DNA of 64,000 nucleotides from Streptomyces sp. SCUT-3 (GTDB lineage: Bacteria; Actinomycetota; Actinomycetes; Streptomycetales; Streptomycetaceae), in NCBI RefSeq assembly GCF_014083985.1, contig NZ_CP046907.1, forward strand, positions 2,088,001-2,152,000, given 5' to 3'. The notes beneath the pieces are model-generated. The model had not been told where the DNA came from, did no database searches, and saw only the letters and a program-made list of their open reading frames with translations. Shown here piece by piece: positions 1-64,000 of the stretch (position 1 is the stretch's first letter; each line of letters starts with the position of its first letter). The translations under genes and the position numbers were made by a program.

Positions 1-1
1 C

Positions 2-967
2 GGGCTGGTCGGCGAGTCCGGCTGCGGCAAGTCCACCACCGGGCGCATGATCGCCCGCCTGACCGAGCCGACGGCCGGCACCATCACCTACCGCGGCCTG
101 GACATCACCCGCCTCGGCCGCCGGCGGCTGCGGCCGGTGCGCTCCGAGATCCAGATGGTCTTCCAGGACCCGTACTCCTCGCTGAACCCCCGGCAGACGG
201 TGGGCACCATCGTCGGGGGGCCGATGGAGGTCAACGGCATCGACCCGCCCGGCGGGCGCGGGCGGAGGGTCCGCGAGCTGCTGGAGACCGTCGGCCTGAG
301 CCCCGACCACGTCAACCGCTTCCCCCACGAGTTCTCCGGCGGCCAGCGGCAGCGCATCGGCATCGCCCGCGCGCTGGCGCTGAACCCGCGGCTGATCGTG
401 GCCGACGAGCCGGTCTCGGCGCTGGACGTCTCCGTGCAGGCCCAGGTGGTCAACCTGCTGCGGGAGGTGCAGCGCGACCTGGGCGTGGCGTTCGTGTTCA
501 TCGCCCACGACCTGGCGGTCGTGCGGCACTTCTCGCAGCGGGTGGCCGTGATGTACCTGGGGCGGATCGTGGAGGTGGGCGACCGGGACTCGGTCTACTC
601 CCGCCCCCGCCACCCCTACACCCACGCCCTGCTCTCCGCGGTCCCCGAGCCCGTCGCCCGGGACGGCGCGGGGCCCGGGCCGGACGGGGAGGGAGGCGGG
701 GGCAGTGTCCGCGAGCGGATCCGTCTCGCCGGGGACGTGCCCTCGCCGGCCGACCCGCCGTCGGGGTGCCGCTTCCGCACCCGGTGCTGGAAGGCGCGGG
801 AGCGCTGCGCCGCCGAGACCCCTCCCCTGGTCCGCCTGGAGGGCGACGCCGAGGGGCACCTGACGGCCTGCCACTTCCCGGAGGAGCCGACGACCGCGGC
901 CCGCGGCGGGGACGTCGTCCTCGACCCGGCCCCGACCACCGAACCCCACCCCGGCACGTCCCCCTGA
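2..967 (+). CDS. dppF: Oligopeptide/dipeptide ABC transporter ATPase, DppF/OppF type (5' end missing)
   Basis: This is the cytoplasmic ATPase that powers a peptide importer. The frame is open from the left edge: the first in-frame residues already are the Walker A motif (GESGCGKST), so the true start lies upstream of the window. Downstream are the ABC signature [15 protein letters not shown], Walker [13 protein letters not shown] and the H-loop FIAHDL. The C-terminal oligopeptide-transporter extension ([12 protein letters not shown], then a Cys-rich [12 protein letters not shown] segment) marks the Dpp/Opp family. It is a paralogue of the two minus-strand dppF genes in this window but clearly diverged from them. 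The Gly/Pro-rich linker and C-terminal tail are longer than usual. It is the last gene of a transporter operon that lies mostly outside the window. Confidence 0.93.
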
Positions 968-1003
968 CGGCACTCGGCCCCGCCGGAGCAGAAACAGAGC
1001 CCC

Positions 1004-1405
1004 TCAGCCGATCACCTCGACGGTGCAGTGGATCCCTCCGGCTCCGGCGAGCTTCGCGTCACAGGTGAGGAGGGTGCCCCCGAGCTGTTCGGCCAACGCC
1101 ACGTATGCGGCGTCGTACGGCGTGACGTTGCCGCGCATCTGCCACATGCGTCCGAGGAGTTGTGCGAGAGGCACCCTGCGGATCGGGAAAGCGGCCAAGT
1201 GCTTGAGTGCCCGGGGAACAGCAGCCTCAAGTTCCGGGTTCCTGCGGGCCATGCCGCGCAATGCCGAGACCACCTCCACGTCGAGGTGCACCGGGGCGTA
1301 CAGGGCGTCACCTGCTGCAAGGCGAGCGACGATGGACCCGTTCCGGCGGTCACCGACGGCGTAGAACGAGGCGAGGACAGAAGCGTCGACGACGGTGAGA
1401 CTCAC
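1004..1405 (-). CDS. vapC: PIN-domain ribonuclease toxin, VapC family
   Basis: 133-residue PIN-domain protein. The N-terminal VVDASVLASF carries the first metal-binding Asp; conserved acidic residues follow in HLDVEVVSAL and in TPYDAAYVALAE, with a late Asp in LLTCDAKLA, as in VapC RNases that cleave tRNA or other RNA. The GTG start at 1405 is chosen because GGAGG lies just upstream and because it overlaps the antitoxin stop by four bases (GTGA), the usual coupling of vapBC pairs. A longer open frame exists upstream but is only read-through of antitoxin DNA. The pair sits alone between two peptide-transporter operons. Whether it is active cannot be told from sequence. Confidence 0.88.
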   Translation of the reverse strand: MSLTVVDASVLASFYAVGDRRNGSIVARLAAGDALYAPVHLDVEVVSALRGMARRNPELEAAVPRALKHLAAFPIRRVPLAQLLGRMWQMRGNVTPYDAAYVALAEQLGGTLLTCDAKLAGAGGIHCTVEVIG

Positions 1406-1632
1406 CTCTCCTCCCGCACGGCGCGCACGGCGGCAACAGCGTCGTCGACGCTTATGCCCGTGTCTGCCGGCGGCTCGTACAGATCGAGGTAGGCAGCGAT
1501 GTTGGCGGTTTTGGCAACCTCGGTCAACCGGTCCACGACGTAGGCGTTCAGTGACTGCCGGTTGGCCTCGGCGCACTCGGCCAGCGTCCTGTAGGTCTCG
1601 TCCGGGACGTCCCGCAGGTTGATGCGTTTCAT
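1402..1632 (-). CDS. vapB: Ribbon-helix-helix antitoxin, VapB/FitA-like
   Basis: 76 residues starting MKRINLRDVPDETYRTL, a typical FitA/VapB ribbon-helix-helix opening: one beta strand followed by two helices (to about residue 40) that dimerise and bind the operator. The C-terminal part, rich in acidic and Ala residues, would wrap around the VapC active site. The gene is first in a two-gene operon and overlaps vapC by four bases. The upstream 95 bases before the pfkB stop must hold the promoter and self-operator. The ATG at 1632 is preceded by GC-poor sequence with no strong Shine-Dalgarno, so the start rests on homology to the RHH fold. Confidence 0.85.
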   Translation of the reverse strand: MKRINLRDVPDETYRTLAECAEANRQSLNAYVVDRLTEVAKTANIAAYLDLYEPPADTGISVDDAVAAVRAVREER

Positions 1633-1727
1633 GGCGCCATGATGGCACCACCTCGACCATGCGTCCACTCCGTTAGCGTCCGCGCGAAAGGTGCAGGTCC
1701 GGATGTTCCGGAAGGGGGCGTCGGCGG

Positions 1728-2663
1728 TCAGGAGGTGCCGGGGCGGTAGGGCTCCAGCTCGATGCGGCGGGCCAGCTCGCGCACGGCCTCCTCGTGGACG
1801 GTGCCCAGGCCGTGCCGGGTGACGTTGAGCGCGCCCGCCGCGGCGGCGAAGCGGACCGCCTCCTTCGGGTCGGTGCCGCGGGCCAGGGCCGCCGTGATGC
1901 CGGCGGTCATGGAGTCGCCGGCGCCGCGCGGCTCGACCACCTCCATCCTCGGCAGCGGCACCTGGAGGATTTCGTCGCCGATCAGGGCCAGCGCCGGGTT
2001 GTCCGCGCGCGAGACCAGGACGGTGTCCGCCCCCTCGTCCCTGAGCGCGCGCATCGCGGCCACCAGCTGCTCCGGGTCGTCGTCGTCGGCCCGGCCGTCG
2101 GCGATCACCTCCTCGTGGCTGATCTTCAGCAGGTCCACCCCTCCCTGCAGGCAGGCGCGGAGCAGGTCGCCGCACAGGTCGACGACGATCTTCCCGCCGT
2201 TGGCCCGCAGGTCGTTGGTGAGCCTGCGGTAGGTCTCGGGCGACACCAGGGAGGGGTCGGCCGGGCCGGAGAGGATGGAGGTGTCCGCCTTGAGCCCCTC
2301 GGCGAGCGCCACGCTGTACAGGTCGTCCAGGTCGTGCCGGGTGAGGGGGTCGCCGGGGGTTTCGGCGACGGTGCTGCGGCTGCCGCCGCGGCGGTCGTGG
2401 ACATAGGTGCCGTTGCGTCCCTGCCGGACGACCGGGTGGACGGTGATGCCCTCGCTCTCGATGAGCTGCCGGGCGATCGGGCCGCTCTCCCCGCCGAAGG
2501 TCCCGCACAGCACGGTGTCGACGCCGAGTGCGACCAGGACCCGGGCCTGCCACACGCCCTGGCCGCCGGAGTGGACGTGGATGTCGGGTGTGCCGTCCTG
2601 CTGCTCCTCGACGGTGACCGTGAGCAGCGGGATCGGGGCGAAGACCATCACTTTTTCCGTCAT
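1728..2663 (-). CDS. PfkB-family carbohydrate kinase, 1-phosphofructokinase-like
   Basis: 311-residue ribokinase/PfkB-fold kinase. The N-terminal half has the substrate-binding GGQGVWQARVLVALG segment. The C-terminal PfkB signature is EPRGAGDSMTAG, with Asp250 as catalytic base and the GAGD turn as anion hole. The family phosphorylates sugars or sugar phosphates (fructose-1-phosphate, tagatose-6-phosphate, nucleosides); the exact substrate cannot be read from sequence. The ATG lies nine bases after the dppF stop, so it is most likely the last gene of the first dpp operon, an unusual partner for a peptide transporter. No phosphotransferase or sugar-permease gene is nearby. Confidence 0.85.
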   Translation of the reverse strand: MTEKVMVFAPIPLLTVTVEEQQDGTPDIHVHSGGQGVWQARVLVALGVDTVLCGTFGGESGPIARQLIESEGITVHPVVRQGRNGTYVHDRRGGSRSTVAETPGDPLTRHDLDDLYSVALAEGLKADTSILSGPADPSLVSPETYRRLTNDLRANGGKIVVDLCGDLLRACLQGGVDLLKISHEEVIADGRADDDDPEQLVAAMRALRDEGADTVLVSRADNPALALIGDEILQVPLPRMEVVEPRGAGDSMTAGITAALARGTDPKEAVRFAAAAGALNVTRHGLGTVHEEAVRELARRIELEPYRPGTS

Positions 2664-2672
2664 GCGCAGCCC

Positions 2673-3740
2673 CTACCCCCTGGTCGCGGATGCACGTGCG
2701 GCTCCGGGCCGCGCCGTGGTGGCACTCTCCTCGGCGAAGTGGCAGGCGCTCTCGTGGGCGACCGGGGAGTCGGTGTCCTTGAACCGCTCCGGCACCGCCA
2801 GCAGCGGCACCTCGGTGGCGCACTTGTCCTGCGCCTTCCAGCACCGGGTACGGAACCGGCACCCCGACGGCGGATTCGCCGGCGAGGGCACGTCCCCGGA
2901 CAGGATGATCCGCTCCCGCCCCTCACGCGCCTCCGGATCCGGAACCGGCACCGCCGACAACAACGCCTGCGTGTACGGGTGCGTGGGATGGTCGTAGATC
3001 TCCTCGTCCGAACCGATCTCCACCATCTTCCCCAGGTACATCACCCCCACCCGGTCCGAGATGTGCCGCACGATCGACAGGTCGTGCGCGATGAACACGT
3101 ACGACAGGTCGAACTCGTCCTGCAGCTTCTCCATCAGGTTGATCACCTGCGCCTGCACGGAGACGTCCAGCGCGGAGACCGGCTCGTCACAGATGATGAT
3201 CTCCGGATTCAGCGCCAGACCCCGCGCGATCCCGATCCGCTGCCGCTGACCGCCCGAGAACTGGTGCGGATACCGGTTGATGTACTCCGGATTCAGCCCC
3301 ACCACGTCCAGCAGCTCCTGGACCTTCCGCCGCCGGTCACCCTTCGGCGCCACCTCCGGATGAATCTCGAAGGTCTCCCCGATGATGTCGCCCACCGTCA
3401 TCCGCGGGTTCAACGAGGTGTACGGGTCCTGGAACACCATCTGAATGTTCCGGCGCACCGCCTTCAGCGCCCGCCCCGACAGCTTCGTGATGTCCTGACC
3501 CTTGTAGAACACCTCCCCCGCGGTCGCCCGCTCCAGCATCATCAACAGCTTCGCCACCGTCGACTTGCCGCAACCGGACTCGCCCACGATGCCCAGCGTC
3601 TCACCCTGGTACAGGTCGAACGAGATCCCGTCCACGGCCCTGACCGCACCGACCTGCCGCTTGAACAGGATCCCCTGCGTCAACGGAAAGTGCTTGACCA
3701 GGTTCCGCACCTGCAGGACCGGCTCGCGTCCGTCAGTCAC
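2673..3740 (-). CDS. dppF: Peptide ABC transporter ATPase, DppF type (operon 1)
   Basis: 355 residues with Walker [10 protein letters not shown], signature [15 protein letters not shown], Walker [13 protein letters not shown] and H-loop FIAHDL, followed by the Opp/Dpp C-terminal domain (HPYTQALLSAVPVPDP, then [12 protein letters not shown]). It hydrolyses ATP with DppD to drive peptide import. It overlaps the dppD stop by eight bases. The central 1 kb (2726-3726) is nearly identical to dppF of the second operon, whereas the first nine residues and the last about 17 are unique to this copy. This points to gene conversion within the coding region rather than a whole-gene copy. Confidence 0.95.
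   Translation of the reverse strand: MTDGREPVLQVRNLVKHFPLTQGILFKRQVGAVRAVDGISFDLYQGETLGIVGESGCGKSTVAKLLMMLERATAGEVFYKGQDITKLSGRALKAVRRNIQMVFQDPYTSLNPRMTVGDIIGETFEIHPEVAPKGDRRRKVQELLDVVGLNPEYINRYPHQFSGGQRQRIGIARGLALNPEIIICDEPVSALDVSVQAQVINLMEKLQDEFDLSYVFIAHDLSIVRHISDRVGVMYLGKMVEIGSDEEIYDHPTHPYTQALLSAVPVPDPEAREGRERIILSGDVPSPANPPSGCRFRTRCWKAQDKCATEVPLLAVPERFKDTDSPVAHESACHFAEESATTARPGAARASATRG
2726..3726. repeat. Direct repeat copy A, about 1 kb, shared with 9945-10945
   Basis: This stretch aligns base for base without gaps (offset 7219) to 9945-10945. By eye I count about four substitutions in 1001 bases. It covers dppF from just inside the start to just before the stop. Flanking DNA on both sides is unrelated, so the ends of homology are sharp. 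Confidence 0.9.
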
Positions 3741-4788
3741 CGACGACCTCCTTCCAGAAGTAGCAGGCGCTCCGCCGTTCCCCGGGGACCCGGTACAGCA
3801 GCGGCTCGCCGACCCGGCACATCTCCCGCGCCCGGGGGCAGCGCGGGTGGAAGGCGCAGCCGGACGGGATGCGCGTCAGGTCGGGCGGCAGGCCCTTGAT
3901 CACACGGAGTTCCCGCCTTCCGGAGCCCGGGTGCGGGGCGGGGCCGAGGCGCGGGACCGAGTCGAGCAGGCCCTGGGTGTAGGGGTGCGCGGGCCGCTTG
4001 TACAGCTCGTGCACCGGGGCGGTCTCCACGATCCGGCCCGCGTACATCACCGCGATCCTGTCGGCGACGCCGGCGACGACGCCGAGGTCGTGGGTGATCA
4101 GGATCAGGCCCATGTCGTACTCGCGCTGCAGTTCCGCGAGCAGGTCCATCACCTGGGCCTGCACGGTGACGTCCAGCGCGGTGGTCGGCTCGTCCGCGAT
4201 GATCAGGTCCGGCTCCAGGGCCAGCGCCATCGCGATCATGATGCGCTGGCGCATGCCGCCGGAGAACTGGTGCGGGTAGTCGCCCACCCGCTCCTTCGCC
4301 GCCGGGATCCGCACCCGGTCCATCAGCTCGATCGCCCTGGCCCTGGCGTCCTTCCTGGACAGGCCCTGGTGCACCCGGAACATCTCGCCGAGCTGGTAGC
4401 CCACGCTCAGCACCGGGTTCAGCGACGACAACGCGTCCTGGAAGATCATCGCGATCTTCCGGCCGCGCACCTTCCGCCGTTCCTCGGGCGACGCCTTCAG
4501 CAGGTCACGGCCCCGGAAGAGGATCTCGCCCTTGGGGATCCGCCCCGGAGGCGTGTCCAGGATGCCCATGATCGCCTGAGCGGTCACCGACTTCCCGGAG
4601 CCGGACTCGCCGAGCACCGCGAGCGTCTCGCCCGCGCCGACGGAGTAGTTCACGCCGTTGACGGCCCTGGCCACGCCCTCGCGGGTGCGGAACTCCACGT
4701 GCAGGTCGCGCACCTCCAGCAGGGGCACGCCGCTCCCGTCCTCGACGCGCCGGCCGGTGGCGCCCGCGGTTCTCTCCGTAGTGGTCAC
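3733..4788 (-). CDS. dppD: Peptide ABC transporter ATPase, DppD type (operon 1)
   Basis: 351 residues. Walker [10 protein letters not shown], signature [15 protein letters not shown], Walker [13 protein letters not shown] and H-loop LITHDLG are all intact, as is the Opp/Dpp C-terminal domain with [12 protein letters not shown]. It pairs with DppF as the ATPase heterodimer on the cytoplasmic face of the permeases. The GTG at 4788 is chosen because it overlaps the dppC stop by four bases and because an upstream AGGAGGG sits at good distance; the frame stays open further upstream but over dppC. Long stretches match dppD of the second operon, with more differences than seen in dppF. Confidence 0.93.
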
Positions 4789-5756
4789 GTACGCCCTCCT
4801 CGGCGCAGCCTCGGGTCGAGGGCGTCGCGGACCGCGTCGCCCAGCATGATGAAGGCGAGCACGGTGGCGCTCAGTGCGCCCGCGGGCCACAGGAGCATGT
4901 GGGGGGCGTTGCGGACCTGGTCGGAGGCCTCGGAGATGTCGATGCCCCAGGAGACGGTGGGAGGCCTCAGCCCCACGCCGATGTAGGACAGGGTCGCCTC
5001 CAGCGCGATGCAGGTGCCGATGGAGACGGTGGCGACGACGATCACCGGGGCGACGGCGTTGGGGGCGATGTGCCGCAGCAGCGTCCGGGGCCCGGAGGCG
5101 CCCAGCGCCCGGGCGGCCAGGACGTAGTCGTTCTGCTTCGCGGTGATGACCGCGCCCCGGGCGATGCGGGCGGTCTGCGGCCAGCCGAGCAGGACGATGA
5201 GGCCGACGACGGACCACAGGGAGCCGTTCTCGACGACGGACAGCAGGACCAGGCCGCCGAGGATCACGGGGATGCCGAAGAACACGTCGCCGATCCGGGA
5301 GAGGACCGCGTCCGCCCAGCCGCCGGAGAAGCCGGCCAGCCCGCCGACGGCGGCGCCCAGCAGGGCGGTGCCGACGGTGGCGCAGACGCCGACGGCCACC
5401 GAGGCGCGGGCGCCGTGGACGGTACGGGTGTAGACGTCGCAGCCCTGGGTGGTGAAGCCGAAGGGGTGTCCGGGCGAGGCGCCACCCTGCGAGTCGGCCA
5501 GGTCGCAGTCGTAGGGGCTGTGGGTGGTGATCAGGCCCGGCCACAGGCTGATCACCACCAGGAAGGCGATCATGAGCGCGGAGACGACGAAGACGGGGTT
5601 GCGGCGCAGGTCGTGCCAGGCGTCGGACCACAGGCCCCGGGGCCGTCCCGGGGCGCCGCCGGTTGCCCTGCCCGACCCCCGGCCCGGGGTTCGGCCGGGG
5701 GCCGGGCCGGTGACGGTGAGGACTGTCGGGCCCGGGCGGGAGGTCGGGTCATACAT
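4785..5756 (-). CDS. dppC: Peptide ABC transporter permease, DppC type (operon 1)
   Basis: 323-residue inner-membrane permease. A basic/Pro-Gly-rich cytoplasmic tail of about 45 residues precedes the first membrane helix (FVVSALMIAFLVVISLWPGL). The periplasmic loop and a core of about five further helices follow. The binding-protein-dependent transport signature, which contacts the ATPase, is in the region RALGASGPRTLLRHIAPNA. It begins inside dppB (eight-base overlap) and ends overlapping dppD by four bases, so B, C and D are translationally coupled. Divergence from dppC of operon 2 is much greater than for the ATPases. Confidence 0.93.
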   Translation of the reverse strand: MYDPTSRPGPTVLTVTGPAPGRTPGRGSGRATGGAPGRPRGLWSDAWHDLRRNPVFVVSALMIAFLVVISLWPGLITTHSPYDCDLADSQGGASPGHPFGFTTQGCDVYTRTVHGARASVAVGVCATVGTALLGAAVGGLAGFSGGWADAVLSRIGDVFFGIPVILGGLVLLSVVENGSLWSVVGLIVLLGWPQTARIARGAVITAKQNDYVLAARALGASGPRTLLRHIAPNAVAPVIVVATVSIGTCIALEATLSYIGVGLRPPTVSWGIDISEASDQVRNAPHMLLWPAGALSATVLAFIMLGDAVRDALDPRLRRGGRT

Positions 5757-6672
5757 GGCGGATCCTCGGGTCCAGGACCGCGTAGAGCAGGTCGACGAGC
5801 AGGTTGGCGAGCAGGAAGACCAGCACCAGGACGGTCACGAAGCCGACGACGGTGGGCGTGTTCTGCCGCAGGACGCCCTGGTGGAGCTGGAAGCCGACGC
5901 CGTGGATGTTGAAGATCCGCTCGGTGACGACGGCCCCGCCCATCAGGACGCCCAGGTCGGCGCCCAGGAAGGTGACGACGGGGACGAGGGAGTTGCGCAG
6001 CAGGTGGTGGGTGACCACCCTGCGGCGGGGCAGCCCCTTGGCGACCGCGGTGCGCACGTGGTCGGTGCGGACGTTCTCCGCGATCGAGGCGCGGGTCAGG
6101 CGGGTGACGTAGGCCAGGGAGACCAGGGCGAGCACCAGGCCGGGCAGGAGCAGGTCGGTCAGCGACGCGTCGGTGGGGACGGCGGGGGCGACGAGGTTCC
6201 ACTCCACGCCGAGCAGGTACTGCAGCAGGTGGCCGCTGACGAAGGTGGGGACGGAGATCAGCAGCAGCGTGGCCGCGAGCACCGCGGTGTCGGCCCGGCG
6301 GCCGCAGCGCAGCCCGGCCGCCACCCCGAGGGCGATGCCCACGACCGTCTCCATCACGAGGGCGACCAGGGTCAGCCGGAGGGTGACGGGGAAGGCTTCG
6401 GCCATCAGCTCGGTGACCGGCCGGCCGTTGAACGCGGTGCCGAGGTCGCCGGTGAGGATCCCGCCCATGTGGAGCAGGTACTGCGTTCCCAGCGGTTCGT
6501 CGAGGTGGAGTTCGGCGCGGATGCGGGCGGCGGTGGCCGGGTCGGGGGCGCGGTCGCCGAAGAGGGCCGCGACCGGGTCCCCGAGGGCGTGCGCCATGAA
6601 GAAGACCAGGAAGGTCGTCCCGGCGAACACCGGCACCATCTGCAGCAGACGCCGTACGACGTAGCGGCCCAT
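5749..6672 (-). CDS. dppB: Peptide ABC transporter permease, DppB type (operon 1)
   Basis: 307 residues beginning MGRYVVRRLLQMVPVFAG, the classic first helix of DppB/OppB permeases, followed by the FMAHALGDPVAALFG loop and five more membrane helices. The cytoplasmic coupling loop contains AVAKGLPRRRVVTHHLLRNS. The ATG at 6672 has GAGGAG seven bases upstream and lies ten bases after the dppA stop. It forms the translocation channel with DppC. The C-terminal RIRHV overlaps the dppC start. Confidence 0.94.
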   Translation of the reverse strand: MGRYVVRRLLQMVPVFAGTTFLVFFMAHALGDPVAALFGDRAPDPATAARIRAELHLDEPLGTQYLLHMGGILTGDLGTAFNGRPVTELMAEAFPVTLRLTLVALVMETVVGIALGVAAGLRCGRRADTAVLAATLLLISVPTFVSGHLLQYLLGVEWNLVAPAVPTDASLTDLLLPGLVLALVSLAYVTRLTRASIAENVRTDHVRTAVAKGLPRRRVVTHHLLRNSLVPVVTFLGADLGVLMGGAVVTERIFNIHGVGFQLHQGVLRQNTPTVVGFVTVLVLVFLLANLLVDLLYAVLDPRIRHV

Positions 6673-6682
6673 GGAGGTCTCC

Positions 6683-8311
6683 TCAGGACTGGCCGTTGAC
6701 CGTGATCTGTTCGAAGACCGGGACGCTGAACGGGTTGAGCCGTACGCCCGAGACCCGCTCGGACCAGCCCGCGCTGCCGTTCTGGTACCACAGCGGCACG
6801 GCCGGCATGTCCTCGGCGAGGACCCGCTCCGCCTCCTGGAAGAGGCCGACGGCGGCGGCCGGGTCGGTCTCGGCGTTGGCCCGGTCGACGAGGGTGTCGA
6901 ACCTGCGGCTGCTGTAGCCGCCGTTGTTGGAGGAGGCGCCGGTGTAGTACAGCGGCTGGAGGAAGTTCTGGACCAGCGGGTAGTCCATCTGCCAGCCGGC
7001 GCGGAACGGGCCGGGCATCCGGTTGCCGACGACGCGGCTGCGGAAGTCCCCGAAGGTGCCGACGGGGGCGGTGACGCAGGCGTTCTCCTTCTCCAGCGCC
7101 TTGTTGATGCTGTGGCAGACCGCGTCCACCCACTGCCGGTGGGAGCCGGTGTCGGTATTGGTGGTGATGGTCATCCGCCCTCCGGGGATACCGCCGCCGG
7201 CGGCGACCAGTTTCCTGGCCGCGGCAGGGTCGTAGTCGCAGGCGTCCCCGCACAGGCCGGGCCGGTGCCCGCCGTCGCGGCCGAGGACCGGCGAGGTCCA
7301 GTCGGTGGCGGGGACGCGGGTCCCGGCGAAGATCTGCCGGGTGATCGTCTCGCGGTCGATCGCGCGGGAGATGCCGCGGCGCACCTTCTCGGCGCCCTCG
7401 GCGTTCCACTCCTCGCGGTAGAGGGGGAAGACGAGGGTCTGGATGATGCCGGCGGGCTGGTCGACGTACCGGCCGGCCAGGTCGGACTCGGCGTTGCGGA
7501 GCCGGCTCGCCGGGACGTCGTCGACGACGTCGAGGTTGCCGGCCTGCAGGTCGGTGTAGGCGGAGACGTTGTCGGTGTACACGCGCAGGTCCACCCCGTC
7601 GTTGGCGGCGCGGTCGTCGCCGGGGTAGTCGGGATCGGGGCGCAGTCTCATCACCGAGCCGCGTTCGTAGGACTCGACCCGGTAGGGGCCGTTGCCGACG
7701 GGCCTGGCCAGCCAGGCGTCGTGGTCGTCGAAGAACGCCCGGGGCAGGGGGGCGAAGGCGGGGTAGCCGAGGGTGTCGGGCCAGCCGGAGAACTTCTGGC
7801 TCAGCCGGACCCGGAAGGTGCGCCCGTCGATCCGGGTGAGGCCGGAGAGCTTCTTCGCGCGGGGCCGGCCGGACTCGGGGTGGACCTGCTCGTACCCCTC
7901 GACGTACTGGAAGAAGTAGGAGTTGACCTGCTTGTTGTCGACCAGGGCGCCGTAGTTCCAGGCGTCGAGGAAGGAGTCCGCGGTGACCTCCTCCCCGTTG
8001 GAGAAGGTCCAGCCGTCCTTGATCCTGACGGTGAAGGTCTGCGAGTCCTCGGTCTCGATCGACTCGGCCAGCATGTTCTCGGCCCTGCCGGTGACCGGGT
8101 CGTAGCGCTTGAGGCCGCGGAAGATCATGTCGAGGACCTTGCCGCCCTGCACCTCGTTGGTGTTGGCCGGTTCGAGGGGGTTCTGGGGGTCGCCCCAGGA
8201 GGCCCGGACCACGCCCTCGGTGTCCGCCGCGCTCCCCCCGCCGCAGGCGGCGGCCGCCACGGCGAGGGCGGCGGCGGTCGCGGCCCGTGCGGCTCGCGCG
8301 GTCGCGCTCAT
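6683..8311 (-). CDS. dppA: Peptide-binding lipoprotein, DppA/OppA type (operon 1)
   Basis: 542-residue SBP_bac_5 family protein that captures peptides outside the membrane. The first residues MSATARAARAATAAALAV lead to a lipobox ending AAAAC, so it is a predicted lipoprotein. Family landmarks include the PVGNGPYRVESYE segment and a C-terminal MPAVPLWYQNG. The gene is first of operon dppA-B-C-D-F-pfkB. Its native Shine-Dalgarno has been separated from it by the tnpB element at 8312-9698, which abuts the ATG directly; the present leader reads AAAGGA-six bases-ATG and comes from the element. Expression may therefore be changed or lost. A longer open frame upstream runs through the insertion and is not real. 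Confidence 0.92.
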   Translation of the reverse strand: MSATARAARAATAAALAVAAAACGGGSAADTEGVVRASWGDPQNPLEPANTNEVQGGKVLDMIFRGLKRYDPVTGRAENMLAESIETEDSQTFTVRIKDGWTFSNGEEVTADSFLDAWNYGALVDNKQVNSYFFQYVEGYEQVHPESGRPRAKKLSGLTRIDGRTFRVRLSQKFSGWPDTLGYPAFAPLPRAFFDDHDAWLARPVGNGPYRVESYERGSVMRLRPDPDYPGDDRAANDGVDLRVYTDNVSAYTDLQAGNLDVVDDVPASRLRNAESDLAGRYVDQPAGIIQTLVFPLYREEWNAEGAEKVRRGISRAIDRETITRQIFAGTRVPATDWTSPVLGRDGGHRPGLCGDACDYDPAAARKLVAAGGGIPGGRMTITTNTDTGSHRQWVDAVCHSINKALEKENACVTAPVGTFGDFRSRVVGNRMPGPFRAGWQMDYPLVQNFLQPLYYTGASSNNGGYSSRRFDTLVDRANAETDPAAAVGLFQEAERVLAEDMPAVPLWYQNGSAGWSERVSGVRLNPFSVPVFEQITVNGQS

Positions 8312-8438
8312 CTGTGGTCCTTTCGTGGACCCCCGTCCTTCAGGGCGGGGAGGAAACGAAACCCCTGCGGAGCAGGGCAAGGAAAGCCGGTTCGCCGCCA
8401 GGGCGGACCGGCGTCCACCCCCGGCCGGTCGCAGCCCG

Positions 8439-8464
8439 TCACAAATTGATGCGGTAATTTGTGA
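8439..8464. promoter_or_regulatory. Perfect 9-bp dyad in front of tnpB
   Basis: TCACAAATT, eight bases, AATTTGTGA: an AT-rich perfect inverted repeat in a GC-rich element, ending three bases before the tnpB GTG. It could be a protein operator or an RNA hairpin that hides the start. No regulator is identified. Confidence 0.55.
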
Positions 8465-8467
8465 ACC

Positions 8468-9664
8468 GTGAAGACCGTCCATGTGAAGCGGGCGTTCAAG
8501 TACCGCTTCTATCCGACCGATGCGCAGGCAGCCGAGCTGTCCCGCACGTTCGGCTGCGTGCGGAAGGTCTACAACCTGGCCCTTGCGGCGCGCACGGAGG
8601 CGTGGACACGACAGGAACGGGTGAACTACAACCAGACGTCGGCGATGCTGACGGCCTGGAAGAAGACCGAGGAACTCGCTTACCTCAACGACGTCTCCTC
8701 CGTGCCGCTCCAGCAGGCCCTCCGGCACCTCCAGGCGGCGTTCGCCAACTTCTTCGGCCAGAGGGCCGCGTACCCGCGTTTCAAGTCGCGGAAGAAGTCG
8801 CGGAAGTCGGCGGAGTACACCACCAGCGCGTTCCGGTTCCGGGACGGCGGGCTGACCCTGGCGAAGATGGCGGAACCGCTCGACATCGCCTGGTCCCGCG
8901 AGCTTCCCGAGGGCGCGTCGCCGTCCACGGTGACGGTGTCGCAGGACGCGGCCGGACGCTGGTACGTGTCCCTGCTGTGCGAGGACCCCTCCGTCCAGCC
9001 GTACCCGGCCACGGACACGGCCGTCGGCATCGACGCCGGACTCGACCACCTGCTGACCCTCTCCACCGGGGAGAAGGTCTCCAACCCCCGGCACGAGCGG
9101 CGTGACCGCGCGCGCCTGGCCAAGGCCCAGCGAAAGCTCGCCCGCAAGGCCGAGGGCGACGGCGCGAACCGGGCCAGGGCGCGCCGGAAGGTCGCCAAGG
9201 TCTACGCCCGCATCGCCGACCGCAGGCGTGACCACCTGCACAAGCTCACCACTCGACTCGTTCGTGAGAACCAAACGATCGTGATCGAGGACCTGGCCGT
9301 TCGGAACATGGTCAAGAACGGCAAGCTGGCCAGGGCCATCAGCGATGCGGCCTGGTCGGAGTTCCGGAGCATGCTGGAGTACAAGGCTCGGTGGTACGGC
9401 CGCGAAGTGATCGCGATCGACCGCTGGTTCCCCTCCTCCAAGCTGTGCTCCGCCTGCGGCAGCCTGCGGGAGGGGATGCCGCTGAACGTCCGCGTGTGGA
9501 CGTGCGACTGCGGGACGACCCACGACCGGGACGTGAACGCGGCGAAGAACATTCTGGCCGTCGGGCTGACGGCGTCCGTCTGTGGAGCTGGTGTAAGACC
9601 TCAACGGAGAACTCCGGGCGGGCAGTCGGCGATGAAGCAGAAACCCCCACGGCGCGAGCCGTAG
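8468..9664 (+). CDS. tnpB: TnpB RNA-guided nuclease (OrfB of IS605 family)
   Basis: 398 residues. An N-terminal helix-turn-helix/REC-like part (VKRAFKYRFYPTDAQAAEL, about 1-170) is followed by the RuvC nuclease: Asp189 in VGIDAGLD, Glu274 in IVIEDLAV and Asp355 in HDRDVNAAKNI. A zinc ribbon (Cys327, Cys330, Cys346, Cys348) is inserted before the last acidic residue. All catalytic residues are present, so it should be an active omega-RNA-guided DNA nuclease, not a nuclease-dead regulator. The basic C-terminal tail overlaps the right-end RNA region. The GTG start at 8468 gives the family-typical MKTVHVKRAFKYRFYPT opening; there is no clear Shine-Dalgarno. Confidence 0.93.
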   Translation: MKTVHVKRAFKYRFYPTDAQAAELSRTFGCVRKVYNLALAARTEAWTRQERVNYNQTSAMLTAWKKTEELAYLNDVSSVPLQQALRHLQAAFANFFGQRAAYPRFKSRKKSRKSAEYTTSAFRFRDGGLTLAKMAEPLDIAWSRELPEGASPSTVTVSQDAAGRWYVSLLCEDPSVQPYPATDTAVGIDAGLDHLLTLSTGEKVSNPRHERRDRARLAKAQRKLARKAEGDGANRARARRKVAKVYARIADRRRDHLHKLTTRLVRENQTIVIEDLAVRNMVKNGKLARAISDAAWSEFRSMLEYKARWYGREVIAIDRWFPSSKLCSACGSLREGMPLNVRVWTCDCGTTHDRDVNAAKNILAVGLTASVCGAGVRPQRRTPGGQSAMKQKPPRREP

Positions 9665-9718
9665 GAATCCCCCTCCTTCAGGAGGGAGAGGAAGTCAAGG
9701 AGTGCCTCCTCGGAACCC
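9565..9718 (+). ncRNA. Candidate omega RNA (reRNA) of TnpB with guide
   Basis: The 3' end of tnpB and the right end form the expected scaffold. Conserved-looking TGTGGAGCTGGTGTAAGACC is followed by hairpins ACGGC-GCGA-GCCGT and CCCTCC-TTCA-GGAGGG, then GAAGTCAA at 9698. Host DNA from 9699 would be the guide; its first bases, GGAGTGCCTCCTCGG, are the complement of the displaced dppA ribosome-binding site. The 5' limit is approximate. The RNA is inferred from family knowledge, not seen directly. Confidence 0.6.
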
Positions 9719-9852
9719 GCCGGGCCTGCCGGGCCCGGACGACACCCCACGATGTGCCACGCGCCGCGCGGACCGTGCCGTACACGCGGGCCGGGCGCGA
9801 GAAACCCCCCGGGAACCCCCCTGTTGCCGGATCCGCCCGCACCCGGAAAGGG

Positions 9853-9896
9853 GACAGGGCGCGCCCCGGACCTCGTGGTCCGGGGCGCGCCCTGTC
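9853..9896. terminator. Perfect 20-bp hairpin, terminator of dpp operon 2
   Basis: Arms 9853-9872 and 9877-9896 pair perfectly around a TCGT loop. It lies 26 bases beyond the dppF stop (minus strand). No T-run, as common in high-GC actinobacteria. Confidence 0.8.
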
Positions 9897-9921
9897 GGGT
9901 TGTGGGCCCGGGGAAAGCTGC

Positions 9922-11082
9922 CTACGCCGCGTGGACCACGTCCTTCTCCTCGGCGAAGTGGCAGGCGCTCTCGTGGGCGACCGGGGAGTCGGTGTCCTTG
10001 AACCGCTCCGGCACCGCCAGCAGCGGCACCTCGGTGGCGCACTTGTCCTGCGCCTTCCAGCACCGGGTACGGAACCGGCACCCCGACGGCGGATTCGCCG
10101 GCGAGGGCACGTCCCCGGACAGGATGATCCGCTCCCGCCCCTCACGCGCCTCCGGATCCGGAACCGGCACCGCCGACAACAACGCCTGCGTGTACGGGTG
10201 CGTGGGATGGTCGTAGATCTCCTCGTCCGAACCGATCTCCACCATCTTCCCCAGGTACATCACCCCCACCCGGTCCGAGATGTGCCGCACGATCGACAGG
10301 TCGTGCGCGATGAACACGTACGACAGGTCGAACTCGTCCTGCAGCTTCTCCATCAGGTTGATCACCTGCGCCTGCACGGAGACGTCCAGCGCGGAGACCG
10401 GCTCGTCACAGATGATGATCTCCGGATTCAGCGCCAGACCCCGCGCGATCCCGATCCGCTGCCGCTGACCGCCCGAGAACTGGTGCGGATACCGGTTGAT
10501 GTACTCCGGATTCAGCCCCACCACGTCCAGCAGCTCCTGGACCTTCCGCCGCCGGTCACCCTTCGGCGCCACCTCCGGATGAATCTCGAAGGTCTCCCCG
10601 ATGATGTCGCCCACCGTCATCCGCGGGTTCAACGAGGTGTACGGGTCCTGGAACACCATCTGAATGTTGCGGCGCACCGCCTTCAGCGCCCGCCCCGACA
10701 GCTTCGTGATGTCCTGACCCTTGTAGAACACCTCCCCCGCGGTCGCCCGCTCCAGCATCATCAACAGCTTCGCCACCGTCGACTTGCCGCAACCGGACTC
10801 GCCCACGATGCCCAGCGTCTCACCCTGGTACAGGTCGAACGAGATCCCGTCCACGGCCTTGACCGCACCGACCTGCCGCTTGAACAGGATCCCCTGCGTC
10901 AACGGGAAGTGCTTGACCAGGTTCCGCACCTGCAGGATCGGCTCGCCGCGGTCGACGGGCGCGTCGAGTGCCACGACCGCCTCGGCCTCCGAACGGGCCT
11001 CCACGGTGTTCACGGCGGTGACGTTCGGAGTCTCGTCCACGGCGTTCCGTGCCGGCTCGTCCTTCTTGTCGAGCTCAGCCAT
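9922..11082 (-). CDS. dppF: Peptide ABC transporter ATPase, DppF type (operon 2)
   Basis: 386 residues. Motifs as in operon 1: Walker [43 protein letters not shown], and the Opp/Dpp C-terminal domain. A unique Ala/Glu-rich N-terminal extension of about 50 residues precedes the EPILQVRNLVKHF start of the ABC domain, and the C-terminus (KDVVHAA) also differs from copy 1. Between these, 9945-10945 is nearly identical to copy 1. The ATG at 11082 is chosen over upstream options because of GGAAGGAG nine bases upstream; it overlaps the dppD stop by eight bases. Confidence 0.94.
   Translation of the reverse strand: MAELDKKDEPARNAVDETPNVTAVNTVEARSEAEAVVALDAPVDRGEPILQVRNLVKHFPLTQGILFKRQVGAVKAVDGISFDLYQGETLGIVGESGCGKSTVAKLLMMLERATAGEVFYKGQDITKLSGRALKAVRRNIQMVFQDPYTSLNPRMTVGDIIGETFEIHPEVAPKGDRRRKVQELLDVVGLNPEYINRYPHQFSGGQRQRIGIARGLALNPEIIICDEPVSALDVSVQAQVINLMEKLQDEFDLSYVFIAHDLSIVRHISDRVGVMYLGKMVEIGSDEEIYDHPTHPYTQALLSAVPVPDPEAREGRERIILSGDVPSPANPPSGCRFRTRCWKAQDKCATEVPLLAVPERFKDTDSPVAHESACHFAEEKDVVHAA
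9945..10945. repeat. Direct repeat copy B, about 1 kb, shared with 2726-3726
   Basis: Partner of the repeat at 2726-3726, collinear at offset 7219 and in the same orientation. Visible differences are single bases, for example C/G at 3440/10659 and the Arg/Lys codon near the Walker A end. Recombination between copies would delete about 7.2 kb holding dppD1-dppA1 and the IS element. Confidence 0.9.
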
Positions 11083-12133
11083 GGATCGTCTCCTTCCAGA
11101 AGTGGCACGCGCTGCCGCGGCCGGCCAGCTCGGCACCGTCCCGTTCGGTCACGGGGTACAGCTGCGGGACGTCCGTGCGGCAGACGTCCTGCGCCTTGGG
11201 GCAGCGCGGGTTGAAGGCGCAGCCGGACGGGATGCGCGTCAGGTTGGGCGGCAGGCCCTTGATCGCGTAGAGCTCCTGGCCCTTCTGGTCCAGGCGCGGG
11301 ATCGAGTCGAGCAGGCCCTGGGTGTAGGGGTGCGCGGGCCGCTTGTACAGCTCGTGCACCGGGGCGGTCTCCACGATCCGGCCCGCGTACATCACCGCGA
11401 TCTTGTCCGCGACGTCGGCGACGACGCCGAGGTCGTGGGTGATCAGGATCAGGCCCATGTTGTACTCGCGCTGCAGTTCCGCGAGCAGGTCCATGACCTG
11501 GGCCTGCACGGTGACGTCCAGCGCGGTGGTCGGCTCGTCCGCGATGATCAGGTCCGGCTCCAGGGCCAGCGCCATCGCGATCATGATGCGCTGGCGCATG
11601 CCGCCGGAGAACTGGTGCGGGTAGTCGCCCACCCGCTCCTTCGCCGCCGGGATCCGCACCCGGTCCATCAGCTCGATCGCCCTGGCCCTGGCGTCCTTCT
11701 TGGACAGGCCCTGGTGGACCCGGAACATCTCGCCGAGCTGGTAGCCCACGCTCAGCACCGGGTTCAGCGACGACAGCGCGTCCTGGAAGATCATCGCGAT
11801 CTTCCGGCCGCGGATCCTCCGCCGCTCCTCGTTGGACATCTTCAGCATGTCCTGGCCGCGGAAGAAGATCTCGCCCTTGGGGATCCGCCCGGGCGGCATG
11901 TCGAGGATGCCCATGATCGCCTGGGCGGTCACCGACTTCCCGGAGCCGGACTCGCCGAGCACGGCGAGCGTCTCGCCCGCGCCGACGGTGTAGTTGACGC
12001 CGTTGACGGCCTTGGCGACCCCGTCACGGGTCACGAACTCCACGTGCAGGTCGCGGACCTCGAGGAGCGGGCCCTCGAAGTCGCCGTCCTGGCGCGGCGC
12101 GGGAACGTCCGCTGTTTTGGCAGTGGTGGTCAC
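11075..12133 (-). CDS. dppD: Peptide ABC transporter ATPase, DppD type (operon 2)
   Basis: 352 residues. Walker [10 protein letters not shown], signature [15 protein letters not shown], Walker [14 protein letters not shown]-loop LITHDLG, C-terminal SGCAFNPRCPKA. The first about 20 residues (MTTTAKTADVPAPRQ...) are specific to this copy. Starts with GTG eleven bases after the dppC stop. The core is very like DppD of operon 1, in places identical at DNA level (around 11340-11780 against 4000-4440), but with more substitutions than the dppF pair. It acts with DppF in ATP-driven import. Confidence 0.94.
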   Translation of the reverse strand: MTTTAKTADVPAPRQDGDFEGPLLEVRDLHVEFVTRDGVAKAVNGVNYTVGAGETLAVLGESGSGKSVTAQAIMGILDMPPGRIPKGEIFFRGQDMLKMSNEERRRIRGRKIAMIFQDALSSLNPVLSVGYQLGEMFRVHQGLSKKDARARAIELMDRVRIPAAKERVGDYPHQFSGGMRQRIMIAMALALEPDLIIADEPTTALDVTVQAQVMDLLAELQREYNMGLILITHDLGVVADVADKIAVMYAGRIVETAPVHELYKRPAHPYTQGLLDSIPRLDQKGQELYAIKGLPPNLTRIPSGCAFNPRCPKAQDVCRTDVPQLYPVTERDGAELAGRGSACHFWKETIHG

Positions 12134-12144
12134 GTACGCCTCCC

Positions 12145-13101
12145 TCAGCGCAGCTTGGGGTCGAGGGCGTTGCGGACCGCATCGCCGAACATGAGGAACG
12201 AGAGCACCGTGACCGAGACCATCACCGAGGGGATGATCAGCACGTACGGTGCGTTGCGCAGCTGCTGCCGGCCCGTGGAGACGTCCACGCCCCAGGAGAC
12301 CGTCGGCTCGGCGAGTCCGACACCGAGGAACGACAGGGTGGCCTCCGCCGCGATGTAGCCGCCGAGCGCGATGGTCGAGACCACGATGATCGGGGCGAGC
12401 GCGTTGGGCAGGATGTGCTTCATCAGGATGCGCGTGGTGGAGGCGCCGAGCGCCTTCGCCGCGACGACGTAGTCGGCCTGCTTGATGGTGATCACCGAGC
12501 CGCGGGCGACGCGGGCGATCTGCGTCCAGCCGAGGAAGGCCATGGCCAGCATGACGACCCAGACGCTGCGCTCCTCGAAGGTGGTGAGGACGACCAGCGC
12601 GCCGAGCAGGTACGGGATGCCCATGAAGACGTCGGTGACGCGGGACAGCACGCTGTCGAGCCAGCCGCCGAAGTAGCCGGCGATCATGCCGACCGCGGTG
12701 CCGAGGACCGCGACCAGCAGGGTCACGCCGATACCGACCATGATCGAGGCGCGGGCCCCGTAGACGACGCGGGCGTAGATCGAGCGGCCCTGGCCGTCGT
12801 ACCCGAGCCAGTCGGCGGCGAAGAAGTTGCCCCAGTTCGGGGGCTGGAGGAAGTGCTTGGCCAGGTCGGCGTCGCGCGGCGAGGCGCTGGTGAACAGGCC
12901 CGGCGCCGCCGCGAGGACGAGCAGCAGCAGGATCAGCACGGCGGAGACCAGGAAGAGCGGGTTCCGGCGCAGGTCGTTCCAGGCGTCGGACCAGAGGCTG
13001 CGCGCCTTCGCCGAGGCCGGTGCGGCCTCGGTGGCGGCCGCGCCCGGTGCCGGGTCGGTCGCGACGGTCGTCTCGACCTTGTCAGCGGTCTTCTCAGGCA
13101 T
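12145..13101 (-). CDS. dppC: Peptide ABC transporter permease, DppC type (operon 2)
   Basis: 318 residues. A hydrophilic, Ala-rich cytoplasmic N-tail of about 40 residues leads to the first helix (FLVSAVLILLLLVLAAAPGLF). A periplasmic loop and about five more helices follow. The ATPase-coupling segment is AKALGASTTRILMKHILPNA. It overlaps the end of dppB by eight bases, exactly as in operon 1, which shows that the two operons share ancestry although the permeases have diverged. Ends NALDPKLR. Confidence 0.94.
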   Translation of the reverse strand: MPEKTADKVETTVATDPAPGAAATEAAPASAKARSLWSDAWNDLRRNPLFLVSAVLILLLLVLAAAPGLFTSASPRDADLAKHFLQPPNWGNFFAADWLGYDGQGRSIYARVVYGARASIMVGIGVTLLVAVLGTAVGMIAGYFGGWLDSVLSRVTDVFMGIPYLLGALVVLTTFEERSVWVVMLAMAFLGWTQIARVARGSVITIKQADYVVAAKALGASTTRILMKHILPNALAPIIVVSTIALGGYIAAEATLSFLGVGLAEPTVSWGVDVSTGRQQLRNAPYVLIIPSVMVSVTVLSFLMFGDAVRNALDPKLR

Positions 13102-14023
13102 ACCGGATCCTCGGGTCCAGGACCGCGTAAAGCAGGTCGACGAGCAGGCTGGTGAGGAGGTAGACGATCACGATCAGCGAGGCGATGCCCACGACCGTGG
13201 CGCCCTCCCTGCGGGTCAGGGCCTCGAAGATGGCGTCGCCGACGCCCTGCACGTTGAAGATGCTCTCGGTCACGATGGCACCGGTCATGAGGTTGCCGAT
13301 GTCGGTGCCGAGGAAGGTGACCACGGGGATCAGCGAGTTGCGCATCAGGTGCACGCCGACGATCCGGCCGCGCGGCAGGCCCTTGGCCACCGCGGTGCGC
13401 ATGTAGTCGGCCCTGAGGTTCTCCGCCATCGACGTACGGGTCAGCCGGGCCACGTACGCGAGGGAGAGCGAGCCCAGGACGATCGCGGGCAGGAACAGGT
13501 CGCCGATGCTCTCGGAGTCCTGCACCGTCGGCGTCGTCAGCTGGAGCTGGAACGCGAAGAAGTACTGCATCAGGTAGCCCAGCACGAAGGAGGGCATGGA
13601 GATCAGCACCAGCGTGAGGGTGAGCAGGCCGCGGTCGCGGACGGAGTCCGGGCGGAGGCCGGCGATCACACCGAGGCCGATGCCGACGAGCACCGTGAAG
13701 GTGAACGCGAAGAGGGTGAGGCGGATGGTGACCGGGAACGCCTCGGCAATGATGTCCGCGATGGGGCGCTGGCTCGCGATCTCGGTGCCGAAATCGCCCT
13801 GGACCAGGCCGCCCAGGTAGTTCGCGTACTGCTGCCAGATCGGCAGGTCCAGTCCGAGGTCGCGCCTGATGTTTTCGACCACGCTCGGATCGAACGCCTG
13901 TTCTCCCATGAGCGCCCTCACGGGATCACCGGGCAGGGCGTACATCATGAGGAAGATCAGCAAGGTTGACCCGATGAACACCGGGATCATCTGGAGCAGT
14001 CGTCGTGCGACATAACGCCCCAT
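13094..14023 (-). CDS. dppB: Peptide ABC transporter permease, DppB type (operon 2)
   Basis: 309 residues starting MGRYVARRLLQMIPVFIGSTL, with six predicted membrane helices, the MYALPGDPVRALMGEQAF loop and the coupling loop AVAKGLPRGRIVGVHLMRNS. The ATG at 14023 has GGAGG at seven bases; an in-frame upstream ATG lies within the 14076-14108 palindrome and has no ribosome site. It pairs with DppC to form the channel. Confidence 0.94.
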   Translation of the reverse strand: MGRYVARRLLQMIPVFIGSTLLIFLMMYALPGDPVRALMGEQAFDPSVVENIRRDLGLDLPIWQQYANYLGGLVQGDFGTEIASQRPIADIIAEAFPVTIRLTLFAFTFTVLVGIGLGVIAGLRPDSVRDRGLLTLTLVLISMPSFVLGYLMQYFFAFQLQLTTPTVQDSESIGDLFLPAIVLGSLSLAYVARLTRTSMAENLRADYMRTAVAKGLPRGRIVGVHLMRNSLIPVVTFLGTDIGNLMTGAIVTESIFNVQGVGDAIFEALTRREGATVVGIASLIVIVYLLTSLLVDLLYAVLDPRIRYA

Positions 14024-14075
14024 GGGTGCCTCCGTGTGGGGTAACTGCAGCCGGGGACCGTGGGGGAGACCCCCG

Positions 14076-14108
14076 TGCGGGCCCCATGGGGATCCCATGG
14101 GGCCCGCA
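14076..14108. terminator. 15-bp perfect hairpin between dppA2 and dppB2
   Basis: Arms TGCGGGCCCCATGGG (14076-14090) and its exact complement (14094-14108) around a GAT loop, inside the 188-base gap after dppA. It probably acts as a partial terminator or 3' stabiliser so that more binding protein than membrane components is made, as known for other binding-protein operons. Confidence 0.75.
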
Positions 14109-14211
14109 AGGCCGGGAAAGCCCCGGAGCGACGGTCCCGCGGCCTTCCGCCGCCGACCGGACGGCCGGCGGCGGACTGACGGCCGAGTGAGGGTGTGACC
14201 CGCAGGCTCGC

Positions 14212-15828
14212 TTACTTGACGCTGACCTGGGGCAGCTCGATGTCACCGTGGAAGTCGACGTTGACGTTGTCGACGTTCTCACCGTGGCCGCCGTTGATGC
14301 GGTAGTACCACAGCGGGATGGCCGGCATCTCCTTGACCAGGAGCTTCTCGACCTCCTGGTAGGCCTTCACGGCCTCTTCCAGGGACTCCGCCTTGTCGCC
14401 CTCGGCCATCTTGGCGTCGATCTTCTTGTTGGAGAAGCGGCCGTTGTTGGACTCGGCGTTGGTGTGGTACAGCTCCTTGATGAAGTTCACGTTGACCGGG
14501 TAGTCGGCCACCCAGCCGCCGCGGTACATCGACTTGACCTCGTCGTTGTCACGCGCCTCGAGGTCGGTGGCGAAGTCCGGCTTCGCGTCGCCGACGCAGT
14601 CCACACCGGTGGCGTTGCGGATCGACTCGCAGACCGCGGTCACCCACTCCTTGTGGCCGCCGTCGGTGTTGTACTGGATCCAGACCTTGTTGCCCGGGAC
14701 GCCGCCACCCTCCTTGATGAGGGCCTTGGCCTTCTTCGGGTCGTAGGTGAAGATGTCCGTGTCGAGCTCCTGGTTGCCCTTGACCTGCGGCGGGGTGAAG
14801 CTCGTCGCCGGGGTCCGGGTGTTGTTCAGGACGGTCTTCGTGATCGTGTCACGGTCGATCGCCATGGACAGACCCTGGAGGACCTTCGGGTCGACGTCCT
14901 TGAACGTCTTGGAGTAGAACGCCGGGGTCAGCGTCTGGATGGCCGCGTAGGGCTCCTCGATGGCGCCCTTGCCGAGGTCCTGCTTGTACTTCGGCAGGTC
15001 CGTCGGGCCGACCTGGCGGATGATGTCCAGGTTGCCGGAGACGACGTCCTGGTACGCAGCCTCGAGGGAGGAGTAGTTCTTGAACTGGATGCCCTTGTTG
15101 GCAGCCTTGTTCGGGCCCTTGTAGTCGTCCCAGGCCTGGACCTGGATCAGCTTCTTGTGGGTCCACTTCTCGAACTTGTACGGGCCGTTGCCGACCGGCT
15201 TCTGGCCGAACGCCTTCGGGTCGTCGTAGAAGACCTTCGGCAGCGGGGCGAAGGTGGTGTAGCCCAGCTTGTAGTTGAAGTAGGGGACGCGGTCCTTCAG
15301 CTCGACGGTGAAGGTGGTCTCGTCCACGACCTTCAGGCCGGACATCTTGTCGGCCTTGGGGTCACCCTTCTCCGGGTGCACGTCGTCGTAGCCGGCGATG
15401 TCGGCGAACCAGAAGGAGTTCTGCTGGTTGTTCTTGATGTTGGCGTACCAGTTCCACGCGTCGACGTACGACTGCGCGGTGACGGCCTCGCCGTTGTGGA
15501 ACTTCCAGCCGCTCTTGAGCTTGACCGTCCAGGTCTTCGAGTCCTCGGTGGTGACCGACTCGGCGTTGGTGTAGACGATCTCGCCCTTGGCGTCGAAGTC
15601 CAGGAGCTGCGTGAACAGCGACTGGATGACGTAAGAGCCGTTGCTCTCGTTGGTGTCGGCCGGGATCAGCGGCTTCTGCGGCTCGCCGACGTCGATCGAG
15701 ACGTAGCCGGCGGGCTTGCCCGAGCCCGTGTTCTTCTTGTCCTCGCCGTCGCCACTGCCACAGGCAGTCGCGGCCAGTGCGACGACAATCGCCCCCGCAA
15801 CGAACTTGGCGCTCTTGGCACCGCGCAT
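14212..15828 (-). CDS. dppA: Peptide-binding lipoprotein, DppA/OppA type (operon 2)
   Basis: 538-residue SBP_bac_5 protein. MRGAKSAKFVAGAIVVALA leads to the lipobox LAATAC, so the mature protein is a lipid-anchored receptor beginning CGSGDGEDKK. Landmarks are GEPQKPLIPADTNE, the KPVGNGPYKFEKWTHK segment and MPAIPLWYYR near the C-terminus. The ATG at 15828 has GAGGAGG at six bases; a TTG five codons earlier has none. It is first in dppA-B-C-D-F. Its leader is the intact counterpart of the interrupted dppA1 leader. Peptide specificity is unknown. Confidence 0.95.
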   Translation of the reverse strand: MRGAKSAKFVAGAIVVALAATACGSGDGEDKKNTGSGKPAGYVSIDVGEPQKPLIPADTNESNGSYVIQSLFTQLLDFDAKGEIVYTNAESVTTEDSKTWTVKLKSGWKFHNGEAVTAQSYVDAWNWYANIKNNQQNSFWFADIAGYDDVHPEKGDPKADKMSGLKVVDETTFTVELKDRVPYFNYKLGYTTFAPLPKVFYDDPKAFGQKPVGNGPYKFEKWTHKKLIQVQAWDDYKGPNKAANKGIQFKNYSSLEAAYQDVVSGNLDIIRQVGPTDLPKYKQDLGKGAIEEPYAAIQTLTPAFYSKTFKDVDPKVLQGLSMAIDRDTITKTVLNNTRTPATSFTPPQVKGNQELDTDIFTYDPKKAKALIKEGGGVPGNKVWIQYNTDGGHKEWVTAVCESIRNATGVDCVGDAKPDFATDLEARDNDEVKSMYRGGWVADYPVNVNFIKELYHTNAESNNGRFSNKKIDAKMAEGDKAESLEEAVKAYQEVEKLLVKEMPAIPLWYYRINGGHGENVDNVNVDFHGDIELPQVSVK

Positions 15829-16193
15829 GGGTTGCCTCCTCAAGAGGTTCTACATAGCCGAACGTGGAAGAAGCCCGGCCCCCGGCCCGCCACCCCTGAC
15901 GGACCGTCCGGTCTTCCGTGCTCGTTGAGTCAGCACCCCCCAAAGCGCGTGACCCAATTGACCCGAGCTCAACGGCTCCAACTATCGGGCACGTTCATCT
16001 GAATGAGCTACACCCGTAGGGTCTCGTTTTCATCACACCGGACGCGCCCAAGTCTCGAAATCCGGACAAACGGAACCAGACAGACAGCCACGAAACGGAC
16101 TGTTAACAGTGAGAGCGAACAGTGACGTCCGATATGCGGACGCAAGGTAACGGGGCGAATGCCCACCGTTTATGCGCGTAGAAAGGCGCATCC
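15829..16193 (-). promoter_or_regulatory. Leader and promoter region of dpp operon 2
   Basis: About 365 bases without a gene between the dppA start and the typA terminator. It is less GC-rich than the surroundings, as expected of a promoter region read on the minus strand. I could not settle on a -35/-10 pair; a GATAGT-like hexamer lies near 15980. No small gene was seen. Confidence 0.4.
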
Positions 16194-16232
16194 AAAAAAA
16201 CCCTACCCCTCCGCGGGAGCGGAGGGGCAGGG
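16194..16232 (-). terminator. Rho-independent terminator of typA
   Basis: Arms 16201-16214 and 16219-16232 form a 14-bp stem with one mismatch. On the minus strand it is followed directly by seven T residues (16200 down to 16194). It is the clearest intrinsic terminator in the window. Confidence 0.9.
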
Positions 16233-16271
16233 CCGACCCGAAAACCGAGGGAAATCCCTGGCCGGAGGGTT

Positions 16272-16317
16272 CCGGCCCGGTCCCGGACGCCCCGCGGGGC
16301 GTCCGGGACCGGGCCGG
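16272..16317. terminator. 46-bp perfect palindrome directly after typA
   Basis: 22 bases on each side of a central GC are exact complements (arms start CCGGCCCGGTCCCGGACG). It begins seven bases after the typA stop on the minus strand and precedes the T-tailed terminator, giving two hairpins in tandem. Confidence 0.8.
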
Positions 16318-16323
16318 CCGGGG

Positions 16324-18189
<1,866 letters not shown>

Positions 18190-18579
18190 AGGGCTTGGTG
18201 CGCTTCTCTCGGATCGTGGGACGCGGCGTGTGGCGTTGGTTCCGGCCGCCCGCCGGGCGGTGCCCGCCTCGGCTTTGATCCATGGTACGGCGCCCGGGAC
18301 CGCCCCCGCCCACGTCCGCGGGCCCGGGAACGGGCCCCGCGGCCGCCCGTCCTGGGGGGACGCCGCCCGGTGCGACCTTCGTCACTCGCGCGGCCGCCCG
18401 CGCGGGAACGCCCCGGCGGGCGGCCGCGCGGCCCCGGGGGCACCCGCGCGTTGCGGCGCGCCCCGCCCCGGAGAAGACTGGTGACGGCGGCACCCGCGCC
18501 CCGCCCCGGGCCCCGCGCCCCGCGTGCGGCCGTCCCGTGCGCGGGAGCCGCGTCCCGGCTCCGTCGGAGGTGAGCGTCC
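18190..18579. promoter_or_regulatory. Divergent intergenic region, typA / 18580 gene
   Basis: About 390 bases of extremely GC-rich DNA between divergent starts. It must contain both promoters. Open frames here are low-complexity Arg/Gly/Pro shadows and I see no gene. A Shine-Dalgarno (TCGGAGG) precedes the plus-strand gene. Confidence 0.4.
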
Positions 18580-18870
18580 ATGTCCGTGCAGAACCCCCGG
18601 GCTGCGGCCCGGCACGACCTGCGGGACCTGTTCCACAGCCTGGAGCGGCTGGAGCGCCGGCTGGGCGAGGACCCCGACCTGCTCCGGCTGCGCGAGGACG
18701 CCGAGCAGCTGGCGAGCAGCCTGGGCCTGCCGCCGGGGAGCGCCCCGGGGCAGCCGCACGAGGTGCCGCCCGGGGCGGCGGCGATGCCCGACGACGCCCC
18801 CTACGACCCGGTCCTCGAGCCCAGCGGCGGCGAGGCCCCTCCGGAGGACCCGGACCGGCACGCGCCCTGA
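18580..18870 (+). CDS. Small acidic hypothetical protein
   Basis: 96 residues starting MSVQNPRAAARHDLRDLF. The first half (about 12-50) is a charged amphipathic helix with Leu heptads (LRDLFHSLERLERRLGEDPD), suggesting a coiled coil. The second half is Pro/Gly/Glu-rich and probably disordered. GGAGG lies nine bases before the ATG and third-position GC is very high, so it is probably coding. I do not recognise a family. It is convergent with the phosphatase gene that ends at 18923. Confidence 0.65.
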   Translation: MSVQNPRAAARHDLRDLFHSLERLERRLGEDPDLLRLREDAEQLASSLGLPPGSAPGQPHEVPPGAAAMPDDAPYDPVLEPSGGEAPPEDPDRHAP

Positions 18871-18922
18871 CCCCGGGCCCGGGGCCTCCCGGAACGTGAC
18901 CGGTCTCAGGACGCGCCCGGCC

Positions 18923-21610
18923 TCAGAACATGCTGAGCAGCGCCTCGGCGATGTCCGTCGGGGAGGACTCCCCGTCGGGCAGGTCGAGTTCGAACCAGAC
19001 GGTCTTGCCGCGCGGGGTGCGCCGGCTGCCCCAGCTCTGGCTGAGCAGGCTGACCAACTGGAGGCCGCGGCCCCCCTCGTCGGTGTCCCGGGCGCGCCGG
19101 CGCCTGGGCTGCACCAGGCCGGCGTCCCAGACCTCGCAGACCAGGGTGCGGTCGAGCAGCAGGCGCAGCCGGATCTCCCCCTCGCCGTGCCGCAGCGCGT
19201 TGGTGACCAGTTCGCTGACCAGCAGCTCGGTGGTGTCGATCAGGTCCTGCAGTCCCCACTCGGTCAGTCTGGCGCGGGCCAGTTCCCGGGCGCGGGCGAC
19301 CGAGGGGGCCTGCGGCGGGAGCGTCCAGTCGCCGACGGAGTCGGCGGGCAGCCCCTGGACCCGTGCGGTGAGGAGGGCGATGTCGTCCTCGCCGTGGTTG
19401 GTGTCCAGCGCGCCCAGGACGCGGTCGCAGATGTCCTCAAGGGGGCGGGTGGGGTCGTCCAGCGCGGCGCGCAGCGTGTGCAGGCCCTTTTCCAGGGGGT
19501 GGCGGCGGGACTCCACCAGGCCGTCGGTGTAGAGGGCGAGGAGGGAGCCGTCCGCGAGCTCGACCTCGACCTCCTCGAACGGCTCGCCGCCGACGCCCAG
19601 CGGCATGCCGGGCGGCACGTCGAGCATCAGGGCGCGGTCCCCGGGCTGGAGCAGCGCGGGGGGCAGGTGGCCGGCGTTGGCGAAGGTGCAGCGCCGCGAG
19701 ACCGGGTCGTAGACGGCGTAGACGCAGGTGGCGAGGTACACCTCGGTCTGGTCCGAGCCCTGCGCCTCCTTGCGGCCCCGGCGGGACTGGCCGGTGCCGC
19801 CGTCCCCCGGGGCGCCGGAGGCGGTGCCCAGGCCGCGGGCGATCTCGTCCAGGGCGGTCAGGACCTCGGCGGGCTCCATGTCGAGCAGGGCGAGGGTGCG
19901 CACGGCGGTGCGCAGCTCGCCCATCGCCACGGCGGCCCGCAGGCCGCGGCCCATGACGTCGCCGACGACCAGCGCGGTGCGGTGGCCGGGCAGTTCGATG
20001 ACGTCGAACCAGTCGCCGCCGACCTCGGTGGCGGTGTTGCCGGGCAGGTAGCGGCAGGCGATGTCCAGGCCGGCCGCCTCCGGGTTGCCCGGGGGGAGCA
20101 GGCTGCGCTGGAGGATGAGGGCGCGTTCGTGCTCGCGGCGGTACAGGCGGGCGTTGTCGATGCAGACGGCGGCGCGGGCGGCCAGCTCCTCGGCGATGGA
20201 GCGGTCGCGCTCGCCGAAGGGTTCGCTGCCCTTGGCACGGGAGAACTGCACCAGTCCGAGGACGGTGTCCTTGGCCAGCAGCGGCACCACCAGCGTGGAC
20301 TGCACCAGGGGGCCGAGGGCGATGCCGTCGGCGTCGCCGTCCTTGACGCCGACGGTCTGGGTCTGGGCGGTGCGCAGCGCGGTGGAGCACGGCGAGTCGA
20401 ACGGGTAGTGGTGGACGGCGCCGACCCGCACCCGCTCGGCGCAGGGCTCGCCGAGGTCGGACAGCGGGCCGTCGGAGACGGAGCTGCCGAAGGCGACCCG
20501 CCGCAGGGCGACGGTGGCGTCCCCGACGCCGACCGGGGCCTCGTCGCCGCTGAGCAGCGCCTGGTACAGGTCGACCGCGGCGACGTCGCAGAAGTGCGGA
20601 ACGGCCACGTCGAGGAGTTCGCGGGCGGTGGTCTCCAGGTCGAGGGAGTTGCCGAGCCGGGCCCCTGCCTCGTTGAGCAGGGCCAGGTTGCGGCGGGTGT
20701 TGGCGGCCTCGCGCTCGGCCCGCTGGCGGCCGGTGACGTCGACGGCCAGGGCCGCGACCCCGATGGCCCGGCCGCTGCCGCTGTGCAGCCGGTACAGCGA
20801 GACCGCCCAGCGGCGGCGGCCGGGCTGGGAGGCGGCGGTGCCGACGAGCTGCATGTCGAGCACCGGGGTGCCCGTCTCGAGGACCTGGCGCAGTGCGGCG
20901 GTCAGCCGGTCGGCCTCCACCCGGGGCAGGAAGTCGTGCGGGGTCATGCCCGGGTACTCGTCGACGGGCCGGGCGAAGGTGGTGGCGAACCGTTCGTTGA
21001 CGCGCAGGAGCCTCTGCTGGGTGTCGAACAGGAAGAAGCCCATCGGAGATTGGCCGAAAACCGCCTGCGAGGAGGCGATGTCGGTTTCGATCCGGCGCAT
21101 CGGAGCGACGTCCACGGCGAGGCAGACCGCTCCCCGGCCGCCGTCCTCGGCGGCGGAGGGCATGACGTAGATCTCGGCCAGCCCCTCCTTGCCGCGGGCG
21201 TCGCGGTAGGGCACCAGGCCGGTCCACTCGCGGCCGTCGAGGATCGAGCCGGCGCCGGAGTCCGGGCCGGAGCCGCCCGCCGGGTAGTCCGGGGCGCGGT
21301 CCCACATGTCGTCGGGCACGAACGCGGCGACCGGGTCCTTGCCGATCGCCTCGGCGGCCGGGGTGCCGAAGAACTCCTCGGCGCGCTCGCTCCACCGGTC
21401 GATACGGCCGTCCGGGCCGAGGGAGAACGAGGCCACCCGGATGTAGTCGTACAGCGACCCTGCCGGGCTGCCCACCCACACCGGCGGTCCCACGGTCTGC
21501 GCCGGGACCCGGTGCCGGGGGGCGCCCCCGTCGCCGCCGGGGACCGGGACGTCACGGTTCCCCCGGTCAGTGTGATCAGGCGCTCCCGCCCCCGCTGGCA
21601 TGTCGCTCAC
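18923..21610 (-). CDS. PAS-GAF-SpoIIE (PP2C) phosphatase with HATPase domain
   Basis: About 895 residues. Order: two PAS-like sensor domains (about 40-270), GAF (about 290-460), SpoIIE/PP2C phosphatase (about 480-710; metal motifs GGDWFDVIEL, VVGDVMGRG, YTDGLVESR, DDIALL) and a C-terminal anti-sigma-type HATPase domain (about 770-880; ELVTNALRHG, DEGGRGLQLV). Such proteins dephosphorylate anti-anti-sigma factors and may also bind sigma partners. The GTG at 21610 has GGAG five bases upstream; a TTG nine codons earlier has no good site. It is a tandem paralogue of the next gene. The signal sensed is unknown. Confidence 0.9.
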   Translation of the reverse strand: MSDMPAGAGAPDHTDRGNRDVPVPGGDGGAPRHRVPAQTVGPPVWVGSPAGSLYDYIRVASFSLGPDGRIDRWSERAEEFFGTPAAEAIGKDPVAAFVPDDMWDRAPDYPAGGSGPDSGAGSILDGREWTGLVPYRDARGKEGLAEIYVMPSAAEDGGRGAVCLAVDVAPMRRIETDIASSQAVFGQSPMGFFLFDTQQRLLRVNERFATTFARPVDEYPGMTPHDFLPRVEADRLTAALRQVLETGTPVLDMQLVGTAASQPGRRRWAVSLYRLHSGSGRAIGVAALAVDVTGRQRAEREAANTRRNLALLNEAGARLGNSLDLETTARELLDVAVPHFCDVAAVDLYQALLSGDEAPVGVGDATVALRRVAFGSSVSDGPLSDLGEPCAERVRVGAVHHYPFDSPCSTALRTAQTQTVGVKDGDADGIALGPLVQSTLVVPLLAKDTVLGLVQFSRAKGSEPFGERDRSIAEELAARAAVCIDNARLYRREHERALILQRSLLPPGNPEAAGLDIACRYLPGNTATEVGGDWFDVIELPGHRTALVVGDVMGRGLRAAVAMGELRTAVRTLALLDMEPAEVLTALDEIARGLGTASGAPGDGGTGQSRRGRKEAQGSDQTEVYLATCVYAVYDPVSRRCTFANAGHLPPALLQPGDRALMLDVPPGMPLGVGGEPFEEVEVELADGSLLALYTDGLVESRRHPLEKGLHTLRAALDDPTRPLEDICDRVLGALDTNHGEDDIALLTARVQGLPADSVGDWTLPPQAPSVARARELARARLTEWGLQDLIDTTELLVSELVTNALRHGEGEIRLRLLLDRTLVCEVWDAGLVQPRRRRARDTDEGGRGLQLVSLLSQSWGSRRTPRGKTVWFELDLPDGESSPTDIAEALLSMF

Positions 21611-21788
21611 GTGCTCCGACCCCTCCAGCTCGTACAACCCGGACCGGCTGAATGCCGAGTATTCAGCATTCCGCCCGGCCGGGACACGGTGTTGGCGATC
21701 ACGACCTCATTTCGGCATGACGAAATGCACCAGCTTGTCCCAATAGCCGACCGTCCCCGTTGGATGCGGCCCGTCCGCTTACCGGGTC

Positions 21789-24419
21789 TCAATTACCCGG
21801 AAGGGCCAGCTCGAACCACACGACCTTGCCGAGCCGCCCCCGGCGGGTCCCCCAGCGGCGGGAGGAGTGCGAGACGAGCCGGAGGCCGCGTCCGCCCTCG
21901 TCGTCGTCGGTCACGTTACGCTCCCGCGGCGGGTCCGGCAGGGGATCCGAGACTTCGACGAGCAGCGAGGTTCCGCGGACCATCCGCACCCCGATCGGCC
22001 CGCGGGCGTGGCGCAGCGAGTTGGTGACCAGTTCGCTGACCAGCAGCACGGCCAGGTCGGCCATCGGCTCCAGCTCCCACTCCCGCAGGGCGGCCCGCAC
22101 CAGGCCGCGGGCCCGGCGCACCGCGCCGGCCTCGGCGGGGAAGGTCCACGACGCGGAGCTGCCGTCGCAGGCCCCGCCGAGCCGGGCGAGCAGCACGGCC
22201 ACGTCGTCCGGCTCCCGGCCCCGCACGGCCAGGTCGGACAGGATGTCGTCGCAGACGGCGTGGAGCGAGGGGCGGGGGCGCGCGAGGACGGCGCGCAACC
22301 GCTCCAGCCCCTCGGTGATGTCCTCGCCGCGGGACTCGACCAGGCCGTCGGTGTAGAGCACCAGCACGGAGCCGTCCGGCACCTCGAGGTCCACCGACTC
22401 GAACTCCACCCCGCCGACCCCCAGCGGGGCCCCGGAGGGCAGGTCCACCACCCGCGCCCCTCCCCCGGAGCCGACGAGGAACGGCGGCACGTGTCCGGCC
22501 TTGGCCATGGTGCAGCGCCGCGTCGCGGGGTCGTAGACGGCGTAGACGCAGGTGGCCATCAGGGCCTCCTCGGGGCCGGTCACGAGGTCGTCCGCGAGGT
22601 CGTTGACCTGCCGCAGCAGCCGGGCCGGGGGCAGGTCCAGGGCCGCCAGGGTGCGCACCGCGGTGCGCAGCCGGCCCATGGTGGCCGCGGCCCGCAGCCC
22701 GTGGCCCATCACGTCCCCCACCACGAACGCCACCCGTCCCCCGGCCAGGGGGATCACGTCGAACCAGTCGCCGCCGACCTCCGTGCCCGAACTGCCGGGG
22801 ACGTACCGGAAGGCCACCTCGACGCCCGGCGGCTCGGGGACGTGCTGGGGCAGCAGGCTGCGCTGCAGGGTCAGGGCGCCCTCCCGCTCGCGGGCGTACA
22901 GCCGGGCGTTGTCCAGGGACGCGCCGGCCCGGGAGGCCAGCTCCGTGGCGAGCAGCAGGTCGTCGCGGTCGAAGTGCTCGCGCCCGTCGGCCCGGCCGAC
23001 CACCAGCAGCCCGAGCACGGTGCCGCGGGCGCGCAGCGGGAGGACGAGGAGGGAGTGGATCCCCAGGTCGATCGCGGCCTCGGCCCCGGGGTCGCCGGGG
23101 TAGGTGGTCGCCCTGAGCCCGTCGGGGGTCTCCACCAGGCGCGGCGCGCCGTTGTTCAGGACGGTGCCGAAGACCGAGTCGTCGGCGAAGGCGATCGGCT
23201 GGCCCTCCCGCAGCATCCGGTCGATCCTGGGCCCCTCCCGGACCGACCCGGCGCCCATCTGCATCAGCGGCTCGGAGACGGTGTGCGGCTGCCGGGGCAG
23301 GTCGTCGCCGCGGACCACCGCCTTCCGCAGGAGGACCCCCGAGTAGTCGCTGAACCGGGGGACGAGGGAACGCGCCAGCACCTGGGCGATGCGGGGGACG
23401 TCGAGCAGGTCGGCGATGGCCGTGCCGACGTCGTTGAGCAGGGCGAGGCGCTGCCGCACCCGCTCGGTCCGGGCCGCGGCGTGACGCCGCTCGGTGACGT
23501 CCATGATGGTGCAGCTGATCCCCAGCACCCTGCCGGCCCGGTCCTCCAGGCGGCTGTAGGACAGCGACCGGTACCCGCCGGCGGGGCCGGGCATGGTCAG
23601 GTCGATCACCGGGCGGCCGGAGGTCAGCACGTGCCGCTGCAGCCGGGCCAGCTCCCCCGCCCCGGGCCAGCCCTCGTGCACCTCCGCGACGGTGCGCCCG
23701 AGGTGGGCCGCGACGGGCCGGCCGTTCATCCTCGCCAGGGCCTGGTTGACCCGCACGTAGCGCAGGTCGGTGTCGAGGATGGCCACGCCGAGCGGGGAGG
23801 AGTCGAAGAGCGAGTCGAGGGCGGCGAGGTCGTGCTCCAGCCGGCGCAGCCGGCCGATCTCGGCGACCGAGGCGAGGATGAACGGCCGGCCGTCGCCGTC
23901 GACCAGCATCGAGGCCAGCGCCTCGACCCTCACCAGGTGGCCGTCGCGGTGCCGCAGCGGGACCACGCCCTCCCAGCGGCCCGTGCGCAGCAGGCGGTCG
24001 AGGATGTACTCGCCCAGCTCGGGCCCGGAGCTCCAGCTCTCCCGGCCGCCCCCGGGCCCGCCTTCGCCGAGCCCCGGCTCCTCGCCCCCGGGGTCCAGCA
24101 CCGTGCCGAGCAGGCGGCCGACGATGCGTTCGCCCGGCCACCCCAGGATCTCCTCCGCCGCGGGGCTCCACAGCAGGACCCGGCCGGTGGCGTCGAGCAG
24201 GACCACCGCCACCTTCAGTGCGTCCAGGAGGCTGCCCTGTCCCCCCTCGGCATCGGCCCGGCCGGCCGGCGGACGGCGCCCGTCGCCGCGGGGGGACGCG
24301 CGCGCGAAGTCGCCGCCGCGCGCACCGCCGCCCGCCACTCCGCTCACCACGTCCACTTCCCCGGTAGTCCGGACACCAGGAATATCTTCGCCTCTTCGGC
24401 CAATAGCCCGCATACCCAT
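21789..24419 (-). CDS. PAS-PAS-GAF-SpoIIE phosphatase with HATPase domain (paralogue)
   Basis: 876 residues with the same architecture as its neighbour: a disordered Gly/Arg-rich head (about 1-65), two PAS domains (about 65-310; LKVAVVLLDATGRVLLWS and DSSPLGVAILDTDLRYVRVN), GAF (about 320-500), PP2C/SpoIIE (about 515-715; GGDWFDVIPL, VVGDVMGHG, YTDGLVESR, DDVAVL) and HATPase (about 745-870; ELVTNSLRHA, DEGGRGLRLV). A start at 24413 is equally possible. It is 178 bases upstream of the paralogous gene on the same strand. Probably acts in partner-switching control of a stress sigma factor. Confidence 0.88.
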   Translation of the reverse strand: MGMRAIGRRGEDIPGVRTTGEVDVVSGVAGGGARGGDFARASPRGDGRRPPAGRADAEGGQGSLLDALKVAVVLLDATGRVLLWSPAAEEILGWPGERIVGRLLGTVLDPGGEEPGLGEGGPGGGRESWSSGPELGEYILDRLLRTGRWEGVVPLRHRDGHLVRVEALASMLVDGDGRPFILASVAEIGRLRRLEHDLAALDSLFDSSPLGVAILDTDLRYVRVNQALARMNGRPVAAHLGRTVAEVHEGWPGAGELARLQRHVLTSGRPVIDLTMPGPAGGYRSLSYSRLEDRAGRVLGISCTIMDVTERRHAAARTERVRQRLALLNDVGTAIADLLDVPRIAQVLARSLVPRFSDYSGVLLRKAVVRGDDLPRQPHTVSEPLMQMGAGSVREGPRIDRMLREGQPIAFADDSVFGTVLNNGAPRLVETPDGLRATTYPGDPGAEAAIDLGIHSLLVLPLRARGTVLGLLVVGRADGREHFDRDDLLLATELASRAGASLDNARLYAREREGALTLQRSLLPQHVPEPPGVEVAFRYVPGSSGTEVGGDWFDVIPLAGGRVAFVVGDVMGHGLRAAATMGRLRTAVRTLAALDLPPARLLRQVNDLADDLVTGPEEALMATCVYAVYDPATRRCTMAKAGHVPPFLVGSGGGARVVDLPSGAPLGVGGVEFESVDLEVPDGSVLVLYTDGLVESRGEDITEGLERLRAVLARPRPSLHAVCDDILSDLAVRGREPDDVAVLLARLGGACDGSSASWTFPAEAGAVRRARGLVRAALREWELEPMADLAVLLVSELVTNSLRHARGPIGVRMVRGTSLLVEVSDPLPDPPRERNVTDDDEGGRGLRLVSHSSRRWGTRRGRLGKVVWFELALPGN

Positions 24420-24561
24420 CCGAAAGCGGCCCTACCCCGCGGACCGTGCGCGTCGCGGCGGGCGGAGGAAGGGGAACGCCCCGGCCAGGACACCGGGAGG
24501 GGCGGGAACGCGGGAGGGGCGGGAACGCGAGGGCCGGAGCCGGGGGCGCCGAGTCCGGGAG

Positions 24562-25032
24562 TCAGCCGGTGGGCCGGGCCAGGCGCCGGGCGATCTCGGC
24601 GACCGCCGGGCGGTCCGGCTCCAGCCAGTCCACCTCGCCGAACCGGTCCGCGGTCAGCCAGCGCAGCTCGTCGTGGTCCTCCAGCGGGGCCGGTTCACCG
24701 GCCAGCAGCCGGGCGGTCCACACGTGCAGGACGAGCCCCGGGGCCAGCGGCCAGGCTCCGGGGAGCCGCTCCACGGCCTCGGTCTCCACGCCGAGCTCCT
24801 CGCGCAGCTCGCGCACCAGCGCCTGCCCGTCGCTCTCCCCCGGCTCGACCTTGCCGCCGGGCAGTTCCCAGCGCCCGGCCAGGTGCGCCGGCGCGCTGCG
24901 GCGCGCGGCCAGCAGCCGCCCGCCGTCGATCACCGCCCCGGCGACGACGGTCCGGATCCGCGGGGCCTCGGAGGGACGGGCGGCCGGGTCGGCGGCCGTG
25001 CGGGCCGCTCCGGGGGTGTCGGAGGCACTCAT
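24562..25032 (-). CDS. NUDIX hydrolase, MutT-like
   Basis: 156 residues. The Nudix box is complete: GGKVEPGESDGQALVRELREELGV (first Gly to the REExxEEL core at about residues 58-81), which binds the metal and the diphosphate. The preceding GRWELPGGK and upstream RTVVAGAVIDGGRLLAARR match MutT/NudG-type enzymes that remove oxidised or modified (d)NTPs. The N-terminal about 25 residues are Ala/Pro-rich and not part of the fold. The ATG at 25032 is the first sensible start. The exact nucleotide substrate is unknown. Confidence 0.88.
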   Translation of the reverse strand: MSASDTPGAARTAADPAARPSEAPRIRTVVAGAVIDGGRLLAARRSAPAHLAGRWELPGGKVEPGESDGQALVRELREELGVETEAVERLPGAWPLAPGLVLHVWTARLLAGEPAPLEDHDELRWLTADRFGEVDWLEPDRPAVAEIARRLARPTG

Positions 25033-25056
25033 GCGCGGCAGCCTAGTGCCGCCGTC

Positions 25057-25106
25057 GGAGGCGTCAGTGAGCCGGAGGCGTCAGTGAGCCGGAGGCGTCA
25101 GTGAGC
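25057..25106. repeat. Tandem 17-bp repeat, about 2.9 copies
   Basis: The unit GGAGGCGTCAGTGAGCC occurs at 25057 and 25074 exactly and at 25091 nearly complete. The last copy runs into the stop codon (25098) of the minus-strand membrane-protein gene. Each copy contains TCA, so a stop is offered repeatedly on the minus strand. Confidence 0.9.
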
Positions 25107-25463
25107 GGCGCGGGCGGCACGGGCGGCGCGCTGCGCGGAGCACCACTCGCGGGCGAGGGCCCTCGCTCCCAGGAAAAGCAGGACGTTCAGCACGCCCCCG
25201 ACGAAGGCGTACCCGAAATCCACGAGGAACTGCACTGCGGGGTCCGGCATGCGCAGGACGTGCAGGAGGGGGGCGACCACGTGGAAGAGGAGGGCCGGCG
25301 TGAACAGCGACATGGGCAGGGTCGCGGTGAGGCACAGGTAGAACATGGTCTCGTGGTCGAACACGTCGAGGGCGTTCATCACCCCGATCACGGCCACGGC
25401 CGCGAGGTAGCAGATGCCCGGCTTCCCGAGCACGGCCGCCAGCCCGTTCCGTCCCCGGCTCAT
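25098..25463 (-). CDS. Small membrane protein, SCO4225-type
   Basis: 121 residues with three hydrophobic segments (about 12-30 CYLAAVAVIGVMNALDVF; 40-62 MFYLCLTATLPMSLFTPALL; 84-108 FGYAFVGGVLNVLLFLGARA), then a basic Arg/Ala tail. It resembles the uncharacterised SCO4225-family membrane proteins of streptomycetes. The ATG at 25463 overlaps the stop of the SPOR-like gene by four bases (ATGA), so the two are co-translated. Function unknown. The C-terminus abuts a 17-bp tandem repeat. Confidence 0.75.
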   Translation of the reverse strand: MSRGRNGLAAVLGKPGICYLAAVAVIGVMNALDVFDHETMFYLCLTATLPMSLFTPALLFHVVAPLLHVLRMPDPAVQFLVDFGYAFVGGVLNVLLFLGARALAREWCSAQRAARAARAAH

Positions 25464-25624
25464 GCCGGGGTCTCGATGCGCTGCACCAGGTACACCTGCC
25501 GGTGCCCCCTGGCCTCGAGCCGGTCGGCGACGCCCTGCGCCTCCTCGCGGGTGGCGTAGCGGCCGACGCGGTAGCGGTTGCCGTTGTCGTCCTGGCGGAC
25601 GACGACCCAGAGCAGTTCGGTCAC
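25460..25624 (-). CDS. SPOR-like mini-protein
   Basis: 54 residues, too short for most gene finders: VTELLWVVVRQDDNGNRYRV, then GRYATREEAQGVADRLEARG and VYLVQRIETPA. The beta-alpha-beta pattern with RVGRYATREEAQGVADRLEA is that of a SPOR-type repeat, which in other bacteria binds denuded glycan strands; short SPOR-like proteins of this kind are common in streptomycetes. The GTG at 25624 has GGAGG seven bases upstream, and the stop overlaps the membrane-protein start. No signal peptide, so a cytoplasmic role is likely. Confidence 0.72.
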   Translation of the reverse strand: MTELLWVVVRQDDNGNRYRVGRYATREEAQGVADRLEARGHRQVYLVQRIETPA

Positions 25625-25734
25625 CGTGCGTCCTCCGCGGTCCGGTCGGTACGGGCGCTGTTCCTGCGGCCCGCCGGGCCTCCGGGCCGCAGCACGCCGG
25701 GCTCGGCCGTGTCGGAGGAGACGGGGATCCGCAT
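25621..25734 (-). CDS. Possible 37-residue leader ORF
   Basis: ATG at 25734, MRIPVSSDTAEPGVLRPG, ending in a TGA that overlaps the GTG of the SPOR-like gene in a GTGA junction. The coupling geometry and GC-rich third positions are suggestive, but the ribosome site is weak and the protein has no recognisable domain. It may be a translated leader or chance. Confidence 0.3.
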   Translation of the reverse strand: MRIPVSSDTAEPGVLRPGGPAGRRNSARTDRTAEDAR

Positions 25735-25886
25735 ATGCCAGAGCCTACTGGGCGCCCCCGGTTCGAACACATGCGCTTTTCACAGTTTCCGCCACTCGAT
25801 ACCACCCATATGGCCGAGAGTTGACGGTGGTTCGGGAAACGGCCGGGCCGTCCGGCCGGCCGCGGAGGGCCCCGGCCGGTCCCCGG

Positions 25887-26642
25887 TCAGCGCACCGGAA
25901 GGTGGTAGGCGATCCGGTACCGGTCGGCGGGGACCACCACGTCGGCCGTCTCCACCGGCCGGCCGGAGGCGAAGTAGGTCCGCGAGACCACCATGACGAC
26001 GTGGCCGGGCACCCCGCCGAGCAGCGAGGTCTCGACGGCCAGTCCCGGACGCGCCGAGACCTCCTCGGTGACGTTGTCGACGACCACCCCGATCGCGGCC
26101 ATCCTCTCCACCACCCCGCGGCCGCCCAGCGGCCCCTCCTCGGGCAGCAGCACGGGGCTGCGGCCGGTCACCTCCAGCGGCTCCCAGGAGGTGGAGAGCA
26201 TCATCGGCTCCCCCTCGGTCCGGTACAGGTAGCGGGTGCGCATCACCCGCCCCCCTTCCGGGATCCGCAGCCGAGCGGCGATCCGGGCGGGGGCGGGCTC
26301 CTGGCCGGACTCGGCCTCCCAGGTGCCCTTGCAGTCCTCGTCGGCCTGCTCCTGGCGGAACGGGCTCGCCTCCCCCTCCCGCGGGCGGTAGCCCGAGCGC
26401 GCCAGCCTCCGGGGCTCGGGGCGCTCCCGCACGTAGGTGCCGGAGCCGGAGCGTCCTTCGACCAGCCCCTCGGCCATGAGCACCTTGCGCGCCTCCAGCG
26501 CGACGGTGTCGGACACCCCGTACTCCTGGCGGATGCGGGCCTGGGAGGGCAGGCGGCTGTGCGGGGCGATCGCGCCGCTGAGGATCTTCCTCCGAAGGTC
26601 GTCCGCAACGCGCAAGTACGCGGGCTGCTCGCCGAACGCCAC
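25887..26642 (-). CDS. GntR-family transcriptional regulator (HutC/UTRA type)
   Basis: 251 residues. The winged-helix DNA-binding domain (about 1-70) reads YLRVADDLRRKILSGAIAPH, then RLPSQARIRQEYGVSDTVAL and VEGRSGSGTYV. The effector-binding UTRA domain (about 90-245) follows, with EGEPMMLSTSWEP and the family-typical VVSRTYFASGRPVETADVV before the final strand. The GTG at 26642 is chosen over the ATG at 26654 because GGAGG lies five bases before it, whereas the ATG has no ribosome site. The regulated genes and ligand are unknown; no obvious target operon is adjacent. Confidence 0.87.
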   Translation of the reverse strand: MAFGEQPAYLRVADDLRRKILSGAIAPHSRLPSQARIRQEYGVSDTVALEARKVLMAEGLVEGRSGSGTYVRERPEPRRLARSGYRPREGEASPFRQEQADEDCKGTWEAESGQEPAPARIAARLRIPEGGRVMRTRYLYRTEGEPMMLSTSWEPLEVTGRSPVLLPEEGPLGGRGVVERMAAIGVVVDNVTEEVSARPGLAVETSLLGGVPGHVVMVVSRTYFASGRPVETADVVVPADRYRIAYHLPVR

Positions 26643-26770
26643 GTGATCCTCCATCAGGTTGACCGAATGCGACAGCTTGGCAACCCGGAGTTGCGGTCGG
26701 CAAGCCGACCGGAGGCATTCACGCTGCGTGACACCGCCCGGACGGGAGGGGGAGGAACCGGGCGTGCGGT

Positions 26771-27613
26771 TCAGTCGACGGGAAAGGCCACGTCGCAGAC
26801 CTCGTCGGCCGGGCCGGCCCCGTCCCAGTCGGCGAAGTAGACCTCCCGGCCGGCCCCGGTACAGGTCCGGCCCCTGGCCGCGGCCCACTGCACGACCGCG
26901 TCGTAGGCGGACAGGATCTGCGGGAACTCCACCTGCGCCTTCGTCAGCCTGACGTACGCCTCCCGGTGCGCCGGCTCGCGCCGCACCGCCGCGTCCCCCT
27001 CGACGTCGTCGCCCGCCGCGACCGGCAGGCAGATCTCCACCGGCCCGTCGCCGTCCTCGTTGACCTCCCCGTGGTAGACGACGAACACCGGCCCCGCCGG
27101 CCCCCCGTACGCCTGCGCGGCCCCGCACAGCCGCTTCGTCGCCGCGCCGATCCACCCGGGCAGTTCCTCCACCCGCACGTGCCGCTGCTCGGTGAGCACC
27201 ACCTGCTCGGGCACCTCCCGCTCCCGCACCTCGTCCATCCTCGCGTTCCCTTCTTCTCCGGACAGTCGGCCACGGAGGTGCGCGGCCGGCTCCCGCTGGG
27301 CCGCCACGCGGCGCTCGACGGCCTCCCAGTGGGCCGCGACGAGTTCGGCGCCCGCCGGCCCGGGGACCGCCAGGACCTTCGCGACCTCCGCCAGCGGCAT
27401 GTCCGGCCGCCGCAGCAGCACCACTGTCCGGGCAGTCGCCAACTGGCTCTCCCGGTAACGGCGGTAGCCGCTGACCGGGTCGACGCGGGCGGGTCTGAGG
27501 AGCCCCTGCCGGTCGTACAGCCGCAGCGCCTTCATCGACAGCCGCGCGCGGCGGGCGAAGACCCCTATGGACATCAGCGGGTCGTCCGGCCCCTCTTCCC
27601 GCTCCCTGCTCAT
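26771..27613 (-). CDS. MerR-family regulator with GyrI-like effector domain
   Basis: 280 residues. The N-terminal MerR HTH reads SIGVFARRARLSMKALRLYD, then RQGLLRPARVDPVSGYRRY, followed by the dimerisation helix (about 70-125). The C-terminal GyrI/SOUL-like drug-binding domain (about 130-280) carries EREVPEQVVLTEQRHVRVEE and EICLPVAAGDDVEGD. This is the BmrR/TipA-like layout in which a bound small molecule activates a promoter with a long spacer. The ATG at 27613 has GGAGG eight bases upstream, better than the GTG two codons earlier. The target promoter is not evident. Confidence 0.87.
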   Translation of the reverse strand: MSREREEGPDDPLMSIGVFARRARLSMKALRLYDRQGLLRPARVDPVSGYRRYRESQLATARTVVLLRRPDMPLAEVAKVLAVPGPAGAELVAAHWEAVERRVAAQREPAAHLRGRLSGEEGNARMDEVREREVPEQVVLTEQRHVRVEELPGWIGAATKRLCGAAQAYGGPAGPVFVVYHGEVNEDGDGPVEICLPVAAGDDVEGDAAVRREPAHREAYVRLTKAQVEFPQILSAYDAVVQWAAARGRTCTGAGREVYFADWDGAGPADEVCDVAFPVD

Positions 27614-27714
27614 GCGCACATCCTCCGCGCCGGGCGCTCTCGCCCGGCACTCCGTACGTTCGGGTCTGCCCCAGGGGGAGGGTCAAGAGGGGCGGGGGGC
27701 GGGCGGCAGCACGA

Positions 27715-27748
27715 CGGCCGGCCGCCCTGCGGACAGGGCGGCCGGCCG
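27715..27748. terminator. Perfect 15-bp hairpin after subtilase 1
   Basis: Arms 27715-27729 and 27734-27748 pair exactly around CGGA. It lies 66 bases past the protease stop on the minus strand, before the divergent-looking MerR leader. Confidence 0.75.
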
Positions 27749-27813
27749 GTTGTTGCGAGGAGCACCCGGTGGGGTCCGGACCGGATCAGGGCCGGGTGCG
27801 GGGAGGGCCCGGA

Positions 27814-29382
27814 TCAGAACTGCAGGGACCAGGAGTCGATGTAGCCCGTGTCGTAGGTGTAGGCGTCGTAGACCCGCAGCTTCCAGGTGCCGTTGGCCAC
27901 CTCGGAGGAGGCGTTCACCGTGTAGGTGGTGATCACGTTGTCGGCGCTGCCGCCGGTGCCGGTGCTCTTCATCCGGTAGGCGGTGCCGTCGGGGGCGACC
28001 AGGTCGATCTGCAGGTCACCGCTGTAGGTGTGCTTGATGTCGACACCGACCTGCAGGGCGGACGGCGCGTTGCCGGAGACGCCGGTCACGGTGATCGGGG
28101 ACTCGACGGTGCCCCTGTCCACGATGTTGTAGTTGGCCGTGTTCTCGAAGCGGGGGCCGGCCGGCGGGGTGGTGCCGCCGCTGCCGACGTTGAGGAGCTT
28201 GTTCGGCGATCCGGTGCCCGGGCTGGTGACGACGTTGGAGACGGCGTTGTTGACCAGGGCGGTGCTCACCTGGGCCGGGGTGGCGGAGGTGTTGTCGGCC
28301 AGGTACAGGGCGGCGGCGCCGGCCACGTGCGGGGTGGCCATCGAGGTGCCGGAGATGGTGTTGGTGGCCGTGTCCGAGGTGTTCCAGGTGGAGGTGATGG
28401 ACGAGCCGGGGGCGAAGATGTCCAGGATCGAGCCGTAGTTGGAGAAGCTGGAGCGGGCGTCGCTGCTGGTCGTGGAGCCGACCGTGATCGCCTCGGCCAC
28501 CCGGGCCGGGGAGTAGTTGGAGGCGTTGGCGTTGTCGTTGCCCGCGGCCACCGCGTAGGTGACGCCGGAGGCTATGGAGTTGCGCACCGCGTCGTCCAGG
28601 GCGGTGCTGGCGCCGCCACCGAGGCTCATGTTGGCCACGGCCGGCTTCTGGGCGTTGGCGGTCACCCAGTCGATGCCCTTGATGACGCCGGCGGTGGTGC
28701 CGGAGCCGTTGTTGTCCAGCACGCGCACGCCGACGATCTTGGCCTTCTTGGCCACGCCGTAGGCGTTGCCGGCGATGGTGCCGGCGACGTGGGTGCCGTG
28801 GCCGTTGCCGTCCTGGGCGACGTTGTCGTTGTCGACCGCGTCGTAGCCGTTGAAGGCGCGGCCGCCGAAGTCGGAGTGCGAGATGCGCACGCCGGTGTCG
28901 ATGACGTACGCGGTCACGCCCTGGCCCGCGGAGTCGGGGTAGGTGTAGGAGCCGTTGAGCGGCAGGGCGGCCTGGTCGAGGCGGTCCAGGCCCCAGGTGG
29001 CGCCGGTCTGGGTGCCGACCGCGTGGACGACCTCGTTCTGGACGACGCTCTTCACGGCGGGGTCGGCCGCGAACTTCTTCGCCTCGGCCTCGGTCATGGT
29101 GACCGCGTAGCCGTTCAGCGCTTCCTTGTAGGTGTGCTCGACGTCGGCGCCGAATCTCTTCGCCAGGCTCTTGCCGGCGCTGGACCCGGCGTCGGGCGCC
29201 TCCTCCTCGAGGACCACGATGTAGCTGTTCTTGATCGCCTCGGCGGCGCCGGCGTTCTCGATCTTCCCCTCCGCGGGGGCCGCGAACGCGGGGAGCGCCG
29301 TGCCGGCGCCGAGGGCGAGGACGACGCCGGTTGCTGCCATGACGCCGGCGAGACGCCGCTGTGACGAGCGCTTGACTGCCAT
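27814..29382 (-). CDS. Secreted subtilisin-like serine protease with P domain
   Basis: 522 residues. Signal peptide 1-35 ([20 protein letters not shown], cut near PAFAA); I9 inhibitor propeptide about 52-125 ([27 protein letters not shown]); S8 catalytic domain about 150-395 with Asp162 (AYVIDTGV), His195 ([10 protein letters not shown]), oxyanion Asn282 ([17 protein letters not shown]) and Ser347 ([12 protein letters not shown]). A Gly/Pro linker leads to a P/Homo-B beta domain (about 415-522; [17 protein letters not shown]). It resembles proteinase K/aqualysin-type exoproteases. The ATG at 29382 has AGGAGG ten bases upstream. It should be active and exported by Sec. Confidence 0.95.
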
Positions 29383-29934
29383 TCGGGGGTTCCTCCTGCA
29401 GAGGTGGTGCACGGATGTGGGGACCCGCCTCCGCCCGGGGGTGCCGGGCAGGGACGCACACGGCGGCGCCGCGCGACGGGACCGGGGGCGGTTCCCGACG
29501 CGTGAACGTACAGGCCATTTATTTCATGCGCATGACAAATACTTCCGTCGTGCGCCATGCTGATTCCTTGCGACCGCCAGCGAAAGATTGACGGACGAAC
29601 AGGTGTCGCACAAGAGGTCGCGGTGTTCTTTTTCGGTTCACCGCGTTCCGGTGATCGGGCGGAACGGGGGAAACAAACAACCACCGGTTCTGCTCTTTGA
29701 CCCTCCCGACCTGGCACTCCGTGGCATCCGCCGTACGCACCGGCCGCCGCAGGAAGATCCGGAGAAAGCCCCGCGAAAAGGGTTTCCCCCAACTCGCCCC
29801 CGGCCAACCCTTTTCCCGGGGCCGAGGGTTTTCCCTTTCTTTCCGGAAACCGCCGGATCCGCCGGCCGCCGGCCCCGGCCGCTTCCCCGGGTCCGCCGCT
29901 GTCCGGACATGTCCCCTGCGGCAGAGGGGAGTTC
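29383..29934. promoter_or_regulatory. Intergenic region between the two subtilase genes
   Basis: 552 bases: promoter and leader of subtilase 1 (minus strand) and downstream region of subtilase 2. An AT-rich patch at 29517-29545 contains the palindrome CATGCGCATG (29525-29534) followed by ACAAAT. A related TTGTCATG (minus strand) also lies upstream of subtilase 2 near 31356-31363. No convincing gene was seen; open frames here lack coding character. Confidence 0.4.
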
Positions 29935-31242
29935 TCAGCCGCCGCAGGGAACGTACAGCAGCTTGTCCGGCGAGCCGGCACCCGGGTTGGTGACGACGCC
30001 GGAAGTGGCGTTCGCCACCAGGGCGTTGCGCACCTGCGAGGGGGTGGCGGCGGGATTGTCCGCCAGGTACAGGGCCGCGGCGCCGGCCACGTGCGGAGCG
30101 GCCACGGACGTACCGGAGAGGGTGTTGACGGCCGTGTCGGACGTTCCCCAGACGGAGGTGATGGAGGACCCCGGGGCGAAGATGTCCAGTCCCGGGCCGT
30201 AGTTGGAGAAGCTCGCGCGGGCGTCGTTGGCGGTGGCGGCGCCGACCGTGATCGCCTCGGCCACCCGGGCCGGGGACGACGAAGAGGTGTCGGTGGCCGA
30301 ACTGCCCGCAGCCACCGCGTAGGTGACGCCGGAGGCTATGGAGTTGCGCACCGCGGCGTCCAGGGCGGTGCTGGCGGCGCCACCCACACTCATGTTGGCC
30401 ACGGCCGGCTTGACGGCGTTCGCGGTCACCCAGTCGACGCCCGCTATCACCCCGGAGAGGGTGCCGGAGCCGTTGTCGCCCAGCACCCGCACACCGACGA
30501 TCCTGGCCTTCTTCGCCACGCCGTGGAGGGTGCTCGCCACGATCCCCGCGACGTGGGTGCCGTGGCCGTTGCCGTCCTGGGCGACGTTGTCGCCGTCGAC
30601 CGCGTCGTAGCCGTTGTACGCACGGCCGCCGAAGCCGCTGTGCGAGACGCGCACGCCGGTGTCGATGACGTACGCGGTCACCCCCTGGCCCGCGGAGGCC
30701 GGGTAGGTGTACTTGCGGTCCAGCGGCAGATTGCGCTGGTCGATGCGGTCCAGGCCCCACGAGGGCGGGTCGTACTGGGTCGTGCACGCCAGGGCCCCGG
30801 GCGCATCCGCGCCCCCTCCTCCCTCCGCCCTGCCGTCCCCCGCCCCACCCGCCGCCGGGCTGCCGAGGGCGTGGACGACGCGGTCCTGGACAACAGCCTC
30901 CACGGCGGGGTCGGCGGCGAACCTCTTCGCCGCGGCCTCGGTCATGGCGACCTCGTAGCCGTTCAGCGCCGCCGTGTAGGTCCGGCGGACGTCGGCGCCG
31001 AACCTCTCGGCGAGGCTCCTGCCCCTGCTCGACCCCGCGCGCGGCGCGCTCTCCTTGAGGACGACGATGTAGCGGCCCTCGACCGCCTCGGCGGCGTCGG
31101 CGTTCTCAATCACCCCCTCGGCCGGGGCCGGGACCGGAGCCGCGGCCACCGGGGGGTGCACCCCCGCTCCGAAGGCGAGGGCGAGGGCGAGGGCCGCCGG
31201 GACCCCGGCGCGGTGCCGCCTGGACGGACGCTTCACTGCCAT
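29935..31242 (-). CDS. Secreted subtilisin-like protease paralogue, altered oxyanion hole
   Basis: 435 residues. Signal peptide about 1-35, I9 propeptide about 57-127, then an inserted Gly/Ala-rich loop (130-152) before the S8 domain. Asp194 (AYVIDTGV), His228 ([10 protein letters not shown]) and Ser379 (SGTSVAAPHVAG) are kept. The oxyanion Asn of its neighbour (AAGNDN) is replaced by Ser314 (AAGSSATDTSSSSPA). It lacks the P domain and ends PDKLLYVPCGG; Cys153 and Cys433 are extra. It is a tandem duplicate of the preceding subtilase. Activity may be lowered, or the gene may be on the way to a non-catalytic role. Confidence 0.92.
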   Translation of the reverse strand: MAVKRPSRRHRAGVPAALALALAFGAGVHPPVAAAPVPAPAEGVIENADAAEAVEGRYIVVLKESAPRAGSSRGRSLAERFGADVRRTYTAALNGYEVAMTEAAAKRFAADPAVEAVVQDRVVHALGSPAAGGAGDGRAEGGGGADAPGALACTTQYDPPSWGLDRIDQRNLPLDRKYTYPASAGQGVTAYVIDTGVRVSHSGFGGRAYNGYDAVDGDNVAQDGNGHGTHVAGIVASTLHGVAKKARIVGVRVLGDNGSGTLSGVIAGVDWVTANAVKPAVANMSVGGAASTALDAAVRNSIASGVTYAVAAGSSATDTSSSSPARVAEAITVGAATANDARASFSNYGPGLDIFAPGSSITSVWGTSDTAVNTLSGTSVAAPHVAGAAALYLADNPAATPSQVRNALVANATSGVVTNPGAGSPDKLLYVPCGG

Positions 31243-31858
31243 GCGAGGACTCCTCCTGCGAAGGTGGTGCGCGAAGGGGACACGTACGCGGGCGCGGCGG
31301 CGGGAGGCGGGGGCGCGAGCCCGTCCACCACACCGAACGGACAGTATGTCGCTTACATGACAAGTGTCGTCAACGGTACGCGCACAACATGGGTTTTCTC
31401 AGCCGCCGCCGAGAAGACTGACGCCTCCGGAAGCGGTGGGCAAGAGCGCCCGGGCCCCGGACACACAGTGAATGCAAAGACCTGTCCCGAGATCCCTTCC
31501 GAGTTGGGCATGCACCCGACACAACCGCGGACCTGAGCAGAGCAGGAGGCCGGCTTCAGGCTGAACCGTTCCGGCACAGGATGCGCATGGTGCTCGGAGA
31601 CCTGGAGTCGCTGGAGCGCCGATTTGCAGCGGCTGAGCCAGTGCTGTGGCGGGGAGCCGTCCAACCTGGTGCTTTGTCCAACAGATCGTGGAGGGCGACG
31701 GGACCTGGGTGCGGCGGTCCAGTCCGGGCCTGACATTCCAGGCGAACAACCTGCAGGACTCCCTGAACCTGTGCAGGAGCGGTCCGGGGCGGACGCGGAT
31801 CCAGTGCACGGTTCCGACGGCGCTGGGCAACTCCGGCGCACCGTGTCACGATTCGCCG
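31243..31858. other. 616-base region without a confident gene
   Basis: The left third holds the promoter of subtilase 2 (minus strand; TTGACG at 31373-31368 and CATACT at 31348-31343 are possible elements but 19 bases apart). The rest (31480-31858) is less GC-rich, with mixed reading frames and no steady codon bias. Frames such as LEDLESLERRF-like or TFQANNLQDSLNL segments are short and broken. It may be a decayed gene, but I cannot name it. Confidence 0.35.
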
Positions 31859-32308
31859 GTGACCAGCAGACCCGACCCGGCGCAGCGCCTGCGCGACCTC
31901 GCGCGGCTGCGCCGCGTCCGCGACCGGATCGACCGGGAGTACGCGCAGCCGCTGAACGTCGAGGAGCTCGCCCGCGGCGCGCACATGTCGGCCGGGCACC
32001 TCAGCCGCGAGTTCCGCCTCGCCTACGGCGAATCGCCGTACAGCTACCTGATGACGCGGCGCATCGAGCGCGCGATGGCGCTGCTGCGCCGCGGCGACCT
32101 CGGCGTCACCGAGGTCTGCTTCGCGGTCGGCTGCGCGTCGCTGGGCACCTTCAGCACCCGCTTCAGCGAGTTGGTCGGCATGTCGCCCAGCGCGTACCGG
32201 CGCCGGGCGGCCCGCTCGGCGGCGGGTGTCCCGTCGTGCGTGGCGAAGCAGGTGACCAGACCGGTCAGGAATCGAGAAGCAGGGGCCTCGGAGCCGCCCC
32301 TAGCCTGA
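31859..32308 (+). CDS. AraC-family transcriptional regulator (HTH only)
   Basis: 149 residues holding just the two-helix-turn-helix AraC DNA-binding domain (about 20-115): LNVEELARGAHMSAGHLSRE and FRLAYGESPYSYLMTRRIER, then VTEVCFAVGCASLGTFSTRF and SELVGMSPSAYRRR. There is no separate sensor domain. The GTG at 31859 is chosen because the domain begins soon after it; the longer frame upstream has no coding character. It ends five bases before the VOC gene and almost certainly forms an operon with it. It probably controls that operon and the downstream UvrA-like gene. Confidence 0.85.
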   Translation: MTSRPDPAQRLRDLARLRRVRDRIDREYAQPLNVEELARGAHMSAGHLSREFRLAYGESPYSYLMTRRIERAMALLRRGDLGVTEVCFAVGCASLGTFSTRFSELVGMSPSAYRRRAARSAAGVPSCVAKQVTRPVRNREAGASEPPLA

Positions 32309-32313
32309 CCGTC

Positions 32314-32724
32314 ATGGACATCACCATCCACGCGAGCTTCCTCCCTCACGTCGACCCGGAGGCCTCCCTGGCCTTCTACCGCGACACGCTCGGCTTCGAG
32401 GTCCGCAACGACGTCGGAACCGGCACGATGCGCTGGATCACCGTCGGCCCTCCCGGCCAGCCCGGCACGTCCGTCCTCCTGGCGCCGCCGGCCGTCGACC
32501 CCGGCATCACCGACGACGAGCGCCGCACCGTCACCGAGATGATGGCCAAGGGCACCTACGGCTGGATCCTGCTGGCCACCAAGGACCTCGACAGCACCTT
32601 CGAACGGCTGCAGGCCGGCGACACCGAGATCGTCCAGGAGCCGACCGAGCAGCCGTACGGAATCCGCGACTGCGCCGTCCGTGACCCCGCGGGCAACCTG
32701 GTCCGCATCCAGGAAGTGCGCTGA
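32314..32724 (+). CDS. VOC-family (glyoxalase/bleomycin resistance-like) protein
   Basis: 136 residues with the paired beta-alpha-beta-beta-beta modules of the vicinal-oxygen-chelate fold: LPHVDPEASLAFYRDTLGFE at the start and YGIRDCAVRDPAGNLVRIQE at the end. A potential metal ligand His is near residue 10 (FLPHVD) and a Glu near the C-terminus. Members include glyoxalases, dioxygenases and antibiotic-binding resistance proteins; the role here is unknown. It lies between an AraC regulator and a UvrA-like ATPase in the same direction, which suggests a small-molecule detoxification cassette. Confidence 0.87.
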   Translation: MDITIHASFLPHVDPEASLAFYRDTLGFEVRNDVGTGTMRWITVGPPGQPGTSVLLAPPAVDPGITDDERRTVTEMMAKGTYGWILLATKDLDSTFERLQAGDTEIVQEPTEQPYGIRDCAVRDPAGNLVRIQEVR

Positions 32725-32882
32725 GCCGACCGGCTGCCGCAGCCGCGGTCCCGCCCCGCCGTCACGGAAGAACCCGCGCCTGCGGGGCGGGACCGCACGC
32801 ACCGACGAAAGCCGGCCGGGCCGGACGACACCGGCGGGGACCGCGGAGGCGGCCCCGCCCGAAAGACGGAGACACGACAGGC

Positions 32883-35282
32883 ATGGCCAAGAGGACGGAC
32901 GCGCAGTCGCCCGCGCGGCACACCGCCGACAGCCACGATCTGATCCGCGTGCACGGCGCCCGCGAGAACAACCTCAAGGACGTCGGCATCGAGATCCCCA
33001 AACGCAGGCTGACGGTGTTCACCGGCGTCTCCGGATCGGGCAAGAGCTCGCTGGTGTTCAACACGATCGCCGCGGAGTCGCAGCGGCTGCTCAACGAGAC
33101 CCACACCGCCTTCTTGCAGGGCTTCATGCCGACGCCGGCCCGTCCCGAGGTCGACGTGCTCGACGGGCTGACGGCCGCGATCGTCGTCGACCAGCAGCGG
33201 CTGGGGTCCGACCCCCGCTCCACGGTCGGCACCGTCACCGACGCCAACGCGATGCTGCGCATCCTCTTCAGCCGGCTCGGGCGGCCGCACATCGGCCCGC
33301 CCGGCGCGTACTCCTTCAACGTCGCCCCCGTCCGGGCCAGCGGTGCGATCACCGTCGAGCGCGGCGCCCGGAAAACCGTGCGGGCGACCTACAACCGCAC
33401 CGGCGGGATGTGCACGCGCTGCGAGGGCCGGGGCACGGTCTCCGACATCGACCTCACCCAGCTCTACGACGACTCCAAGTCGATCGCCGGGGGCGCGTTC
33501 ACCATCCCCGGCTGGAAGGCGGACAGCCTCTGGACCGTGCGGGTCTACGCCGAGTCGGGCTTCCTCGACCCGGACAAGCCGATCCGCGAGTTCACCGAGA
33601 AGGAGATGCGGGACTTCCTCCACCGGGAACCGACCAAGGTGAAGGTCGAGGGCGTGAACCTCACCTACGAGGGGCTGGTCCCCAAGGTCCGGAAGGCGTT
33701 CCTGTCCAAGGACAAGGAGGCCCTGCAGCCGCACGTCCGGGCGTTCGTGGAGCGGGCGGTCACCTTCACCACCTGCCCCGAGTGCGACGGCACCCGGCTC
33801 AGTGAGGGGGCCCGGTCGTCGAGGATCGAGGGGATCTCCATCGCCGACGCGTGCGCGATGGAGATCCGCGACCTGGCCGACTGGGTGCGCGGCCTGGAGG
33901 AGCCCTCGGTGGCGCCGCTGCTCACCGCGCTGCAGCAGACCTTCGACTCGTTCGCGGAGATCGGGCTGGGCTACCTCTCGCTCGACAGGCCGTCGGCCAC
34001 GCTGTCGGGCGGCGAGGCTCAGCGCGTCAAGATGATCCGCCACCTCGGCTCCTCGCTCACCGACGTCACCTACGTCTTCGACGAGCCCACCTCGGGGCTG
34101 CACCCCCACGACGTCCAGCGCACGAACGGCCTGCTGCTGCGGCTGCGGGACAAGGGCAACACGGTGCTCGTCGTGGAGCACAAGCCGGAGGTGATCGCGA
34201 TCGCCGACCACGTCGTCGACCTCGGCCCCGGCGCCGGCACGGCGGGCGGCACCGTCTGCTTCGAGGGCACCGTCGAGGGGCTGCGGGCCGCCGGCACCCT
34301 CACCGGCCGCCACCTCGACGACCGGGCCGCGCTCAAGGAGACGGTGCGCACGCCCACCGGCCGGCTCCCGGTCCGCGGCGCGAGGACGCACAACCTGCGC
34401 GGCGTCGACGTGGACATCCCGCTCGGGGTGCTCGTCGCCGTCACCGGCGTCGCCGGCTCCGGCAAGAGTTCCCTCGTGCACGGGTCGCTGTGCCGGCAGC
34501 CGTGGGCCGCCGACGCGGGCGTGGTGTCGGTCGACCAGAGCGCGATCCGGGGCTCGCGACGGAGCAACCCGGCGACGTACACCGGGCTGCTCGACCCGAT
34601 CCGCAAGGCGTTCGCCAAGGCCAACGGCGTGAAGCCGTCGCTCTTCAGCGCCAACTCCGAGGGGGCCTGCCCCGGCTGCAACGGGGCCGGCGTCGTCCAC
34701 ACCGACCTGGCGACGGCGGCCGGCGTCACCTCCCCCTGCGAGGAGTGCGAGGGCAGGCGGTTCCAGGCGTCGGTGCTGGAGCACCGCCTCGGCGGCCGCG
34801 ACATCAGCGAGGTGCTGGCGATGTCGGTGACCGAGGCCGGGGAGTTCTTCGGCTCCGGACAGGCGCGCACGCCGGCCGCACAGGCCGTCCTCGGCCGGCT
34901 CGCCGACGTCGGGCTCGGCTACCTCGGCCTGGGCCAGCCGCTCACCACACTGTCCGGCGGCGAACGGCAACGGCTCAAGCTGGCCACGCACATGGCGGAC
35001 AAGGGCGGCCTCTACGTCCTCGACGAGCCCACCACCGGCCTCCACCTCGCCGACGTCGAGCAGCTGCTCGGCCTGCTCGACCGGCTCGTCGACTCCGGCA
35101 AGTCGGTCGTCGTCGTCGAGCACCACCAGGCGGTCATGGCGCACGCCGACTGGATCATCGACCTGGGCCCCGGCGCCGGCCACGACGGCGGCCGGATCGT
35201 CTTCGAGGGCACGCCCGCCGACCTCGTAGCCGCCCGCTCCACACTCACCGGCGAGCACCTCGCGGCCTACGTCGGCGCCTGA
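32883..35282 (+). CDS. UvrA-like ABC ATPase (UvrA2 / drug-resistance type)
   Basis: 799 residues, shorter than UvrA (about 950). Two ABC modules: Walker [10 protein letters not shown] (48-56) and GVAGSGKSS, signatures [10 protein letters not shown] and [12 protein letters not shown], Walker [13 protein letters not shown] and [12 protein letters not shown]. Two Cys4 zinc fingers are visible (CTRCEGRG...CPECDGTRL and CPGCNGAG...CEECEGRRF). The missing length fits loss of the UvrB-interaction insertion, as in UvrA2 and DrrC-like proteins linked to resistance to DNA-binding drugs. It follows the AraC-VOC pair by 158 bases. It is not the general repair UvrA. Confidence 0.9.
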
Positions 35283-35542
35283 CGGGGGCCGGGGCCCGGG
35301 GGCCGAGGACCTCGCGGACACCGCGGGGCCCGGCCGGGCCCGGCACGCGCCCCGCCCCCGGCTCCGGCCCCACCGGCAGCACGTCCGCATCCCGGCCGAC
35401 CGGTCCGCCGTCCGGACGGCCCGGTCGCGGCCGTCCCGGTCCGGGCAGGAGTCCGGCCGACGCGAACGCAGTAGGAACCCGTCTTGGAAGGGCCGGGCCC
35501 CTACGCGGAAAAGGCCCCGCACCGCGACGCAGACTCCTCGCA

Positions 35543-35577
35543 TTGTGTACACATGGCACACATGGTACACTTGAGGC
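35543..35577 (+). promoter_or_regulatory. Leaderless promoter with operator half-sites, phd-relE
   Basis: TTGTGT (35543-35548), 17-base spacer and TACACT (35566-35571) form a good sigma-70-type promoter. The predicted +1 falls on or next to the ATG at 35578, so the transcript would be leaderless. An inverted repeat GTGTAC (35545-35550) / GTACAC (35565-35570) overlays both hexamers, as expected of an operator for the antitoxin. Confidence 0.65.
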
Positions 35578-35847
35578 ATGACGCAGCCGCTGCCCATAGA
35601 GTCAATCCGCGACGTCCGGGCGCACTTGGCCGAGGTCGTGGAACGTGCCGATCGTGACGACATGCCCACCGTGATCACCCGGCGGGGAAAGCAGGTCGCC
35701 GCCGTCGTGTCCATCGGGGTTCTGCGCAAGTACCAGGAGTGGGAAGAGCGCGAGATCAACCGGATCATCGACGAGCGCATGGCCGGTCCGGCACCCGGCA
35801 TCCCGATCGAGGAGGTCATGAGGGAGACGCTGGCGCGCAGTGAGTGA
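35578..35847 (+). CDS. Antitoxin, Phd/YefM family
   Basis: 89 residues: ESIRDVRAHLAEVVERADRD then VITRRGKQVAAVVSIGVLRK is the N-terminal Phd/YefM dimerisation and DNA-binding fold. The C-terminal half (EREINRIIDERMAGPAPGIP) would be the toxin-neutralising helix. The ATG at 35578 seems to be at the 5' end of the mRNA. It overlaps the toxin gene by eight bases. Autoregulation through the inverted repeat in its promoter is likely. Confidence 0.88.
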   Translation: MTQPLPIESIRDVRAHLAEVVERADRDDMPTVITRRGKQVAAVVSIGVLRKYQEWEEREINRIIDERMAGPAPGIPIEEVMRETLARSE

Positions 35848-36103
35848 GTACCGCACCGTCTTCCGGCCCGAGACTCAGGCCGAGCTCCGCAAGGTCCCGC
35901 GCGACACGGCCCTCCGCATTCTGGCCAAACTGACCGAGCTGGAGAGCGACCCGCTGGGGTTCGGCACCACGGCCCTCGTCTCCCGACCCGACCGGCGCCG
36001 CCTACGGGTAGGCGACTACCGCGTGATCTACACCATCGACAACGGCGAGCTGGTGGTGTGGGTCGTACACGTCGGGCACCGCTCCAACGTCTACGACGCC
36101 TGA
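35840..36103 (+). CDS. relE: RelE/ParE-family toxin
   Basis: 87 residues with the RelE fold: YRTVFRPETQAELRKVPRDT, then LRVGDYRVIYTIDNGELVVW and the C-terminal VVHVGHRSNVYDA. Conserved Arg in RRRLRVGDYRVIY and the late HVGHRSNVY (His, Arg, Tyr) are the residues that in RelE-type toxins cut mRNA in the ribosomal A site. The GTG at 35840 overlaps the antitoxin stop. A 22-bp convergent terminator follows. Confidence 0.9.
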   Translation: MSEYRTVFRPETQAELRKVPRDTALRILAKLTELESDPLGFGTTALVSRPDRRRLRVGDYRVIYTIDNGELVVWVVHVGHRSNVYDA

Positions 36104-36138
36104 GCATCTCTTCCGCGGGGGCGAAGAACCCGGCGCGG

Positions 36139-36186
36139 GATAGACGACGGGGCCGGACTCCCACGAGTCCGGCCCCGTCGTCTATC
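36139..36186. terminator. 22-bp perfect hairpin, convergent terminator relE / ychF
   Basis: Arms 36139-36160 and 36165-36186 pair exactly around CCAC. It lies between two genes that run toward each other and can serve both strands. Confidence 0.85.
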
Positions 36187-36228
36187 CGTATGCTTGCCGG
36201 ATCCCCGATGCGGTGCTGCTTCGACCAC

Positions 36229-37302
<1,074 letters not shown>

Positions 37303-37476
37303 GTGGCGACTTCCCGTAGCGAGAACTTGAGTGGACCGGTCCACGGCAGGACCGGTCCACCAGTCTACGGGCCGCGCCCCCGCGTCCGGGCGGCGCCGGA
37401 GGCGGGCGGGAGGAGGCCCTCCCGAAAGGTGTGTCCATCACATCGTCAGACCGGTACGGCGACCTACCGTGGCCCG

Positions 37477-38208
37477 GTGGAACATCCCAGCACTCGGTTC
37501 TCACGACGCGACCCCCACCGGGCCGCCCGTCCGCCCCGGCTTCCCCGTCCGGCGGGCCCCGCCGCCCCCGGCAGTCCTGGCAGCCCCGGCAGCCCCGGCA
37601 GCACCGGGGCTGCCGGCCCACCGGCCGGGCAGGCCCCGCAGGCCGGGCAGGCCGGGCAGGCGGCGCCCCGTCGGCGCACCGCGACCGGGCCGCCCGGGGC
37701 GGCGGCGCCCCCGGGAGGGGCCTCCGGCCGGGGCCCGCGGACCGGACGGACGGCACGGGCGGCCCGCCCCGCCGGGGCGACCCGGGCGGGCGGCGGCGGG
37801 GGCGCGGGGCTGTCGGGGCCGCGGCTCACCGCGGCCGGCGCGGCCGTCGTCGTCGGCGGGCTCACCGCGGCGGGCGCCGCGCTGGACGCCCTGCTGCTGG
37901 ACGGAGTCGGCCCCGTCCTCAAGGCGTTCTTCGTCCTGGCCTGCGTCGCCGGCTCGCTGCGGGTCCGGCCGTCCGACCTCCTCGCGCCCGCCGTGGCGGC
38001 GCCGTTGGCGTTCGCCCTCGCCGTGCTGTTCACCGGTACTCCCGGGGACGGCGCGGCCGGGCGGGCGATGGCCCTGTTCACCGACCTGGCGGTCAACGCC
38101 GGCTGGCTGTTCCTGGGCACGGGCCTGGCGGTGGCGGTGGCGGCGGCCCGCAGGCTGGGGGCGGCGGTGTCGGCGAGGACCGCGGGCGGGCGGACCCCGC
38201 CGCGCTGA
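37477..38208 (+). CDS. DUF6542-type membrane protein with collagen-like N-tail
   Basis: 243 residues. The N-terminal about 120 residues are disordered, Pro/Gly/Ala-rich and include collagen-like [18 protein letters not shown] followed by [13 protein letters not shown]. The C-terminal part has four hydrophobic segments (about 125-145, 150-165, 175-195 and 205-225), matching DUF6542 proteins of streptomycetes. The GTG at 37477 is the likely start since the upstream frame overlaps ychF regulatory DNA. Convergent with ppgK. Function unknown. Confidence 0.68.
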
Positions 38209-38287
38209 CCGCCCGCACGGGCGAGGACCGCGGACGAGGACCGCGGGCGGTCGCGCGGGCGGGTCGCGGCGGACCGGCCGGGGGCCG

Positions 38288-39055
38288 TCAGGAGCTGCCG
38301 GTGCGGGCTGCCCCGGCGGTGTCGGCGGCGGCCGCCATGGCCGCGCCCACGATGCCGGCGTTGTTCCGCAGCTCGGCCGGGACGATCTCCGCCCGCACCC
38401 CCTCGATCAGCGGCAGGAACTTGTCCGCCTTGCGGCTGACCCCGCCGCCGATGACGAACAGGTCGGGCGAGAACAGCATCTCGACGTGGCGCAGGTACTT
38501 CTGCACCCGGCGCGCCCACTGCTGCCAGGTGAGGTCCTCGTCCTCCCTGGCCCTGCTGGACGCCTTCTTCTCGGCGTCGTGGCCGTTCAGTTCGAGGTGG
38601 CCCAGCTCGGTGTTGGGGACGAGCGTGCCGTCGACGAAGAGCGCGCTGCCGATCCCGGTGCCCAGGGTCAGCACGATCACGGTGCCGCGGCGCCCGCGGC
38701 CCGCGCCGAAGGACATCTCGGCGACACCGGCCGCGTCCGCGTCGTTGAGCAGGACGACGGGCAGCCCGAGCCGGTCGGAGAGCAGCCCGCGGGCGTCGCA
38801 GTCGATCCAGTCCTGGTCGATGTTGGCCGCGGACCGCGTGACGCCGTCGGTGACCACGGCGGGGACGGTGACGCCGACCGGCCCCCGCCAGTCGAAGTGG
38901 GCCACGACCTCGGCCACCTTCTCGGCGACGGCCGCCGGTTTGGAGGGCTGGGGGGTGAGCACCTTGTGGCGCTCCTGCGCGAGCTCGCCCCGGTCGAGAT
39001 CGACCGGGGCGCCCTTGATTCCCGAACCACCGATGTCCACACCGAAAGCGTTCAT
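38288..39055 (-). CDS. ppgK: Polyphosphate glucokinase
   Basis: 255-residue ROK-like kinase that uses polyphosphate (or ATP) to phosphorylate glucose. [20 protein letters not shown] holds the phosphate-1 motif. [13 protein letters not shown] carries the catalytic Asp, [12 protein letters not shown] the phosphate-2 motif, and [17 protein letters not shown] the glucose-binding Glu/His with the PpgK-typical Lys-rich stretch. The ATG at 39055 fits the family start. Single-gene unit, 80 bases downstream of ispH on the same strand. Confidence 0.95.
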
Positions 39056-39135
39056 GACACCCACGCTACGGTGCGGCGGGCGGGCCGGTCACGTCCGACG
39101 CCGTGACCGGCCGCGCCGGACCGCGGAACGCGCGG

Positions 39136-40116
39136 TCAGGAGCCGGAGGCCGCGCCGAGCTCCGCGCGCAGGTCGCGGCGCAGCTCCTTGGGCAGGGAGA
39201 AGATCAGCTTCTCCTCCGCCGAGCGGAACACCTCGACGTCCTCGTAGCCGCGCTGCGCCAGCCACTCCAGGACGCCCTGCACGAGGATCTCGGGCACCGA
39301 CGCGCCGGAGGTGACGCCGACGGTGCTCACGCCCTCCAGCCACGCCTCGTCGATCTCCTCGGCGAAGTCCACCAGGTGGGAGGCCTTGGCGCCGGCGCCG
39401 AGGGCGACCTCGACCAGGCGCACCGAGTTGGAGGAGTTCCTGGAGCCGACGACGATCACCAGGTCGGACTCGGCCGCGATCTCCTTCACCGCCGTCTGGC
39501 GGTTCTGGGTGGCGTAGCAGATGTCGTCACTGGGCGGGCTGACCAGGGCGGGGAAGCGCTCCTTGAGCCGCCCGACGGTCTCCATGGTCTCGTCCACCGA
39601 CAGGGTGGTCTGGGAGAGCCAGACGAGCCGGTTCTCGTCACGCACCTGCACGTTCGCGACGTCGTCCGGGCCGTCGACCAGGTGGATGCGGTCCGGCGCC
39701 TCGCCCATGGTGCCGACGACCTCCTCGTGGCCCTCGTGGCCGATCAGGAGGATGTCGTAGTCCTCGGCGGCGAAGCGCTGCGCCTCCTTGTGGACCTTGG
39801 TGACCAGGGGGCAGGTGGCGTCGACGGAGGCCAGCCTGCGCTCGGCGGCCTCCTCGTGGACGACGGGGGCCACGCCGTGGGCGGAGAAGACGACGATGGA
39901 GCCCTCGGGGACCTCCTCGGTCTCGTCGACGAAGATCGCGCCCTTCTTCTCCAGGGTCTGCACGACGTACTTGTTGTGCACGATCTGCTTGCGCACGTAG
40001 ATCGGGGCCCCGTACTGCTCCAGGGCCTTCTCCACGGCGATCACGGCACGGTCGACGCCCGCGCAGTAGCCGCGGGGGGCGGCGAGCAGGACGCGGCGGG
40101 CAGCAGTAGCAGTCAT
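39136..40116 (-). CDS. ispH: 4-hydroxy-3-methylbut-2-enyl diphosphate reductase
   Basis: 326 residues. IspH makes IPP and DMAPP in the last step of the MEP isoprenoid pathway through a [4Fe-4S] cluster. The three cluster Cys are seen in [24 protein letters not shown] and [11 protein letters not shown]; the conserved AHGVAP and [15 protein letters not shown] provide the substrate His and catalytic Glu region. The ATG at 40116 gives the standard short N-terminus; an upstream in-frame start would extend into the divergent xseA promoter. Confidence 0.97.
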
Positions 40117-40277
40117 GCGCCCCATCGTACGGGCGCGCCCGGGGCCGTCGGACACCGTGCGGTGCCTCCCGGCCCCGGCCCGGTTCCGTTCCGGCCACGG
40201 TTCCGTTCCGGCCTGCGGCTCCGGCGGGGCGCGGCCGGGGCCGGGGAGGTGTCGGCGGCGGCCGCTACGCTCGGTGC

Positions 40278-41504
40278 ATGGCTGTCAGCACTTCTGCGGA
40301 AACGCCGGTCCCGGTCGGCGAGGTGTCGCGGATGATCGGCGGGTGGATCGACCGCCTCGGTGCGGTGTGGGTGGAGGGGCAGATCACCCAGCTCTCCCGC
40401 CGCCCGGGGGCGGGCGTGGTGTTCCTGACGCTGCGCGACCCCTCCCGGGACGTCTCGATCACCGTGACCTGCTTCCGGCAGGTGTTCGACGCGGTCGCGG
40501 ACGTGGTGACCGAGGGCGCCCGGGTGGTGATGCTGGCCAAGCCCGAGTGGTACGCCCCGCGCGGGCAGCTGTCGCTGCGGGCTTCGGAGATCCGGCCGGT
40601 CGGGGTGGGCGAGCTGCTGGTGCGGCTGGAGCGGCTGAAGAAGTCGCTCGCCGCCGAGGGCCTGTTCGCCGCCGAGCGCAAGCGGCGGCTGCCGTTCCTG
40701 CCGAAGCTGGTCGGGCTGGTCTGCGGCCGGGCGTCGGCCGCCGAGCGGGACGTGCTGGAGAACGCCCGGCTGCGCTGGCCGGCGGTGCGGTTCGAGGTGC
40801 GCAACGTCCCCGTGCAGGGGGCGAGCGCGGTGCCCCGGGTGGTCGAGGCGGTGCGGGAGCTGGACGCCCACCCCGAGGTGGACGTGATCGTCGTGGCCCG
40901 CGGCGGGGGCAGCGTGGAGGACCTGCTGCCGTTCTCCGACGAGGAGCTGGTGCGGGCGGTGGCCGCGTGCCGCACCCCCGTCGTCAGCGCCATCGGGCAC
41001 GAGCCGGACTCACCGCTGCTGGACCTGGTCGCGGACCTGCGGGCCTCCACGCCGACCGACGCGGCGAAGAAGGTGGTCCCGGACGTCGGCGAGGAGATGG
41101 TGCGCATCCAGCAGCTGCGGGAGCGCTCGCTGCGCGTGGTGAACGCGATGCTGGACCGCGAGGAGCGCGGCCTGGAGGCGGCGGTCAGCCGCCCGTCGAT
41201 GGCCCGGCCGCACACGATGGTGCTGGAGCGGGAGGCCGAGGTACGGGCGCTCCTGGACCGCTCCCGGCGCACCCTGCGGCACGAGCTGGACCGGGCCGGG
41301 GCGGAGCTGGAGCACACGCTCGCCCGGGTGGTCGCCCTCTCCCCCGCCGCGACGCTGCAGCGCGGCTACGCGGTGCTCCAGCGGGCGGACGGCACGGTGG
41401 TGCGCTCGGTGGGCGAGGTCGCGGAGGGCGAGGCGCTGCGGGCGCGGGTGGCGGACGGGGTGCTGCCGGTCCGCGTGGAGCCCCGGGCGGCGGACGGCGG
41501 GTGA
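40278..41504 (+). CDS. xseA: Exodeoxyribonuclease VII large subunit
   Basis: 408 residues. OB-fold at the N-terminus ([20 protein letters not shown], about 20-105), then the catalytic domain (about 125-330) with [34 protein letters not shown] and [13 protein letters not shown], then a helical segment that binds XseB subunits (about 270-370). The enzyme degrades single-stranded DNA from both ends. Divergent from ispH; xseB follows 89 bases later on the same strand. Confidence 0.96.
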
Positions 41505-41593
41505 TCCGGGCGGACCGCACTCCCGCCACGGCACGCGGTGCCCGCACGGCCCGCCGGGGGCCGGCTGTCGCAGCCTGCTCATAGTCTTGGCGC

Positions 41594-41890
41594 ATGGCAG
41601 CGAAGAGGCAGGACCGGGACGGGCAGGACGCGGTGGCGCGGGAGGCCGCCGGCGGCGCGGAGGCCGACGCGGGGATGGGGTACGAGCAGGCCCGCGACGA
41701 GCTGGTCGACGTGGTGCGCCGGCTCGAGGCGGGAGGCTCCTCCCTGGAGGAGTCGCTGGCTCTGTGGGAGCGGGGGGAGGAACTGGCCAAGGTGTGCCGG
41801 CTGCGCCTGGAGGGGGCCCGTGCCCGGCTGGACGCGGCGCTCGCCGCGGAGTCCGGCCCCGGGGGGCCGGACTCCGGCGGGGAGGACTGA
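41594..41890 (+). CDS. xseB: Exodeoxyribonuclease VII small subunit
   Basis: 98 residues. The conserved core [40 protein letters not shown] and [13 protein letters not shown] forms the two-helix XseB hairpin that binds along the large subunit. Extra Ala/Gly/Asp-rich sequence at both ends is typical of actinobacterial forms. In the same transcription unit as xseA. Confidence 0.95.
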
Positions 41891-42053
41891 CCCGCACCGT
41901 GCCGCCCGCACCGTGACGCCCGCACCGTGCCGCCCGCACCGTGCCGCCGCGGGAGCGGGCGGCGGGGTGCGGGGCCCCGCCGGGCGTTGGGGCACTGTGC
42001 CGGGCCCGGCGGCGCCTGCCGGGTCGAACGGTTGCGGCCGGGCCCCGCGGGGG

Positions 42054-42566
42054 TCAGGAGGTGCGCAGGGCGGCCGCCAGCTGTGCCAGCTGGTCGTGCG
42101 GGGCGGTGCCGGTGACGACCGTGGTCACGTTCTTCTCCTGGCGCACCAGGGCGTTGTACTTCTCCCCGTCGTAGCGCTTCCAGGTGGTGCCCTCGATCTT
42201 GCGGGTGCCGTTCTCCTCGGCGCCCTTGCTGACGTCCGCGACGAACTTCGCGGCCGGGCCGTTCGACTGCTCGACCGCCGCGTACTCCTGCTGGGGGTTG
42301 ATGAAGCCCAGGTGCCACTCGGCGCCCCCGGACTCGCCCGCGCCGCGGTACCTGACCGAGGTGGCGCGCCACTGCTCCGGCAGGCCCTCGGGCGCGGCCA
42401 CCGGGTACGGGGCCGCGCGGCGCGCCTGACCGAGCTCCACCCGGTAGTCGACCGGCTTGACCGGATCATCCTCGGTGTGCGGAATGAAGAGGTAGATGCC
42501 GCCCGCGAGGAGGCCGATCGCCGCCATCGACAGGACCATGTCCCGCACCGTCTGCTTGCCACGCAT
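42054..42566 (-). CDS. DUF4245 membrane-anchored protein
   Basis: 170 residues. A basic [10 protein letters not shown] start leads to a single membrane helix ([19 protein letters not shown], about 11-29). The rest (about 35-170) is extracytoplasmic: [40 protein letters not shown] and a C-terminal [19 protein letters not shown], matching the actinobacterial DUF4245 family. The ATG at 42566 is ten bases after GGAGG; an alternative GTG lies three codons upstream. Divergent from glpX. Function unknown. Confidence 0.82.
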
Positions 42567-42749
42567 GCTTGCCACGCCTCCCATGGTCCCCCATGTCCGG
42601 CCGCGCCCCGCACCCGCCCCGGCCGCAGGTCGGCGTGCGGGCGGGGCCGCGGGGTAGGCGAAAGGGTCCCCCTGCACTGCGGGCGAGCGGCCGGATACGC
42701 TCGCATCACCCTCTTATCCGGCCGTCGTCGTACAGAAAGGTGCGCTCCG

Positions 42750-43781
42750 ATGACCGACCAGAACCTCCCCTCCCAGCTCGAGGTGGCCCCCGAGGCCCCC
42801 GATCGCAACCTTGCCCTGGAGCTCGTGCGGGTCACCGAGGCGGCCGCGATGGCGGCCGGCCGGTGGGTCGGCCGGGGCGACAAGAACGGTGCCGACGGTG
42901 CGGCCGTCAAGGCCATGCGGACCCTGGTGCACACCGTGTCGATGAACGGTGTCGTGGTCATCGGAGAGGGGGAGAAGGACGAGGCCCCGATGCTGTTCAA
43001 CGGTGAGCGGGTGGGCGACGGCACCGGTGCGGAGTGCGACGTCGCCGTGGACCCGGTCGACGGCACCACGCTGACCGCCAAGGGCATGAACAACGCCGTG
43101 TCCGTCCTCGCCGTCGCCGACCGCGGCACGATGTTCGACCCCAGCGCCGTGTTCTACATGGAGAAGCTGGCCACCGGCCCCGAGGCCGCCGACTACGTCG
43201 ACATCACCGCCCCGGTCTCGGTGAACATCCGCCGGGTCGCCAAGGCCAAGCGGAGCGCCCCCGAGGACGTCACCGTGGTCGTGCTGGACCGGCCGCGGCA
43301 CGACGCGATGGTCAAGGAGATCCGGGAGACCGGCGCCCGCATCAAGTTCATCACCGACGGCGACGTGGCCGGCGCGATCATGGCGGTGCGCGAGGGCACC
43401 GGCGTCGACCTGCTGCTGGGCATCGGCGGCACCCCCGAGGGCATCATCGCCGCCTGCGCGATCAAGTGCCTGGGCGGGACGATCCAGGGCCGGCTGTGGC
43501 CCAAGGACGACGAGGAGCGGCAGCGCGCGCTCGACGCCGGCCACGACCTGGACCGGGTTCTGCACACCAACGACCTGGTCAGCGGCGACAACGTCTTCTT
43601 CGTCGCCACCGGCATCACCGACGGCGAGCTGCTGCGCGGGGTGCGGTACCGCTCGGAGACCGCCACCACCAGCTCCCTGGTGATGCGCTCCAAGTCCGGC
43701 ACCATCCGGCAGATCGACTCCACCCACCGGCTGTCGAAGCTGCGCGCCTACAGCGCCGTCGACTTCGACCGCGCCCGCTGA
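42750..43781 (+). CDS. glpX: Class II fructose-1,6-bisphosphatase
   Basis: 343 residues. GlpX hydrolyses fructose 1,6-bisphosphate in gluconeogenesis and is the main FBPase of actinobacteria. Metal and phosphate motifs: [25 protein letters not shown] (lithium-sensitive phosphatase fold), the [12 protein letters not shown] segment and [16 protein letters not shown]. The [20 protein letters not shown] opening is typical. The ATG at 42750 follows AAAGGTG. Transcribed alone; ends in a 24-bp T-tailed hairpin. Confidence 0.96.
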
Positions 43782-43782
43782 G

Positions 43783-43832
43783 GAACCGGGAGCGAAACCG
43801 GAACCGGAACCGAAGCCGAAGTCGGAACCGGT
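43783..43832. repeat. Degenerate GAACCG hexamer repeats
   Basis: Imperfect tandem hexamers (GAACCG, AAACCG, GAACCG, GAACCG, AAGCCG, AAGTCG, GAACCG) directly after the glpX stop and running into the terminator stem. Confidence 0.75.
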
Positions 43833-43880
43833 CCCGTCGGCCGGCGGCACGGATGCCGCCGGCCGACGGGACCGGTTTTG
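43826..43880 (+). terminator. 24-bp perfect hairpin with T-tail, glpX terminator
   Basis: Arms 43826-43849 and 43854-43877 are exact complements around CGGA; TTTT (43876-43879) follows on the plus strand. Confidence 0.9.
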
Positions 43881-44060
43881 TCCTGCGGGTGCGGGCAGGG
43901 TTGCGAGGGCTTTCGGGGGCTCCGGCTCCGGGGAGGTACTCGCGGCCGGAGGCCGGAAACGGCGCCCGGAAACGGCGCCCGGGAGTGGCGCCGGGGAGCA
44001 GGCGGGTGCGCCCTGCCGGGGGGCCGGGCCGGCCGGTGCCGGTTGCCGCCCGGCCGGTGC

Positions 44061-44468
44061 CTAGCCGGCCGCGGCGATGCGGCCGACGGCCGTCGCCAGC
44101 TCCGCCTCCCGGCGGCGCCGGCGGGCCAGGACCACCCGGCGCTCGGCGGCGGTCAGCCCGCCCCACACCCCGTAGGGCTCGGGCTGGGCCAGCGCGTGCT
44201 CCCGGCACTGCAGCATCACCGGGCAGCGGGCGCAGACGCGCTTGGCCGCCTCCTCCCTGGACAGCCTGGCGGCCGTCGGCTCCTTGGAGGGGGCGAAGAA
44301 CAGGCCGGCCTCGTCCCGTCGGCAGGCGGCCTCCGAGTGCCAGGGGCCCGCGGCGCCGCGCGGCAGGGGGACGTCCTCGAGCATCCCCGGGGAGCGGCGG
44401 CCGGGACTGCGCCGTCCGGGCACGGTGCGGCCGGGTGCGTCCTTCGGGGACTCGAACGGTTGAAGCAC
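44061..44468 (-). CDS. WhiB-family iron-sulfur regulator (WblI-like position)
   Basis: 135 residues. Four Cys for the [4Fe-4S] cluster at about 49, 79, 82 and 88 (AACRRDEAGLFF, RVCARCPVMLQCREHA), then the GVWGGLTAAERR turn that contacts the sigma factor and a basic tail (LARRRRREAEL) for DNA. The GTG at 44468 is chosen because AGGAG is seven bases upstream; a longer GTG start ten codons earlier has none. The place next to glpX is that of wblI in S. coelicolor as I recall it, so the name is tentative. Confidence 0.9.
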   Translation of the reverse strand: MLQPFESPKDAPGRTVPGRRSPGRRSPGMLEDVPLPRGAAGPWHSEAACRRDEAGLFFAPSKEPTAARLSREEAAKRVCARCPVMLQCREHALAQPEPYGVWGGLTAAERRVVLARRRRREAELATAVGRIAAAG

Positions 44469-44658
44469 GGGTACTCCTGACGACGGCTCGGCGATCACCC
44501 TTGCCCGTGCGCTGCGTACGGCCGTCCGAACCGAACTGTCCTCCCAGGCTCAGCCGTACGAGCGACGATGGAGCAGGCCTACCCGCTGTCACCCGATTCA
44601 TGCGCACCGTGTTCGCCCAACCCCGTTGTGTTCGGCGGGGGTTGGGCGGCCGGGAGGG

Positions 44659-45435
44659 TCAACGACCCAGCTCTTTGCCCCGTTTCGTACGCTTTCGCTT
44701 CGTCTCGACGGCGCCGAACGCCGCGAGGCCGCTCACCGTGACGACGGGGGCGCCCGGGTCGTCCGAGTCGAGGGCGTGGATCTCGAAGCCGCCGAAGATC
44801 CCGGCCCCGCCGCCGTCGCGCAGGGTGATGCCCTCGGGTGCCTTGATCTCCACGCCGCCGAAGAGGGCGACGGCCCGGATCTCGACCTCCCGTGCCTCGA
44901 ACACCGCCTCGGTGAGGTCGATCTCCACCCCGCCGAACAGGGCGAACGCGGTGATCCTGCGGCGGGCGCGCCAGCGGCCCCGCCGGGTGGCGCCGCCGAA
45001 GACGGCGACCAGGGTGTCGCCCGCGCCGTCCGCCGGCCCGTCGTCCGCGACCTGCCAGGTGGTGGCGCGCGCGGCCTCCGGCGCCGGCCGGGCCGGGGCG
45101 GCGGGACGGGAGGGGACGGGCAGGTCGCGCACCAGCGGCTCCAACTCCCCCACCGTCCTGGAGCGGTAGAGCCGGTCGATCCGCTCGGAGTGCTCCTCGG
45201 CGTCCAGGCGGCCCTCGGCCAGCGCCTCGCGCAGGATGTCCGCGACGCGGTCGCGGTCGGCGTCGGAGGCCCTCAGCCCCAGCCCCGAACCCAGCCCCGA
45301 ATCCGGCTCCGGCTCCGGCTCCGCGAAGGGGAGGCCCGGCGGCCGCGCGGGCTGTTCCCGCCGTACGGGCTCCCGTGCCGGCTCCCTCACGGGCCCCCGG
45401 TCCGGCTGACGTTTCTCCAGCGGCGAGTCGTCCAC
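44659..45435 (-). CDS. DUF1707 / LiaF-like domain protein
   Basis: 258 residues. An acidic/Pro/Arg-rich head (1-50) is followed by the DUF1707 helical domain (about 54-108; LRASDADRDRVADILREALA, HSERIDRLYRSRTVGELEPL). A beta-helical C-terminal half of repeated FGG strands follows (TLVAVFGGATRRG, TAFALFGGVEIDL, RAVALFGGVEIKAP, AGIFGGFEIHALD), like the C-terminal region of LiaF-type envelope-stress proteins. No membrane segment is evident. Divergent from the fumarase gene at 45560. Confidence 0.85.
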   Translation of the reverse strand: MDDSPLEKRQPDRGPVREPAREPVRREQPARPPGLPFAEPEPEPDSGLGSGLGLRASDADRDRVADILREALAEGRLDAEEHSERIDRLYRSRTVGELEPLVRDLPVPSRPAAPARPAPEAARATTWQVADDGPADGAGDTLVAVFGGATRRGRWRARRRITAFALFGGVEIDLTEAVFEAREVEIRAVALFGGVEIKAPEGITLRDGGGAGIFGGFEIHALDSDDPGAPVVTVSGLAAFGAVETKRKRTKRGKELGR

Positions 45436-45559
45436 GCGTTCACCCTATCGGCGTTGAGCCGTACCTCACAGACGGGACGATACGGGCCCGCTCTAATCTG
45501 GAGGGCGCACGCCATCACCGTGGCCGCACTGTCGCCGTCGAGAATGGGGAAGCCCCGTC

Positions 45560-47212
<1,653 letters not shown>

Positions 47213-47216
47213 CACG

Positions 47217-47251
47217 CGACCGGGACATCCGGCACGACCGGGACATCCGGA
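47217..47251. repeat. 16-bp direct repeat after fumA
   Basis: CGACCGGGACATCCGG at 47217-47232 and again at 47236-47251, three bases apart, just after the fumA stop and before the hairpin. Confidence 0.8.
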
Positions 47252-47267
47252 CCGACCGGAGCAACCG

Positions 47268-47312
47268 GTGACAGTGCCCGGGAACACAACCCGTGTTCCC
47301 GGGCACTGTCAC
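47268..47312. terminator. 20-bp perfect hairpin abutting the fumC start
   Basis: Arms 47268-47287 and 47293-47312 pair exactly around AACCC; the right arm ends four bases before the fumC ATG (47317). It may terminate fumA transcripts, and on any read-through mRNA it would hide the fumC ribosome site. Confidence 0.8.
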
Positions 47313-47316
47313 AGGT

Positions 47317-48720
47317 ATGACGCACCACGACGAGACCACCGGCTACCGGACCGAGCACGACTCCATGGGCGAGGTGCGGGTCCCCGCGCGCGCCAAGTGG
47401 CGGGCGCAGACCCAGCGCGCCGTGGAGAACTTCCCCGTCTCCGGGCAGCGGCTGGAGCGGGCGCACATCGAGGCGCTGGCGCGGATCAAGGCGGCGGCCG
47501 CCGGGGTCAACGCCCGGCTGGGCGTGCTGGACCCGGAGGTGGCGGAGGCGGTCCGGGAGGCCGCCGGGGAGGTGGCCTCCGGCCGCTGGGACGAGCACTT
47601 CCCCGTCGACGTCTTCCAGACCGGCTCGGGCACCTCGTCCAACATGAACGCCAACGAGGTGATCGCCACCCTGGCGAGCGAGCGGCTGGGCCGCCCGGTG
47701 CACCCCAACGACCACGTCAACGCCAGCCAGTCCTCCAACGACGTCTTCCCCTCCTCCATCCACATCGCCGCCACCTCGGCCGTGGTGAACGACCTGGTCC
47801 CCGCCCTGGAGCACCTGGCGGAGGCGCTGGAGCGCAAGGCGGCGGAGTTCGCGGACGTCGTCAAGGCGGGCCGCACCCACCTGATGGACGCCACCCCGGT
47901 GACCCTGGGGCAGGAGTTCGGCGGCTACGCGGCCCAGATGCGGCGCGGGGCGGAGCGGCTGCGGGACGCCCTGCCCCGGCTGGCGGAGCTGCCGCTGGGC
48001 GGCACCGCGGTGGGCACCGGCATCAACACCCCGCCCGGGTTCTCCGCCGCGGTGATCGAGGAGGTGGCCCGCGCCACGGGCCTGCCGCTGACCGAGGCCC
48101 GCGACCACTTCGAGGCCCAGGGCGCCCGCGACGGCCTGGTCGAGACCTCCGGGCAGCTGCGCACGGTCGCCGTCGGCCTGACGAAGATCGCCAACGACCT
48201 GCGGTGGATGGCGTCGGGCCCGCGCACCGGCCTGGCCGAGATCAACCTTCCCGACCTGCAGCCCGGCTCCTCGATCATGCCGGGCAAGGTCAACCCGGTG
48301 GTGCCCGAGGCGGTGCTGATGGTCGCCGCCCAGGTGATCGGCAACGACGCCACGGTCGCCTTCGCCGGCTCCCAGGGCAACTTCGAGCTCAACGTGATGC
48401 TGCCGGTGATGGCGCGCAACCTGCTGGAGTCGGTGCGGCTGCTGGCCAACGCCTCCCGCCTGCTGGCCGACCGCACGGTCGACGGCATCACCGCCAACGC
48501 CGGGCGGGCCCGCGAGTACGCCGAGTCCTCCCCCTCGGTGGTCACCCCGCTGAACCGGTACATCGGCTACGAGGAGGCGGCGAAGGTCGCCAAGCAGTCC
48601 CTGGCCGAGCGGAAGACGATCCGCGAGGTCGTCCTGGAGCGCGGCTACGTCGAGGCCGGGAGGCTCACCGAGGCCCAGCTCGACGAGGCGCTCGACGTGC
48701 TCCGCATGACGCGTCCGTGA
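47317..48720 (+). CDS. fumC: Class II fumarate hydratase
   Basis: 467 residues of the heat-stable, cluster-free fumarase type. Motifs: [30 protein letters not shown], the catalytic His in [17 protein letters not shown] (region near residue 187) and the family signature [11 protein letters not shown] on the mobile Ser loop. It catalyses the same reaction as the upstream class I enzyme but is not damaged by oxygen. The ATG at 47317 is chosen because earlier codons lie in the hairpin stem. No strong Shine-Dalgarno is visible outside the stem. Confidence 0.96.
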
Positions 48721-48754
48721 CCCGCGGGGCCCGGGGCCTCCCTAAAATCCGTCC

Positions 48755-49444
48755 ATGACGACCGAGACGGCGCGCAGGCAGGACGGACCGGACGGAGAGG
48801 ACGGGGACGGCTTCTGGGCCCCCGGGCGGAGCGTGCTGTGGCGCTACCGCGGCAACGCCACCGACCGGGTGCACATATGCCGGCCGGTGACGGTGGTGCG
48901 CGACGACGCCGAGCTGCTCGCCGTGTGGATGGCGCCCGGCACCGAGTGCGTCAGGCCGGTCCTGGAGGACGGCGGGCCCGTCCACCTGGAGCCGCTGGCC
49001 ACGCGCTACCTCAGGCCGCGCACCACCGCGGTCTCGCAGTGGTGGGGCACCGGCGTGCTCAAGCTGGTGCGGCCCGGCGAGCCGTGGTCGGTGTGGCTGT
49101 TCTGGGAACGCGGGTGGCGGTTCAAGAACTGGTACGTCAACCTGGAGGAACCGGTGCGCCGCTGGAGCGGCGGCGTGGACTCCGAGGACCACTTCCTCGA
49201 CATCACCGTGCTGCCGGACCGCAGCTGGCAGTGGCGGGACGAGGACGAGTTCGCCGAGGCGCAGCGCGCCGGCCTGATGACCCCGCACCAGGCCGGGCAG
49301 GTCCTGGAAGCGGGAGAGCGTGCCGTGGAGGTGATCGAGCGCTGGGGCTCACCGTTCTGCGACGGCTGGGAGGACTGGCGGCCCGACCCCTCGTGGCCGG
49401 TTCCGGAGCTGCCCGCGGACTGGGACCGCAGTTCCTCTCGGTGA
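48755..49444 (+). CDS. DUF402 (FomD-like) protein
   Basis: 229 residues. The DUF402 beta-barrel core (about 30-185) reads RSVLWRYRGNATDRVHICRP, then WGTGVLKLVRPGEPWSVWLF and FKNWYVNLEEPVRRW, with the acidic EDHFLDITVLPDRSWQWRDE motif that in FomD-type enzymes binds metal and nucleotide diphosphate. Trp is unusually frequent. It starts 34 bases after fumC and may be co-transcribed. Substrate unknown. Confidence 0.86.
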   Translation: MTTETARRQDGPDGEDGDGFWAPGRSVLWRYRGNATDRVHICRPVTVVRDDAELLAVWMAPGTECVRPVLEDGGPVHLEPLATRYLRPRTTAVSQWWGTGVLKLVRPGEPWSVWLFWERGWRFKNWYVNLEEPVRRWSGGVDSEDHFLDITVLPDRSWQWRDEDEFAEAQRAGLMTPHQAGQVLEAGERAVEVIERWGSPFCDGWEDWRPDPSWPVPELPADWDRSSSR

Positions 49445-49527
49445 AGCACTCGTCCTGGCGTACGATCGTCCGGTTCACCGGCCGTGGCGGACACGGCACG
49501 CGATGTCATCGAAGGGGGCGCCGGCGC

Positions 49528-50208
49528 ATGGACGACGAGGCCGAGGGGATCGGGACCACCGGGGTGGAGATCGACCGCACGGGACAGGCCGAGGCGTTCG
49601 ACGCCATAGGCGACCGGTACGACGAGGCCTTCCCCCACAAGGAGGGCCAGGTGGCCGCCGGCGAGTGGCTGGTCAAGGAGCTGCCGCCGCGGTCGCGGGT
49701 GCTCGACCTGGGCTGCGGGACGGGGGTGCCCACCGCCCGGCAGCTGGCCGGGGCGGGGCACGAGGTGACGGGCACCGACCTGTCGGAGGAGATGGTGCGG
49801 ATAGCCCGGGCCAACGTCCCCGGGGCGACCTTCCTGCAGATGGACATCGCCGACCTGGCCCCGCGCGGCCCCCGCGACCTGGGCACGTTCGACGCGGTGG
49901 TCGCGTTCTTCTCCCTGCTGATGCTGCCCCGCGCCGAGATCCCCCTGGCCCTGCGGACCGTCCACGACGTGCTCCGCCCCGGCGGCCTGTTCGCCCTGTC
50001 GATGGTCGAGGCGGACGTGGACGACTTCTCGATCCCGTTCCTCGGCAACACCATCCGGGTATCCGGATACTTGCGGGACGACCTGCGCCGGGTCGTCGGC
50101 GAAGCGGGCTTCGAGATCCTCGGGGAGACGTCCTTCACCTATGCACCGGCGACCACGGACGTGCCGCCGGAGGAGCAGATCTTCCTGAACTGCCGACGCA
50201 GCGGCTGA
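49528..50208 (+). CDS. Class I SAM-dependent methyltransferase
   Basis: 226 residues. SAM-binding motif I SRVLDLGCGTGVPTARQLAG (about 52-72), acidic motif II TGTDLSEEMVRIA, then FLQMDIADLAP and the LRPGGLFALSMVEADVDDFS strand. The fold is of the Methyltransf_11/25 type. Residues AFDAIGDRYDEAFPHKEGQV at the start resemble small-molecule methyltransferases. The ATG at 49528 follows GAAGGGGG. It ends nine bases before the phosphatase gene, so the two may share a transcript. The substrate is unknown. Confidence 0.87.
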   Translation: MDDEAEGIGTTGVEIDRTGQAEAFDAIGDRYDEAFPHKEGQVAAGEWLVKELPPRSRVLDLGCGTGVPTARQLAGAGHEVTGTDLSEEMVRIARANVPGATFLQMDIADLAPRGPRDLGTFDAVVAFFSLLMLPRAEIPLALRTVHDVLRPGGLFALSMVEADVDDFSIPFLGNTIRVSGYLRDDLRRVVGEAGFEILGETSFTYAPATTDVPPEEQIFLNCRRSG

Positions 50209-50217
50209 CGAGATGGA

Positions 50218-52392
50218 ATGACTGGCGTGACGGAGCACCGCACACCTCACGAGGGGCCCCGCCCCGGCAGACGGTCCGCCGGGGCGGAACGGCATGCTGC
50301 CACGCCCGACCCGCGGGCCGCTCCTCCGGCCCGCGGGCACCATCCCGTGCCCGGCGCCGGGGGCCCGGCCCGCCCGGCCGGCGGGTACGGGCCGGACGCC
50401 GGCCCGTCCGCGGCCGGGCACCCGGCCCACTCCGGCCCGTCCGGCCACGACGGCCACGACGGCCGCACCGGCCACGGCGGCCTCGCCGGGGACGGCTGCC
50501 TCGCCGGGGACGGCGCTCCCGCGCGCCCGGCTGCGGGGCCGCGCCCGGGCGCGGCCCCGCAGCCGGGCGCGGCTCCCGCGGGCGCCCCGCCGGCGTTCCC
50601 GGCACCGTCGCCCGGGCCGACCGCCCACGACGGGCACCGCGCGTCCGCGGAGGCCGCCGACCAGGCCCGCTTCGCACAGTCCGACCGGCTGCGCTACCTG
50701 GACATGGCGACCCGGCGGATCGCCCGGGGCCTGGACCTGGACGAGACCCTGCAGGGCCTGTGCAGGGCCTCCGTGCCCGCGTTCGCCGACGCCGTCCTGT
50801 GCTACCTGCGCGACCCGCTGCCCGTCGGCGACGAGCGCACCAACGCGCCCGTCGTCCTGCGGCTGCGGCGCACCGACCGGATCCCGGAGGAGCCGGACAC
50901 CGACGGCAGCCGGCTGCCGCTGCTGGCCCCCACCGCCGACCCCCCGGGCGCGACCGAACCGGTCCGGCTGGTGCCGGACGGGCCGCTCGCCTCGCTGCTG
51001 CTGTGCGGCCGCCCGGTCTTCGGCGGCGACGGCTCCCCGGACTCCGAGGGCCTGGCCGAGCTGCTGGGCAACGTGCCCGCCGGCCTCCCGGGCATGCTGC
51101 CGCCCGGCCGCCGGGTGATCGTCGCCCCGCTGCGCGGGCGGCGCCGGGTGGTGGGCGCGGTGCTCCTGCTCCGGCGCGCCGACCGTCCCCCCTTCACCGA
51201 GGACGACCTGCTGGTCGCCTCCCAGCTGGCCACGCACACCGCCCTGGGCGTGGACAAGGCCGTGCTGTACGGCCGCGAGGCCTACATCGCCGACGCCCTG
51301 CAGCGCGCCATGCTGCCCTCCTCGCTCCCCCGGTCCACCGGGGTGCGGCTGGCCAGCCGCTACCTGCCCGCCGCGGAGACCGCGCGGGTCGGCGGCGACT
51401 GGTACGACGCCATCCCGCTGCCCGGCAACCGGGTCGCGCTCGTGGTGGGCGACGTGATGGGCCACTCGATGACCTCCGCCGCGATCATGGGCCAGCTGCG
51501 CACCACCGTGCAGACCCTGGCCGGCCTGGACCTGCCGCCCGAGGAGGTGCTGCACCACCTCGACGAGCAGGCGCAGCGCCTGGGCAGCGACCACATCGCG
51601 ACCTGCGTGTACGGCGTGTACGACCCGGTCTCGCACCGGCTGGTCATGGCCAACGCGGGCCACCCGCCGCCGGTCTTCCTCCACCCGGACGGGCGGGCCG
51701 AGACCCTGCGGCTCCCCCCGGGGGCGCCGATCGGCGTGGGCGGGGTGCCATTCGAGTCGGTGGAGGTGCCGGCCCCGCCCGGGGCGACGCTGCTCCTGTA
51801 CACGGACGGACTGGTGGAGTCGCGCACCCGGGACGTGTGGAGCGGGGTGGAGCGGCTGCGCGAGCGGCTGCGGACCGCCGCGGAGACCACCCGCCCCCCG
51901 CAGCTGGAGCCGCTGTGCGACTGCGTGCTCGACATGCTCGGCCCGGAGGACCGCGACGACGACATCGCGCTGCTCGCCGCGCGCTTCGACGGCATCCCCC
52001 CGCGCGACGTCGCCTACTGGTTCCTGGAGCCGCAGGCGCAGACCCCCGGCCGGGCCCGCCGCCTGGTCCGCCGGGTCCTGCAGCGCTGGGAACTGGACTC
52101 GCTGTCGGAGTCCACGGAACTCCTGGTCAGCGAGGTGGTGACCAACGCGGTCCGGTACGCCACCCGGCCCATCACCCTGCGGCTGCTGCGCACCGAGGTG
52201 CTGCGCTGCGAGGTCGGTGACGACGCCCCGACGCTGCCGCGGATGCGGCACGCCGCGGCCGGCGACGAGGGCGGGCGGGGGCTGTTCATGGTCAACCGCC
52301 TGGCACGGCGCTGGGGAGCCACGCGGTTGAGCACGGGGAAGGTCGTCTGGTTCGAGCAGACCCTCCCCGCGAAGCGCCCCGACCCCTCCTGA
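50218..52392 (+). CDS. GAF-SpoIIE (PP2C) phosphatase with HATPase domain
   Basis: 724 residues. The first about 150 are Pro/Ala/Gly/His-rich and disordered. Then a GAF domain (about 160-345; LDLDETLQGLCRASVPAFAD), a SpoIIE/PP2C domain (about 375-590; GGDWYDAIPL, VVGDVMGHS, YTDGLVESR, DDIALLAARF) and a C-terminal HATPase (about 600-715; ELLVSEVVTNAVRYA, DEGGRGLFMV). It is the third protein of this type in the window but lacks PAS domains. The disordered region is encoded partly by a 50-bp perfect palindrome (50522-50571). Probably acts on an anti-anti-sigma factor. Confidence 0.9.
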   Translation: MTGVTEHRTPHEGPRPGRRSAGAERHAATPDPRAAPPARGHHPVPGAGGPARPAGGYGPDAGPSAAGHPAHSGPSGHDGHDGRTGHGGLAGDGCLAGDGAPARPAAGPRPGAAPQPGAAPAGAPPAFPAPSPGPTAHDGHRASAEAADQARFAQSDRLRYLDMATRRIARGLDLDETLQGLCRASVPAFADAVLCYLRDPLPVGDERTNAPVVLRLRRTDRIPEEPDTDGSRLPLLAPTADPPGATEPVRLVPDGPLASLLLCGRPVFGGDGSPDSEGLAELLGNVPAGLPGMLPPGRRVIVAPLRGRRRVVGAVLLLRRADRPPFTEDDLLVASQLATHTALGVDKAVLYGREAYIADALQRAMLPSSLPRSTGVRLASRYLPAAETARVGGDWYDAIPLPGNRVALVVGDVMGHSMTSAAIMGQLRTTVQTLAGLDLPPEEVLHHLDEQAQRLGSDHIATCVYGVYDPVSHRLVMANAGHPPPVFLHPDGRAETLRLPPGAPIGVGGVPFESVEVPAPPGATLLLYTDGLVESRTRDVWSGVERLRERLRTAAETTRPPQLEPLCDCVLDMLGPEDRDDDIALLAARFDGIPPRDVAYWFLEPQAQTPGRARRLVRRVLQRWELDSLSESTELLVSEVVTNAVRYATRPITLRLLRTEVLRCEVGDDAPTLPRMRHAAAGDEGGRGLFMVNRLARRWGATRLSTGKVVWFEQTLPAKRPDPS
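50522..50571. repeat. 50-bp perfect palindrome inside coding sequence
   Basis: 25 bases on each side of a CCC/GGG centre (50546/50547) are exact complements with no spacer. It encodes Ala/Pro/Gly residues (PAAGPRPGAAPQPG) in the disordered head of the phosphatase. As DNA it could extrude a cruciform; as RNA it would be a very stable hairpin in the coding region. Confidence 0.92.
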
Positions 52393-52590
52393 CGGCCCCG
52401 CCCCGCGGCCCGGGCGGGGGCTCCCCCTCCGCCCGGCACCGCCCCCGCGCCCCGGCCTCTCCCCCCCCCCGCCTTCTCCCTACTCCTCCACGGCTCCCCC
52501 TCTCCTTCGCGGCCCCCTCTGACAAAACTGATATCACTTTGCTAACCTGTGGCCATCACACGGACCCGGAAACACCTGGGGGGAACCAGC

Positions 52591-53589
52591 ATGAGCCGCA
52601 CAACCTCGCCCGCCACCGCCGCCAGTGGCGCACCCGGCACCACCACCGACGCCGCGACCGGCACCGCACCCGACCCCGCGGTCCGGATGCCCGAGCCCCG
52701 CGTGGTCGAGCGGCGCGCGGTCGGCGCGCCCGGACTGCCCGTACTCCTGCTCGCGCCGCTCACCGGGGTCGGCGGCGCGGCGCTGGCGATCGCCGGGGGC
52801 GCCGCCCTCGAGAGCGGCGGGGGAGCCGGCGGGGGCGTCATGATCGGCCTGGGGATCCTCGTCGCACTGGCCTCCTTCATCGTCATGGGCGGCCTGACGC
52901 AGGTGGCGCCGGGCGAGGCCCGGGTCTGCCAGCTCTTCGGCCGCTACCAGGGCACCATCCGGCAGGACGGCCTGCGCTGGGTCAACCCCTTCACCAGCCG
53001 GGAGAAGATCTCCACCCGCATCCGCAACCACGAGACCGCCGTACTGAAGGTCAACGACGCCTACGGCAACCCGATCGAACTGGCCGCCGTCGTGGTCTGG
53101 CAGGTCAAGGACACCGCCCAGGCCGTCTTCGAGGTCGACGACTTCATCGAGTTCGTCTCCACCCAGACCGAGGCCGCGGTCCGGCACATCGCCATCGAGT
53201 ACCCCTACGACTCCCACGACGAGGCCGGGCTGTCGCTGCGCGGCAACGCCGAGGAGATCACCGAGAAGCTGTCGGAGGAGATCACCGCGCGGGTGGAGGC
53301 GGCCGGCGTCCACGTCGTCGAGTCCCGCTTCACCCACCTCGCCTACGCCCCCGAGATCGCCTCGGCGATGCTCCAGCGCCAGCAGGCGGGGGCCGTGGTC
53401 GCGGCCCGGAAGCTGATCGTCGACGGCGCGGTCGGAATGGTCGAGTCGGCGCTCGCGCGGATCGCCGAGCAGGACCTGGTCGACCTGGACGAGGAGCGCA
53501 AGGCGGCCATGGTCAGCAACCTGCTGGTGGTGCTGTGCGGGGACCGGGCCGCGCAGCCCGTCCTCAACACGGGCACCCTCTACCAGTGA
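52591..53589 (+). CDS. SPFH/Band 7 membrane protein
   Basis: 332 residues. A disordered Thr/Ala-rich head (1-45), two close hydrophobic segments (about 50-75 and 80-105; [20 protein letters not shown] and [20 protein letters not shown]), then the SPFH domain (about 110-290): [53 protein letters not shown] and [20 protein letters not shown]-like segment. SPFH proteins form membrane cages or microdomains. The ATG at 52591 has GGGGGAA upstream. The stop overlaps the next gene's GTG by four bases. Confidence 0.9.
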
Positions 53590-53867
53590 CCGAGCGCAAG
53601 AAGATCCTGCTGAGGCTCGACCCGGCGGTGCACGACGCGGTGGCCCGCTGGGCCGCGGACGAGCTGCGCAGCACCAACGCGCAGATCGAGTTCCTGCTGC
53701 GGCGGGCCCTGGACGGGGCCGGGCGGATGCCGGAGGGCGCGGGCGGCCTGCCCCGGCGGGGCCGCCCGCGCCGCGCCGGTTCAGGACGGTCCGGTGTGAA
53801 TCCTGACGGAACGGGCACGCGAGAGGTGTCACCGAGTACTCGGTCCGACGAGGAGGAGACACCGTGA
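53586..53867 (+). CDS. Ribbon-helix-helix (Arc-like) protein
   Basis: 93 residues. The first about 45 form an Arc/MetJ-type RHH: KKILLRLDPAVHDAVARWAA, then DELRSTNAQIEFLLRRALDG. The rest is basic (GLPRRGRPRRAGSGRSG) and disordered. It lies between the SPFH gene and csbD with GTGA overlaps on both sides, so the three are translationally coupled; it is likely a dedicated regulator or accessory of the SPFH protein. No toxin gene is adjacent. Confidence 0.8.
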   Translation: MTERKKILLRLDPAVHDAVARWAADELRSTNAQIEFLLRRALDGAGRMPEGAGGLPRRGRPRRAGSGRSGVNPDGTGTREVSPSTRSDEEETP

Positions 53868-54037
53868 GCACCGAACGCAAGGCCGACAGTGCGGCAGAGC
53901 GCCTCAAGGGCAAGGCCAAGGAGACCGTGGGCCGGGCCACCGGCAACGAGGAGATGGAAGCCGAGGGCCGCGCCGAGCAGGCCAAGGGCGACATCAAGCA
54001 GGCCGGCGAGAAGGCCAAGGACGCATTCCGTCACTGA
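53864..54037 (+). CDS. CsbD-family stress protein
   Basis: 57 residues: STERKADSAAERLKGKAKET, VGRATGNEEMEAEGRAEQAK, then GDIKQAGEKAKDAFRH. This is the full CsbD pattern, a small charged helical protein often under general-stress sigma factors. The GTG at 53864 has AGGAGGAG seven to ten bases upstream and overlaps the previous stop (GTGA). Function in the family is poorly known. Too short for many gene finders. Confidence 0.88.
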   Translation: MSTERKADSAAERLKGKAKETVGRATGNEEMEAEGRAEQAKGDIKQAGEKAKDAFRH

Positions 54038-54208
54038 CCTCCCCCTCCCGCGACCGCCGGCCGACGGCCGGGGCCGTACCCGAAGAAGGACGGCAGCCCC
54101 GCGACGCGCCCCTCCCTCCGCGCTGCGGGGCTGCGGCACGTCCGCGGGCCGCGGGCCTTCCCGTGAAAGCGGACCGTTCCCGCCCTCGACGGGTGCCACA
54201 CTGCGTTC

Positions 54209-55171
54209 ATGCTGCAGACCTCGGCCCGGCTGTTGAAACTGCTCTCCCTCCTGCAGACCCGCCGCGACTGGCCGGGTCCCGAGCTCGCCGGGCGTCTGAA
54301 GGTGGACGTGCGCACCGTCCGCCGCGACATCGACAAGCTGCGCAGCCTCGGCTATCCCGTGCACGCCACGCCGGGTACGGCGGGCGGCTACCGGCTCGGC
54401 GCCGGCGCGGCGCTGCCGCCGCTGCTCCTCGACGACGAGGAGGCGGTGGCCGTCGCGATCGGCCTGCGCACGGCCGCCGGGTCGGCGGTCAGCGGCATCG
54501 AGGAGACGTCGGTGCGGGCGCTGGCCAAGCTCGAGCAGGTGCTCCCATCCCGGCTGCGGCACCGGGTCAACGCCCTGCAGTCGGTGACGGTGCCGCTGAC
54601 CGGGCACGGCCCCACCGTGGACCCGCAGACCCTCACCGCCGTCGCGGGCGCCTGCCGGGCGCACGAACGGCTGCGGTTCGACTACCGCAGCCACGACGGC
54701 ACCGCCGGCCGGCGCACCGTCGAGCCGCACCGACTGGTGGCCGCGGGCCGCCGCTGGTACCTGCTGGCGTGGGACACCGACCGGGAGGACTGGCGCACCT
54801 TCCGCGTGGACCGGCTCACCCCCCGGCTCCCCACCGGCCCGCGGTTCACCCCCCGCACGCCTCCCGAGGACGCCGCCGCCCACGTCGCGCGGGGCATCAC
54901 CACCGCGGCCTACCGCTACCGGGCGCGGTTCACGGTCCACGCCCCGGCCGAGCACGTCAGCCGGTACGTGACACGGACCTCCGCCGTGGTCGAACCGGTC
55001 GACGAGCACTCCTGCACCGTGCAGACCGGCGCCGACTCCCTGGACGGCCTGGCCCTGTACGCCTCCTTGTTCGGCGCGGACTTCGAGGTGCACGAGCCGC
55101 AGGAACTCCGCGACCGCCTGGCCGTCCTGGCGGACCGCCTCAGTCGCGCGGCGGGGAGGGCGAAGGGGTGA
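54209..55171 (+). CDS. YafY-type HTH-WYL transcriptional regulator
   Basis: 320 residues. N-terminal HTH_11 winged helix (about 1-60; ARLLKLLSLLQTRRDWPGPE, DVRTVRRDIDKLRSLGYPVH), a linker and a WYL domain (about 140-210; LRFDYRSHDGTAGRRTVEPH then RLVAAGRRWYLLAWD), then a C-terminal WCX domain. WYL domains sense ligands, often nucleic-acid-derived, and several control defence systems. Its last 32 bases overlap the 3' end of the convergent HNH-nuclease gene, so the two units can interfere. The target is not known. Confidence 0.88.
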   Translation: MLQTSARLLKLLSLLQTRRDWPGPELAGRLKVDVRTVRRDIDKLRSLGYPVHATPGTAGGYRLGAGAALPPLLLDDEEAVAVAIGLRTAAGSAVSGIEETSVRALAKLEQVLPSRLRHRVNALQSVTVPLTGHGPTVDPQTLTAVAGACRAHERLRFDYRSHDGTAGRRTVEPHRLVAAGRRWYLLAWDTDREDWRTFRVDRLTPRLPTGPRFTPRTPPEDAAAHVARGITTAAYRYRARFTVHAPAEHVSRYVTRTSAVVEPVDEHSCTVQTGADSLDGLALYASLFGADFEVHEPQELRDRLAVLADRLSRAAGRAKG

Positions 55172-55922
55172 GCGGAGCCCGTTCCCCGGACCGCTGTGCG
55201 GGAAAGCCTGCTGCGGCGGCGCCCATGGCGTGCAGCGCCACGAGGACGTCCGGGGTGAATACCGCCTGCGCGCCGGGCCGGTGCATCGTGCGCAGCATCG
55301 CGTACAGCACGTCCGCGAAGGGCTGGACCCGTAAGGCGTTCTCGACCTCGCGCGCTTCCCTGCCCTCGTCCGCCTTCCTCAGCCGGTACCAGTCCCTCAG
55401 CATGGACTTGCACCGGACGAAGGCGTGCGCGCGGCCCATCGTGAGGACGGGGCGCTGCAGGCCGAAAACCTCGATCGTCACCTCGCCCTTCGGCGTGCGC
55501 GCCCGGTACTCGCCGGTGGTGAGGACGAGCCGCAGGTGGTCGTAGGGGTCCTCGCGGCCGGGGTCGACCAGGAGGCAGTCCCCGTCCTCCCCGCAGGGGT
55601 ACCGGTCCCGTTTCTGATTGCTGTTGCAGTGCGAGCAGGCCAGGAAGTGGTTCAGCCAGTCGAAGGCACGCAGCGGGGCGAGCGCGATCGGCTGGAAGTG
55701 GTCGATGTCCGTCCCCTGGCTGTCCCCGCAGTACATGCACCGGACGATGCCCGGGGACATCGACTCCAGCAGGGAGTGCAGGTGGCGCTTGACCGCCCGG
55801 GCGCCGCTCCACGCCGCACGGGCGGAGGCGGCCGTCGCCCCCGCTCCCGCCAGGAGTTCGGTCCGGGCGGCCAGCAGGCGTTCGAGGTCCTCACCGGGCT
55901 CCGGCCGGTTCAGGGGGATCAT
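55140..55922 (-). CDS. HNH endonuclease, PtuB-like (candidate Septu effector)
   Basis: 260 residues. An HNH/zinc-finger core: RCMYCGDSQGTDIDHFQPIA (Cys62, Cys65, catalytic His75 in DIDHF), then FDWLNHFLACSHCNSNQK (Asn91, Cys96, Cys99, Asn100). Two Cys pairs would hold zinc around the His-Asn-Asn metal site. This pattern, next to an ATPase, is that of PtuB nucleases in Septu anti-phage systems. The ATG at 55922 overlaps the ATPase stop by four bases (ATGA). The 3' end overlaps the convergent WYL regulator by 32 bases. Helical C-terminal half has no known motif. Confidence 0.85.
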   Translation of the reverse strand: MIPLNRPEPGEDLERLLAARTELLAGAGATAASARAAWSGARAVKRHLHSLLESMSPGIVRCMYCGDSQGTDIDHFQPIALAPLRAFDWLNHFLACSHCNSNQKRDRYPCGEDGDCLLVDPGREDPYDHLRLVLTTGEYRARTPKGEVTIEVFGLQRPVLTMGRAHAFVRCKSMLRDWYRLRKADEGREAREVENALRVQPFADVLYAMLRTMHRPGAQAVFTPDVLVALHAMGAAAAGFPAQRSGERAPLTPSPSPPRD

Positions 55923-57280
55923 GCGCTCCGGCCGAGACGCGTGGCCACCTCGTCGACACGGGCGCCCAGGGAGCTGTTCAGCACGTCGCTCAGGGCCCGG
56001 TACTCCTCCACCTCGGTCTCGGATGCCTCCCCCTCCAGCACGCGCCCTTCCAGGTCGCCCACCCGGCGCCGCAGCCGCTCGGCCCGCGGGGAGTAGGGGC
56101 TGTCGAGGCCGAACAGGTCGGACAGAACCGCGTCGTCGCCGCTGCCGTAGACCACCCTGCGGTACAGGTCCTCGTCCACTACCACCGGCGGGGCGTCCTC
56201 GTCCGGGCCGGGGAGTCGGACCAGCCCGCCGGGGTCGGCGGCCTGGCACACGTAGGGGCTGTGTGTGGTCACGATGAACTGGATCCGCGGGAAGTGGGTC
56301 TTGAGCCACTCGCCGATGCGCTGCTGCCAGCTGACGTGCAGGTGCACGTCGACCTCGTCGATCAGGACCACCCCGGGCAGGGGAACGACGGGCGTGCCGC
56401 CGGACAGGTCCATCCGCAGGCTGCCGAAGTGCTCCTGGAGATGCCGGACGAGGTCCACGACGAGGGACGCCACGGTCCGGTAGCCGTCGCTCATCTCCCG
56501 GAGCGGGAACTCCTGCCCCCGCCGCGAGACCCACAGCCCGTCGGAGTCCACCCGGACGATGCGGTGGCCGTCCGGCAGCAGTCCGTCGCCCAGCAGGGCG
56601 AAGACCGCGTCCAGCAGTTCCTGCGCCCCTTCGCGCTCCTCCAGCCGCCGCAGGTGCTGCCGCACCAGCCAGGAGACGCTTTCGGAGAGGGACGCGGACT
56701 CGTCGAAGAGAGTGGCGAAGCGCTCCGCGCGCGGCGTGTACCGGCTGTCGGCGCCGGCCCCTTCTCCCGTCATCCTCCGGAACGGCCCGTACCCGGCGCT
56801 GAACCACCCGCGGGCGCCTCTGTCCGCCCCCGGGTGCTGTGCGGAACGCACGGGGAGCCGGTCTCCGTCCGGGACATCAAGGGCATGGGCGCCGCCACCG
56901 ATGTCGAGCACGAGAGCGTCTCCCCCCGGCCTGTCCCCGGGGAAGATCTTCACACCGAAGTCCTTCTCCTCGGGACGACCGGCCGTCCCGCCCGGTGCGG
57001 CAGCGGTCCCGTCGGGTTCGAGGCGGGCACGAAAAAGTGCGACCGCGCTGTCGGAACCCGTCGTGACCATTGGTCCCGGGTCCCCCACGAGCGTCGCCGT
57101 GGAGTACGGGGCCACGAGCATCGCGAGGGTGCGCAGCAGAGTCGTCTTGCCGGACCCGTTGCGGCCGGCAACCACGGTCCAGCCGGCGTGCGTCCCGTCG
57201 GGGCGGGTGAGGGTCAGGTCCACCTGGCGGGGGCCGTGGAAACCCCGGATCCCGTCGATCCTCAGCCGGGACACGTACAC
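55919..57280 (-). CDS. AAA/ABC-type ATPase, PtuA-like (candidate Septu sensor)
   Basis: 453 residues of the RecF/SMC-like ATPase class: MYVSRLRIDGIRGFHGPRQV start, Walker A AGRNGSGKTTLL (38-49), signature-like EMSDGYRTVASLVVDL (262-277), Walker B VVLIDEVDVHLH (304-315) and H-loop TTHSPYV (338-344). The middle (about 65-200) is a poorly conserved lid with no long coiled coil. The C-terminus ends in a helical region (EGEASETEVEEYRALSDVLN). It is first in an operon with the HNH gene, the PtuA-PtuB arrangement. No reverse transcriptase or TOPRIM domain is present, arguing against a retron or OLD/Gabija system. Confidence 0.85.
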   Translation of the reverse strand: MYVSRLRIDGIRGFHGPRQVDLTLTRPDGTHAGWTVVAGRNGSGKTTLLRTLAMLVAPYSTATLVGDPGPMVTTGSDSAVALFRARLEPDGTAAAPGGTAGRPEEKDFGVKIFPGDRPGGDALVLDIGGGAHALDVPDGDRLPVRSAQHPGADRGARGWFSAGYGPFRRMTGEGAGADSRYTPRAERFATLFDESASLSESVSWLVRQHLRRLEEREGAQELLDAVFALLGDGLLPDGHRIVRVDSDGLWVSRRGQEFPLREMSDGYRTVASLVVDLVRHLQEHFGSLRMDLSGGTPVVPLPGVVLIDEVDVHLHVSWQQRIGEWLKTHFPRIQFIVTTHSPYVCQAADPGGLVRLPGPDEDAPPVVVDEDLYRRVVYGSGDDAVLSDLFGLDSPYSPRAERLRRRVGDLEGRVLEGEASETEVEEYRALSDVLNSSLGARVDEVATRLGRSA

Positions 57281-57307
57281 AGCAGCCTCCTGGGTGGTCC
57301 GACGATG

Positions 57308-58288
57308 TCACTGTAGTGGCGTGGTCCGGTCCACTTCGGCCGTGCCGCTTCGGTCGGCCTCCGGCCGGGAGGGGGTGAGGCGGACCGGGAGGGGGCGCAG
57401 GGCGTGGCGCAGGGAGTCGGCGAAGGCGGTGAACTCGCCGGCCCGGGCCGTGCCGGAGCGCATCGCCAGGCCGACGCGGCGTCCGGGGGCCGGGGCGCGG
57501 AAGCAGCCGGTGCCCAGCCGCTCGTCGCGGGCGGCCTCCAGGTCGACGGCGGTGCGAGGCAGGAGCGTCACCCCCAGCCCGCCGGCGACCAGTTGGACCA
57601 GGGTGGACAGGCCGGCCGCGCTCGTGGTGGCCGGCACCCCCTCGTCCTTGCCGATCTCGCGGCAGACGTCCAGGGCCTGGTCGCGCAGGCAGTGCCCCTC
57701 CTCCAGGAGCAGCAGCGGCAGTTCACGCAGGGACTCGCGCGGTATGTCCGCCCGGCCGGCGAGCCGGTGGTCGCCGGGGGTGACCAGCACGAAGTCCTCG
57801 TGGAACAGCGGGATCTCGGTGACGCCGTGGGCGCCCAGCGGCAGGGCGAGCAGCAGCAGGTCCAGGCGGCCGGAGCCGAGCCCCTCCAGGAGGGAGGAGG
57901 TCTGCTCCTCGTGGACCTGCAGGTCCAGGTCCGGGTAGGTTTCGTGGGCCAGCCGCAGGACGGTGGGGAGCAGGTAGGGCGCGACGGTGGGGATGACGCC
58001 CAGCCGCAGGTGGCCGGTGAACGGGGCGCGGGCCGCCTCGGCCTCCTCCATGAGGCCGGCGACGGCGTCCAGCACGGTCCGGGCGCGGGCGGCGATGCGC
58101 TCGCCGGCCGGGGTGAGCAGGACCTTGCGGGTGGTCCGTTCGACGAGCCGGCTGCCGAGGGACTCCTCGAGCGCGGCGACGGCTCCGGACAGGGCCGGCT
58201 GGCTCATGCCGATCTCCGCCGCGGCGTCGCGGAAGTGGAGGGTGTCGGCGACCGCCGAGAAGGCCCTTATCTGGGCGAGGGTGGGCAT
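57308..58288 (-). CDS. oxyR: Hydrogen-peroxide sensor OxyR (LysR family)
   Basis: 326 residues. LysR HTH (about 1-60; LAQIRAFSAVADTLHFRDAA, MSQPALSGAVAALEESLG) and effector domain. The redox pair is Cys200 and Cys209 in EEGHCLRDQALDVCREIG, spaced as Cys199/Cys208 of E. coli OxyR, so it senses peroxide by disulfide formation. Divergent from ahpC-ahpD, which it should activate. A 15-bp triple repeat sits right before its ATG (58288), and no Shine-Dalgarno is visible there. Confidence 0.95.
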   Translation of the reverse strand: MPTLAQIRAFSAVADTLHFRDAAAEIGMSQPALSGAVAALEESLGSRLVERTTRKVLLTPAGERIAARARTVLDAVAGLMEEAEAARAPFTGHLRLGVIPTVAPYLLPTVLRLAHETYPDLDLQVHEEQTSSLLEGLGSGRLDLLLLALPLGAHGVTEIPLFHEDFVLVTPGDHRLAGRADIPRESLRELPLLLLEEGHCLRDQALDVCREIGKDEGVPATTSAAGLSTLVQLVAGGLGVTLLPRTAVDLEAARDERLGTGCFRAPAPGRRVGLAMRSGTARAGEFTAFADSLRHALRPLPVRLTPSRPEADRSGTAEVDRTTPLQ

Positions 58289-58293
58289 GCGGT

Positions 58294-58338
58294 GCGTGGT
58301 CCGGTGGGGCGTGGTCCGGTGGGGCGCGGTCCGATGGG
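58294..58338. repeat. Three tandem 15-bp repeats in the oxyR leader
   Basis: GCGTGGTCCGGTGGG at 58294 and 58309, and GCGCGGTCCGATGGG at 58324. The array begins five bases upstream of the oxyR ATG and occupies its 5' untranslated region. Confidence 0.9.
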
Positions 58339-58377
58339 GCGTACTGATAGGAACCTCCGATCAACACGCCGAAGTGT

Positions 58378-58396
58378 ATCGATTTCTCTGATCAAT
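58378..58396. promoter_or_regulatory. Candidate OxyR-binding site, oxyR/ahpC
   Basis: ATC-N9-GAT (ATC 58378-58380, GAT 58390-58392) within ATCGATTTCTCTGATCAAT, the kind of dyad known for OxyR at mycobacterial ahpC promoters. It lies between the divergent oxyR and ahpC starts. Confidence 0.55.
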
Positions 58397-58480
58397 GGGC
58401 GCTGTGCAAGTCTTGGCCCCGTCCAACCCCCAAGGAAGGTCCCCCACAAAGGGACTCGCCTTCGCCCCTGGAGGAAACGC

Positions 58481-59035
58481 GTGCTCACCGTCGGTGACAA
58501 GTTCCCCGAGTACGACCTGACCGCCTGCGTCGACCTCGACCCCGAGAAGGCGTTCGCGCAGATCAACCACAAGTCCTACGAGGGCAAGTGGCGCGTCGTC
58601 TTCTTCTGGCCGAAGGACTTCACCTTCGTGTGCCCGACCGAGATCGCCGCCTTCGGCAAGCTGAACGACGAGTTCGCCGACCGCGACGCGCAGATCCTCG
58701 GCGTCTCCGGCGACTCCGAGTTCGTGCACCACGCCTGGCGCAAGGACCACGCCGACCTGCGCGACCTGCCCTTCCCGATGCTGGCCGACTCCAAGCACGA
58801 CCTCATGCGCGAGTGCGGCGTCGAGGGCGAGGACGGCTTCGCGCAGCGCGCCGTGTTCATCGTCGACCCGAACAACGAGATCCAGTTCACCATGGTGACC
58901 GCCGGCTCCGTCGGCCGTAACCCCAAGGAGGTCCTGCGGGTGCTCGACGCCCTGCAGACCGACGAGCTGTGCCCGTGCAACTGGAGCAAGGGCGACGAGA
59001 CCCTCGACCCGGTCAAGCTCCTGGCCGGTGAGTGA
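58481..59035 (+). CDS. ahpC: Alkyl hydroperoxide reductase, peroxiredoxin AhpC
   Basis: 184 residues. Peroxidatic Cys51 in PKDFTFVCPTEIAAF and the resolving Cys165/Cys167 in ELCPCNWSKGDET, as in the actinobacterial three-Cys AhpC. It reduces peroxides and peroxynitrite and is itself reduced by AhpD. The GTG at 58481 has GGAGGAAA six bases upstream. ahpD starts three bases after its stop. Expected to be under OxyR. Confidence 0.97.
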   Translation: MLTVGDKFPEYDLTACVDLDPEKAFAQINHKSYEGKWRVVFFWPKDFTFVCPTEIAAFGKLNDEFADRDAQILGVSGDSEFVHHAWRKDHADLRDLPFPMLADSKHDLMRECGVEGEDGFAQRAVFIVDPNNEIQFTMVTAGSVGRNPKEVLRVLDALQTDELCPCNWSKGDETLDPVKLLAGE

Positions 59036-59038
59036 CCC

Positions 59039-59575
59039 GTGGCGCTCGACACCCTGAAGTCCGCCCTGCCGGACTACGCCAAGGACCTGAAGCTGAACCT
59101 CGGTTCGGTCATAGGCAACTCCGACCTCCCCAAGCAGCAGCTGTGGGGCACCGTGCTGGCCTGCGCGATCGCCTCGCGCTCGGCGAAGGTGCTCACCGAG
59201 CTGGAGCCGGAGGCCAGGGAGAACCTGTCGCCCGAGGCGTACACGGCCGCCAAGGCGGCTGCCGCCGTCATGGCGATGAACAACGTGTACTACCGCACCC
59301 GGCACCTGCTGTCGGACCCGGAGTACGGCACCCTGCGCGCGGGCCTGCGGATGAACGTCATCGGCAACCCGGGCGTGGAGAAGGTCGACTTCGAGCTGTG
59401 GTCGCTGGCCGTCTCGGCGATCAACGGCTGCGGGCAGTGCCTTGACTCGCACGAGCAGGTGCTGCGCAAGGCCGGTGTGGAGCGTGACGTGATCCAGGAG
59501 GCGTTCAAGATCGCGGCCGTGATCCAGGCCGTCGGCGCCACCCTCGACGCCGAGGGCGTGCTGGCCGGCGTCTGA
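59039..59575 (+). CDS. ahpD: Alkyl hydroperoxidase AhpD
   Basis: 178 residues, all helical. The CxxC active site with its His is Cys131, Cys134, His138 in [12 protein letters not shown], matching M. tuberculosis AhpD. It passes electrons from a lipoyl protein to AhpC. The GTG at 59039 follows the ahpC stop by three bases and reuses GGTGAG as ribosome site. Same operon as ahpC; a hairpin terminator follows. Confidence 0.96.
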
Positions 59576-59637
59576 CGCCGGACCGTCCGGCACGGCCGGT
59601 GACGTCCGGCACGGCCGGCGGTGACGAGGACCGACGG

Positions 59638-59668
59638 CGAAGGGCCCCGCTCCGAGCGGGGCCCTTCG
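59638..59668 (+). terminator. 14-bp hairpin, ahpCD terminator
   Basis: Arms 59638-59651 and 59655-59668 pair exactly around CCG. It lies 62 bases after the ahpD stop and could also serve the convergent AI-2E transporter gene. Confidence 0.8.
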
Positions 59669-59752
59669 TCGTTCCCGCGGCAAGTACATCCGCGGGAGGC
59701 CCGCAGGAAGTCCCGCGGAAGGCCAGCGGGGAGTCCCGGGGGAGCGGCGGGC

Positions 59753-61180
59753 TCAGGCGCCGGCGGGCGGCTTGCCCGGCCCGGTGCCGGGCCGGGTCCA
59801 GTCGGACGCCTCGATGCCCGTGGCGCCGTGCGGCCCGGGGCCGTGCACCTCCGGGCCCGCCGCGCGCAGCCTCGTCTCCTCGCTGTACCGGCGCAGGTAG
59901 CCGACGACCGTGTTGGTGACCGCCACCACGGGGACCGCCACGACCGCGCCGCCGATGCCCGCCACCATGGACCCGGTGGTCACCGCGAGCACCACGCCCA
60001 AGGGGTGGACCTTCACCGCGCGGCCCAGGATGAGGGGCTGGAGGACGTGTCCCTCGATCTGCTGGACGCCCAGCACCACGGCCAGGACCATCAGGGCCAG
60101 GAAGGGCCCGTCCGTCACGAGCGCCACCACCACGGCCAGCGCCCCGGAGACGACCGCGCCGACGAGCGGCACGAACGAGCCGAGGAAGATGATGACTGCC
60201 AGCGGCACGGCCAGCGGCACGCCGAGCAGCCAGATGCCGGTGCCGATGAAGATGGCGTCGATCAGGGCGATCACCACCGTGCCGCGCACGTAGCTGGTGA
60301 GCGTCCGCCAGGCGCGCGGGCCGGCACCCGACAGGCCGGCGCGGGCCGCCGCCGGGAAGAGCTTGAGCACCCAGTGCCAGATCCGGCGGCCGTCGTAGAG
60401 CAGGAAGAGCGTGGAGAAGGCGGCCAGCAGCATTCCGGAGAGGAACTCGACGACCGCGGTGACCCCGGCGAGTCCGGCCGAGGTCAGCTGCTCGGTGTTG
60501 GTGCCGACGGCCTCGCTGAGGTTGTCGGCGATGTTGTTGATCTGCGCCTCGGTGACGTGGAACGGGCTGTTGAGCAGCCAGCGCTTCAGCTCGGCGATGC
60601 CGCCCTGCAGGCTGCTGGAGAAGTTGTCCGCGTTCTCCACGACCTGCCAGACCACGAACCAGCCGGCGAGTCCGACGCCGGCGAGCCCGGCGATGAAGGT
60701 GATGGCGGTGGCCAGGCCCCTGGGCACGCCGGCCCGCCTGAGCCAGGCGACGGTCGGCTGCAGCAGCGCGGTGAGCAGCAGGGCCGCCGCGAAGGCGAGC
60801 ACCACCAGGGTGATCGAGCTGATCACCTTCATCAGCACCCAGACGGTGGCGGCCAGGACCAGCAGCCGCCAGCCGACCTCGGCGGCGACCCGCATCCCCC
60901 ACGGGACGGCGCCCGCCGGTTCGGGGCGCGCGGGGACGGCCGGGGCGTAGCCGGGCGGGGCGGGCACGGTCGGGGCCGTGCCGCCGGGCGCGGGAGCGGC
61001 GGCCGCGCCGCCCGGGGCCGGGGGGCCGCCGGCCGGGCGGCGGGCGCCGTACACCGCCTCCTCGGCCTGTTCCAGTTCCTCTTCCTCGCGCTCGGCGGCG
61101 GCCCGCCGTTCGTCGAGGTGCCGGGCGAGGCGGGTCAGTCCCGCGATCCACCCGGTACGCCACTCCCGCATCCTGGACAT
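59753..61180 (-). CDS. AI-2E (PerM/TqsA) family transporter
   Basis: 475 residues. A charged coiled-coil head (RRAAAEREEEELEQAEEAVY) and Pro/Ala-rich stretch (about 20-100), then about eight membrane helices from ITLVVLAFAAALLLTALL onward. The family core FSTLFLLYDGRRIWHWVLKL and PLVGAVVSGALAVVVAL then GHVLQPLILGRAVKVHPL is clear. Members export small molecules or ions; the substrate here is unknown. The ATG at 61180 has AGAGG upstream; the longer frame enters the intergenic repeat. Tail is Gly/Pro-rich. Confidence 0.88.
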   Translation of the reverse strand: MSRMREWRTGWIAGLTRLARHLDERRAAAEREEEELEQAEEAVYGARRPAGGPPAPGGAAAAPAPGGTAPTVPAPPGYAPAVPARPEPAGAVPWGMRVAAEVGWRLLVLAATVWVLMKVISSITLVVLAFAAALLLTALLQPTVAWLRRAGVPRGLATAITFIAGLAGVGLAGWFVVWQVVENADNFSSSLQGGIAELKRWLLNSPFHVTEAQINNIADNLSEAVGTNTEQLTSAGLAGVTAVVEFLSGMLLAAFSTLFLLYDGRRIWHWVLKLFPAAARAGLSGAGPRAWRTLTSYVRGTVVIALIDAIFIGTGIWLLGVPLAVPLAVIIFLGSFVPLVGAVVSGALAVVVALVTDGPFLALMVLAVVLGVQQIEGHVLQPLILGRAVKVHPLGVVLAVTTGSMVAGIGGAVVAVPVVAVTNTVVGYLRRYSEETRLRAAGPEVHGPGPHGATGIEASDWTRPGTGPGKPPAGA

Positions 61181-61306
61181 GGCCTCTGGTACCCCCAGTT
61201 GTGTCTGTCGTCCAGATGACGGTACCCGCGATCCCCGTCCCCACCGCCGCGATCCGGCCCCGACCCGCCTCCGCGCCGCGTCCCGGACCCGTACCGGCCC
61301 GCTCCC

Positions 61307-61334
61307 GGGGCACGGGGCACGGGGCACGGGGCAC
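61307..61334. repeat. GGGGCAC tandem repeat, four copies
   Basis: Exact 7-bp units in the intergenic stretch between the SLT-domain gene terminator and the transporter start. Confidence 0.85.
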
Positions 61335-61344
61335 GGGAACGCGG

Positions 61345-61373
61345 AAGCCCCCGACCGGGGAGGTCGGGGGCTT
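61345..61373 (-). terminator. 12-bp hairpin, terminator of the SLT-domain gene
   Basis: Arms 61345-61356 and 61362-61373 pair exactly around GGGGA, 67 bases beyond the stop on the minus strand. A tandem GGCCGGGGTxCGGCCCGGTAC motif lies between stop and hairpin. Confidence 0.8.
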
Positions 61374-61439
61374 GCGTGCGGCGGTGCCGGCCGGGGTTCG
61401 GCCCGGTACGGGGCCGGGGTGCGGCCCGGTACCAGCGGC

Positions 61440-62144
61440 CTAGTACCAGTTGTTGGCCTGCCAGAACGACCAGGCGCCGCAGGGGCTGCCGTAGCGCTCG
61501 TTCATGTAGCCCACGCCCCACTTGATCTGGGTGGCCGGGTTGGTCTGCCAGTCGGCGCCGGCGGAGGCCATCTTGGAGCCGGGCAGCGCCTGCATGAGGC
61601 CGTAGGCGCCGGAGGAGGGGTTGACGGCCTTGTAGTTCCAGCCGCTCTCGTGGTCCACGATGTTGGAGAAGCACTGGAACTGGTCGGCGCTGACCATGGA
61701 CCGGGCCATCGCCTGGACCTCGGCCACGCTGTAGGAGCTCTGGATCGCGAAGTCGGAGGCGTCGCGCGCCGCGGAGCGGCTGGCGGCCTGCTCCTTCGCC
61801 TTCTCGGCCTCGCGCTCCTCGGCCGCCTTCTTGGCGGCCTCCTCCTCGCGCTGCTTCTTCGCGGCCGCGTCCTCGGCGGCCTTCTTGCGAGCTGCTTCCT
61901 CTGCGGCCTTCTTCGCGCTCGCGTCGGCGGCGTCGGCCTGAGCCTGCGCCTGCTGACCGAGGTTCACGGAGGCCTGCTGGGCCTGCTGCCCGGCGGGGAT
62001 GTCCGCGAGGAGAGTGGCGTTCGCGGCCTCGACGGGCTGAACCGCGCCCTGCTCGCTGCCTGCGGCGACACCCACGACTGCACCGACGGTGGTGACCGCG
62101 GTGGCGGATGCCACGGCGAACCCCCGGACCGAGATCCGGCTCAC
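61440..62144 (-). CDS. Secreted SLT-domain (lytic transglycosylase-like) protein
   Basis: 234 residues. Signal peptide about 1-35 (MSRISVRGFAVASATAVTTV), a mature Gln/Ala-rich part, then a long Ala/Lys/Glu coiled coil (about 75-130; AAEEAARKKAAEDAAAKKQR), and a C-terminal SLT-like domain (about 155-234) with catalytic-type Glu in IVDHESGWNYKAVNPSSGAY and GLMQALPGSKM. The domain cuts peptidoglycan. The GTG at 62144 is chosen because GGAAGGA is six bases before it; the ATG two codons earlier lies directly against that site. A long structured leader precedes it, suggesting riboswitch control. Confidence 0.88.
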   Translation of the reverse strand: MSRISVRGFAVASATAVTTVGAVVGVAAGSEQGAVQPVEAANATLLADIPAGQQAQQASVNLGQQAQAQADAADASAKKAAEEAARKKAAEDAAAKKQREEEAAKKAAEEREAEKAKEQAASRSAARDASDFAIQSSYSVAEVQAMARSMVSADQFQCFSNIVDHESGWNYKAVNPSSGAYGLMQALPGSKMASAGADWQTNPATQIKWGVGYMNERYGSPCGAWSFWQANNWY

Positions 62145-62380
62145 ACGCATTCCTTCCAGCATCGTCCGCGTGGTGACCGCGCGGACGCCGATCTTGCCCC
62201 TGGCTCTGGCCTCCCCATAGCTTTCCGGTCACGGGAGGCGACGGGCCCGGTGCGTCCCCGATGGTTCCGGGGCCCGCGGAGTGCTCGGGCGGCGTACGGC
62301 TGAACGCTTTTCAGTTCTGTTGTTCAGCACCGCTGGGGGTGCCGGGCAGCCGTACGCGGGGCCTGACAGAACCCACACCC
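62145..62380 (-). promoter_or_regulatory. Long structured 5' leader, candidate riboswitch
   Basis: Upstream of the SLT-domain gene. The arms GCGTACGGCTG (62292-62302) and CAGCCGTACGC (62347-62357) enclose GCTGAAC/GTTCAGC (62299-62305 with 62322-62328, in part competing with the outer stem) and GCACC/GGTGC (62327-62331 with 62338-62342). Closer to the gene lies a CCCGTGACCGGAAAGCTATGGGG segment-like block near 62215-62235. Streptomycetes use c-di-AMP (ydaO-type) riboswitches before wall-lytic genes, so this is a candidate, but I cannot match the full consensus by eye. Confidence 0.5.
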
Positions 62381-62644
62381 TGCACCAGTCGACCGGGTCA
62401 ACGCAATTCCCCTGCGAGTGTCAAACCTCACACGGCTTTCCGCCGGATCGGCCGGAGGAGAGGGAGGCGCAACACCGGTCGTTCACCGTAGAGTTCTGAA
62501 CCTTTCCCGAATGCGCAGGACGAATCGTCACACAGCATCACAAAGGGGAATGCGGGGCCGGACGGCTGTCCGGTCCCGCACGGTCGGTGGGGCACCCCGG
62601 GTGCACGGGGGCACGCGGGAGGCGTGTGGCGCACGTCGCCGCGG
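62381..62644. other. Intergenic region upstream of the SLT-domain leader
   Basis: About 260 bases with no gene. It is less GC-rich at 62395-62545, as expected for the promoter of the SLT-domain gene on the minus strand. Short plus-strand frames here show no coding bias. Confidence 0.4.
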
Positions 62645-62683
62645 GTGCGCCCCTCCCGGCGACGGCGCCCGGAAGGGGCGCAC
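62645..62683 (-). terminator. Hairpin downstream of the PhoH gene
   Basis: GTGCGCCCCT (62645-62654) pairs with AGGGGCGCAC (62674-62683) around a loop that can itself fold. It lies 24 bases beyond the stop on the minus strand. Confidence 0.6.
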
Positions 62684-62707
62684 GGGCACGGGGAGGGGCG
62701 TGCTCCG

Positions 62708-64000
62708 TCACGCCACGGCGGGATCCTCCAGGAGTTCGGTGACCAGGGCGGCGATCGGCGAGCGCTCGGACCGGTTGAGGGTGATGTGCGCGAAGAGCGG
62801 ATGGCCCTTCAGCTTCTCCACCACCGCCACCACCCCGTCGTAGCGGCCGACCCTCAGGTTGTCGCGCTGGGCGACGTCGTGGGTCAGGACGACCCGGGAG
62901 TTCGCCCCGATCCGGGACAGAACGGTCAGCAGGACGTTCCGCTCCAGGGACTGCGCCTCGTCGACGATCACGAACGCGTCGTGCAGCGAGCGGCCGCGGA
63001 TGTGGGTGAGCGGGAGGACCTCCAGCATCCCGCGCTCGACCACCTCCTCGATCACCGTCGCCGAGGTCACCGCGGAGAGGGTGTCGAAGACCGCCTGGGC
63101 CCACGGGCCCATCTTCTCCGACTCGCTGCCCGGCAGGTAGCCCAGCTCCTGGCCGCCGACCGCGTACAGCGGGCGGAAGACCATGATCTTGCGGTGCTGG
63201 TTGCGCTCCAGCACCGCCTCCAGGCCCGCGCACAGCGCCAGCGCCGACTTGCCCGTGCCGGCCCGGCCGCCCAGGGAGACGATGCCGACGTCCGGGTCGA
63301 GCAGCAGGTCGAGGGCGACGCGCTGCTCGGCGCTGCGGCCGTGCACGCCGAACGCCTCGCGGTCCCCCCGCACCAGCCGCACGTCGCCGTCGGCAGTCAC
63401 CCGCCCCAGCGCCCTGCCCCGCTCCGAGGACAGCACCAGGCCGGTGTGGACGGGCAGGCCGTCCGTCCCGGGCAGCCGCACCGTCTCGTTGGCGAACAGC
63501 TCGTCGACGTCGTCGGCCGGCACCTGCAGCTCGGCCATCCCCGTCCAGCCGGAGGTGACGGCCAGTTCGGCCCGGTACTCCTCGGCCAGCAGCCCGACCG
63601 AGGACGCCTTGATCCGCATCGGCAGGTCCTTGGAGACGACCGTGACGTCGTACCCCTCGGCCTGGAGGTTCCGGGCGACCGCGAGGATCCGCGAGTCGTT
63701 GTCGCCGAGCCGGTAGCCCGCCGGCAGGACGCTCTGGTCGGAGTGGTTGAGCTCCACCCGCAGCGTGCCGCCGAGCTCCCCGATCGGGATCGGGGCGTCC
63801 AGGCGTCCGTACCGGATCCGGTAGTCGTCCAGCAGGCGCAGCGCCTGCCGGGCGAAGTAGCCCAGTTCGGGGTGGTGCCGCTTGGCCTCCAACTCGGTCA
63901 CCACGACGACCGGGAGCACGACCTCGTGCTCGTCGAAGCGCGTCATGGCGTTCGGGTCGGCCAGCAGCACGCTGGTGTCGAGGACATAGGTGTGCCGGTC
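62708..64000 (-). CDS. PIN-PhoH (PhoH2-like) ATPase/RNase, 5' end off window
   Basis: 430 residues visible; the frame is open to the right edge ([14 protein letters not shown] is in frame up to base 64000), so the start lies outside. N-terminal PIN RNase domain (about 1-150) with acidic residues in [24 protein letters not shown] and [13 protein letters not shown]-terminal PhoH ATPase (about 215-420) with Walker [15 protein letters not shown], Walker [14 protein letters not shown] and [12 protein letters not shown]. PhoH2-type proteins act as RNA helicase-RNases in actinobacteria. Single-gene unit with a downstream hairpin. Confidence 0.94.

What the first reader, a model, noticed from the sequence alone, without database searches (positions are those of the whole stretch)
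8305..9715. tnpB element inserted exactly between the dppA ribosome site and start codon, with a guide that copies that site
Seen: removing 8312-9698 joins CTCAT to GGAGTGCCTCCTCGG. On the minus strand this gives GAGGAGG-CACTCC-ATG, matching GAGGAGG-CAACCC-ATG of the paralogous dppA (15828). The element ends (TTCA hairpins, GAAGTCAA right end) fit IS605 ends. Known: TnpB uses the DNA just 3' of the right end as guide, and the target needs the motif 5' of the left end. Inference: the nuclease is programmed against the intact translation-initiation site of a peptide-receptor gene, so any sister chromosome or related strain with the empty site is a target. The guide is near, but not equal to, the leader of the second dppA (differences at guide positions 3 and 4).
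Basis: partly seen in the sequence, partly recalled or inferred. Interest (0 to 1): 0.85.

Follow-up and report, generated by a model that had tools for sequence, protein, structure and literature searches.

The report
Jumping gene that replaces ribosome sites
A small TnpB transposon sits exactly between a peptide-transporter gene's ribosome-binding site and its start codon, and about a hundred relatives show that this transposon family mostly lands in start codons and carries its own ribosome-binding site (and a stop codon) on its ends, apparently making insertions harmless to the host gene.

Summary
A solo tnpB element of the IS200/IS605 kind (8312-9698, +) lies between the dppA1 start codon and its ribosome site. 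All 29 dppA1 orthologues read have an uninterrupted leader, five with the reconstructed GAGGAGGCACTCC-ATG.

The reading changes in three ways. (1) The placement is a family habit. TCAT precedes 104 of 111 distinct left ends. TCAT is ATGA reversed, and 83 of 120 distinct insertions sit at opposite-strand start codons, against 10.6% of background ATGAs. Across the family its pairing with the anti-SD (mean -9.1 kcal/mol) is stronger than that of the displaced native leaders (-7.2) or of a sister clade with another TAM. At ATGA stop/start overlaps, the right end (TTGAC) restores the upstream stop codon. (3) 'Any related empty site is a target' is too broad. All 29 orthologues, and dppA2, have GCAT or ACAT instead of TCAT.

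Best explanation: a translation-transparent transposon; TnpB holds it by cutting empty sites. No experiment was run. New variant of a known kind.

The parts
8308..8311 (+). TAM / TnpA target TCAT; on the minus strand it is ATGA, the dppA1 start codon plus the first base of codon 2
   Evidence: TCAT before 104 of 111 family left ends, chance 1.6%
8312..9698 (+). complete solo-tnpB element (1,387 bp), IS200/IS605 kind, no tnpA
   Evidence: exact ends also shown by three identical 1,388-bp copies in MP113-05
8318..8323 (-). replacement Shine-Dalgarno AAAGGA carried by the left end, 6 nt from the dppA1 ATG
   Evidence: duplex with the anti-SD -9.5 kcal/mol in the window, family mean -9.1
8321..8361 (+). 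left-end structure: outer stem TTTCG (8321-8325)/CGAAA (8357-8361) around hairpin CCCCGTCC-TTCA-GGGCGGGG (8331-8350)
   Evidence: stem varies as CTTCG/CGAAG, CTCCG/CGGAG and TTTCG/CGAAA across the family
8468..9664 (+). tnpB, 398 aa, GTG start, RuvC residues D189, E274 and the HDRDVNAA motif intact
9564..9698 (+). right end / inferred reRNA scaffold overlapping the 3' end of tnpB, ending in a hairpin (9671-9686) and GTCAA
   Evidence: consensus fold with 11 pairs kept through changes on both sides
9694..9698 (-). right-end TTGAC as read in the host gene's direction; gives an in-frame TGA stop when the occupied ATGA is a stop/start overlap (not the case at dppA1)
   Evidence: TTGAC in 115 of 120; 21 overlap sites
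9699..9714 (+). inferred 16-nt guide GGAGTGCCTCCTCGGA, the reverse complement of the displaced dppA1 leader
   Evidence: guide position and length after Karvelis et al. 2021
9705..9711 (-). displaced native ribosome site GAGGAGG of dppA1
6683..8311 (-). dppA1, 542-aa SBP_bac_5 lipoprotein-like ORF, intact downstream of the element

Best explanation
This is a solo-tnpB element of an actinobacterial IS200/IS605-type family whose target/TAM is TCAT. Because TCAT is ATGA on the other strand, it tends to settle between the ribosome site and the ATG of genes in the opposite orientation. Shown by sequence: exact ends, TAM, start-codon bias, empty sites in relatives, a strong Shine-Dalgarno carried on the left end at normal spacing, and a right-end TTGAC that restores the upstream stop codon at ATGA overlaps. 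Inferred: mRNA running through the element is translated from the element-borne ribosome site, so the insertion costs the host gene little and persists. Also inferred, from established TnpB biology: TnpB loaded with the right-end RNA cuts the empty site (TCAT plus displaced leader) after excision, so the copy is restored by recombination. In the window dppA1 has lost GAGGAGG-CACTCC-ATG and gained AAAGGA-CCACAG-ATG.
For: Ends and TAM. Start-codon bias: 83/120 against 189/1790 ATGAs in the same flanks (odds ratio 19, p 6e-47); start codons are also favoured over other non-genic TCATs (odds ratio 9.4, p 9e-25). SD on the left end: mean anti-SD energy -9.1 against -7.2 for the displaced native leaders, -5.9 shuffled, -5.3 for random ATGAs, AGG-to-ATG gap mostly 5-9 nt. 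A control clade with TAM TCTAC has no such SD (18 nt: -2.8 against -9.1). The CC that gives the SD its GG mostly lies at or outside the end of the left-end stem yet is kept. Stop restoration at 21 ATGA overlaps, e.g. purK-purE: ACC-GAA-TGA becomes ACC-GAT-TGA. Empty sites for purE and lpd in relatives. No second purE copy was found with the interrupted-site query in G063. Older or single copies are at starts more often than young multi-copy ones (79/108 against 4/12, p 0.008), as persistence by low cost predicts.
Against: No expression data. Part of the SD-like stretch also forms a covarying stem (CTTCG/CGAAG, CTCCG/CGGAG), so DNA structure needed for transposition may explain part of the conservation. 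That stem could also hide part of the SD in mRNA. The left ends are homologous, so 120 copies are not 120 independent tests. 37 of 120 copies were not classed at start codons; some are start codons missed by the classifier, others are inside or between genes. The native promoter is moved 1.39 kb away. The cognate TnpA was not identified.
Confidence: 0.76

Rival explanations
1. Ordinary IS200/IS605 insertion biology. TnpA chooses TCAT, insertions inside genes are purged, and start codons are simply where surviving TCATs lie; the SD-like left end is a by-product of the hairpin that TnpA needs.
For: The TAM dictates placement. Insertions inside genes are depleted (10/120 against 57% of background). 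The left-end stem covaries and overlaps the SD.
Against: Start codons exceed other non-genic TCATs (odds ratio 9.4). The SD's GG mostly lies at or beyond the stem end yet is kept. The SD is kept in three registers at 5-9 nt spacing. A sister clade with a different TAM has a left-end hairpin but no SD.
Confidence: 0.2
2. One reading: the nuclease is specifically programmed against the initiation site of a peptide-receptor gene and acts on any relative with the empty site.
For: The guide copies the dppA1 leader, which is strongly conserved: GAGGAGGCACYCC is widespread.
Against: 29 of 29 orthologues and dppA2 lack TCAT. Relatives of the element sit at many unrelated genes.
Confidence: 0.05
3. A domesticated TnpB acting as an RNA-guided repressor of the peptide transporter (TldR-like).
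For: Position next to a peptide-transport gene.
Against: The RuvC D/E/D residues are intact and the protein aligns over its length with active TnpB. Both transposon ends are intact. The guide has no further TCAT-flanked site with two or fewer mismatches.
Confidence: 0.02

Closest known systems
ISDra2 / IS608 (IS200/IS605 family) with TnpB-reRNA (Karvelis et al. 2021, PMC8612924)
   Same: TnpB with RuvC and TNB domains, subterminal hairpins, insertion 3' of a fixed short motif that is also the TAM, guide from the right flank, no target duplication; right end ends in TCAA (as IS608, from memory)
   Different: TAM TCAT instead of TTGAT or TTAC; no tnpA in the element; left end carries an SD facing outward; about 70% of insertions at opposite-strand start codons
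IS1341-type solo-tnpB elements (from memory)
   Same: tnpB alone between IS605-like ends, presumably mobilised by TnpA in trans
   Different: start-codon habit with ribosome-site and stop-codon replacement; no report found in the papers searched
IStrons (group I intron plus IS element; PMC4227781, abstract seen)
   Same: an IS-type element made harmless to its target gene
   Different: IStrons splice out of RNA; here the element stays in the mRNA and offers a new initiation site
Group II introns at stop/start codons in Azotobacter, and tRNA-gene integrases (from memory)
   Same: mobile DNA that restores the function of the gene it enters
   Different: different mobility enzymes; restoration by splicing or by copying a gene end
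Own-genome and related IS605 with tnpA (L209, L287-L316)
   Same: same ending GTCAA, related TnpB (66% DNA identity over part of the gene)
   Different: TAM TCTAC, tnpA present, no SD in the left end

Membership tests
IS200/IS605-type tnpB element | TnpB with OrfB_IS605 and Cas12f1-like TNB domains and intact RuvC residues | tested here: met
IS200/IS605-type tnpB element | subterminal hairpins, no target duplication, fixed motif 5' of the left end | tested here: met
IS200/IS605-type tnpB element | Y1 TnpA within the element (autonomous members only) | tested here: not met
   left end lies about 160 bp upstream of tnpB; the only Y1 TnpA in the genome is in a separate element with another TAM
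IS1341-like solo tnpB | tnpB alone between IS605-like ends | tested here: met
TnpB RNA-guided nuclease | right-end RNA scaffold overlapping the end of tnpB with the guide taken from the flank | tested here: inconclusive
   the DNA shows a conserved, covarying fold directly before the flank; whether the RNA is made could not be tested
TnpB RNA-guided nuclease | TAM-dependent cleavage of the guide-matched target | not testable with these tools
   needs a cleavage assay
TldR (nuclease-dead TnpB regulator) | loss of RuvC catalytic residues and of transposon ends | tested here: not met
   residues and ends intact
IStron | group I intron in the element | tested here: not met
   no group I intron among Rfam matches over 7900-10000

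The most novel reading that the evidence does not exclude
A transposon family adapted at both ends to be translationally transparent: its TAM makes it settle in ATGA start codons, its left end re-creates the ribosome site for the gene it enters, and its right end re-creates the stop codon of the gene upstream at ATGA overlaps, while TnpB, guided by the displaced ribosome site, keeps the site occupied.
Probability: 0.65. Interest if true: 0.82.

Novelty: new variant of a known kind. Interest (0 to 1): 0.72.

Why it matters
Most insertion sequences lower host fitness by breaking genes or separating them from their signals. A family that targets the one codon where a short terminal sequence can replace what it displaces would be a general, gene-independent way for a transposon to be tolerated, even in biosynthetic genes such as purE and hisH. 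It would also explain site choice and TAM choice in a large TnpB clade, and it makes a testable prediction that the left end is a portable ribosome site. For TnpB tools it defines a TCAT-TAM clade whose natural guides are often ribosome-site sequences.

Tried and rejected
Rfam search of the element: only sub-threshold matches (HgcC at both ends). An in-frame ORF from dppA1 back through the element (973 aa) looked striking, but most relatives have an in-frame stop within 100 codons, so it is chance. An AT-rich inverted repeat before tnpB (8440-8464) is not conserved (1 of 120). Outward promoter in the left end: no sigma-70-like hit, inconclusive for Streptomyces. Own-genome TnpA as the mobiliser: its element uses TAM TCTAC, so it is an unlikely partner. 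The multi-copy TnpA elements of MP113-05 that were examined have other ends. Genus-level comparison was impossible because only one genome of the genus is held. Literature searches for TnpB with start codon, Shine-Dalgarno, TCAT or Streptomyces found no report of this habit.

Full report
OBSERVATION. The sequence is as described. On the + strand the left junction is ...GGTCGCGCTCAT|CTGTGGTCCTTTCGTGGACCCCCG and the right junction is ...GGAGGGAGAGGAAGTCAA|GGAGTGCCTCCTCGGAACCC. Between them lies one 398-aa tnpB on the + strand. dppA1 runs on the minus strand from the ATG at 8311, and its 542-aa solute-binding protein is intact. The element is single-copy in this 6.08-Mb genome; the next match is a 66% partial hit to another tnpB. 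Its genus has only one genome in the set, but its family (Streptomycetaceae, to judge by the named relatives) holds many copies of the element.

ENDS AND TAM. Relatives were collected with 1.5-4 kb of flank on each side. Aligned left ends are preceded by TCAT and right ends finish in GTCAA. When left ends are located by an internal anchor only, 104 of 111 distinct ends have TCAT at the expected place; the chance rate is 1.6%. There is no fixed base before it. The ends do not depend on alignment alone: MP113-05 carries three identical 1,388-bp copies at three unrelated sites, and sequence identity stops at TCAT on one side and just after GTCAA on the other.

EMPTY SITE. All 29 dppA1 orthologues examined have an uninterrupted ribosome site next to the ATG, and five have exactly GAGGAGGCACTCC-ATG. 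For two other insertions, purE in G063 and lpd in G107, relatives show the continuous empty site. The 29 orthologues read ATGC or ATGT, and dppA2 reads ATGC, so on the target strand they show GCAT or ACAT where this element needs TCAT. In the window's own genome the only site within two mismatches of TCAT plus guide is the element's own right flank, which has TCAA instead of TCAT.

A FAMILY HABIT. Since TCAT is ATGA reversed, I asked whether the occupied TCATs are start codons. A codon-usage score was trained on 458 long ORFs from these contigs; a start was called when coding signal begins at the ATG and is absent just upstream. 83 of 120 distinct insertions pass, against 189 of 1,790 other ATGAs in the same flanks (odds ratio 19, p 6e-47). 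Several that fail are probably start codons too, for example L130 and L161 with signal peptides. Splitting sites into start, inside gene and other gives 83/10/27 for insertions and 10.6/57/32% for background. Start codons are therefore favoured over other non-genic TCATs as well (odds ratio 9.4, p 9e-25). Genes hit include glnK (twice), purE, hisH, nuoD, lpd (three species) and a glucose-6-phosphate dehydrogenase (names are from recognisable N-termini, not from a database search).

WHAT THE LEFT END BRINGS. On the host gene's strand the left end reads CCACGAAAGGA, CCACGAAGGAG or CCACGGAGG(A/T/C), followed by a short spacer and then the ATG. The 22 nt supplied by the element bind the 16S tail (CACCUCCUUUCU) with mean -9.1 kcal/mol. 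The displaced native leaders give -7.2, shuffled left ends -5.9 and random ATGAs -5.3; the AGG-to-ATG gap is mostly 5-9 nt. In the window the values are -9.5 (new) and -11.6 (native). A sister clade in the same hosts, with tnpA and TAM TCTAC, has no such site: -2.8 against -9.1 over 18 nt. The caution is that the SD overlaps a stem in the left end that covaries (CTTCG/CGAAG, CTCCG/CGGAG, TTTCG/CGAAA). However, the CC that makes the SD's GG lies mostly at or outside the stem end and is kept.

WHAT THE RIGHT END BRINGS. In 21 sites the occupied ATGA is also the TGA stop of an upstream gene (20 of them among the start-codon class). In the host direction the right end begins TTGAC, so NN-A TGA becomes NN-T TGA and the upstream frame still stops. 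In purK-purE, ACC GAA TGA becomes ACC GAT TGA. This may follow from the likeness of TCAA and TCAT that this transposition chemistry requires, rather than from selection for stops.

PERSISTENCE. Young copies (near-identical within one genome) are at start codons in 4 of 12 cases, the rest in 79 of 108 (p 0.008). This suggests that start-codon insertions last longer. The young group is small and comes from three genomes, and in one of them (MP113-05) all three copies look like start-codon insertions by eye although the classifier passes two.

NUCLEASE SIDE. TnpB aligns over its length with solved TnpB structures and keeps the RuvC residues. The right end has a conserved fold with covarying pairs that overlaps the 3' end of tnpB. 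In ISDra2 the guide is about 16 nt of right flank, the TAM equals the insertion motif, and TnpB is proposed to cut the donor joint left after excision (PMC8612924). By that logic the guide here is GGAGTGCCTCCTCGGA, the reversed dppA1 ribosome site. This step is inferred.

CONCLUSION. The finding is real, but dppA1 is one case of a rule. The most likely account is a solo-tnpB element that is translation-transparent at start codons. Shown: ends, TAM, placement, empty sites, SD, stop restoration. Inferred: translation from the new site, low cost, TnpB retention, mobilisation by an unidentified TnpA. The elements are members of a known transposon family; the start-codon habit with an end-borne ribosome site was not found in the papers searched, a library that lacks many subscription papers.

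Noticed in passing
L011 and L025 (glnK); L064, L069 and L075 (lpd); L004 and L173 (6-phospho-beta-glucosidase-like): The same start codon is occupied in different species by elements that differ by up to 22%, so either the insertions are old or the same start codons are hit repeatedly.
   Followed up: partly
window 8440-8470: tnpB has an AT-rich TAnnnT-like box about 10 nt before its GTG in this and related elements, suggesting a leaderless transcript.
   Followed up: partly
window 9853-9896: Very strong G+C-rich hairpin between dppF and the displaced dppA1 leader, probably a terminator or boundary between the two tandem dpp clusters.
   Followed up: no
window 3733-15843: Two tandem dpp (peptide ABC transporter) gene sets in the same orientation; the element lies between them.
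   Followed up: no
L209, L287-L316: A separate tnpA+tnpB IS605 clade in the same hosts uses TAM TCTAC and a left end without SD; it served as the control clade.
   Followed up: yes
L210-L216 (MP113-05): Multi-copy tnpA elements of a third kind with left end GTGACTCCTCCACCCC and right end GAAGAGAGGGATGG.
   Followed up: partly
window 8287-8364 and 9585-9711: Weak, sub-threshold Rfam HgcC matches at both ends of the element; this archaeal RNA family may include IS605 end RNAs.
   Followed up: no
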